Origin: an uncultured Myxococcales bacterium
Lineage (GTDB): Bacteria; Myxococcota_A; Polyangia; Polyangiales; Polyangiaceae
Direction of reading: 5' to 3'
DNA: 36,316 nt
Assembly: GCA_937902985.1 (NCBI GenBank)
Contig: CALFNG010000108.1
Location: 1-36,316 of the forward strand
Under the pieces are notes generated by a model. The model did not search any database. It was not told the DNA's origin and saw nothing but the letters and a program-made list of their open reading frames with translations. This document shows, piece after piece, positions 1-36,316 of the stretch; positions within the stretch are counted from its first letter, which is position 1, and each line of letters begins with the position of its first letter. A program made the position numbers and the translations under genes.

Positions 1-2
1 CT

Positions 3-149
3 AGGGCGTTTCAAAAGTACGAGGCCGGCAAGCAGGCTGTGAGCGTTCCCATGAGCCGTCTGTTGACCCTTCTGGCGAACAACCCGAAGCGCCTACGCGA
101 GCTGCCCGGCGCACCGAGGGCGGCCAGGCGGCAGAGAAAGAGCGCGTGA
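3..149 (+). CDS. C-terminal end of an antitoxin-like HTH regulator (cut by window edge)
   Basis: The plus-strand frame is open from the window edge and stops with TGA at 147-149, giving 48 residues. It contains AFQKYEAGKQAVSVPMSRLL followed by a short LANNPKRLREL helix. The 'AFxKYExGKxxxSxPMSxLLxLL' pattern is typical of the end of the XRE-type HTH domain in MqsA/HigA-like antitoxins, so DNA binding and autoregulation of a toxin-antitoxin operon is the likely role. The start, and any zinc-binding N-terminus or partner toxin, lie outside the window. The family call rests on this short match only. An ordinary XRE regulator is the alternative. Confidence 0.6.
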   Translation, partial: RAFQKYEAGKQAVSVPMSRLLTLLANNPKRLRELPGAPRAARRQRKSA

Positions 150-276
150 CGGGGTAGTGCCGCGCGGTCGCTTGCTCGGCCATGTCATGCGTGTCGACGG
201 TGGCCTCCGCGAGCTCGGCCGCGCTTACGCCTCCGCGTGTTCGGGCTCGGGTCTTCGGCCCGCTAGGTCGATTTCA

Positions 277-698
277 TCACGGCAAATCCTGGGCGAGGTC
301 GTCGCCCCAATCGGTCGCGGTTTCGTGGTCGAGGGCGCGTAACACGTCGTAAACATCGACGGTCAAGTCTTCCGTATTCTCCGCGTACCCGAGAGGTGCT
401 CGCCACGCGCGTACCCGATGGCGCGATACTCACGCAGCCGCTTCTCGAACATACGCAAGAGGATCGGCTCGTTGCGGTCGACGTAGTCGAAGATGCGTAC
501 CTCACGCTTCCCGGGATGCAGCCGGTGAAGGCGCCCCGCGTACTGCACGAGAGTCAGGATCGCGCGCTCGCGTCGGCCTTCGCGCATTCTCGGGACCGGT
601 ACCGCGACGACCGGGTTGGTCTCCACGAGCTCGTCGGCCAGCGCTGCGGAGAACAGCCGCGCGTCGCCGGACCCTTCCTTGGCGGCTGCACCTATCTA
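277..698 (-). pseudogene. C-terminal remnant of an SF2 DEAD/DEAH-type helicase, frameshifted
   Basis: On the minus strand the stretch LVQYAGRLHR plus EVRIFDYVDRNEPILLRMF matches helicase motif VI (QxxGRxxR) and the block that follows it in restriction-enzyme-like SF2 helicases. The frame is open from a stop near 698 and runs to GYARGEHLSG, then ends early at 363. A second minus frame picks up at LGYAENTEDLTVDVYDVLRA and stops at 277-279; joined, the two give a normal-looking C-terminus (GYARGE, LGYAENTEDL, ALDHETATDW). A single small indel near 395-405 therefore splits the tail. The whole N-terminal ATPase lobe is missing upstream of 698, so this is a remnant and not an active helicase. A role in restriction or defence is inference. 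Confidence 0.75.
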
Positions 699-789
699 CG
701 CGTGACTCGCTGTAGGCTGGACTGCCGCGTGTGCGACCTATCTCGCACGCGATGAGGGCTGCTAGGACAGGGCGCGCTAGTCTGAAAGC

Positions 790-1404
790 GTGGCATCACC
801 GTCGATCGTAGGCGAAGTCGTGCGAGGCATCCCGAAGCGTCCGGGCGCGCTCGTCGCGGCGACGCAGTTTCGAAGCACTCCGATCATTACGTCCCAAGAA
901 ATACTTCGAGCAAACGGCCACTTCCACCGATACGTCGAGTTGCTTGGCAATAGGCGCGAAGAGATCCTGCAGTGCTTCGCCGGTACTTGGCTGCCCATGA
1001 CCACGGCCCGGGCTCACTACGAGGCGTGCGATGCCCTGAGGCTTTCGCCCAGCGAACAGTTCGCCATAGGGCGAGCGACCGCCGAGCACGCACGCACGGG
1101 CTGGCTGTCGACGTTTATGAGCCTCGCGCGGGGCGCTGGCGCCACGCCCTGGGTGTGGGTCGAGCGCGCCGACCGCATATGGCCGAGGCTCATGAACGGC
1201 GGGTATGCAGCGGCCTTTCGACTTGGTCCGAAGGAAGCGCGACTCGAGTACGTCGGGTGCGAGCTGTTCGACGTGCCTTATTTCCGAAACGGCTTCCGGG
1301 GCACGATCGATTTGCTGGGCTCCTTGCTCTCCAAGAAGCACTACACGCGAGAGCTGCCGCGACGGACCACGGGCGAGGCGATCTTCCGTGTGCAGTGGGT
1401 GTGA
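790..1404 (+). CDS. Hypothetical protein, myxobacterial DUF2378-like
   Basis: This 204-residue ORF starts at GTG 790 with a weak GAAAG upstream and ends at TGA 1402-1404. It is rich in conserved-looking aromatic motifs (FAGTWLPMTTARAHYEACDA, TPWVWVERADRIWPRL, FDVPYFRNGFRG) and has no signal peptide or membrane segment. The layout, with a central HYEACDALxLSP and a C-terminal V-PYFRxxxRG, resembles roughly 200-residue proteins seen almost only in myxobacteria (DUF2378-like). That family link is from memory and unconfirmed. Its third codon positions look less GC-rich than most neighbours, and it sits between two remnants, so transfer is possible. Function is unknown. Confidence 0.65.
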   Translation: MASPSIVGEVVRGIPKRPGALVAATQFRSTPIITSQEILRANGHFHRYVELLGNRREEILQCFAGTWLPMTTARAHYEACDALRLSPSEQFAIGRATAEHARTGWLSTFMSLARGAGATPWVWVERADRIWPRLMNGGYAAAFRLGPKEARLEYVGCELFDVPYFRNGFRGTIDLLGSLLSKKHYTRELPRRTTGEAIFRVQWV

Positions 1405-1409
1405 GTCAG

Positions 1410-1856
1410 CTACAAGCAAATCGGCTCGCGACGAAGTTTGATGGGCGTCGGATCAAGAATGTTGAGGGTCGGGAGGGGCGCTTTCCGTTCGGACGCGGAT
1501 CGGCGAATAGGGCTTGGTTGTCCTGGCACGAGGTGCGCGCGCGCCATCGCCAGAAGCTGCTTCACGCTCTCACCGCGAACCGTTTGCGAGCCCGCAGCGC
1601 TGCGCGAACGACTCCCGTCGTATTTCGTGGCAACGCTCTCGCGGTACCACCGGAGGATGGTCTCCGGCGTCGCGAGCGACGCCACCTCGGCGAGCAGACT
1701 TCGCCCCAGCGGCCTTCCGGCTTCGGCGAGGACCCGTGGCTCCGCGTCCGTGAACCGAAGACGCCGGGGACCGAGGCGCGCCCGGAGCACGCGTTTCTCG
1801 ACACGCAAAAACTCGACCGCCTGACCTTGTCGACGACCGAGCCAGCTGCGACTCAT
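1410..1856 (-). pseudogene. N-terminal remnant of an integrase-core transposase
   Basis: The minus-strand ORF contains RFTDAEPRVLAEAGRPLGRS and ATPETILRWYRESVATKYDG. This is the N-terminal helix-turn-helix region typical of IS3/IS481-like integrase-core proteins ('T..TLLRWYRxLVAxKYDGS'). After KYDGS similarity collapses; the later SVKQLLAMAR may be a decayed trace of the next block, and the DDE catalytic domain is absent. It lies 15 bp past the stop of the metallophosphoesterase gene on the same strand. It cannot be a working transposase. A C-terminal remnant of a similar protein lies near 23045-23430, but nothing shows they came from one element. Confidence 0.65.
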
Positions 1857-1871
1857 CCCCGTGGAGGGCCC

Positions 1872-3083
1872 TCAGGGCGCGTTGGGGAGGTACCTCCGGT
1901 TCTTCCAGTCGTATTCGAAGTAGTCGAAGAGCTGGTTCCCCTTGCTGTAAGGCTCCTGGGGACGCGGTACTTCGTAGTAGCGGCCGGTGATCGTGGTCGG
2001 CGTGACCTCGATGCGCGCGAAGCCGTGGTGGTCGTCGGAATACTTCTCGAGGGTGGCCTTGTCGCCCCCGCCCACGTCGAACTGCGCGGGAGTGACCAGC
2101 TTCTGCCCGCCGACCTTCATGATGGCGTGGAGGTTCGGGTAACCCCCCGCCCCCGTGACGAGATACGGAGTCAAGACGCCGTCGGAGGTCACGTGGGTGA
2201 TGCGCTGGTAGTCGTGCACGTGCCCCGCGAGCACCATGTCGGGGGCGCGCCCGGATTGCGCGATGGAGGTCTCGAGCATGGTCTTCATGTGCGTGCTCCC
2301 CGAGTGGAACACATCCGCCGAGTAGATCGGGTGATGCAGGGCCACGAGGAGAGGCACCTTCTTCGAGAGAGTCTTGAACTGGTTGACGATCCAGTCCGTC
2401 TGCGGGGCGCGAACGTCGCCTCCCTCGGGCACGTTGCTGTAGATGCCGACGATGCTGGCGAGCGGCGTCAGCAGGGTCCAATACACGTAGGGCTGCACCA
2501 TCGCCGTCCGTGGGGCGTCCTGTGCCTCCGGCCGCTTGACGGGGTCGTGCGCGCAGAAGTTGTAGACGAAGCCGTCGAGCGTCGACCCGGTGGGCAGGTT
2601 CTCGCCGTCATGGTTGCCGGGGACGGCGAAGATCGGAACACCGTAGTACTCGTACGGCTGATAAAACTGGGCGAAGTACTGGGCCTTCTCGCCATTGAAG
2701 TAGACGCAATCGCCGACGACATAGAGAAACGAAGGATTGTCTTGCGCCGGCGCGCCCGCCCTGAAGTCGGCCTCCATGCCACTGGCCACGAGCACCTGCT
2801 GCGCCGACTGGCCGATGCCGCCCATGTCGCCGTTCAGGTGAAAGGTGAGCTTCCGTGCCTTGGTGATCGCGGCCATCGTGTCGGTCGGCAGAACGGACGC
2901 CAGATCGAGCTGGAAGGGAGGCGTTCGCGGGATGTCGAAGAGCGCAGTGTCGGAGGGGTCGGGCAAGTCGCGGTAACGCGTGTCGCGCTTCGCCGTGGTC
3001 TGCAGCGTGGGCTTGGCCACCGACGGACGCGCGCGCCCGAAGACGTGCTTCGACGCGCTCTTCTCGGCCTTTTTGGCTGCCAT
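1872..3083 (-). CDS. Calcineurin-like metallophosphoesterase
   Basis: This 403-residue protein carries the full set of calcineurin-type metal ligands in order: GDMGG (D86), VVGDCVYF (D125), VPGNHDG (N157, H158), LHHP (H250/H251) and LAGHVHDYQR (H288, H290). It should be a dinuclear-metal phosphoesterase; the substrate is unknown. The N-terminus (MAAKKAEKSASK) is Lys/Ala-rich with no clear signal peptide, so a cytoplasmic location is likely, although many relatives are secreted. The start at 3083 is chosen for a strong GGGGGAGG Shine-Dalgarno sequence just upstream; a longer in-frame reading to 3176 exists but lacks this. The tail (EVPRPQEPYSKGNQLFDYFE) is a short beta-rich cap. It is apparently monocistronic. 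Confidence 0.9.
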   Translation of the reverse strand: MAAKKAEKSASKHVFGRARPSVAKPTLQTTAKRDTRYRDLPDPSDTALFDIPRTPPFQLDLASVLPTDTMAAITKARKLTFHLNGDMGGIGQSAQQVLVASGMEADFRAGAPAQDNPSFLYVVGDCVYFNGEKAQYFAQFYQPYEYYGVPIFAVPGNHDGENLPTGSTLDGFVYNFCAHDPVKRPEAQDAPRTAMVQPYVYWTLLTPLASIVGIYSNVPEGGDVRAPQTDWIVNQFKTLSKKVPLLVALHHPIYSADVFHSGSTHMKTMLETSIAQSGRAPDMVLAGHVHDYQRITHVTSDGVLTPYLVTGAGGYPNLHAIMKVGGQKLVTPAQFDVGGGDKATLEKYSDDHHGFARIEVTPTTITGRYYEVPRPQEPYSKGNQLFDYFEYDWKNRRYLPNAP

Positions 3084-3635
3084 GACGACCTCCCCCGGTA
3101 AGGCGCGCGCATCGCGCCAGGCGGGGATGACATCACGCCCCCGGGACGCTGGCAACGAGCGATCCCGTGGATACACGTCGCCGCACTCGATGCGTCGTCA
3201 GGGCGTTGGCTACGCCTTGGTGGCAATACGAGACGACGGCGAAGTCCTCATGTGCGCCTGTGGTGGCGAAATAGTCGTTTTGCGCGAGATTTCGGACGCT
3301 GCGCCCCGAGCACGGATTGTTTACGGCAGGCTCATCCGGCAGGATGTCGGCGGGCCGCCCGCGTCGGGTCGCCACGACGAGGTTTGCGGCGGGCGAAGGG
3401 CGGACGCCTCTTTCGGCGCACACCCGTCGCGCCTGTTGGCTCACCGAAACCTGTGCATCGAGTTTCTGCGGCGCACAAGTGTTGCGGAGCGATGAGTAGA
3501 AAGCGCTGTCCCGAAACCAGATTCGGCCTGGCATCCACGCCTGCACCCGGTACGCTTGCGACCTGCGACTGCGCCGCTGCCGCTGATGGCAACGGAAATG
3601 CCCTCGCCCTTTGGGCTCCTTTCGGGGAAGGCGTC
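3084..3635. other. Intergenic region between divergent genes; no gene recognised
   Basis: This 552-bp stretch separates the minus-strand metallophosphoesterase from the plus-strand heme lipoprotein and should hold both promoters, though no clear promoter boxes were identified. Around 3262-3285 (minus reading NLAQNDYFATTG) there is a segment about 85% identical over 33 bases to one near 23565-23600, with a small inverted repeat in both. No convincing ORF is present; the frames that cover it are Arg-rich and look non-coding. Confidence 0.4.
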
Positions 3636-5699
3636 ATGCGAATACGGGGACCGAACGCGAATCATCCGAGCCGCATCGTGGACAGGTTGAGACCGGCGCG
3701 CCTTGGGGCCATCGCTCTCGCGGCGGTTGCCGTGTTCACGTCGGCAAGTTGCAGCAGCACATCCAACAGCGTGACGCCCACGGGCCCTGGGCCCATCGGA
3801 GCTTTCGGTGGACCGCTGCAGCCAACCTTCCGCAAAACGGCCGCTGCATCAAGCCCGCCACCTCCTGTTACGGGCGGCACGCTGCTCGTGATGAACGACG
3901 GCAAACATGCCGTTGCGGCCGACCCGGATCGGGACGTCGTGTACGTGGTTGATCTCACGGCAAGGTCCGTGCTCCACACGATCTCGCTGCACACGGGCGA
4001 CGAACCGGGGCGGGTCGTCGAAGACGGCGCAGGGCACGTGCACGTGGCGCTCCGGCGAAGCGGAGCCTTGGTCACCGTCGACCCGCTTGCGGGCTCCATC
4101 CTCGAGCGGCGGCCCGCATGCCCGGCTCCACGCGGGGTGGCGTGGGATTCCACCACCAACTTGGTCTGGGTTGCGTGCGCCACCGGAGAGCTCGTCTCGC
4201 TTCCAGCCGCGGGCGGCGGACCCATCATCCAGGCGACCGTCGAGCGCGACTTGCGCGATGTCGTGGTGAGCGGCGGTTCGCTCTCGGTTTCGACCTTCCG
4301 CACCGCCGAGGTTCTTCGGGTCGCGCCGGCGGGCGCGATCGCGCGCCGTGATCGGCTCCCTTCCCCAGACAGCCAGTTTTTGCCGCACGTGGTATGGAGG
4401 ACCATCGCCGGTCCGGTCGGCGCCGTCATCGCGGTGCACCAAGCCTCGAGCACCCAATCGCTTTCGACGACGGTTCCTGGTGGCTACGGCGGCGGCGGAT
4501 GCGGCCCGGTCCCTGCCCCATTGGGTAGCTCGAGCGGCGCCGCCGGCGGCAGTTCGAGCGGCGCGCCCGTCTCGCCGGGCCTGGCGGACGGCGCAGGCGA
4601 AGACGGCGCAGCCGGTCTTCAAACCACTCCCCCTTCGGGCTCGAGCGGTTGCTACACGAGGGTGGATGCTGTCACCAACGGGGGCTCGGGCGTCGCGCCG
4701 ACTTCTCAGCCGCCTCCAGGGGGCGGGCCATGTGGACCGGAGACCGGGGCCGTCGTGGGCGTGCTCACGGTCGTGGCGAGTGACGGAACCGTCACGGTCA
4801 ACACGAAGTTCGCCGGTGTGCTCCCCGTCGATGTGGCGGTCTCGAAGGACGGCTCCCGCTTGGCGGTTGTGGCCGCAGGCAATGCATTCACCCAGGGTCT
4901 GAGCACCATCTTCGAGTTCGACGGCTGCGGGGTCACCCAGAGCGCTCCCCAGAGCTCGCTTCAGGCAACCGCTGTTGCCTTCGATCCAGCCGGCGACCTC
5001 ATTGTGCAGACGCGGGAACCAGCCAGCCTCGTCGTCTTTGCGTCGAGCGCGGATTCGGGGACGACCATCTCTCTCTCCGGCGATTCTCGAGCGGACACGG
5101 GCTTCGACATCTTCCACACGCAGGCCGGTGGCATGATCGCCTGCGGGTCGTGCCACCCCGAGGGCGGTGACGACGGGCATGTGTGGCTACTCGATGGCGA
5201 GAGCCGCCGGACGCCCTCGCTGCGCGGAACGATCGCCGGCACCGCGCCTTACCACTGGCCCGGTGACGAGCCGAGCTTGGACGTACTCGTCAACGACGTC
5301 TACACGAAGAGGATGAGTGGCGCGTCGCTCAACTCCGATCAGATGAACGCCGTCAACGGCTGGGTCCAGCACATCCCTGCGCCCCCTGCGCCCACCTGGG
5401 TCGACACCCACGCGGCTGCACGCGGCAAGACTCTCTTCGAGAGCGCGTCGGTCGGCTGCTCGACGTGTCACTCGGGGCCAAAGTTGACCAACAACCAAAC
5501 CATGGATGTCGGCACGGGTGGGCTCTTCCAAGTCCCGCCGCTCGTCGGGGTCGGTTGGCATGCACCGCTTTTCCACGACGGATGCGCCACGACCCTCGGA
5601 GGTCGCTTCAGCGCGTGCTCGACGCCAGCCCATGGGTCGATTGGGTCGCTCACGGCGGATGACCTCTCCGACTTGATTGCGTATCTCGAAACGTTGTGA
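3636..5699 (+). CDS. Lipoprotein with beta-propeller and two CxxCH heme motifs (cytochrome c peroxidase-like C-terminus)
   Basis: This 687-residue protein starts at ATG 3636 behind GGGGAAGG. A signal peptide ends in a lipobox-like ...TSASCSS. Residues about 80-460 read as a YVTN-type propeller (DPDRDVVYVVDLTARSVLHT, HVALRRSGALVTVDPLAG), interrupted near 280-380 by a Gly/Ser/Pro-rich linker. The C-terminal third has two heme c sites, CGSCH (C503, C506, H507) and CSTCH (C608, C611, H612), plus a VPPLVGVGWHAPLFHDG block and a DLIAYLETL end typical of MauG/di-heme peroxidase-like proteins. It is probably an envelope redox protein. The next gene overlaps its stop by 4 bp, so the two are co-translated. 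The redox partner and substrate are unknown. Confidence 0.85.
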   Translation: MRIRGPNANHPSRIVDRLRPARLGAIALAAVAVFTSASCSSTSNSVTPTGPGPIGAFGGPLQPTFRKTAAASSPPPPVTGGTLLVMNDGKHAVAADPDRDVVYVVDLTARSVLHTISLHTGDEPGRVVEDGAGHVHVALRRSGALVTVDPLAGSILERRPACPAPRGVAWDSTTNLVWVACATGELVSLPAAGGGPIIQATVERDLRDVVVSGGSLSVSTFRTAEVLRVAPAGAIARRDRLPSPDSQFLPHVVWRTIAGPVGAVIAVHQASSTQSLSTTVPGGYGGGGCGPVPAPLGSSSGAAGGSSSGAPVSPGLADGAGEDGAAGLQTTPPSGSSGCYTRVDAVTNGGSGVAPTSQPPPGGGPCGPETGAVVGVLTVVASDGTVTVNTKFAGVLPVDVAVSKDGSRLAVVAAGNAFTQGLSTIFEFDGCGVTQSAPQSSLQATAVAFDPAGDLIVQTREPASLVVFASSADSGTTISLSGDSRADTGFDIFHTQAGGMIACGSCHPEGGDDGHVWLLDGESRRTPSLRGTIAGTAPYHWPGDEPSLDVLVNDVYTKRMSGASLNSDQMNAVNGWVQHIPAPPAPTWVDTHAAARGKTLFESASVGCSTCHSGPKLTNNQTMDVGTGGLFQVPPLVGVGWHAPLFHDGCATTLGGRFSACSTPAHGSIGSLTADDLSDLIAYLETL

Positions 5700-6868
5700 G
5701 GGCGCGGGCTGCAGCGCGTTTCGGGCGAGCGCTCGCCTTGGCGGCGGCCGCGTGCGGGGGTTCCACCAGCGCAGCTGGGCCGGACGGAGGCGCGGCTCCG
5801 CCCTTTGACGGTCCGGGCGCGTCCGTCGTGCAGGTCGACACGGGCTGCGACGCGACGCAAACCGACCCCCACAACTGCGGCGGATGCGGCATCGATTGCG
5901 AAGGAGGCGCGTGCGTGGAAGGGGTCTGCTCGTCGCCCCCTCTCGGAGTGCTCGCGTCCGGGCAGCAAACGCCCGTCGGCATCGCGCTCGACGATGCCAA
6001 CGTGTACTGGATGAACCTCGGGATCTCCGGAAGCGCCGCTCAGGTCATGAAATGCGCCAAGACAGGCTGCGGCAATGCGCCGACCGTGCTCGCTTCCGCA
6101 CCGTGGAGCGCTCCGACGAGGCTCGCCGTCTATGGCGGCACCGTCTACTGGGCGACGGAAAGCGTTCTCCTGAGCTGCTCGACCGATGGGTGCCCGGCTG
6201 GTCCCACGGTGCTCTCGTCCGGCGCCCTTCAGCCAACAGACATCGCGGTTGGCGACGCCGGCATCTACGTGGGGGACTCGATACAGCACGCGCTTCTTGT
6301 GTACCCCCTCGCCGGCGGCGCGAATCCCACTGCCTTGTGGAGCTCGTCGGCGGCTCCCGCTGCGATCGCGCTCGGCGGGACCACCGTCTACTTCGCCACC
6401 ACGGGCGTGTCGCTTCTCTCCTGCGGGGCGGCAGGCTGTGCGACCATCGTCAGCGGGGGCATGCCCACCGCCCTCGCCGTCGATGGAGCGAACGTCTACA
6501 TCGGCACGGAGACCTCGATGTCCCCTGGAACGGTCGCTTGGTGTCCAGAGGCCAGCTGCGCTGCGGGGCCGAAGCTCTTGACGAGCCGAGTGACCTACTG
6601 CGCAGGCATCGCGGGTGACGGGACCAATTTGTACTTCAGCGACCGCGGCATGGCCGGGGCAGACGGAGGAAGCGCCTTTTCGGGCCTCGGGCGCGTCGCG
6701 AAGTGTCCCCTCGCTGGCTGCACGGGGAATCCGACGCCGGTCGCGGGCTTCGTCAACTTACCGCAACAGATTGCGGTCGACGGAACGACCGTTTATTGGA
6801 CCGACTTCGGGTCGAGCACCAACCCGAGCGGAACGATGGATGGCCGAGTCATGACGGCATCCAAGTGA
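5696..6868 (+). CDS. Beta-propeller lipoprotein (DUF5050-like)
   Basis: This 390-residue ORF starts at GTG 5696 inside the stop of the upstream gene (GTGA overlap), implying translational coupling. The N-terminus has a signal peptide with lipobox ALAAAACGGS. A Cys-rich knot (CDATQTDPHNCGGCGIDC ... CVEGVC) of the kind common in myxobacterial surface proteins follows. The rest is a repeated pattern 'I.LD..NVYW.....G.VMKC...GC..APTVLAS', six or so blades, each with a C-x5-C-type pair (KCAKTGCG, SCSTDGCP, KCPLAGCT). This matches propellers annotated as DUF5050 or LDL-receptor-like. It is likely surface or periplasmic and partners the heme lipoprotein encoded just before it. No catalytic site is visible. 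Confidence 0.8.
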   Translation: MRARAAARFGRALALAAAACGGSTSAAGPDGGAAPPFDGPGASVVQVDTGCDATQTDPHNCGGCGIDCEGGACVEGVCSSPPLGVLASGQQTPVGIALDDANVYWMNLGISGSAAQVMKCAKTGCGNAPTVLASAPWSAPTRLAVYGGTVYWATESVLLSCSTDGCPAGPTVLSSGALQPTDIAVGDAGIYVGDSIQHALLVYPLAGGANPTALWSSSAAPAAIALGGTTVYFATTGVSLLSCGAAGCATIVSGGMPTALAVDGANVYIGTETSMSPGTVAWCPEASCAAGPKLLTSRVTYCAGIAGDGTNLYFSDRGMAGADGGSAFSGLGRVAKCPLAGCTGNPTPVAGFVNLPQQIAVDGTTVYWTDFGSSTNPSGTMDGRVMTASK

Positions 6869-6890
6869 GGAGCCAGGAACTCGGCTGGCG

Positions 6891-7225
6891 TCAACCGCCA
6901 CCCTCCTCGGACGTGTCCGAGCCGTCGTCCTTGCCCCCCGTCTTTCGGCGATGCGTCCTCTCCCGGCGACGCGTCATCGCTCGATGACGCTTCACTCCCT
7001 GACGCATCGACATCAGGCCCACCCTCGGCGCGGGGCCCGGCGTCCTCGGGTCCTGCACATGATGGGCGAGGAGGGGACCGCGTCCTCGACACCGAACGCG
7101 ACGCCAGCGTCCACAGCAGGTGATTCGACGAATGCAGTGGTCTCCGAGCTACACGACGCGAGCGTGAAACAGCACACAGCCCAAAGACCCGCTCCGGCAC
7201 GACGCGAGACCACAAGATCAGCCAT
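6891..7225 (-). pseudogene. Small lipoprotein gene with two apparent frameshifts
   Basis: ATG 7225 overlaps the stop of the upstream lipoprotein by 8 bp. The reading starts MADLVVSRRAGAGLW with lipobox FTLASCSS and runs to SSPIMC; the adjacent minus frame then continues AGPEDAGPRAEGGPDVDASG and ASPGEDASP; a third frame ends with KTGGKDDGSDTSEEGGG and a stop at 6891-6893. Joined across two single-base shifts (near 7060 and near 6925) this gives one plausible protein of about 110 residues. Its PIMC-AGPEDAG segment resembles PMVCGPAKDG in the upstream gene, so the two are probably paralogues and this one has lost the Cys-rich middle. Alternatively the shifts are sequencing errors in G/C runs. 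Confidence 0.6.
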
Positions 7226-7790
7226 CGGCCGAGCCCGCATCGACCACGTCCGACCTTCCCGCGTCGCTGTTGCTTGCTCCGTCGCCCTCTGAGCTCGCAT
7301 CGCCCGGTGAGGGCCCATCGCTCACGTGCGCATCGCCCGGTGAGGGCCCATCGCTCACGTGCGCATCGCTCGGTGAGGGCCCATCGCTCCCATCGCCGAG
7401 GCTCGCTTCGGCATCGGTCTCGCCGTCCTTCGCAGGGCCGCAGACCATGGGGCTGTCGATTGGCGTCTGCGTGGTCGGCGGACACACGTAGCCCGCCTGC
7501 AAGCATTCGGCGGACATGCCGCAGAGTTGGAGCATGTCCATCGGGCAGGCACCGCCATGGCAACTGCCACCTGCACCCAGGCCCGCAGGCTCGCAGCACA
7601 CCTCGCCTGGGAGGCATGCTGCGGACGTCGTGCACGCTACGCCCGAGTCCAGATCGATCGGACCACCACCTCCGGACCCAAAGGAGCCACCAAACGAACT
7701 GCTCGCGTTCGTCGAACTGCAGGACACGAGTGCGACGGCCATCGCCGCCGCTGCCGCGCCCGCCATCACCGGAGCGGCCGCTCGATGCAT
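7218..7790 (-). CDS. Cys-rich lipoprotein with an acidic repeat tail
   Basis: This 190-residue protein begins MHRAAAPVMAGAAAAAMA with lipobox ALVSCSS, preceded by AAGGAAGGGGG as a strong ribosome-binding site. The mature part starts with a Ser/Gly linker, then a compact Cys-rich segment (VACTTSAACLPGEVCCEPAG, GSCHGGACPMDMLQLCG, CLQAGYVCPP) probably held by disulfides. The tail consists of three 11-residue repeats (SDGPSPGDAHV variants) followed by an Asp/Ser/Gly-rich end. It is likely exposed at the outer membrane, with the tail as a flexible spacer. Function is unknown. It is the first gene of a pair with the overlapping frameshifted lipoprotein downstream. Confidence 0.75.
   Translation of the reverse strand: MHRAAAPVMAGAAAAAMAVALVSCSSTNASSSFGGSFGSGGGGPIDLDSGVACTTSAACLPGEVCCEPAGLGAGGSCHGGACPMDMLQLCGMSAECLQAGYVCPPTTQTPIDSPMVCGPAKDGETDAEASLGDGSDGPSPSDAHVSDGPSPGDAHVSDGPSPGDASSEGDGASNSDAGRSDVVDAGSADG
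7297..7395. repeat. 33-bp in-frame tandem repeat, 3 copies
   Basis: Copies lie at 7297-7329, 7330-7362 and 7363-7395. The first two are identical; the third has one substitution early and diverges at its end. Each encodes 11 residues (SDGPSPGDAHV) of the lipoprotein tail on the minus strand. The period is a multiple of three, so copy-number change would lengthen or shorten the spacer without breaking the frame. Confidence 0.9.
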
Positions 7791-8138
7791 CTGCCCCCTT
7801 CCTTTCCTCGGACATCCTACACGTTGTTGTGAACCGAGGACCGCGGAGTCGTGCTCGCTCGGTCGGTCGATAGTGCCTCAGAACCGCTCGGCGTCGTTCT
7901 TCGCGCTTGCGACCAGGGCTCGGACGGCTGGCCGTTGAGGGTCGTGCCTGTCCTGGCTCCCATGCTTGTCCGCGGCGGAGCCGTGCGGAAGACGCGCGTC
8001 ATCGCAACAATTTCCATCCGTTGGGGCTGACGGACCTGCGTCAGTGGAGCCGCGGACTTTGACGCAGGACTTTGCATCAAGGCCGCAGCCTCCAATGGGC
8101 GCTTCAGTTGACGCGCGCTGCCGCGACCGTTCGACGTC
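7791..8138. other. Intergenic region upstream of the lipoprotein pair
   Basis: This 348-bp stretch lies between two minus-strand genes and should contain the promoter of the lipoprotein pair. A perfect inverted repeat CTGACG-6-CGTCAG sits at 8027-8044, followed by two similar GGACTTTG-containing words at about 8055-8080. These could be operator elements. No RNA gene or credible ORF was recognised. Confidence 0.35.
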
Positions 8139-8324
8139 CTACGTCCGCGCGCGGATCAGGCCGACACCAAGCGTGATCAATCTTGCCGCAAGAACGACGA
8201 CGCCGACCCACAGCAGGGCGATGAGCGCGCCTGGGCGCTCCTTGCCCATGCCGCCGCCGAAGAACCCGCCGCTCACCAGGAGCGCCGCGACCACAAAACC
8301 GATCCGCGTCCCATGCGATGGCAT
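8139..8324 (-). CDS. Small two-helix membrane protein
   Basis: This 61-residue ORF starts MPSHGTRIG. It has two hydrophobic stretches, IGFVVAALLVSGGFFGG and ALIALLWVGVVVLAARLITL, separated by a short polar loop (MGKERPG), so it is a predicted inner-membrane hairpin protein. There are no catalytic motifs. The downstream neighbour on this strand begins at 7790. It follows another small membrane protein gene (8428-8796) on the same strand with a 103-bp gap, so the two may be co-transcribed. Function is unknown. Confidence 0.55.
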   Translation of the reverse strand: MPSHGTRIGFVVAALLVSGGFFGGGMGKERPGALIALLWVGVVVLAARLITLGVGLIRART

Positions 8325-8427
8325 CCGGCAGGTTCGCTTGATCTACGAGTTGTCCGCCGTTCCGTCGTGGTCGCGTCCGCGAGATGGGTGGTCGCGTCGC
8401 TTGGACGGGTACTCGTATCGATGAGTC

Positions 8428-8796
8428 TCAGTGCGCCGAAGACGATTTCTGGGCGGTCCCCATCTTCAGGCCGCAGTGCTTGCACGTGTTCGTGACCAGC
8501 ATGTCCGCCGAACCGACGAGCCAATCGCGCATGGCGTAAAGATCCTGGCACCTCGGACACGAGTACAACTGCACCCTTCCGATCGCGAAGAGCACGGATG
8601 CCCAGAGTGTGGGCACCAGGACGGCGCTCGTGTGCGGAAACAGGTGCGCGCTCAACGCGACAATCGGCAGAGCGATGAAGGAAGCCCACATCATCAACCG
8701 ACGTCGACGGAGATCCGCCCAGGCCACAAGGTAGGGATCTCTCGTGGCTGTCGGAAGCTGTTCAGGTACGCGATAGGAGCTGTGGTTCGTATCCAT
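8428..8796 (-). CDS. Membrane protein with a zinc-ribbon-like CxxC pair
   Basis: This 122-residue protein starts at ATG 8796 (MDTNHSSYRVPEQL); an upstream extension to 8841 is possible but lacks support. Two adjacent hydrophobic helices (MMWASFIALPIVALSAHLF and AVLVPTLWASVLFAIG) are followed by YSCPRCQDLY and TNTCKHCGLKMG. The two CxxC pairs, 30-odd residues apart, form a likely zinc ribbon on the cytoplasmic side. Such proteins are widespread small unknowns; no specific role can be assigned. Confidence 0.7.
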   Translation of the reverse strand: MDTNHSSYRVPEQLPTATRDPYLVAWADLRRRRLMMWASFIALPIVALSAHLFPHTSAVLVPTLWASVLFAIGRVQLYSCPRCQDLYAMRDWLVGSADMLVTNTCKHCGLKMGTAQKSSSAH

Positions 8797-8914
8797 TGCT
8801 AAATACTCGGAAGAGTATCGCGTCCACGCGCTCTCTGGCAAGGCGCTTTTACGTAGTCGGAGTTTACGGCGCGAGCACGGGATGGCCCCTGGCGCGTCCC
8901 GCTGTGCGTCCCGG

Positions 8915-9297
8915 TCAGAGCCGAAGTCTCCTCGGGCGAGAGCTACAACGGGCGGTGCTGGGTGCCCTACCGGGCGTGATGACGATCATCTCGCTCGGTT
9001 CGTGCACGATCTGACGGTGCCAGACTCCGCTCGGGACGATGCAGGAGCCTCGCTTGCGCAGAGCGACGACTTGCTCGCTTCGCGTCGTCTCCAGGATCAC
9101 GTCGACCGATCCGGAGAGCAGGATCAGGATCTCATCGCCCCGCGGGTGCATCTCCCAATGGCCGGGGCTCCCTGTCATCCGGGAGGCACTCAACAAGCGA
9201 CCTTGGTGAAGGTCGGTTCGATGCGCGATCTGGCTCCAGAACTCCTCGTCGACGTCGATGATCTTTGCGGCGCCGTCGTCCGCAAGGTCGCGGCATG
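8915..9297 (-). pseudogene. Cupin-domain protein, start disrupted by a probable frameshift
   Basis: The minus frame ending at 8915 encodes a single cupin barrel: HWEMHPRGDEILILLSGSVD (motif 1, with H, H and E metal-ligand positions) and GSCIVPSGVWHRQIV (motif 2, with its H). Coding similarity clearly extends upstream (AAKIIDVDEEFWSQIAHRTD), but that frame has no ATG or GTG before it, only a TTG well inside at 9196/9199. An ATG at 9297 is one base out of frame; inserting one base after its second codon gives MPRDLADDGAAKII, a natural start. The gene is therefore probably broken at the 5' end, or the sequence has a 1-bp error. Enzymatic role unknown. Confidence 0.6.
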
Positions 9298-9352
9298 ACG
9301 ACGGCGGATGGGCTAAGGAGCCAGAACAGCCCGCCCCACGAACTGAGCGCGC

Positions 9353-10132
9353 CTAGCCGCCGCCGACGACCGCGCTGAACGAGCGTGTCGCCAGGCCCGA
9401 CCCGCCCTGCCAGATCTCGAACCCCGCCTCGACGTCGATCAAGTACCACGCAGGGTTGATCGTCCCCCGCACGAGCGCGTCCTGAACGAACTCGCGGAGG
9501 TCGAGATCGACCGAGTCCACCGGCATCTGCCTCACGTAAGCGGTGTACGTCCAGCCCGACATCGGCCCCTTCCAGACGTCCCACACGGCCCCGCCGATCA
9601 ACACGGCAGCGATCCGGGAGCCCGCCGGCTGGACGCCCCCTGCGTGGTCGAGCCAGATCATGAGCTCGGTCCCGTTGGGCTGCCCGCTCGCGGTCGCCGT
9701 CTGGTTGAACCAGAGGTCGTAGGCGATGTCGTAAGCGCCGGAGGCTGCGGACGTCACCGTCCAGTGGCTGGGCACGGCAGGGAGAGTCGACACGAGGGCT
9801 GGCAGGCCGCTGCGGTCAGTGCAGTTTCCCCAGTGACAGCCCTTGTAGATCGACGGAAAAGACGCCGGAGGACCGGCCGAGGGCAGCGAGAAATTCGCCT
9901 CGGTCACGGCGAACGCGGTCTCGTTCACGCTGAGGCACTGGATCTGCTTGCTATTCCACTCGTTGGCCTGAACCACGTACTCCTTGCCGTGGACGTCGAT
10001 GCTGTCGAAGGGATCACAGTGGATCGAGCCTCCGGCCAGAGCCGTGGCCGCACCCGGGCCGGCTCCGCCTTCCGCGCAGGCTGCAAGTGCTCCGGCGACG
10101 AAGACAGGCGCGTAGTGACGGGGGAGTCGCAT
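9353..10132 (-). CDS. GH12 family endo-beta-glucanase lipoprotein
   Basis: This 259-residue protein has a signal peptide and lipobox (LAAC, Cys19), then a complete GH12 jelly-roll: YVVQANEWNSKQIQCL, SFPSIYKGCHWGNCT, GAYDIAYDLWFNQT, NGTELMIWLDHAG, GGAVWDVWKG and EAGFEIWQGGSGLATRSF. By analogy with Streptomyces GH12 cellulases the nucleophile is E156 (GTELM) and the acid/base is E239 (GFEIW); both are present. It should hydrolyse beta-1,4-glucan or xyloglucan at the cell surface. The start at 10132 is chosen for the signal peptide, but no clear ribosome-binding site precedes it, and the reading frame is open far upstream into the remnant at 10136-10686. Confidence 0.85.
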   Translation of the reverse strand: MRLPRHYAPVFVAGALAACAEGGAGPGAATALAGGSIHCDPFDSIDVHGKEYVVQANEWNSKQIQCLSVNETAFAVTEANFSLPSAGPPASFPSIYKGCHWGNCTDRSGLPALVSTLPAVPSHWTVTSAASGAYDIAYDLWFNQTATASGQPNGTELMIWLDHAGGVQPAGSRIAAVLIGGAVWDVWKGPMSGWTYTAYVRQMPVDSVDLDLREFVQDALVRGTINPAWYLIDVEAGFEIWQGGSGLATRSFSAVVGGG

Positions 10133-10135
10133 GGA

Positions 10136-10686
10136 CCAATGGTCGTTTCGCCGCGATGCGGCGGCTCGGCTTTCGCGGCCGTCGGTCCGCGCCTCGCGGA
10201 CGAGTGCCTGGAATCGTGGCAGCCCGAGATGCTCGAGCAACGGCAAGAACGCCGGCTCGACCCCGTCTTCTCTTGCGACCTCGGCGAAGGTGCGTATGCC
10301 GACGTCGTTGGACGCCAGAACGAACAGCACCACCTCGGTGATCTCCGTCTCGCAGCCCGCCGCCGCGAGCTGCGCCTTGAGAAACTGGCTCGCCGATACG
10401 GCATCCGTGGACCGGCGCCGATCGGCTTCGTAGCGAGGAGCGCATAGCGCTCCTGCCTGCCGACAATCAGGCGCTCGAAGCGCGGGGTCGCCGAGGAATC
10501 TCTCATCAACGACCGGAAGCCCTCGGCCGCCGCCCACACCTCGTAACCCCGGCGCGTGCCTTCTTCGGTGAGGGCCACGGCGACCGACGAGTATCCGGGC
10601 GCGTCTCCACCATCGCAGACGACGAGCAGCCTGCGATCCGACGAGGCAACGGACCGTGGCGGCGCGAACTCGCCCAGGTCGCTCAT
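10136..10686 (-). pseudogene. Phosphofructokinase-like N-terminus, frameshifted
   Basis: ATG 10686 overlaps the epimerase stop by 4 bp (ATGA). The product begins MSDLGEFAPP and contains RRLLVVCDGGDAPGYSSVAV and RRGYEVWAAAEGFRSL, matching the GGDAPG nucleotide-binding start of ATP/PPi-dependent 6-phosphofructokinases. Similarity stops after RQERYALLATK (about 10410). An adjacent frame continues with DAVSASQFLKAQLAAAG and LPLLEHLGLPRFQALV, which was not recognised as a known PFK region and runs without a stop into the GH12 gene. The usual length is above 320 residues, so most of the catalytic domain is missing. It is a decayed or chimeric gene, not an active kinase. Confidence 0.55.
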
Positions 10687-11678
10687 AGGTCGGGCCACGC
10701 GCGCTCGTAGCGTTCGAGGATGCGGTCGATCACGGCGTTCGTCTCCCCGTCTACCACCTGGCGTCGCGGATCCTCGTCGTACCACGCGGCCTGCCGCTCG
10801 GCGCCTCGTGCGTACGGAATTGTCGCGCGGTAGTCGGGCACCAGCCTTCTTATCTTTCCGTTGTCGAAGACCATGCTGTGGGCCTTGTCGCCGAGCAGGC
10901 TCGCGCCCCAGTGCGGATCGCAGGCCGCGATGAGCTCCGAGGGGACGTGCACCAACCTCGGAGAGGCTCCGGCCGCACGACCGAGAATTTCATGGATCTG
11001 GTTCCACGTCAGGGTCTCGTCCGACGTGATGTGGAACGCCTCGCCGACGGCCGATGGATGGCCGAGCAGACCGACGAAGCCGCGAGCGAAGTCGTCGCAG
11101 TGAGTCAACGTCCAGAGCGATGTCCCGTCGCCGTGAACGACGACGGGGAGGCCGCGCCGCATCCGGTCGACGACGGTCCAGCCGCCGTGCATCGGCAACA
11201 GGCCGACGTCGTAGGTGTGTGACGGACGCACGATGGTCACCGGAAACCCTTCGCCTCGATAGGCAGCTCGAAGCTTCTCTTCGCAGTCGATCTTGTCCCG
11301 CGCGTACTGCCAGAAAGGGTTGTGAAGGACCGTCGACTCGGTCACCGGAAGACTCGCGGGGGGCTTCTGGTACGCAGCTGCGGAGCTGATGAAGACATAC
11401 TGGCCGGTGCGCCCTCGAAAGAGCTCGATGTCAAGCTGTACATGGTGAGGCAAGAAGCCGACCCACTGGACGACCGCGTCGAACGCGCGGTTGCCCAGGG
11501 CGCTTCGCGCAGACCGAGCGTCCCGGATGTCGCCGAGCAGAACGTCCACTCCCGACGGGATCGGATGACGCGTCGACTTGCCTCGGCAGAGGAAGCTGAC
11601 GCCGATTCCCCGCGAGAGCGCGAGACGGGCGCACGCCGAGCTGATGATCCCGGTGCCGCCCACGAAGAGAACGTTCAT
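10683..11678 (-). CDS. NAD-dependent epimerase/dehydratase (extended SDR)
   Basis: This 331-residue protein has the Rossmann start MNVLFVGGTGIISSACARLA (GGTGxxS), the SSAAAY active-site Ser region, and YARDKID providing the YxxxK catalytic pair. Later blocks (VTIVRPSHTYDVG, AFHITSDETLTWNQI, NGKIRRLVPDY) match the sugar-nucleotide epimerase family similar to plastid CSP41-like proteins. It should act on a nucleotide sugar in the cytoplasm. ATG 11678 is chosen because MNVLFVGGTG is the usual start; the frame continues upstream without similarity. It overlaps the phosphofructokinase-like remnant by 4 bp and follows a lyase-like fragment. Confidence 0.88.
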   Translation of the reverse strand: MNVLFVGGTGIISSACARLALSRGIGVSFLCRGKSTRHPIPSGVDVLLGDIRDARSARSALGNRAFDAVVQWVGFLPHHVQLDIELFRGRTGQYVFISSAAAYQKPPASLPVTESTVLHNPFWQYARDKIDCEEKLRAAYRGEGFPVTIVRPSHTYDVGLLPMHGGWTVVDRMRRGLPVVVHGDGTSLWTLTHCDDFARGFVGLLGHPSAVGEAFHITSDETLTWNQIHEILGRAAGASPRLVHVPSELIAACDPHWGASLLGDKAHSMVFDNGKIRRLVPDYRATIPYARGAERQAAWYDEDPRRQVVDGETNAVIDRILERYERAWPDL

Positions 11679-11734
11679 CCCATCGAGGGCAGTCGCACGG
11701 AGGGCGCCTTCAAGGCTCACATTTCGACGTCGGA

Positions 11735-12031
11735 TCACCTGCATACGACGAAGTGCGCGAAGTCCACGAAGGTATCGACCGGCGTGGACCAGTCGGCGTC
11801 GTGCCCTCCGAAGAAGGTCGAGAAGAAGAGCGTGCCGGCCGGCGTGTCGTCCCGGCGGTATCTCAGGTCTTTCGCTTCGAAGGTCGGCGCGAGCGCCGGG
11901 TCGGCGTCGAACCACACACGCGCGATGCCGTCGGCCGCGTCGCCCGAGTTCAGGACGATCTCCTGCGCCAGATGGTGCCACGCGCCCGTGGAGAACGTCC
12001 AGGTCCCGAGCCCGAGCTCCGTTCCGTAGGC
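11735..12031 (-). pseudogene. C-terminal fragment of a polysaccharide-lyase-like protein
   Basis: After an in-frame TAG (12032-12034) the minus frame reads YGTELGLGTWTFSTGAWHHL, IVLNSGDAADGIARVWFD and TLFFSTFFGGHDADWSTPVD, ending VDFAHFVVCR at TGA 11735-11737. The 'FFSTFFGG.....P.D.Y.DF' ending and 'GTW.F..G.WH...Q.V.LN' block resemble the C-terminal half of PL14-like alginate/glucuronan lyases. The N-terminal half is absent and no start codon precedes the block. With the epimerase and GH12 genes downstream it suggests a former carbohydrate-utilisation cluster. Family assignment is by motif memory only. Confidence 0.5.
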
Positions 12032-12034
12032 CTA

Positions 12035-12680
12035 TGGGGTCGTGTCAAAACTGATAGGCCCGATCCTGGCCATCGGATGCCTTGCCGCTTCATGGGCGTT
12101 GCGTCCGTCATCCCGCCGCCTCGCTGCGAGCTGATGTGGGCCCGGAGGACCTCGCGAGGAAGTGCCCTACGCAGGTGGCAGCGATTACCCACCCCCGCAA
12201 TCTCGGACGGAAGAGCGCCACAGCGCGGGCGTCCTTCTGGTCGGCTCGACGCTCTGGAACGGATCGGGACGCGTGGCGCTGGCCCGAGGACCTCAACGGT
12301 TCCACCTCGACCCGCCCGATGCTTTGCGCCTTCACGTAGAGCTCTCGAGCACTGACGCGGTCACACGGAGGACGGAGCTCACGGCTTCTTCGACGCATAC
12401 GGCGAACGGTGGCCCGTCTCGCAGCACGCGCGCCGTCCCGCAGCACGACCGATCTGGCGGTCGTCGGCCCGCCAGGCGCGCCGGCCCGCGGTGGAGGCGA
12501 TCGCTTCGAGCACGGTGGCTCTTCGAGTACGAGAGGTTCGACCAGTCACCCACATGCACCGGCAGTGGCGCTCATTGGGCCTCACGCGCGTGCCGGCAGA
12601 CGCACGCACCGGCGGCCTCCGCGGGCGATCGAGCGCAGCGGCCAGAGCGCCGGGTGCTACGGTGAAAAGGGCAATTGACG
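12035..12680. other. Intergenic region; nothing recognised
   Basis: About 645 bp separates the lyase fragment (minus) from the kinase (plus). Long overlapping frames exist on both strands but are Arg-rich and lack any familiar motif. The promoter for the kinase operon should lie near its right end. The GAAAAGGG at 12664-12671 is the likely kinase ribosome-binding site. Confidence 0.4.
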
Positions 12681-14240
12681 ATGAATCGCGTGCCACCCAT
12701 AGAGGCTGGCGGTCCTCGGGTCGTCGGCCGCTATCTGCTCCATGGCGAAATTGCGTCGGGCGGCATGGCGACTGTGCACTTCGGGCGCCTCATCGGCCCT
12801 GCGGGCTTCGCGCGGCCTGTGGCGATCAAGAAGCTGCATCCGCAATTCGCGCGCGACCCCGAGTTCGTGAAGATGTTCTACGACGAGGCTCGCCTCGCGG
12901 CCTGCATCGCGCACCCCAATGTCGTCCCGACGCTCGACGTCTTCGCGGAGGGTGACGAGGTGTTTCTCGTCATGGAATACGTGCGTGGGGTATCTCTCGC
13001 GCAGCTCGCACGCATGGGACGCGTCGCAGGCGCACGCATGCCAGCGAACATCGGCCTCGCCGTCGTCGGCGGGATGTTGCAAGGCCTGCACGCGGCCCAC
13101 GAAGCGAGGAACGATCGGGGCGAACCGCTCGAACTCGTGCACCGCGACGTCTCGCCGCAGAACGTTCTGGTCGGCATCGACGGGATCGCCCGTTTGCTCG
13201 ATTTTGGCGTTGCGAAGGCGGCCGGGCGACTGCAGACGACGCGCGAAGGTCAGCTCAAGGGCAAGCTCGCGTACATGGCGCCTGAGCAAGTTCACGGCGC
13301 GGCGCTGACGCGGCGGGCCGACATCTACGGCGCGTCGGTGGTCCTCTGGGAGGTGCTCACGGGGCGCCGCCTGTTCGTTGCTGACAATGAAGCCCACGTC
13401 CTCGCGCGCGTGCTCAGCGCCGAGGTGCCGCGGCCGAGCTCCATCGTCGCCGAGCTACCCGAGGGCCTCGACCGCATCGTTCTGCGGGGTCTGCAACGCG
13501 ACCCGGAGAGACGGTACGCCTCGGCGCGCGACATGGCGTCGGACCTCATGGCCTTCTCGGGATTCGCTTCGCCCGGGGAGATCGGCGACTGGGTCGAGCA
13601 GACCGCCGCGAAGGAGCTGAGTCTGCGCGCGTCCCACATTGCCGAATTCGAGCGCTCTGCCGTCGAAGTCTCGGAGGAGCTTATGATCCAGAGGTTGTCG
13701 GGGCGGGACGCGGCCGAAGCGCCGACCCGCGTCGCCCGACGGATCAACGAGATCGCTACCGTATCTTTTCGGAAGCCCTCGACCGCGACGGATGGGGGGG
13801 GCGACGAACCGCAGGCTTCGATCCGGTCACGAGCGGGGTGGTTCGTACGGACGCGGTCGCTCCGCGCGTCCGTGTCTGTCATTGTCGCCTGCGCGGCCGC
13901 CGTCGTGATCGTATCGGTCGCCCATTTCCGGACGCGACCGACGCGCGAGACGGCCGTGCAGCCCTCGCTGCCTGGTGTTATCGCACTCGCGACGCCCGCC
14001 CGCGCGACGACGGCGATCGCGGAGCGCCCGTCGGAGCCCGAAGATCTCGCCCCGGAACCAGCCGCACCTCCGGGTCCATCCCGGCCTGCAAAGGAATCCG
14101 CGAAGGAGACGGTAGAAGCCGCCAGGCGACCCTCCGTGAGACCGTCCAGCGCAATCCCCGGCAACGCCGCCGCCGATTGCACTCCGCCATACACCGCCGA
14201 TCCCAAAGGTCATATCCATTTCAAACCGAATTGCCTATGA
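12681..14240 (+). CDS. Membrane-anchored Ser/Thr protein kinase (Pkn-type)
   Basis: This 519-residue protein has all kinase motifs: GEIASGGMATVHFG loop, VAIKK (K50), helix-C E69, HRDVSPQNV (D156, N161), DFG (D174) and APEQ (E202). It is therefore expected to phosphorylate Ser/Thr. After the kinase domain comes a linker with FRKPSTATD, one membrane helix (ASVSVIVACAAAVVIVSVAH), a Pro/Ala/Glu-rich periplasmic part and a short Cys-flanked tail (DCTPPYTADPKGHIHFKPNC). That tail type recurs on Polyangiales kinases. ATG 12681 is preferred over TTG 12675 because GAAAAGGG is well spaced from it. It heads a three-gene operon with a PEGA-like membrane protein and a Cys-rich lipoprotein. Confidence 0.93.
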   Translation: MNRVPPIEAGGPRVVGRYLLHGEIASGGMATVHFGRLIGPAGFARPVAIKKLHPQFARDPEFVKMFYDEARLAACIAHPNVVPTLDVFAEGDEVFLVMEYVRGVSLAQLARMGRVAGARMPANIGLAVVGGMLQGLHAAHEARNDRGEPLELVHRDVSPQNVLVGIDGIARLLDFGVAKAAGRLQTTREGQLKGKLAYMAPEQVHGAALTRRADIYGASVVLWEVLTGRRLFVADNEAHVLARVLSAEVPRPSSIVAELPEGLDRIVLRGLQRDPERRYASARDMASDLMAFSGFASPGEIGDWVEQTAAKELSLRASHIAEFERSAVEVSEELMIQRLSGRDAAEAPTRVARRINEIATVSFRKPSTATDGGGDEPQASIRSRAGWFVRTRSLRASVSVIVACAAAVVIVSVAHFRTRPTRETAVQPSLPGVIALATPARATTAIAERPSEPEDLAPEPAAPPGPSRPAKESAKETVEAARRPSVRPSSAIPGNAAADCTPPYTADPKGHIHFKPNCL

Positions 14241-14289
14241 CGCGCAGTCTCGATCCGCACACCGGCGGGCGCACGTCTCTCACGACTCG

Positions 14290-15237
14290 ATGCGGACCGT
14301 GAGCCGGCCCCGCGCGGTCGCGGGCATCGCCGGGTTGCTGGCGGCGCTTGCCCTTCCACGCGCTGCGAGCGGTGACGTGAGCTCCGATCGAAAGCAGCAA
14401 TGTCTCGCCGCTTCCGAGCAAGGACAGAGCCAGCGCGACGAAGGGAAATACCGCGCCGCGCGCGAATCGTTCGTGGCGTGCTCGCGGGAGTTCTGCCCGG
14501 CGATTGTCTCGCGCGCCTGCACGCAGTGGTTGCGCGAAGTTGACGACAGCGCACCGACGGTTGTCTTGGGCGCTCGCGACAAGGCCGGCAACGACGTGAA
14601 CGCGGCCAGGGTGACACTCGACGGCGAGCCGTTCGCCGAGTCCCTCGACGGCAAGCCGATCGCAGCCGATGCGGGAGAACATGTCCTGCGCTTCGAGCGG
14701 GACGGCAGCGCGCCCGTCGAGCAACGACTCGTCCTGCGCGCGGGGGAGAGAGCTCGGGTCGTGACGGTCACGTTCCGGGCCATCGATCCCGGTCCCCCGA
14801 CCGTGCTCGCCGCGGCCGCAACCCCCGCGGGGACCGCGGCCGGCGGCAAGAGCGAGGCGCCGCCTGCGGAGCCGCTCGCGTCTGCGCGTCACGTCACCGC
14901 CGGCGCGATGGCGCTCGGTGCCCTCGGTGTGGCCGCCGTCGGCGGCGTCTTTCTGTTGCAGTCGAATCGCGACAAAGACAACGCCGCCACGTTGCGCGAG
15001 GGTCTCGCGTCGAACGCCTGCACGCACGCCGCCACGGCGACCTGCCAGGCGCTTGCGGGCGCGGTCGATTCGCAACATCGCGAACTGAACGTGGCGACGG
15101 CCCTGTTTGCCGGCGCCGGCGGCCTGGTCGCGGGCGCCTTCGTGGCGTGGTTCGTGTGGCCGAAGGCGTCCGCCTCCGCGTGGATCGTGCCGATGCGTGG
15201 AGGTGTGGCGTTTCAGCTGTCGCGAGACCTGCCATGA
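14290..15237 (+). CDS. PEGA-like membrane-anchored protein
   Basis: This 315-residue protein has a signal peptide (AVAGIAGLLAALALPRAASG), then a Cys-containing helical segment (CLAASEQGQSQRDEGKYRAA, CSREFCPAIVSRAC) like the TPR-type 'amount of work' modules found with myxobacterial kinases. Next is a PEGA-like beta domain (VTLDGEPFAESLDGKPIAAD, GEHVLRFERDG). The C-terminal half has two membrane helices (AGAMALGALGVAAVGGVFLL and ALFAGAGGLVAGAFVAWFVW). It follows the kinase by 49 bp and its stop overlaps the next start (ATGA). It is probably a periplasm-facing partner or sensor of the kinase module; binding specificity is unknown. Confidence 0.75.
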   Translation: MRTVSRPRAVAGIAGLLAALALPRAASGDVSSDRKQQCLAASEQGQSQRDEGKYRAARESFVACSREFCPAIVSRACTQWLREVDDSAPTVVLGARDKAGNDVNAARVTLDGEPFAESLDGKPIAADAGEHVLRFERDGSAPVEQRLVLRAGERARVVTVTFRAIDPGPPTVLAAAATPAGTAAGGKSEAPPAEPLASARHVTAGAMALGALGVAAVGGVFLLQSNRDKDNAATLREGLASNACTHAATATCQALAGAVDSQHRELNVATALFAGAGGLVAGAFVAWFVWPKASASAWIVPMRGGVAFQLSRDLP

Positions 15238-16367
15238 TCGGGCGGCCGAACGTCGCCCGCGCCGTCGGCGCGCGGCGCTGCCGGCATCTGCTCGCGATCC
15301 TCGCGAGCGCGATCGCCGCCGCCGTGATCGCAGCGGGCTGTAGAGCCGTCGACTGCACCGAGACCGCGACCTGCGCCGGGTCAGCCGATGCGGGCGCATG
15401 CGAGCCGGGGCGCATGGAAGACTGCACCAACGGCGTCGACGACAACTGCGACGGTCTCGTCGACTGCGCGGACCCGCAATGCCAGCCGGGTTACCGGTGC
15501 GCGCCGGAAGCCCCGGCGGGCTTCCAGGGACCGGTGGTCCTCTACGATGAGAGCGGCGGACCACCCGCGCCCTCGGTGCCCCCATGCGAGGCCCCCTACC
15601 CGAGCGACCAGCTCGACGGCTATGACGCCCCGAGCTTCCAGGCGTCGTCGTGCGCCTGCCAGTGCGGATCGGTCGACAGAGGCTGCATCGGCCCGGCGAT
15701 CCGGACCTTCACCGACAACACCTGCCGGAACTCGTGCAACCTGGCGTCGGCCATCGAAGGCTGCGCGAGCGACGCGTGCACCCAGCCGGTGCAGTCAGCC
15801 ATGATCGTCACGCCGCCGGCGGTGTCGGCGGCCGGGTCGTGCTCGGCGTCCGCTCAGGCAACCGTTCCCGCGTGGGACGCGGCGCGCGACTGGGGACGCA
15901 GCGGGCGCGCTTGCGGCACGGGGCGGTCCCTTCTTCGCGGCGGGTGCTCGACGGCGCAAGTCTGCACACCGAGGCCCCCGTCCACGTTGGCTCCGGGGCT
16001 CTGCGTCTTCGAGAGCGGCGACGCCTCGTGCCCGGCGACCTACCCGGGCAAGCACACGTATTTTGCCGGGGGCTCGGACTCGCGGAGCTGCACCGGCGGC
16101 TGCCGTTGCGACCCGCCGACGGGAGTGACCTGTACGCTGATCTCGGCGGCCATCTCGTCGTCATGTCCCGGCGGGAGCGGCATCTCCACGATGACCGGCC
16201 TGGAGGACGGCGGTTCACCGAAATGCTCGGCCTTCAGTTCCACTCCGACCCCCTTCGCATCGGCCACGCTGGCACCGTCGGGCGGATCGTGCGCACCTGC
16301 GGGGACCACGGGCCCGACCGGGACCGTCGCGCCGACCACTCCGACCACGGTGTGCTGCGCGCAATAG
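15234..16367 (+). CDS. Cys-rich lipoprotein of the kinase operon
   Basis: This 377-residue protein starts at ATG 15234, overlapping the previous stop by 4 bp. The signal peptide ends in a lipobox-like AAVIAAGC. The mature protein contains a calcium-binding-like repeat of myxobacterial type (EDCTNGVDDNCDGLVDCADP) and over 20 further cysteines in pairs (SCACQCGSVDRGC, CRCDPPTGVTC), ending with CCAQ. Such 'NG.DDNCDG..DC.D..C' modules are frequent on myxobacterial surface proteins. Translational coupling to the PEGA-like protein suggests a joint envelope function downstream of, or sensed by, the kinase. No enzymatic motif was seen. Confidence 0.75.
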   Translation: MIGRPNVARAVGARRCRHLLAILASAIAAAVIAAGCRAVDCTETATCAGSADAGACEPGRMEDCTNGVDDNCDGLVDCADPQCQPGYRCAPEAPAGFQGPVVLYDESGGPPAPSVPPCEAPYPSDQLDGYDAPSFQASSCACQCGSVDRGCIGPAIRTFTDNTCRNSCNLASAIEGCASDACTQPVQSAMIVTPPAVSAAGSCSASAQATVPAWDAARDWGRSGRACGTGRSLLRGGCSTAQVCTPRPPSTLAPGLCVFESGDASCPATYPGKHTYFAGGSDSRSCTGGCRCDPPTGVTCTLISAAISSSCPGGSGISTMTGLEDGGSPKCSAFSSTPTPFASATLAPSGGSCAPAGTTGPTGTVAPTTPTTVCCAQ

Positions 16368-16452
16368 TCAGGCTCCGGCGGCCGTCACCGGCGAGACGTG
16401 TTTCTGAATCGGCCTGAGCGGCGCCGAGATTTATGCCATTTTGCTTGGAGCA

Positions 16453-16607
16453 ATGGATGAATCGACGCTCGGGAGGGCGCCGGCGGGATATCGCCGACGG
16501 AGCTGGGCGCGAGCGCGCGATACGAGGTCTCGAAGTGTATCGGCGAAGGGGGAATGGGCGTCGTCTACGAGGCCTTCGACACCGTATCCGTTCAGGGGAG
16601 GGGTTGA
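16453..16607 (+). pseudogene. Orphan N-terminal piece of a second Ser/Thr kinase
   Basis: ATG 16453 starts MDESTLGRAPAG; an adjacent frame continues with ELGASARYEVSKCIGEGGMG and VVYEAFDTV, the glycine-rich loop of a Pkn-type kinase, and stops at TGA 16605-16607. A frameshift therefore lies between the start and the loop, and the rest of the kinase is missing. The sequence up to 16863 shows no further kinase motifs. It is a truncated relic next to an intact kinase operon, perhaps from duplication and deletion. No activity is expected. Confidence 0.65.
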
Positions 16608-16796
16608 GGGGGGAACGCGGAAGGCGTCATCCTGGGCCGTCCCATCTCGACGGGCGCCGTCCAGCGTGTCCTGCACACAGTCGTCGTCGGTGCCGGAGGG
16701 GAGACGGCTCGCGCGGCCGGTGATTCCCGAGTCAGCTCGCGGCGCGCCTCCGGGGCTCTTCGCTCTCGCATAGGAAGCGCAGAGTGTCCCAAAACG

Positions 16797-16827
16797 CGAT
16801 GCTTGCGAAAGTCCTTTCGCCGCATCG
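16797..16827 (-). terminator. Hairpin downstream of the LamG/heme lipoprotein gene
   Basis: CGATGC at 16797-16802 pairs with GCATCG at 16822-16827, and GCGAAA at 16805-16810 pairs with TTTCGC at 16815-16820, leaving a 4-base loop and a small bulge. In the minus direction the stem is followed by CGTTTT. It begins 37 bp after the stop codon of the minus-strand gene at 16864, the right place for an intrinsic terminator. The short T-run makes a regulatory hairpin an alternative. Confidence 0.55.
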
Positions 16828-16863
16828 TGGAAGGCGCGCCGTGTTCGCTCTCGGCGCTACGCG

Positions 16864-19512
16864 TCAATCATGCGATGCGCCCGCGTCCAGCATGACCGGG
16901 GGACCCGCGTCGACCGGCGGCGGTGGCGGCCCCGCGTCGGTCGGGGGGCAGACGAGGCTAGTCAGATCGGCCCTTCTCCTCCCCAGGTCGTTCACCGTCC
17001 TCTGTTGACCGGCGGGATCCGTGACCGTCGTCCCCGTCAGGAAGGGGGACAGGATCGCCTGGCCCCCGGGGTTCCGTGGCGTGATCTGCAGGAACGTCGT
17101 GTTGACCTCCGGTCCGTGGCATCCGTTGCACGTGTTGAGCGACGCATGAAACCGGGCGTTGTCGTCATTGATGCCCGGCGCCGACCACTCGACGAGGTCA
17201 TTGAACACGGAGCCGGCCAGAAACGGGCTCCCCTCGAACTGGGCGGGAACGGCGCCGGTCGCCCCCGGCACCTCGGCGATGATGGCCGAGGCGTTCTGGT
17301 TCACGAAATCGGCGAACGTCTGCGTCCCGTTGAAGCCGAGGTCAGGCGTCTCCTTGACCGTCGTCTCCTGAAGGAAGCCCGTGGTCGGCGACAGGGCGAA
17401 CTCGCGAAGCTCCCACCGGCCGACGTTGGAGAGGGCGATCTCGTTGGTCCGGAGCGTCGCGAGCGCACTCCCGTTCACGCCGCCCGACTGCGCTCCGCGA
17501 TCGCTGAAGCGGCGCGTGATCATCTCGAGCGCGGCGTTGTATTCTTCCGATGGGAACGGGTGGGCCTGGAGCCCGTGCCAGAGGGACGCCCAACCCGCGA
17601 CATCCGCCTGGGTCTGCGCTGGCAGGTTGTACTCGAAGATCACTGTGAACTGCTGGGGAAAGCCCCCCGGGCCGTCGACGGCGAACACGAACCGGCCCTC
17701 GCCGGCGGATCCCGCGCTGAGGTTGCGCAGATCGACCCGGTCGACGACCGCTTGCAGCCGCAGTGGAGCCTGATCGAGATCGAGCTGCCCGTCGGGCGTT
17801 CGGGGCCAGATGTCGAGGAGCAGCTGCTGCATGGCCGGGCGCGCCGCGACGGTGAACCCGTTGACGTTCTGGGGCGTCAGCCAGTTCTCGAACAGGCTCA
17901 GGGCCATCGCAGGTGCTTGATCGGGCGTCGGCGCCATCTCGCGCATCAGGTGACCGAACGACCAGACGCCCAGACTTGGCGAGCCGCTCCCGCCGTCCGT
18001 GTCGGCGGCGACAGGCACGGGATCGACGACCCCGGGCGTGGGACCCACGCTCGCGTCTTCGAAGACGATGCCGCCTTCACCCCCGTTGCCGGGAGAGCTC
18101 ATGCCGAAGGTCCGGACGGGGTCATCGACGACGCTCGTGTCGAGGATCATCAACTCGCGCGACGTCGACACGAAGCAACCCGTCGGTTGCGCGAGCTCGA
18201 ACGAGAGCTGACCGGGCAGAACTTCGAAATTGTTGAAGTTGTTCCCGAAGGAGACGACGAAGAAGGGAACCTGGTGCACGCCGGGGTCGGCGGAGTCCGA
18301 GCCGCTGACCTCGGCCCCGAACGTCACCGTGGTTCCGGGCGCCCCGTTCGAGAAGTTCCCGGGCGGGTCCACGTTCGAGGTGATGCCCGGGTCGCTCGAC
18401 TCGGTGATGAATTGATACTGCTTGGACGAGCAGAACCCGGTGTCGTTGTCGGTGACCGCGATGTCGTAGTGGAAGTTCGTGTCGACCGGCACCGGGCCGC
18501 TCGTCGCCGGATTCACGGCGAGCGTGCTCGGGTGCGCGAAGCAGGCGAGGGCCGTCAGCGTGTCCGAGCTTATGACCTGGGTCGAGACGAAGACCTCGTC
18601 GATGATGCCGTCGAGGAATTGCGTCTGCGTCGTCGCCCCGATGCGAAGCGGCGCGAACACGTCTGCCACCGTCCCGGCTCCGAAGACCTGACCGAACTGC
18701 TTTCCGTCGATGAACAGGAAGACGAACGTGCCGTCGAACATACCGGCCACGTGCGACCATGTGTTTGCCGCGATCGGCGCGCTGGAGACGATCGTCTTGC
18801 CGGTCGTGAGGACGACCGACATCTCGATGTTCCCGTTGTGAATCCCCAGGGAAAACGCGGTCTTGTTGTTGAGCCGCTTGAGGACGATCGGCTGGTTGCC
18901 GCTCACGGTGTTCGGGTGCACCCACGCGGCCACCGCAATGTTCGACCCCACCGTGAACTGCGGCTCGTCGGGGACCTGCACCACGTCCTTCACGTTGCGA
19001 ATCTGCACGCCGAGGCCGTTGATCCCCGGGACGCAGGAGCCGTTGAGCGCATGCTGAGCGTTCGCGCCGCCGCCCGAAGAGTCGATGAGGAAGTTCGACT
19101 TGGCGGAGCAGTCGTCGAAATGCCATTGGCCGAATCCACCCGACGTCCCGCCGTCGCCGGGAGGCCCACCGTCCCCGATGAACGGTCCTCCGTCGTCAAC
19201 GGGCCCTCCGTCGACGCTGCCCGTCCCTCCGTCGGTCGGCGGCGGGACCATGCCGCCACCGGTCGTGCCGCCTGGCGAACTGCTGCTGACGCCCGCCGAG
19301 TCAACGGTGACGACGCCGGACGGAGTGCCAATCACCGCGTTGGTCAGCGGCTCGGTGTACTCGTCATACGTCTGCGCCGAAAATTTGTTCTCACTCGCGC
19401 CTGGACCCGCGCCGCCGCAAGCGGCGGAGCTCACGGCCAAGGCCAGCAAACCACAAAACGATGCGATGGCGCCCGCTCTTTTGCGGACGTCTCCCTTTAC
19501 GATATGACCCAT
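16864..19512 (-). CDS. Large lipoprotein with LamG-like domain and one CxxCH heme motif
   Basis: This 882-residue protein starts at ATG 19512 behind GAGGAGG. The signal peptide carries lipobox SSAACGG. A Thr/Gly/Asp-rich linker ('DGG' repeats) leads to a concanavalin-like LamG fold at about 140-350 (QWHFDDCSAKSNFLIDSS, AVAAWVHPNTVSGNQPIVLK, DGIIDEVFVSTQVIS). The middle third (about 560-790) has blocks such as AVVDRVDLRNLSAGSAGEGR and FTVIFEYNLPAQTQADVAGW seen in myxobacterial secreted proteins of unknown function. CNGCH (C795, C798, H799) is a heme c site near the C-terminus. It is likely an outer-membrane-associated cytochrome-like protein; a role in electron transfer or oxidation of a polymer is inference. 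Confidence 0.8.
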   Translation of the reverse strand: MGHIVKGDVRKRAGAIASFCGLLALAVSSAACGGAGPGASENKFSAQTYDEYTEPLTNAVIGTPSGVVTVDSAGVSSSSPGGTTGGGMVPPPTDGGTGSVDGGPVDDGGPFIGDGGPPGDGGTSGGFGQWHFDDCSAKSNFLIDSSGGGANAQHALNGSCVPGINGLGVQIRNVKDVVQVPDEPQFTVGSNIAVAAWVHPNTVSGNQPIVLKRLNNKTAFSLGIHNGNIEMSVVLTTGKTIVSSAPIAANTWSHVAGMFDGTFVFLFIDGKQFGQVFGAGTVADVFAPLRIGATTQTQFLDGIIDEVFVSTQVISSDTLTALACFAHPSTLAVNPATSGPVPVDTNFHYDIAVTDNDTGFCSSKQYQFITESSDPGITSNVDPPGNFSNGAPGTTVTFGAEVSGSDSADPGVHQVPFFVVSFGNNFNNFEVLPGQLSFELAQPTGCFVSTSRELMILDTSVVDDPVRTFGMSSPGNGGEGGIVFEDASVGPTPGVVDPVPVAADTDGGSGSPSLGVWSFGHLMREMAPTPDQAPAMALSLFENWLTPQNVNGFTVAARPAMQQLLLDIWPRTPDGQLDLDQAPLRLQAVVDRVDLRNLSAGSAGEGRFVFAVDGPGGFPQQFTVIFEYNLPAQTQADVAGWASLWHGLQAHPFPSEEYNAALEMITRRFSDRGAQSGGVNGSALATLRTNEIALSNVGRWELREFALSPTTGFLQETTVKETPDLGFNGTQTFADFVNQNASAIIAEVPGATGAVPAQFEGSPFLAGSVFNDLVEWSAPGINDDNARFHASLNTCNGCHGPEVNTTFLQITPRNPGGQAILSPFLTGTTVTDPAGQQRTVNDLGRRRADLTSLVCPPTDAGPPPPPVDAGPPVMLDAGASHD

Positions 19513-19755
19513 CGGCGCCTCCTCGAAGTTCACGAATGACCAATTGAAACGGCAATAGAAGACCGCCTCGCCGCGGGCGTCACACGCCCGCGGCCCCGAG
19601 ACGGCTTTCCTTCGTCTTCCCCCCTTCGCTAATGGCCAGACCAGGGCCGGTTTGTACGCAATTCGGATCGCCCGAGACGAAATCACGGGCGACGATGTGC
19701 GCGCCACCTTGCAGCCAGCATGCCCGGCGCTCGCTACGGCCTTTTCACGATCCAC

Positions 19756-20283
19756 TCACGACGCGCTCCCGGACAGCGCTGTCCTGGGTGGCACGAATCG
19801 GCACGCAAAGAGAGAGAGCGTGTCAGCCCAAAATTTGGAGCGCTTTCGCTGGCGTTCTGCGGGTCCGCCCAGCGGCGGCGAAGCCGTCCGCGTCTTGGGG
19901 ACGGCGGGCGCCGCGCGCAGGCGGACCTGGTGGAGCACCGAGCGCGTCACCCCGTCTTCCCGCACGACGGCACCGGTGACCAGTTCTACGACGAGGCGCA
20001 GTGGGAGTCGTACCGTCCAGGGGCTCGGGACGCACGCCTCTCCGAGCGTGTCCGACCCCGCGAACCATGTCGACTCGAGGCGATAGAGGCTCGGCGACCG
20101 GATCGCACCCGAGATCGTGCTCGGCGGATGAGCGAGCAGCTCCGTCAGCGTCTCGTTCTCCGCGGCGCTCTTCGGCGGCGAACGGAGTTGCGCCTTCCGG
20201 AGCACGCTCGTCGCCCACGCCAGGAGCGAGCTCCCACACCCCGCGAGGCGGACGCGAGCCTCGTACAACGCTCGGTAGGGCAC
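19756..20283 (-). CDS. Unrecognised ORF, possibly a gene fragment
   Basis: This minus frame has a GTG at 20281-20283 (VPYRALYEARVRLAG) and runs 175 residues to 19756. By eye, its third codon positions are strongly G/C-biased in the first 130 residues, as in a real gene (for example SLYRLESTWFAGSDTLG, LRLVVELVTGAVV). No family was recognised and the Arg-rich tail looks non-coding. It begins exactly where the propeller fragment (20288-20740) loses similarity, in another frame, so it may be a fragment joined by deletion instead of a free-standing gene. The start is uncertain and no clear ribosome-binding site was seen. Confidence 0.35.
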   Translation of the reverse strand: MPYRALYEARVRLAGCGSSLLAWATSVLRKAQLRSPPKSAAENETLTELLAHPPSTISGAIRSPSLYRLESTWFAGSDTLGEACVPSPWTVRLPLRLVVELVTGAVVREDGVTRSVLHQVRLRAAPAVPKTRTASPPLGGPAERQRKRSKFWADTLSLFACRFVPPRTALSGSAS

Positions 20284-20287
20284 CGAG

Positions 20288-20740
20288 CCAGGAAGGATAC
20301 GTCGCGAGAACGGTCGGCGCGCCGCCGCAGCCGCTGATCGGGCACTCGAGGACACGGCCGGTCGTGTAAGACGAGAGCGGGAGCTTGCCACCCCCGACGG
20401 GCGTGCCGGGATCGACCCAGTAGACGTGCGTCGCGTCGGCGGCAACGACGCCGGATCCGACGCCTCCCGTGGCGAGCACCGCGGTGATCCCGGCGCAGCC
20501 ATCGACGCCGCACCTCATGACCTGGCCGCCGACGGCGCTGGCCGATGACGTGGTCCAGAACACGGCGGTGCCGTTCGAGGCGACCGACGTGGGAGAGCTG
20601 AGGTTCGCGGCGAGGATCGTAGGACCGGAACCGCCGCCGGCCAACGCGCACTGGCGCACGTAACCGGCGGTCGTCGTGAAGTACGCGTTGGCGCCGTCTG
20701 CGGTGATCTCGCCTGACGGTGCGCGCCCCGGCCCATTTTC
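20288..20740 (-). pseudogene. Beta-propeller lipoprotein fragment (paralogue of the 5696-6868 gene)
   Basis: The minus frame reads GEITADGANAYFTTTAGYVR, GGQVMRCGVDGCAGITAVLA, AADATHVYWVDPG and VLECPISGCGGAPTVLA. These are the same blade and Cys-pair pattern as the propeller at 5696-6868. The N-terminal signal sequence is missing because the region upstream is taken by a divergent lipoprotein start at 20758, and after VLATYP similarity ends abruptly. Only about two to three blades remain, so no stable propeller is expected. It is probably a relic of a duplicated family member. Confidence 0.65.
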
Positions 20741-20757
20741 GATCAGGGGGACACCGG

Positions 20758-21093
20758 ATGAACCATCGATCCATTGCTCGATTCGCAATCGCGATTGCGC
20801 CTTCGTCCCTCGCGTTCGGTGCTGCCGCCGTCTTCGCGGCTTGCAGCGACGGCGCGCCGAACGACTTGGCGCCGCGGTTCGCTCTCGACCCGAACCTGCA
20901 CGTGGCCTCGTCGCCCGTGTCACTCGCGTCGGTTCCGCCCTCCGAGCTCGCCCGTGCGCAGCAGTACCTCGATTCCCTCTACACCCACGCCGACGTCGTT
21001 CATTCGTTCCAGACGATTATCGGCGAGGAGATCGAACTGCACGAGCGTCGACGCAGTGCCGTCGGTGAAAGCGATGCGGGCTGTCGGAACTGA
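20758..21093 (+). pseudogene. Lipoprotein N-terminus, frameshifted and truncated
   Basis: ATG 20758 has GGGGG upstream and opens a signal peptide with lipobox AAVFAACSDG. The mature part reads YLDSLYTHADVVHSFQTIIG then EEIE. Removing one A near 21034 would give GEEIDCTSVDAVPSVKAM, which continues the 'YT..DV.HSF.T..GE.IDC...DA..SVKA' pattern of a myxobacterial secreted-protein family I know only as hypothetical. As written the frame ends at 21093 with an unrelated tail, and the rest of the protein is not found before the LysR gene. It is probably non-functional, or carries a 1-bp error plus a real truncation. Confidence 0.5.
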
Positions 21094-21204
21094 TCGCGCA
21101 AGTAGCCATGACGGCATGCGTGGAGCGCGCGAGTTCTCGCGGATCCGTGAAGTAGCCAGCACGAGAGCCAGGTGCACGTCCGCGCACGCTCCCGAGCGAG
21201 CCGC

Positions 21205-22157
21205 TCACGTTCGACGTCGTGCCGTCGGACGGACGTTCTTGCCCACGGGGGACCGACCGGACGGCGCCTCGCGACAGAGCGCGAGCCACAGCTCCAACCC
21301 CCGCCCGCGGTACTTGTGCTTGTTCAAGAGAAGGTAAAGCTCCCGGCGGAAATCGCGGTGGGGCACGCGGCAGGGCACGAGGGTGCCGTGGTCGAACGCC
21401 TGCCGTGGTCGAACGCCTCGCGCAAGGCGATGCGCGAGACGCACCCGAGGCCGAGGCCGGCCACGACGGCCCCGCGGATCGCCTCGGTGTGCTCGAGGGC
21501 GAGGACGATGTGGAGCTCCCCGAGGAGGCCGTGCATCGCGCGATCGAAGGTCTGTCGCGTGCCGGAGCCGTGTTCGCGCACGATCCATCGGGCAGCGAGC
21601 AGATCGGCGTCGGTGAGCGCGCGCTTCTTCGCGTAGGGGTGGCCGGGCGCACAGAAGACCACCAGCTCGTCTTCGCGCCACGGGATTACCTCGAGATCGG
21701 GGTCCTGGATCTCGCCCTCGACCAGGCCGACGTCGATGTCGAAGTTGGCGACCTGCCGCGCGATCTGCTCGGTGTTGGCCACGGCGAGCGTGAGTTCGGC
21801 CCCGCTGTGCTCGCGCATGAAGCGAGCCATCAGCGGGGCCACCAGGTGGTTGCCGATCGTGAGCGTGGCGCCGATCCGCAGCCGCCCAACGACGGCGCGA
21901 CCCTCGAACGCGGCCTCGAGCTCGCTCGCACGGTCGATCACGCCCACGGCCTGCGCCCGCACCGATTGCCCCAGCTCGCTCAGGCGCAGCCGCTTGCCGA
22001 TGCGATCGAAGAGCTGCAGCCCGAACTGCCGCTCCAGGTCCCCGAGCGCGCCGCTCACCGCGGATTGCGACATCGCGAGCACTTCGCCCGCGCCGCTGAC
22101 GCTGCCGACGCGAGCGACGGCAAGGAAGACCTCGAGCTGCCGGAGGGAGTAACGCAT
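21205..22157 (-). pseudogene. LysR-type regulator (FinR-like) broken by a 17-bp duplication
   Basis: ATG 22157 begins MRYSLRQLEVFLAVARVGSV with an N-terminal winged helix (SQSAVSGALGDLERQFGLQL), then an effector domain (LRIGATLTIGNHLVAPLMAR, VGLVEGEIQDPDLEVIPW, HGSGTRQTFDRAM, GLGLGCVSRIALREAF). After AFDHG the frame is shifted and stops at 21324; the adjacent frame supplies the expected end GTLVPCRVPHRDFRRELYLL and LLNKHKYRGRGLELWLALCR, stopping at 21205. Removing one copy of a 17-bp tandem duplication restores a single 311-residue ORF exactly. It is divergent from a ferredoxin-NADP reductase gene, as FinR is from fprA in Pseudomonas. The shifted protein keeps its DNA-binding domain and most of its effector domain. 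Confidence 0.85.
21385..21418. repeat. 17-bp perfect tandem duplication inside the LysR gene
   Basis: GCCGTGGTCGAACGCCT occurs at 21385-21401 and again at 21402-21418 without mismatch. Being 17 bp, it shifts the LysR frame; one copy alone gives an uninterrupted gene. A perfect copy suggests a recent event, a reversible slippage switch, or an assembly artefact. Confidence 0.95.
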
Positions 22158-22270
22158 ATCGGTTCCGCCGCAGAGTCATATCAGATCATCCTGTTTTACC
22201 GATGCGAAAGGGCGGGTCATCTTGAGTGCAGGTGAGGCCTGAACCTCCCCGAACCCCGGAGAAACTGTCG
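22158..22270. promoter_or_regulatory. Divergent promoter region between LysR and ferredoxin reductase genes
   Basis: This 113-bp gap between two divergent start codons must hold both promoters and probably the LysR-type binding site. The AT-rich part (about 22178-22200, ATATCAGATCATCCTGTTTT) is the best candidate; a partial ATC/GAT dyad is visible but no clean T-N11-A palindrome could be fixed. GGAG about 9 bp before ATG 22271 is the reductase ribosome-binding site. Confidence 0.5.
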
Positions 22271-23044
22271 ATGAGCGCCTTCAACGAAGAACGAGTCCTC
22301 AGCGTCCACCACTGGAACGACTCGCTCTTCAGCTTCACCACCACGCGCAACGCCGCCTTCCAGTTCCGGAACGGGCACTTCGTGATGATGGGGCTGGAGG
22401 TCGAAGGCCGCCCGCTGCTCCGCGCCTTCAGCCTGGCCGGTGCCAACTACGACGAGCACCTCGAGTTTTACAGCATCAAGATCCCGGACGGCGCGCTCAC
22501 CTCACGCATGCAGCACGTCGAGCCCGGCCAGCGTCTCCTCGTCGGCCGCAAGCCCACGGGCACGCTGCTGGTCGAGAACCTCCGCCCCGGCAAGCGTCTG
22601 TACCTGCTCGCCACCGGGACCGGCCTCGCGCCCTTCCTCAGCATCATCCGCGATCCGGTGACGTACGAGCGCTACGAGAAGGTCGTCATCGCCCACGGCG
22701 TCCGCCGCGTGAGCGATCTCGCGTACCGATCGTTCATCGAGGACGAGCTCCGGAACCACGAACTCGTCGGAGAGCAGGTCCGGCAGCAGCTGCTCTACTA
22801 CCCCACGGTGACCCGAGAGCCCTACCGGAACCAGGGCCGCATCAACGACCTCGTCGAGGACGGCAAGCTGGCCCGCGACCTGTCGCTACCCGCCGTCGAC
22901 GCCGAGCATGATCGATTCATGCTCTGCGGCAGCCCGGCGATGCTGAAGGATCTCGTCGGCGTCCTCGAGGCGAAGGGCTTCGACGAGGCCAACAGCGACC
23001 GGCGCGGCTCGTACGTCATCGAGCGGGCGTTCGTCGAGAAGTAG
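22271..23044 (+). CDS. fpr: Ferredoxin--NADP+ reductase
   Basis: This 257-residue protein moves electrons between NADPH and ferredoxin or flavodoxin using FAD. It has the FAD-binding RAFSLAG (RxxS), EFYSIKIPDGALTSRM, the pyrophosphate loop TGTGLAPFLSI, the NADP-binding VVIAHGVRRVSDLAY, MLCGSPAML near the end, and the closing YVIERAFVEK with the VEK ending of bacterial FprA-type enzymes. Length fits the family. Start ATG 22271 (MSAFNEERV) has GGAG upstream. The divergent LysR gene suggests redox-stress control as for fprA/FinR. It is followed directly by an integrase remnant on the opposite strand. Confidence 0.93.
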   Translation: MSAFNEERVLSVHHWNDSLFSFTTTRNAAFQFRNGHFVMMGLEVEGRPLLRAFSLAGANYDEHLEFYSIKIPDGALTSRMQHVEPGQRLLVGRKPTGTLLVENLRPGKRLYLLATGTGLAPFLSIIRDPVTYERYEKVVIAHGVRRVSDLAYRSFIEDELRNHELVGEQVRQQLLYYPTVTREPYRNQGRINDLVEDGKLARDLSLPAVDAEHDRFMLCGSPAMLKDLVGVLEAKGFDEANSDRRGSYVIERAFVEK

Positions 23045-23430
23045 AGCGGGCGCTTGGGGACCGGGGTCTGCTGATGGATCCCTTGGTGAGGGCGGACAGC
23101 GTTGTGGTAGCGGACGTACTCGGCGACGACGCGCTGGAAGTTGTCGTGGCTACTTTGGCCCGTGCTGCGGAGGTCGTGCACGCCGAGGTGCGGGTGGGCG
23201 ACTCGACGACGGAAGGCGGCTCGCGTGCCAGAAAGAACGGCTGTCCCGTGGACCTGCAGTACACGTCCTGGTCGGACAGCGCCATCGTTATCGATGGCTT
23301 CGGGACCCGTAGTGTCCCAGATCTCGATCGCAGCGGATTGCAGCTGGAATCGTAGAGCTTTCGCGCGACCGGTCGAGCGACCGCGGTGGCACGACCGCAA
23401 GGTGCACCGCGGCTACTGAACACCCGGCCG
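23045..23430 (-). pseudogene. C-terminal remnant of an integrase-core transposase
   Basis: The minus strand encodes, in one frame, NFQRVVAEYVRYHNAVRPHQ then GIHQQTPVPKRP, the standard end of IS3/IS481-like integrase proteins (...RVLxEYxxYYNxxRPHxxLxQ). Upstream pieces of the catalytic core are scattered over other frames (AIRCDRDLGHYGSRSH for the 'RDRD..YG' motif). At least two frameshifts separate them, so the gene is dead. Its end lies against the ferredoxin reductase stop codon, so the insertion probably entered downstream of that gene. Confidence 0.7.
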
Positions 23431-23846
23431 CAAAGGTGCCTGGGCGCACTTGCGTGCTTCGGAGTTTATCCGGGGCTTTGGCCATGGATGAGACTGTTAA
23501 ATGTGGCGCTGCCCCGCTCGCTTTGGGACTGATCAATCGAGGCAGTGTGAGACGATCTGACCGCGAAACCCCGCGCGAAACGAGTATTTCGCCAGGACAG
23601 GCAAGAATGTTGACGTCGATCAGCTGGCATCGCGACGACACAACCCATCGATGTGGGCTGAACGTCGCGTCCCATCCGCGACCGTCACGGAGCACTTGCG
23701 GAGGCCGCTGTCGCACCGATGCCGGCCTGTGGGGCTCCCACCACCGTCTATTTCCGTGGCCACGCGACTTGCCGAGCGCGTCGAGAGACCCTTCGACAAG
23801 GGCATCCCCTTGTGCGCGACAACTTGCTCGAACTAGAGTCCGCAGC
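23431..23846. other. Intergenic region before the beta-lactamase-like gene
   Basis: This 416-bp stretch should contain the promoter of the gene at 23847. At about 23565-23600 it carries a segment about 85% identical over 33 bases to one near 3252-3285, including the inverted repeat GCGAAA-6-TTTCGC. A plus frame through it reads ARNEYFARTGKNVDVDQL but has no recognised family. Nothing else was seen. Confidence 0.35.
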
Positions 23847-25205
23847 ATGCGCAAGCGTGCTTCGTTCCCGGTCTCTTTGAACTCGACGACACGTCCGGTC
23901 GGCTGGCTCGTGCTCCTCCTTGCGGGCGCCGCTGGGTGTTCGAGCAGCAACGCTTCCCCCACCTCCAATGTCCTCAGCGCCGACGCCGCGGCGGACGTAG
24001 TGAGCCCGGAGCTCGATTTCAGCGCGTTCGACTCCGCCGTCACCGCCTTCCTTTCCGAGAAAGGCCTCGCCGGAGCGAGCGCCGTCGTGGTGCAGCAGGA
24101 CCTCGGGATCGTGCACGAGAAGGGATACGGGCAGTTTGCCACCGACCGGCTCTACCTCATTGCGTCGTCGAGCAAGGTGATGAGCGTCGGCATCCTCATG
24201 CGTCTCGCCGACGAGGGGAAGCTCGACATCAATGCGCCCATCAGCAATTACCTGTCGGCCTTTGGCAACTACAAATCGGACATCTCCGTCGCGCAGCTCG
24301 TTTCGAACAGCTCCGGACTCGTCACCCTGACCGACAATCCGCTGTATGCGCCATACCTCTGCCAGTACCTGAGCGCCGGCACGCTGACCGATTGCGCCAA
24401 GACGATCTACACGGCCAATGACTCCGCCGACCGGCGGTCGCCCGACACCAAGTTCGACTACGGCGGCGGTGCGTGGCAACTCGCCGGTGGCATCGCCGAA
24501 GTCGTGAGCGGAAAGCCGTGGGCGCAGCTCGTGAAGGAAGCATACGTCGACCCTTGCGGCACTCCGTCGATCGGATTCAATAACCAGTACCAGCAGGCGT
24601 ACCGCAGCGGGGACGCCGGCCTGACGGGCGCGCTCAGCTATCCGCCCTTCTTCAAAGGCGATGCCGGAGTCCTGGCCGCGACCCAGAACCCGAGCGTCGA
24701 GGGCGGCGCGTATACCACCGCTCATGACTACGGCAAGATCCTGCTAATGCACCTGCGCGGGGGCGTCTGCGACGGCGGGCGCGTGCTCTCGAAGGCGTCG
24801 GTCGACCTCATGCAGGCGGATCGCATCGGCCAAGTGTACGGAGGAGCGACCTCGGATCCCAACTTCGCGGGGTACGGTCTCGGGTGGTGGGTCGACCGGC
24901 AGCATCCCGGCGTGGTGGCCGATCCGGGCGCATACGGGGCCATCCCCTGGATCGACGTGCCCCGCAAGTATGCCGTGATGATCTTGCTGGAAGCGACGAG
25001 CACCGACGGCGCCGAGCTCCTGCAGAAGGCCAAGCCGTCGCTCGACGCGATCTTCGGGCCCATCGCGGGTGACGCGGGATCGACCGTTGCGGCTCCACTG
25101 TGGGAGGCCGGGACGATTGCCACCGCCTCGATGGACTCCGGCGCGGCCGACGTCGGGACGTCCGAGGGTGGGACTTCGAGCATCGGTGACGCGTCCGCAG
25201 AATGA
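23847..25205 (+). CDS. Serine beta-lactamase-like (class C/PBP-type) lipoprotein
   Basis: This 452-residue protein starts at ATG 23847 and has a signal peptide with lipobox AGAAGC (Cys31). The serpentine beta-lactamase-like fold is clear: YLIASSSKVMSVGILMRLAD holds the SxxK nucleophile pair (S107, K110), followed by LDINAPISNYL, SNSSGL and YGLGWWVD. The second catalytic triad, normally YxN, reads YGG (Y204, G206), so the usual Asn is missing. The third (KTG/HxG) is not obvious; DPGAYGAIPW may fill that place. It probably hydrolyses an ester, amide or peptide bond at the cell surface; calling it a resistance enzyme is not justified. The C-terminus is a low-complexity Ser/Gly/Ala tail. Confidence 0.85.
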   Translation: MRKRASFPVSLNSTTRPVGWLVLLLAGAAGCSSSNASPTSNVLSADAAADVVSPELDFSAFDSAVTAFLSEKGLAGASAVVVQQDLGIVHEKGYGQFATDRLYLIASSSKVMSVGILMRLADEGKLDINAPISNYLSAFGNYKSDISVAQLVSNSSGLVTLTDNPLYAPYLCQYLSAGTLTDCAKTIYTANDSADRRSPDTKFDYGGGAWQLAGGIAEVVSGKPWAQLVKEAYVDPCGTPSIGFNNQYQQAYRSGDAGLTGALSYPPFFKGDAGVLAATQNPSVEGGAYTTAHDYGKILLMHLRGGVCDGGRVLSKASVDLMQADRIGQVYGGATSDPNFAGYGLGWWVDRQHPGVVADPGAYGAIPWIDVPRKYAVMILLEATSTDGAELLQKAKPSLDAIFGPIAGDAGSTVAAPLWEAGTIATASMDSGAADVGTSEGGTSSIGDASAE

Positions 25206-25788
25206 GTACAAGCGGGCTCGGAGGACCCCCGCAGACGGGCGCTGATACCCTTCGACGGCGCGACGGGACGTCCGCTTGCTTGCAGAGTCTGCGATCGCCC
25301 CGTTTCGACTCCAAGAAGTCACGACATCCCAGCCGCGAGGGCGGCGAAGATGCGGCAGGCCCGCGAGGGTGCGCTGCTTCAACGGCGGCGGAAGTGCAGG
25401 AGGGCCATGGGAGAAGAAGACCGGCGTAGGGGAGCGGCTGCGAAGGACCGTTGGAAACGCCGCTGGTCGCGATGCCGGCGAGGACGAGCGCGTGGATGCT
25501 CTTGGCGCTCGGTGTGGGCCGGACCAGTGCGAGCCGCACTTACTGATACGGGGTCCAATACGCCGGCGCGACAACGTACGCCGCAAACCCGGCGGGGTCA
25601 AACAACGACACCACCTTCGTCGCGGTGAGCTGCAGGGAAAATTGCCTGCCCCTGGGCTCGGTTGCTGCGTCCATTTGCGAAAGTAGGGTTAGATAGCCGT
25701 GGCTGCCAAGCGTGCGGTGCTCCTCGGACTGAGAAGCTACGTGTTCGGCGGGCGCGCCGCGAAGGACATCGTACAGTACAGTAGCGAC
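25206..25788. other. Intergenic region; possible minus-strand gene tail
   Basis: This 583-bp gap lies between two plus-strand lipoprotein genes. A minus frame from ATG 25673 would encode 43 residues (MDAATEPRGRQFSLQL ... FAAYVVAPAYWTPYQ) ending at 25540; its codon use is gene-like but no family was recognised, so it may be a relic. The promoter for the downstream gene is expected near the right end. No RNA gene was seen. Confidence 0.3.
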
Positions 25789-26829
25789 GTGCTGGCCTTT
25801 CGCATTCTGGGAGGAGCCGCCGGTTGCCTGGCAGTAGGAGCCTGCGCATCCCTCAGCGGCTTGAGCGCCTACTCGGTTTGCGCCGACGACTGCCTGGATG
25901 CAACGGATGGTAGAGACGCGGCGGGCCTCGCGCAGAACCACAGCGAGGGAGGCAACGGCGCGGGCGACGCCGCAGACGACTTGCCCGCCCCGCCGCCCAA
26001 CAGCGGCTGCGACGCCGCCCTTGCTACCTGCGGCGATCAGTGCGTCGACCTGACGAGCCCCCTCAACTGCGGGACCTGTGGCAATGCGTGCCCGACGTCC
26101 ATCGCCAATGCCCAGCCGACCTGCGGCGCCGGAACGTGCTCGTTCGCGTGCAACGCCGGGTACAGCCTATGTGGGGGCGCATGCATCCAGTACACGACCG
26201 CGGACAATTGCGGAGGCTGCGGCAATGCGTGCTCGGGAAGCACGCCGGTGTGTGGCCCGGCGGGCGTCGCCGGGGCGGATGCCGGCGAGTACACGTGCCT
26301 GTCGGGCTGTCCGTCGGCTACTACGACGCCCTGCAATGGTAGCTGCGTCGACCTCGCGAGCAACGCTAGCCACTGCGGCACCTGCACAACCGCATGCTCG
26401 ACGACCGTGACGAACGCCGTGCCCGACTGCGTTGGACGGGCGTGCACCTTCACGTGCAACAGCGGACACACCCTCTGCGGCGGGTCGTGTGTCGACACGA
26501 CAACCAGCCCGGGCAACTGCGGCAGTTGCGGCCACACGTGCTCCACGAGCGTCGCCAACGCCGCGGCCGCGTGTGCGAGCAGCGCGTGCGGCTTCACCTG
26601 CAACAACGGGTTTTCCCTCTGCAGCGGAGCGTGCGTCGACGAGATGACCGACAACAACAACTGCGGTGGTTGCGGCCTGCTGTTCGCATGCGCTCCCGGG
26701 CATATGTGCCAGAGGGGGCTGTGCGTGTGCAATGCGCCCGCGTGTCCCGCGTGCACCGCGCCCCAGGCCCCTTGCTGCACGGCACTTGGCCTGTGCGGAT
26801 GCGCCCTGGCGGGGGCGACCTGTAAGTGA
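25789..26829 (+). CDS. Cys-rich repeat lipoprotein
   Basis: The protein (346 residues from GTG 25789) has a signal peptide with lipobox LAVGACASLSGLSAYS, typical of Polyangiales Cys-rich surface proteins. GTG 25699 would add 30 residues ahead of the signal and is less likely. The mature part is a chain of about five modules of the type 'C(G/N)G.CVD......NCG.CG..C' (DQCVDLTSPLNCGTCGNAC, CVDTTTSPGNCGSCGHTC, CVDEMTDNNNCGGCGLLF), each followed by 'A.P.C....C.F.C..G..LC'. It ends CVCNAPACPACTAPQAPCC. Disulfide-linked repeats suggest a rigid extracellular stalk or adhesin. Such proteins are often mislabelled as enzymes in databases; no catalytic motif is visible. Confidence 0.8.
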   Translation: MLAFRILGGAAGCLAVGACASLSGLSAYSVCADDCLDATDGRDAAGLAQNHSEGGNGAGDAADDLPAPPPNSGCDAALATCGDQCVDLTSPLNCGTCGNACPTSIANAQPTCGAGTCSFACNAGYSLCGGACIQYTTADNCGGCGNACSGSTPVCGPAGVAGADAGEYTCLSGCPSATTTPCNGSCVDLASNASHCGTCTTACSTTVTNAVPDCVGRACTFTCNSGHTLCGGSCVDTTTSPGNCGSCGHTCSTSVANAAAACASSACGFTCNNGFSLCSGACVDEMTDNNNCGGCGLLFACAPGHMCQRGLCVCNAPACPACTAPQAPCCTALGLCGCALAGATCK

Positions 26830-26982
26830 GGCGCTCGCTGTCAGGAGGGGATTCCGTCGGCGCATCGGCGCGGCGTGATCCCGCACGACGATGCTTCCGC
26901 AATCCTCCTCGCGATGGCGCGTTGCCGCGCCGCAGCCGGGCGGGGCGGCGCGCGAACGGCGGAGCTCAATGACTCGACCGCT

Positions 26983-27008
26983 TGTAACACACCGACCCCC
27001 TTGTTACA
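26983..27008. promoter_or_regulatory. Perfect inverted repeat TGTAACA-12-TGTTACA
   Basis: Two 7-bp arms at 26983-26989 and 27002-27008 are exact reverse complements around a 12-bp C-rich spacer. The arms are AT-rich in a very GC-rich setting. This could be a repressor operator or an end of the adjacent transposase remnant. The 26830-27094 interval around it contains no credible gene. Confidence 0.4.
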
Positions 27009-27094
27009 CGAGAGGCGGCCTCTTGCGCCTCTTGGCGGGCGAACGGCGCTATCACTTCCTCGCCTTCGGTCGCCCGGCCCACGCGGAGCCGAAG

Positions 27095-27237
27095 AATTCG
27101 AGCGTGAGCCCGTGCGGCGCATCCTCGCGCACCTCGGCTTGCCCACGGAGACCACGCCACCCGCCCGAGCCCGCGACCCGACCGACGACCTGGACGACAT
27201 CGAGCCCGCCGGCCAGCTCGACCTCGGGCTGGCGTAG
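27095..27237 (+). pseudogene. C-terminal scrap of a transposase (IS91-like ending)
   Basis: The plus frame ending at 27237 reads EFEREPVRRILAHLGLPTET then TPPARARDPTDDLDDIEP and QLDLGLA. The 'V.RIL.HLGLPTE.PP.APAR.P' string is a typical end of IS91-like transposases in myxobacteria. No zinc-binding or catalytic Tyr region is present upstream in any frame, so only the last 45 or so residues survive. The assignment rests on one motif. Confidence 0.45.
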
Positions 27238-27478
27238 GGAGACGGGGCCCCGCGGGGGGGAGCCCGAGCACGGAAGGCCCGGGGCGGGAGGGGTGCGCCT
27301 TGGACGGGCTCAACGTGGTCGGCGTTCCAGCGCGACGGGAACTGGTTGGGCGTCCGATGGGCGCTATGTTGACCCCGCGCCGCGCTCCGGGGCGCCTTGA
27401 TCGTGCAGGAGCGTTTGGGCTTCCTGCTCGCAGAGCTCGCTCGTGCTAGACGGCGAGTCCATTCTCGGAAGGAACTTC

Positions 27479-28072
27479 ATGCGTCGCGTCCTCGCTTTGG
27501 CCCTCGCTCTCGGAGCCGTCAGCTGCTCGAGTCTCGTTCCGACAGGGACGCCGAAGCCCAAGAAGGACGGCGGCACCTCGGCACCGACCGCCTTTCAAGC
27601 GTCGGGCACGCTCAGCGGTGCCCTGACCGGCACCGTGACCGGCGTGGCCGGCTACGCCGAAGCCAACGTGTCGGGGGAAGATCCTTTCGGGGTGACGCTT
27701 CAAGGAGCGCTGGGGCAAGCCGTGACGATCACCTCGCCGGATCCGAGCACCTTGTCGAACTTTGCCTTCGGATGCACGCTCGGTTTCTCTTCGGTTCCGG
27801 GCAGCGGAACGTTCACCCAGGCAACCGCTGGCGGTAAGGCCTACGACTGCTTGATCAGCTATAGCGCGCAAGGGGCCACCACTGCGACCCAGTTCGGCGC
27901 CGGCACGAACGTCACGAGCACGAAGGATGCGCTCTCGATCGACATCAGCTCGATCGATAAAACCGATTCGATCGCCGGGATCGATTACTACACGCTCCAC
28001 GGCTCGCTCGACATCGTGTTCGTCGCTGCGGACGGATCCGGCACGACGGTCACGGCGTCGCTCACCTTCTGA
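27479..28072 (+). CDS. Small lipoprotein of unknown function
   Basis: This 197-residue protein starts at ATG 27479 with GGAAGGA just upstream. The signal peptide is MRRVLALALALGAVSC with lipobox Cys16. A Lys/Gly-rich linker (TPKPKKDGGTSAPTA) leads to a beta-rich domain: FQASGTLSGALTGTVTGVAG, CTLGFSSVPGSGTFTQATAG, DSIAGIDYYTLHGSLDIVFV, ending TVTASLTF. The single C...C pair (FGCTLG, YDCLIS) may form a disulfide. Similar 'SGT.TG..SG' beta-barrel-like lipoproteins are common in myxobacteria, with no known function. The 22-bp repeat array begins 53 bp after its stop. Confidence 0.75.
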   Translation: MRRVLALALALGAVSCSSLVPTGTPKPKKDGGTSAPTAFQASGTLSGALTGTVTGVAGYAEANVSGEDPFGVTLQGALGQAVTITSPDPSTLSNFAFGCTLGFSSVPGSGTFTQATAGGKAYDCLISYSAQGATTATQFGAGTNVTSTKDALSIDISSIDKTDSIAGIDYYTLHGSLDIVFVAADGSGTTVTASLTF

Positions 28073-28125
28073 GCGGCGGCCGCAGATCACATCGAAGGTC
28101 GTCGACTATGCGCCGGCGATCGATG

Positions 28126-28541
28126 AAGGGCCTTGGAGGTCGCCGCGACCGAGCCTGGAACATCCCCTGACGGGCCTTGGACCTTGCCATGACGGGCCTT
28201 CCATCGTGCCCCGGTCGCTCATGGCCCATGCGATGGGTCGTGATGGCAAGGCCGATAGTCGGTCGTGGCAAGTGCGATCAGCGACCATCGCAAGGACCAT
28301 GAGTCGTCATGGCAAGCGCGATGACTCGCGATGGCAAGTTCGATGACTGACCATGGCAAGTGCCATGGTTCGTCACCGCAAGGGCGATGGTCGACCATGG
28401 CGAGTGCCATGGTTCGTCAGCGCAAGGGCGATGGTCGACCATGGCAAGTGCCATGGTTCGTGATCGCATGGGCGATGACCGGCCATGGCGCTCGCCATGG
28501 GTGCCCATGGCCCTTTGCAAGGTCGGGGATCGCGCCTTTGC
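28126..28541. repeat. 22-bp tandem repeat array, about 19 units, with regularly spaced palindromes
   Basis: Units follow one another without spacers, all 22 bp except a 19-bp unit at 28214-28232 and a last 23-bp unit. Consensus is roughly ATGGTCGNCCATGGCAAGNGCG. The central units (28343-28496) alternate two versions, ATGGTCGACCATGGCAAGTGCC and ATGGTTCGTCANCGCAAGGGCG (quoted at unit level), giving a 44-bp superperiod. Perfect palindromes recur: CCATGGC-4-GCCATGG at 28351-28368, 28395-28412 and 28439-28456, CCATGGCG-2-CGCCATGG at 28483-28500 (centres exactly 44 bp apart), and ATGGTCGACCAT at 28387 and 28431. Outer units are more diverged. Since 22 is not a multiple of 3, coding is unlikely. It lies between two convergent genes, as REP/BIME-like elements often do. 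Confidence 0.9.
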
Positions 28542-28829
28542 GGGCCGTCTAGACTAGGCCTGTCAGGTTCTCCGTGTAGCCGGCCTTCGCGGTGACGTCC
28601 TGGCCGTCCTCAACGAGGCCACACGCTGTCGCAGAAGGCATCGTACAAGCGCCCGAACGCCGGCGAGGCGTCCCATCGGTTCGTTCGACGCGAGCGCCTT
28701 GCCGCCCACAGTTGGGGCGTCTTTGACCGGCCCGTGCCTCGTAGCACCGCGGGCGCGATGACGCCCGCGCGAGCAACGTTTTCATCGCCCCGGTGAAGCG
28801 CAGCTTCATGCCCAACTACTCGCACAATT
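28542..28829. other. Intergenic region with possible minus-strand gene scraps
   Basis: Between the repeat array and the hydrolase stop, minus frames contain short protein-like strings (RTNRWDASPAFGRLYDAFCD, ending at 28610; and DVTAKAGYTENLTGLV, ending at 28549) in different frames. They may be debris of an earlier gene; no family was identified. No terminator hairpin other than those in the array was seen. Confidence 0.25.
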
Positions 28830-29384
28830 TCATTCCAAGAGCCTGATGTCGTGCCCGAGTTCTGAGAGGTCGTCGTTGAGCTGATGGTCGCGACCCTCCA
28901 AGCGGCGGATGATGGCATGCGGAAAAGCTGTTGCGAACTTCTCGATATGAGAGAAGGGCACAGTCTCATCATCGCGACCCTGATAAAAATAGAATGGAGC
29001 GCCGTCGTGAAGCTCGACGGCCATCTGTCTGGTAGGTCGGAGGTCGTCGCTCGGCCAGCCGCCGTCACCTATGAAGGGCGTCGCGATCAGGAAGACGGCC
29101 GCAGGCCGCCGCTCCACTGTGCCGCCTGCCAGGTAGTCCAGGAGGATTGCGGCACCGACCGAATGGCCGACGAGAAACACACCGTCGCTCAACTTTCTCA
29201 GTTCCCGGGCGATGCTTTTCTTCCATACCGTGGGGTCGGGATCGGCCTCATCAGGCATCCGCGGATAGTGGATCGTGTAGTCGGGGCCGAGCGCCCCCTT
29301 GAGGCTCGCCACGAGCTTGTTGTCCCACGAGTCATGGGCGCCCCTTCCGCCACCTTGGACGAACAACACCTGTCTCATGCGCAT
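28830..29384 (-). CDS. Small alpha/beta hydrolase (RBBP9/YdeN-like)
   Basis: This 184-residue protein starts MRMRQVLFVQGGGRGAHDSW, the oxyanion-strand opening of RBBP9/YdeN-type hydrolases. The nucleophile elbow is VGHSVGA (S75), the acid is in QGRDDETVPF (D138 or D139) and the catalytic His in EGRDHQLNDDL (H167), so the triad is intact. A cytoplasmic serine hydrolase or esterase of unknown substrate is expected. The frame could start at 29384 or 29378. It is transcribed toward the repeat array and is divergent from the sigma-factor remnant. Confidence 0.87.
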   Translation of the reverse strand: MRMRQVLFVQGGGRGAHDSWDNKLVASLKGALGPDYTIHYPRMPDEADPDPTVWKKSIARELRKLSDGVFLVGHSVGAAILLDYLAGGTVERRPAAVFLIATPFIGDGGWPSDDLRPTRQMAVELHDGAPFYFYQGRDDETVPFSHIEKFATAFPHAIIRRLEGRDHQLNDDLSELGHDIRLLE

Positions 29385-29664
29385 ATTGGTACGCCGGCGA
29401 CCCGATTGGGTGTCGGTTTTCTTGGACAGTCTTCAGCGCTGGCGCGACGACGGAGTCCCTGAGCACCCGCGCGCCTGGCTCATCCAGACTGCGCGAAACC
29501 TGGCGATCGATCGCATCCGGCGAAAGAAGACGCTCGCGGGCAAGCTCGACGCCTACGCCGCCGACCTCGTCGCGGTCGTCGAGCCGCCGGCCTCGCTGGA
29601 GATCCCCGACGACCGCCTGCGCCTCATCTTCACCTGCTGCCACCCGGCGCTCGCGGCGAGATCT
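29385..29664 (+). pseudogene. Middle piece of an ECF sigma factor (ECF42-like)
   Basis: The plus frame reads SLQRWRDDGVPEHPRAWLIQ, TARNLAIDRIRRKKTLAGKL and IPDDRLRLIFTCCHPALA. This is region 2.3-2.4 and the linker of ECF42-type sigma factors ('W...GVP..PRAWL..TARN.AID.LRR', 'DDRLRLIFTCCHPAL'). The start of region 2, all of region 4 and the TPR tail are absent: the match ends at about 29655 and runs into the next gene's leader. It is a non-functional fragment truncated at both ends. Confidence 0.8.
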
Positions 29665-29695
29665 CGACCCCAATGTGGTACGGAGGCTCGTGACC

Positions 29696-31093
29696 GTGCC
29701 CTCATCTCCGAGCTCCGCGGGCCCTCCGTCCAATCCGCTCAAACCGTCGCCTCGGCACCACCCTCTCGACGTCGCGCTGCGCCTCTTCGCCGACGTGCGC
29801 GCGGGCGAGGGGCCGACGGTGCTGCTTCTCACGGCGAACGTCTTTCTGCTCCTCACGGCCTACTACTTCCTGAAGGTCGCGCGCGAGCCGCTGATCTTGC
29901 TTGGCGGCGGGGCCGAGGTGAAGAGCTACGCGTCGGTGGGCCAGTCGATCCTGCTCGTGGCCGTCACCGTCATCTACGGATGGCTCGCGTCGCGCGTCGG
30001 GCGCATGTCGCTCATCGCGTGGGTCACCGTGTTCTTCGTCGGAAACCTCGTTGTCTTCTGGGCGCTGGGCGAGCGCGGCGCGCCGCTCGGCGTGCCGTTT
30101 TTTCTGTGGGTCGGCATCTTCAACCTGGTCACCGTCGCTCAGTTCTGGAGCTTCGCGGCCGATATCTACTCCGAAGAGCAAGGCAAGCGCCTCTTCCCGA
30201 TCATCGGCATCGGCAGCTCGATCGGCGCCGTGGCGGGGGCATGGATCGCCGACGAGCTGTTCTTCATCGGGCCCTTCCGCCTGATGCTCATGGCCGGAGC
30301 GGTCTTGCTCGTCAGCCTCGCGCTCACGTACGTCGTGAACCAGAGAGAGCACCAGGCCGAGGGCCTTCGGGCGCGCTCGCAGGAGAGCGTCGAGAAGGCG
30401 GAGCCCATCGGCGGTGCCAACGGCTTCTCGCTCCTGATCCACGATCGCTACTTGATGCTGTTCGCGATCCTCATCCTGGTCCTCAACCTGGTGACGAAGA
30501 CGGGCGACTACGTCCTCGATCGCAAGCTCATCGCGGCCGCGCACGACGCGGGGCAGGTGACGCACGCCCAGGCCACGCTCTTCATCGGGCAGTTCAAGGC
30601 TCGCTACTTCGAGTGGGTCAACGGCATCGGCGTCGTCCTCCAGCTCTTCGCGGTCTCGCGCATCATCAAGTACCTCGGGCTCCGCGCGGCGCTCGTCATC
30701 ATGCCCATCGCGTCGCTCGCCGGGTACTCCGCGGCGCTCGCGGTTCCGCTGCTCTCGGTTCTCTTCATGGCGCGCGCGGTCGAGAGCAGCCTCGACTACT
30801 CCCTGTCGAACACCACCCGTCAGGCCCTCTGGCTCGTCACCTCGCGGGGCGCGAAGTACAAGGCGAAGCAGGTGATCGACGCGTTCGTGGTCCGCTTCGG
30901 CGACGCGGCGTCGGCGGGCGTGGTCTGGGTCGGGGCCCACGAGCACTTCGAGCTCTCGACGTTCATCGTGATCAACATCCTTCTCTGCGTGGCGTGGCTC
31001 GTGTCGGCCGTGCTGCTCGGCCGCACCTACGCCGAGCGAGCGACGAACGCGCCGCCCAGGTCGATCCCGCCGGGTGCCCTGTCGAACGCCTGA
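29696..31093 (+). CDS. ATP/ADP-translocase-like (NTT/MFS) membrane transporter
   Basis: This 465-residue protein has about 10-12 membrane helices (VLLLTANVFLLLTAYYFLKV, ILLVAVTVIYGWLASRVGRM, LMLMAGAVLLVSLALTYVV). Conserved-looking elements LTAYYFLKVAREPLIL, FWSFAADIYSEEQGKRLFPI (transport-family 'FW.....IY...QAKRLFP.I' signature), GSSIGAVAGAW and YSLSNTTRQALWLVTSRGAKY place it among the ATP:ADP antiporter-like branch of the MFS. It should move a nucleotide or related anion across the inner membrane; the direction cannot be seen. GTG 29696 is chosen because GGAGG lies 9 bp upstream; GTG 29690 and 29675 are alternatives. A second member is encoded at 34664. Confidence 0.85.
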   Translation: MPSSPSSAGPPSNPLKPSPRHHPLDVALRLFADVRAGEGPTVLLLTANVFLLLTAYYFLKVAREPLILLGGGAEVKSYASVGQSILLVAVTVIYGWLASRVGRMSLIAWVTVFFVGNLVVFWALGERGAPLGVPFFLWVGIFNLVTVAQFWSFAADIYSEEQGKRLFPIIGIGSSIGAVAGAWIADELFFIGPFRLMLMAGAVLLVSLALTYVVNQREHQAEGLRARSQESVEKAEPIGGANGFSLLIHDRYLMLFAILILVLNLVTKTGDYVLDRKLIAAAHDAGQVTHAQATLFIGQFKARYFEWVNGIGVVLQLFAVSRIIKYLGLRAALVIMPIASLAGYSAALAVPLLSVLFMARAVESSLDYSLSNTTRQALWLVTSRGAKYKAKQVIDAFVVRFGDAASAGVVWVGAHEHFELSTFIVINILLCVAWLVSAVLLGRTYAERATNAPPRSIPPGALSNA

Positions 31094-31513
31094 AGGGCAC
31101 GCCGCCGCCGGCACCTCCCGGGGCCCCGTCGCGAACGTCGGGTCGCGTACCGCTCGTGCGCCTGCGCGCGCGTGACGACACCTCGGGGGGCCGCCGGGCA
31201 TCCGAAATGAAACGCGCGCGCGGCCCGACCTGGGCTAGAGCGCAGTACGGGAACGGAACGTCCAGCGAGGCACGATGAGCCACCGGATACGACAAACCAT
31301 GCGAGAGAGGCCCGCGAAAAGGGCCCGGCAGGAAGAAGATTGGCCCGCGCGGCCAATCGCTGTCCACGCCGCGTCGCCCGTGCGGCCGACCGGACCCGGA
31401 TCGCCTCCGGTCCGGGTGGCATCTGAGCTGCAGTTGCTCTCGTGGCTCTGGCTACGGCGGTCGCCCTCGTTGGCCGCGGGCACGGGCGCACAGAACGGAG
31501 CCACAGTCGGTCC
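31094..31513. other. Intergenic region between the first transporter and the D15 gene
   Basis: This 420-bp gap holds no credible gene. At 31338-31358 it contains a perfect inverted repeat GATTGGCC-5-GGCCAATC, which is AT-flanked and not followed by a T-run, so it reads more like an operator than a terminator. It lies 156 bp before the D15 start, suggesting that the three downstream genes have their own promoter. Confidence 0.45.
31338..31358. promoter_or_regulatory. Inverted repeat, candidate operator of the D15-kinase-like-transporter operon
   Basis: GATTGGCC (31338-31345) and GGCCAATC (31351-31358) are exact reverse complements separated by CGCGC. The position upstream of ATG 31514 fits a repressor or activator site. 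No matching regulator gene lies nearby, so the factor is unknown. Confidence 0.4.
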
Positions 31514-32866
31514 ATGAGCGCGCGCGGTCGATGGTTCGCACTCGGCGCGGCCGCTCTCCTGGCCGCGGCGGCAATACCGCAGTCGAGCGCCCGCGCGGAC
31601 ACGCCGCCGAAACGTGACCTGCCCGACTATGACGGGCGAGGCAGTCCGCCCACGACCCCCGGAGACGTCGCGCTCTGGGTGCCGCGGGTCATCTTCTCGC
31701 CGATCTACTTCGTCACCGAGTTCTTGATCCGGCGGCCGCTGGGCGCGCTGATCGCGGGCGCCGAGCGCGCGGGCTGGCCCGACCTCTTCTACAACTTCTT
31801 CTTCTTCGGCCCTGACCACAAGGCGGGCTTCGCGCCGCTCGTCTTCGCCGACTTCGGCTTCAACCCGAGCGTGGGGCTCTTCGCCTTCTGGAATGACGCC
31901 TTCACGAAGGGCAACGACCTGAGCTTGCACAGCGGCATCTGGACCAGCGACTGGATCGCCGGAGATTTCGCCGACAGGATCCACCTTCACGGCAAGGACA
32001 CCCTGACGTTCGACGCGCTGGGGGTCCGGCGGCCCGACAAGGTCTTCTACGGAATCGGCCCGCGGTCGCTCGAGGGCAGCCAGAGCCGGTTCGGCATCGG
32101 CGAGCTCCAGGGGTCCGCGACGTTCGATTTTCCGCTCTGGCGCTCGAGCCGCATCAAGGCCGGGGTGGGCGTCCGATCGGTCGACCTCTACCACGGTCAC
32201 TACGGCCGAGACCCCAGCGTCGAGGTCTCCGCGGAGCGCGGCACCTTCCCCCTCCCGCCGGGCTTCGGCAGAGGATACACGGCGGAGTACAACCATCTCC
32301 TCGCGGCGCTCGACTCGCGGCGCGAGCGTCCGGCAGAGGGGTCTGGCTTCCGCGTCGAGGTCGAGGCCGAGCAGGGGAGCGACGTGCGGCACTCGCCGGC
32401 GAGCGGCTGGATTCGCTACGGCGGAACGGCGGGGGCCTTCTACGATCTCAACGGGCGGCACCGCGTCGTCAGCCTCTCGGTGACGTCGCTCTTCGCCGAT
32501 CCCCTCGGCCAGGAGCCGATCCCCTTCACCGAGCTCGTCACGCTGGGAGGCGACGGCCCGATGCGCGGCTTCTACCCCGGCCGGCTCGTCGGTCGGAGCG
32601 CCGCGGTGGCGACGGTGCGCTATCGCTGGCCCATCTGGGTCTGGCTCGACGGATCGCTACAGGCGGCGGTCGGAAACGTCTTCGACGAGCACCTCGACGA
32701 GTTCAGGCCGTCGCTCCTCCGTTTCTCGAGCGCGATCGGGGTCGAGAGCGTCGGGACTCCCGACAACTCGATCGAGATCCTGTTCGGCATCGGCACCGAG
32801 ACCTTCGATCACGGCGGGCAGATCGACTCGTTCCGTCTCGCCCTGGGGAGCAACCGTGGCTTCTGA
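31514..32866 (+). CDS. BamA/TamA-like (D15 surface antigen) outer-membrane protein
   Basis: This 450-residue protein has a signal peptide (GAAALLAAAAIPQSSARA) and no POTRA-like repeats. The body is a beta-barrel of alternating hydrophobic strands: FAPLVFADFGFNPSVGLFAF, LTFDALGVRRPDKVFYGIGP, GSATFDFPLWRSSRIKAGVG. The 'LGGDGPMRGFYPGRLVGRSA' segment resembles the D15/BamA '(V/I)RGF..GR' loop-6 motif, which sits inside the barrel, and the chain ends with an aromatic F. It probably forms an outer-membrane pore or insertion platform. The next gene's start overlaps it by 11 bp, so the two products are made together. Confidence 0.82.
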   Translation: MSARGRWFALGAAALLAAAAIPQSSARADTPPKRDLPDYDGRGSPPTTPGDVALWVPRVIFSPIYFVTEFLIRRPLGALIAGAERAGWPDLFYNFFFFGPDHKAGFAPLVFADFGFNPSVGLFAFWNDAFTKGNDLSLHSGIWTSDWIAGDFADRIHLHGKDTLTFDALGVRRPDKVFYGIGPRSLEGSQSRFGIGELQGSATFDFPLWRSSRIKAGVGVRSVDLYHGHYGRDPSVEVSAERGTFPLPPGFGRGYTAEYNHLLAALDSRRERPAEGSGFRVEVEAEQGSDVRHSPASGWIRYGGTAGAFYDLNGRHRVVSLSVTSLFADPLGQEPIPFTELVTLGGDGPMRGFYPGRLVGRSAAVATVRYRWPIWVWLDGSLQAAVGNVFDEHLDEFRPSLLRFSSAIGVESVGTPDNSIEILFGIGTETFDHGGQIDSFRLALGSNRGF

Positions 32867-34661
32867 GCGCGCTTCGAGGAGCGTGGTGGCGGCTCGCTCA
32901 TGGCCGGCGCACGGGTTGCGCTGGCCGAGCGCGGTGGGACTCGCGATCTGCGCGGCGGCGGCGTCGTGCGCGAGTGCGCGGCTCTTCCCCCTCCGCGCGC
33001 CGATGGCGACGGACACCGACCTCCGTTCGTTCAGCGCCCCCTGCCGCGTCGAGCCCAGCAAGAAGGACCCAAACCACCTCGCCTGCACGCCCGACCTCTA
33101 CGTCTCGCCGCTCGCGTGGGACGGGAGCGACAACTCGATCTTCCGGCCGCTCGCGCGCGTCTTTGCAGTCGACCCGGCGGGCGAAGCGCCTAACGTCAAC
33201 AGCATGGACGAGGTGCCCGACTCGGCCTGGTTCACGAATCGCATCGGCGCGCGGCCCATGAGCCTCGACGAGGTCTCTCGCGGCGCCTGCGAGCCCAGGC
33301 TGATCCTCGACGACCCCACCGAGGTCGGGGTCTGGGTCGTGGATCAGGGCAAGATGAACGGCTCGTCGGAAGGATTCCGCGTGAACATCCCGGGCAAGGG
33401 GAAGTACCTCTTCAAGTCCGACGAAGGGGGCGGCGTCGAGCGCCCCACGGGGGCGAGCGCCATCGGCGCGACCGCTTATCACGACGTGGGCTTCTTCACG
33501 TCGTGCGAACAGATCGTGTACTTCAAGCCCTCGGCGCTGAAGCTCACGCCCGGGCTCCGTTTCGCCGACAACTCGGGCATCGTCCGCGACTTCGATCAGG
33601 CCAGGCTCGACAAGGTCTTGAAGGGGTCGGGCCGGCGCGGCGAGTATATACGCATGCAGGCGTCGGCGTGGCTGCCGGGCCACCTGCTCGGCCCGTTCCG
33701 CTACGAGGGCACGCGCGGCGACGACCCGAACGACGTCATCCGGCACGAAGACCGGCGCGACCTCCGCGGCGGGAGGCTACTCGCGGCGTGGCTCGATCAT
33801 TTCGACGCCCGCGAGCAGAACACGATGGATTCGTGGATCTCCGATCGCGGGAAAGACGATCCCGACGCGTCGCCCGGCTACGTCCGCCACTACTACCTCG
33901 ACACCAGCGACTGCATCGGCTCCGAGTGGGCATGGGACGCCATCTCGAAGCGCCTCGGCTACTCGTACCTGCTCGACTACGGCGACATCGGGCTAGACTT
34001 CGTCACCCTGGGCATCCGCTCGCCGGTCTACGATCACATCGAGCGGACGCCGGGGCGCGAGAAGTTCGGCTACTTCAACGTCCGTGATTTCGAAGCCGAG
34101 CGCTGGAAAAACGAGTACCCGAACCCCGCGTTCAGCCGCATGACCGAGCGCGACGGCGCGTGGATGGCCCGCATCCTCTCGCGCTTCACGCCCGAGATGG
34201 TGAGCGCCATCGCCAAGCTGGGCGAGTTCTCCGATCCGGGCGACACGGCCTTCGTCGCCGAGACCCTCGAGGGCCGGCTCGAGCGCATCCTCGACCGCTA
34301 CCTGACGCGGCTCTCGCCGATCGCCGACGTGCACATCGAAGGCAACGCGCTGCTCTGCGGCACCGATCTGGCCGAGCGGCGCGGCGTGCGCGACGCGGCG
34401 GCCTTCGCGTACGAGGCCCGGCTCGCCAGGGGGGCACCGCTCGCCGTCACGCGGCGGAGCGGGGGCGAGGTTTGCGTCGCCCTGCCGCGCATCGCCGGCG
34501 ACGGCGGCCCGGCCGACGAGTCCCCCGCGCGCTACTTCGGCGTGGCCATCGCCGACGGGGTCGCGCCCGGTCCGCTCGTCGCCTATCTCTACGATCGGGG
34601 CCCCGCGAGAGGCTACGCGCTCGCGGGGATCGAACGTCCCAGCCGCGAACGGAGCCGCTGA
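32856..34661 (+). CDS. Lipoprotein with a kinase-fold-like signature (HipA/PI-kinase-like)
   Basis: This 601-residue protein starts at GTG 32856. The signal peptide ends at AAAASC (Cys38). Conserved-looking blocks: MDEVPDSAWFTNRIG, KGKYLFKSDEGGG (K187), GPFRYEGTRGDDPNDVIRHE, DLRGGRLLAAWLDHFDAREQ-NTMD (D317 four residues before N322) and VRHYYLDTSDCIGS (D349). The K / D-x4-N / D spacing and the 'RYEGTR.DDPNDV..HE.RR.LRG..' block suggest a HipA- or PI-kinase-like fold; I recognise this family only as hypothetical, and activity is inferred. The last Asp site is DTS instead of DFG. Being a lipoprotein, it would sit outside the cytoplasm, where ATP must be imported. It overlaps the D15 gene and precedes a transporter by 2 bp. 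Confidence 0.65.
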   Translation: MASERASRSVVAARSWPAHGLRWPSAVGLAICAAAASCASARLFPLRAPMATDTDLRSFSAPCRVEPSKKDPNHLACTPDLYVSPLAWDGSDNSIFRPLARVFAVDPAGEAPNVNSMDEVPDSAWFTNRIGARPMSLDEVSRGACEPRLILDDPTEVGVWVVDQGKMNGSSEGFRVNIPGKGKYLFKSDEGGGVERPTGASAIGATAYHDVGFFTSCEQIVYFKPSALKLTPGLRFADNSGIVRDFDQARLDKVLKGSGRRGEYIRMQASAWLPGHLLGPFRYEGTRGDDPNDVIRHEDRRDLRGGRLLAAWLDHFDAREQNTMDSWISDRGKDDPDASPGYVRHYYLDTSDCIGSEWAWDAISKRLGYSYLLDYGDIGLDFVTLGIRSPVYDHIERTPGREKFGYFNVRDFEAERWKNEYPNPAFSRMTERDGAWMARILSRFTPEMVSAIAKLGEFSDPGDTAFVAETLEGRLERILDRYLTRLSPIADVHIEGNALLCGTDLAERRGVRDAAAFAYEARLARGAPLAVTRRSGGEVCVALPRIAGDGGPADESPARYFGVAIADGVAPGPLVAYLYDRGPARGYALAGIERPSRERSR

Positions 34662-34663
34662 CG

Positions 34664-36316
34664 ATGCGCGGGCCGCGCGCCTGGCTCTCGAGGTACTGGG
34701 ACATCCGCGCCGGCGAAGGCCGGCTCGTGATGCTCTCGTTCGTCGCGCTCCTGCTCATCGTCTCGGCGCATACCATCCTCGAGACCGCCCGCGACGCGCT
34801 GCTCTTGACGCGGCTCCCCCCCAGGCAGCTCGGCGTGGTGTACATCGCCGTGGCCGCCGTCGCGCTGCCCGTCGCGGCGTTCGCGACCGGCGCGGTGCGC
34901 AAGCTCGGCGCGCGCGTCTCGCTCACCGGGTCGCTGACCGTCTCGGCCATCGTGGTGGCCGCGTTCTTCACGATTCGCGTCGGTTCGGTGGCCGTCATCG
35001 CGCTCTACGTGGCCACCGGGGCCATCATCTCGGCGGTCGTCCCCCAGTTCTGGACGCTGCTCGAGGGCGAGTTGACCACGGCCCAGGCGCGCCGCCTCGT
35101 CTCGCCCATCACGTCGGCGGGCATCGTCGGCGGCGTGCTCGGGTCCGCGGCGGCGGCGGCGGCGCTCGTCGTCGTGCGCGTGAAGGCGTTGCTCGTCCTG
35201 TCGTCGCTGACGTTCATTCTCGCCGCAGCGGTCGTGGTCATGATCCCGCTGCGCTCGCGGCCGACCGCCCGTGCGGCGAGCGCGACCAAGACCCCGATGG
35301 TGACGACCTTCGTCGGAGCGGTTCGCGAGGAGCCGTTCCTGCGCCAGGTCGCGCTCGTCGTGACGGTGTCCACGGCGACCTTGCTGGCGCTCGACTACTT
35401 CTTCAAGTGGACCGTAGCGCGCACGGTGCCTCACGACGAGGTCGGCATGCTCGTGGCGCGCGTCTATGCCGCGCTGAACGTCGCGTCGCTCGTCCTCCAG
35501 CTCCTGTTCGGCTCCGCCCTGGTGCGGCGGGTCGGGCTCGCGGCGGCCATCACGCTGACCCCGCTGCTCCTCTTGCTCGGCGCGGGCGGGGCGTTCGCGC
35601 TCGGCGGCGCGCTCGTCGTCGTGATCATCCTGAAGAGCATCGACGGGAGCCTGCGCTACAGCGTCCACCGCATCACGACAGAGCTCCTCTACCTCCCGAT
35701 CCGAGCCGACCTGCGCGCGCGCGCCAAGCCCCTCATCGACGGCGCCCTGATGCGCACGGTGCAGGCCGCGACCGCCGGCGTGCTCCTCGGGATCAGCGGT
35801 CGCGCCTTTCTGTCGCCGCGGCTCTTCGCGGCCATCGTGGTGGGCCTCGCGTTCGTCTGGACCGTGACCGCCATCGGCACGCGCCGGCCGTACATGAGCC
35901 TCTTGCGGCGGACCGTGGTCGGTTCGGCGGAGCTCGGGTGGTCCGACGGCGCCGACCCGCTCGATCTGGCCACCGCCGAGGTGCTCGTCGAGTTCCTCGC
36001 GAGAGACAACCCCAGCGAGGTCCTCGCGGCCATCGACGCCTTGCACCGGCGCGGGCACGACCGCCTGATCCCGGCGCTCATCCTCCACCACGAAGACGAG
36101 CGCGTCCTCGTGAGCGCGCTCGCCCTCTTCGGCGCGTCGCAGCGCACCGACTGGCACACGCTCGCGCGCCGCTTGCTCGATCGCCCGCGCGAGCCGGTGC
36201 GTATGGCCGCGGCGCGGGCGCTCGCGATGCACGGCAAGCTCGAGATCACGCGCCTCGCCGGGGACCCGAGCGCACGCGTCGAGGCCTATGCGACGCTCTA
36301 CACCGTGCTCGCCGGG
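34664..36316 (+). CDS. ATP/ADP-translocase-like transporter with HEAT-like C-terminus (3' end outside window)
   Basis: The frame is open from ATG 34664 (MRGPRAWLSRYWDIRAGEGR) to the window edge, 551 codons. About 11 membrane helices follow (RLVMLSFVALLLIVSAHTIL, VVYIAVAAVALPVAAFATGA), with HTILETARDALLL, VPQFWTLLEGELTTAQARRL and SIDGSLRYSVHRITTELLYL matching the same transporter family as the 29696 gene. After about residue 420 the sequence turns soluble and helical (TAEVLVEFLARDNPSEVLAA, ALHRRGHDRLIPALILHH, EPVRMAAARALAMHGKLE), typical of HEAT repeats. It begins 2 bp after the previous stop. HEAT repeats fused to such transporters suggest docking to a partner. The total length is unknown. 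Confidence 0.85.
   Translation, partial: MRGPRAWLSRYWDIRAGEGRLVMLSFVALLLIVSAHTILETARDALLLTRLPPRQLGVVYIAVAAVALPVAAFATGAVRKLGARVSLTGSLTVSAIVVAAFFTIRVGSVAVIALYVATGAIISAVVPQFWTLLEGELTTAQARRLVSPITSAGIVGGVLGSAAAAAALVVVRVKALLVLSSLTFILAAAVVVMIPLRSRPTARAASATKTPMVTTFVGAVREEPFLRQVALVVTVSTATLLALDYFFKWTVARTVPHDEVGMLVARVYAALNVASLVLQLLFGSALVRRVGLAAAITLTPLLLLLGAGGAFALGGALVVVIILKSIDGSLRYSVHRITTELLYLPIRADLRARAKPLIDGALMRTVQAATAGVLLGISGRAFLSPRLFAAIVVGLAFVWTVTAIGTRRPYMSLLRRTVVGSAELGWSDGADPLDLATAEVLVEFLARDNPSEVLAAIDALHRRGHDRLIPALILHHEDERVLVSALALFGASQRTDWHTLARRLLDRPREPVRMAAARALAMHGKLEITRLAGDPSARVEAYATLYTVLAG

Follow-up and report, generated by a model that had tools for sequence, protein, structure and literature searches.

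Gene content of the locus

The window analysed here is a stretch of 36,316 nucleotides from an uncultured Myxococcales bacterium (contig CALFNG010000108.1). The genes under study and the key sites of the kinase-like lipoprotein KIN are listed in Table 1.

Table 1. Genes of the locus and key sites of KIN (nucleotide positions in the window)
Feature	Position	Strand	Remarks
NTTa: NTT/TLC-type nucleotide-transporter relative	29696..31093	+	465 aa, GTG start (29675 possible)
D15: Omp85-family barrel without POTRA domains	31514..32866	+	450 aa, signal peptide
KIN: kinase-like lipoprotein	32856..34661	+	601 aa
NTTb: NTT relative, C-terminal HEAT repeats	34664..36316	+	551 aa of ~950, cut by contig end
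KIN lipobox Cys38	32967..32969	+	lipobox in 58 homologues
KIN K187 codon (VAIK-like lysine)	33414..33416	+	K in 56/59
KIN catalytic-loop core D317-AREQ-N322 of HFDAREQN	33804..33821	+	D 56/59, N 55/59
KIN D349 codon (DFG aspartate; window reads DTSD)	33900..33902	+	D in 55/59

The gap between NTTa and D15 is 420 bp, D15 and KIN overlap by 11 bp, and 2 bp separate KIN from NTTb; these coordinates bear out the gene order and spacing given in the original prediction. The contig stops inside NTTb, which resumes on another contig of the same genome, C219 (54-bp exact overlap). There a cNBD gene comes next and a PAP2 gene after it, each starting a few bases from the stop codon of the preceding gene. 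All the genes originally reported are therefore present, but the set was incomplete: a PAP2 phosphatase and a cNBD protein also belong to it. The same gene set recurs at another locus in this genome.

Distribution of the gene set across Myxococcota

The archetype of the locus in Myxococcota is (PAP2)–NTTa–D15–KIN–(PAP2)–NTTb/HEAT–cNBD, in which D15 and KIN usually overlap; PAP2 and cNBD are found in only part of the loci. The original prediction depended on a neighbourhood conserved in other genomes, and the set is indeed conserved across the phylum. D15 lies within 1.5 kb of KIN in 51/63 group I cases, and in most of 39 loci 39–84 nt separate the D15 stop from the KIN lipobox, so that the gene starts overlap or abut. 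NTT genes number 49 in 853 kb around KIN vs 0 in 800 kb of control stretches; the corresponding figures for PAP2 genes are 34 and 1. An NTT is found within 8 kb of KIN for 35 of the 63 group I genes, and the lack of one near the other 28 is due partly to contig ends and partly to dispersed genes. In the genus g4, D15 and the NTTs are found together and KIN elsewhere. The 12 members of group III have neither a D15 neighbour (0/12) nor an NTT neighbour (0/12). Comparing whole genomes, a strong NTTa match is present in 39/47 genomes with KIN vs 4/98 without it (hand count; Fisher P 8e-23, uncorrected for phylogeny). Concerning the window's own genome, a profile search showed that three of its five NTT-like loci adjoin its only two KIN loci; this replaces the result of a single-sequence search, which had placed all its NTT genes beside KIN.

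Conserved motifs and lipoprotein signal of KIN

The residues K187, D317-x4-N322 and D349 are present in KIN where they had been predicted, and 55–56 of 59 homologues keep them in the alignment, a conservation on which the kinase reading had been made to depend. KIN thus has the protein-kinase-like features: a VAIK-like lysine, a D-x4-N catalytic loop and a DFG-like aspartate. Its relatives carry the plain HxDx[KR]xxN ... DFG signature, which is read as HTDMKEDN plus DFG in group II, and many of them have DFGD at the site where the window protein has DTSD. Since relatives carry this signature, we consider the assignment of KIN as protein-kinase-like well supported by motif and profile. The K, D and N are lost in the 12 relatives of group III (active-site-dead) and also in the KIN copy of locus L088, which D15 still adjoins. 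The lipobox Cys is found in 58 homologues; the residue at +2 is mostly A or G and never D, and the lipid anchor most likely sits in the outer membrane.

Family comparisons and fold prediction

The KIN profile matches that of a second secreted family over 304 columns (hhalign Prob 98, E 5e-15), and the K, D and DxG of the two fall in register; the score is 120, against 27 or less in shuffled controls. The motif of this second family is KLK ... NxDxKExENN ... DxGHSFG. No match to KIN was found in Pfam (Fam20C included), NCBIfam, PHROG, PADLOC or PDB sequences, the last searched with both the KIN sequence and its profile, and no relatives were found in viral contigs and plasmids. Profile–profile comparison with Pfam HipA_2 (PF20613) gave a weak, marginal match, but one in register. 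The best E-value was 0.17, in 2/59 members, which does not reach the gathering cut-off, so KIN was not assigned to HipA_2; P-values from the hhalign column-shuffle control of this comparison were left unused because it yielded short high-scoring artefacts. CotH (PF08757) was rejected as parent family, its hhalign score falling inside the shuffled range, and a search of the window's genome for CotH found none. A role in anti-phage defence was also discarded, there being no credible PADLOC match.

AlphaFold models of the mature protein and of the core, each built from alignments of only four sequences, have a mean pLDDT of 44 and 40, respectively. In both, the low-confidence N-lobe has the strand/helix order of kinases, with K187 in the third strand; beyond this the models were of no use. 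A Foldseek search with the first of these low-confidence models returned chance matches only, mainly Ig-like and none significant. Judged from sequence, a kinase-like fold and an envelope location are strongly indicated for KIN, and catalysis is likely.

Transporters, barrel and phosphatases

NTTa matches Pfam TLC (PF03219) above the cut-off (E 1.7e-9), and its profile, built from 25 relatives, matches the solved NTT structures 9j3n (E 2.2e-33) and 9j3j (E 5.3e-26). The NTTb profile matches 9j3n (E 3.4e-22) as well as HEAT structures, and the protein has the layout of the NTT-HEAT group: an NTT domain, then HEAT repeats, with a cNBD encoded next. Four charged residues (K155, E245, E385 and K527 in AtNTT1 numbering) are conserved in characterised exchangers and needed for ATP/ADP exchange (PMC10654386, PMC3306366). 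In NTTa they align to S/A, G, E/D and D; only E385 is kept, so ATP/ADP may not be its substrate, and we class NTTa as an NTT relative rather than a proven ATP/ADP exchanger. Of the ATP/ADP role originally proposed for the transporters, the family relationship is thus genuine, but just one of the four exchange residues is retained.

D15 matches Pfam Omp85 (PF01103) above the cut-off over residues 185–393 (E 6.9e-8), and a Pfam scan for POTRA domains found none. The PAP2 copies belong to Pfam PAP2, with the active-site motifs in most, and show a weak match in the PDB to LpxE and phospholipid phosphatase 1. They have an N-terminal signal-like segment, and 31/40 copies end in an aromatic residue.

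Proposed function and alternative explanations

The analysis supports the original interpretation in part. The gene set suggests, short of proof, that the many myxobacteria possessing it deliver ATP beyond the cytoplasm and phosphorylate some target there. Our preferred reading, held tentatively, is an envelope phosphotransfer module made up of KIN, D15, the NTTs, the cNBD protein and PAP2. KIN would be a lipid-anchored protein-kinase-like enzyme, assembled or held with the co-translated D15. It would use a nucleotide to phosphorylate some component of the envelope, perhaps a lipid or a molecule linked to one. NTTa and NTTb would exchange nucleotides across the inner membrane, supplying ATP and taking back ADP; this ATP supply we infer. 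The HEAT repeats of NTTb, on the cytoplasmic side, and the separate cNBD protein could tune the exchange by cyclic nucleotide, and the PAP2 phosphatases may undo or balance the phosphorylation.

The same genes might instead let these bacteria, which are often predatory, scavenge nucleotides: D15 and PAP2 would help to take up and trim the nucleotides or other phosphorylated compounds that prey release, the NTTs would import them, and KIN would be a periplasmic binding or trapping factor with a kinase-like fold. The strong enrichment of PAP2 near KIN and the D15–NTT unit of genus g4, which has no adjoining KIN, agree with this. However, mere binding would not need the phosphotransfer residues (K, HxD...N, D) that KIN conserves, and K155, E245 and K527 of the nucleotide-exchanging NTTs are missing; we regard scavenging as unlikely. 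The transporters and KIN could also do unrelated jobs and merely share an envelope gene cluster, as the varying gene order and the 28/63 group I KIN genes without a nearby NTT might suggest. This is quite unlikely given the genome-wide association of NTTa with KIN, the position of three of the five NTT-like loci in the window's genome, and the lack of D15 or NTT neighbours in group III.

The remaining alternatives concern KIN itself. Some kinase-like folds catalyse transfers other than phosphate, and KIN, fed by the nucleotide supply proposed above, could carry out AMPylation, glutamylation or the transfer of a lipid head group. The DTSD of the window protein, in place of DFGD, would fit such a chemistry, but the HxDxKxxN and DFG of its relatives look like those of ordinary phosphotransfer kinases, and we give the idea little credence. 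A non-catalytic scaffold, that is a decayed kinase fold that only aids D15 assembly or gating, would explain why D15–KIN is the tightest pair and why the copy at L088 is D15-linked without any active-site residue. It is highly improbable, as the active-site residues are strongly conserved and the group that has lost them is the one without D15 or NTT neighbours.

A bolder form of the envelope phosphotransfer module is a Gram-negative envelope with its own energy supply, where ATP export by NTTs under cyclic-nucleotide control would power an outer-membrane lipoprotein kinase with its Omp85 barrel, opposed by PAP2, on a lipid or surface substrate; this would be a bacterial counterpart of phosphorylation in the animal secretory pathway. 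We consider it doubtful in this full form.

Comparison with known systems

As the original prediction had it, no described system of such make-up was found in the literature. A 2020 review describes how ATP gets to the Gram-negative periplasm as unclear, with no ATP–ADP translocase homologue known to be encoded (PMC7432876). A conserved set of genes in which NTT relatives are joined to an envelope kinase-like protein would offer a concrete, testable way of powering reactions outside the cytoplasm with ATP. The gene set would also assign a cellular role to the NTT-HEAT proteins, which are widespread among free-living bacteria but have no known function (PMC5381601). Also, KIN adds an undescribed kinase-like family, outside every family library and PDB sequence searched.

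The NTT-HEAT layout of NTTb, with a cNBD gene next, is that described for some bacteria in the account of the NTT-HEAT(-cNBD) fusions (Major et al. 2017, PMC5381601), whereas the available part of that account does not mention a kinase-like lipoprotein, an Omp85 barrel or PAP2 as neighbours. NTTa differs from the nucleotide-exchanging NTTs at the K155, E245 and K527 positions. Like LpxE and the phospholipid phosphatases, the PAP2 proteins of the cluster belong to the PAP2 family and mostly have its active-site motifs; unlike them, the cluster copies have the N-terminal signal-like segment and the C-terminal aromatic residue. In KIN, as in HipA_2 and the protein-kinase-like superfamily, K, HxDx4N and D follow one another in this order and align in register, but KIN differs in being a secreted lipoprotein, in its length of ~560 residues and in its extra N- and C-terminal domains. 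Fam20C (PMC7948968) and CotH (PMC7821199) are kinase-like enzymes that work in secretory compartments or at the surface, as KIN would. Finally, D15 resembles the 'noNterm' Omp85 proteins (Heinz and Lithgow 2014, PMC4104836) in being a barrel without POTRA domains; unlike them, it is translated together with KIN, and its gene is linked to those of the NTTs.

Organisation of the gene cluster

The genes for NTTa, D15, KIN and NTTb (4 genes) occupy positions 29696-36316 of the window. Their spacing is as originally noted: a 420-bp gap, an 11-bp overlap and a 2-bp gap are all present. KIN, the kinase-like lipoprotein, has no match in Pfam, NCBIfam, PHROGs, PADLOC or PDB sequences. The window spans the entire contig C108, and the rest of NTTb was found on another contig of this genome, C219, using the C-terminus of a related NTTb as query. 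Reversed, C219 is identical to the 3' end of the window over 54 bp, and its tip carries an adapter-like stretch ahead of this overlap. Once extended onto C219, the full NTTb has about 950 aa; a small overlap joins it to the next gene (cNBD), whose product has two cyclic-nucleotide-binding matches, and the PAP2 phosphatase gene that follows overlaps cNBD as well.

Features of the cluster and of the compared loci (L-numbers; L238 lies on C219)
Feature	Location	Strand	Length	Match or remark
Cys-rich protein	window 25699-26829			Pfam STIG1 (family named from plants), E 4e-12
ORF upstream of NTTa	window 29370-29690			by eye, resembles a truncated ECF-type sigma factor (PRAWLIQTARNLAIDRIRRKK)
NTTa	window 29696-31093	+	465 aa	Pfam TLC
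D15	window 31514-32866	+	450 aa	Pfam Omp85
KIN	window 32856-34661	+	601 aa	no Pfam match
NTTb	window 34664-36316	+	551 aa up to contig end	Pfam HEAT/MFS, weak
Encapsulin shell protein gene	L238:7324-8127			downstream of PAP2; Linocin_M18, E 5e-85
PAP2	L238:8602-9624			phosphatase gene after cNBD
Adapter-like tip	L238, about 11809-11843		~35 nt
PAP2	L063:9555-10451			phosphatase gene
Tandem KIN copies	L068:7807-11261			contig C397, window's own genome
Tandem D15-KIN pairs	L077:6055-12486			another genome
Group I KIN	L088:4110-5735			lacks K, D, N and D; D15 still adjoining

Distribution and conservation of KIN

Single-sequence searches found KIN homologues in 61/145 genomes sampled from the order and 21/189 sampled from the phylum; a profile search found them in 50/379 genomes. 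Across 59 aligned mature proteins K187 and D317 are each kept in 56, N322 and D349 each in 55, and R300, R301, R304, W312 and H345 are invariant. A lipobox is present in almost every homologue. In E. coli, the residue after the lipoprotein cysteine bears on membrane destination; by this sorting rule the KIN lipoproteins fit the outer membrane, since Ala or Gly predominates at that position and Asp never occurs there.

Probable relationship to kinases

The textbook kinase signature is HxDxKxxN plus DFG, and at the level of motifs this is what the more distant group II relatives contain (HTDMKEDN and DFGEALG). The window protein has HFDAREQN and YLDTSD, and many close relatives HFDSREQN and DFGDCFGS. 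Profile search also reached a second secreted family (L189-L194), whose large proteins (about 1000-1200 aa) contain a kinase-like region (KLK, NxDxKExENN and DxGHSFG); the family has no Pfam match (one protein tested) and no NTT or D15 found nearby. Compared by profile, KIN and this family align over 304 columns (Prob 98, E 5e-15), the three sites being in register, at a score of 120 vs a maximum of 27 for shuffled controls. HipA_2 also aligns in register with KIN, marginally; CotH does not. Two AlphaFold runs on four input sequences (mean pLDDT 44 and 40) partly built the N-lobe alone, its strands and helices following one another as in kinases and its third strand carrying K187. By motif and profile KIN is very probably kinase-like.

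Group III, twelve related genes at about 25% identity, serves as a built-in control: it has lost K, D and N at nearly all positions examined and never retains the full set. Its relatives at L118, L122 and L202-L212 are apparent pseudokinases, several still lipoprotein-like. With D15 counted up to 1.5 kb away and NTT up to 8 kb away, both score 0/12 in this group. The corresponding counts are 51/63 and 35/63 in group I, very slightly inflated because 3/60 loci were picked for a known nearby transporter, and 1/11 and 3/11 in group II.

Gene linkage

The fullest gene order, PAP2-NTTa-D15-KIN-PAP2-NTTb-cNBD, is found at L063-L065. In most of 39 loci the KIN lipobox lies 39-84 nt from the D15 stop, so that KIN usually starts at or within the D15 end. 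The KIN loci (853 kb) contain 49 NTT and 34 PAP2 genes, vs 0 and 1 in a control of forty 20-kb stretches at preset positions in five genomes of the same order (800 kb). A sensitive profile finds five NTT-like loci in the window's genome, three of them adjoining its two KIN loci. Across six genomes, 17/26 NTT genes lie within 10 kb of KIN (binomial estimate, summed log10 P near -37), a fraction that is an upper bound because single-sequence counts miss distant NTT paralogues. In one genus, g4, D15 and NTT genes remain side by side, and KIN lies at another place, which suggests that D15-NTT is a separate unit and that KIN can act from a different locus.

Proposed model and known systems

The model starts from what is observed: the gene set, signals, conservation and linkage. 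KIN and D15 would sit together in the outer membrane, where KIN may phosphorylate a substrate of the envelope at the expense of a nucleotide. NTTa and NTTb would carry nucleotide outward and product back inward, with the HEAT and cNBD parts as putative regulators of this traffic, and PAP2 would take the phosphate off. Among the PAP2 proteins of KIN loci (L063-L065, L083, L238 and others) most have a signal-like N-terminus, and the C-terminal residue is F in 27/40 and W in 4/40, a feature also of outer-membrane proteins. One copy weakly resembles lipid phosphatases in PDB, so that a lipid is at most a plausible substrate.

A literature search that covered few of the subscription journals found no paper describing the KIN family or the combination of KIN, D15, NTT and PAP2, which only weakly suggests that none exists. 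By profile, both transporters match solved NTTs (NTTa at E 2e-33, NTTb at 3e-22). Exchange by AtNTT1 needs four charged residues, K155, E245, E385 and K527 (PMC3306366, PMC10654386), whereas NTTa has S/A, G, E/D and D there and keeps one of four; its nearly invariant K76 and invariant R400 lie a few residues from the two lost lysines. Omp85 proteins without POTRA are already known (PMC4104836), and NTT-HEAT proteins with an adjoining cNBD gene were reported in 2017 with no function assigned to them (PMC5381601).
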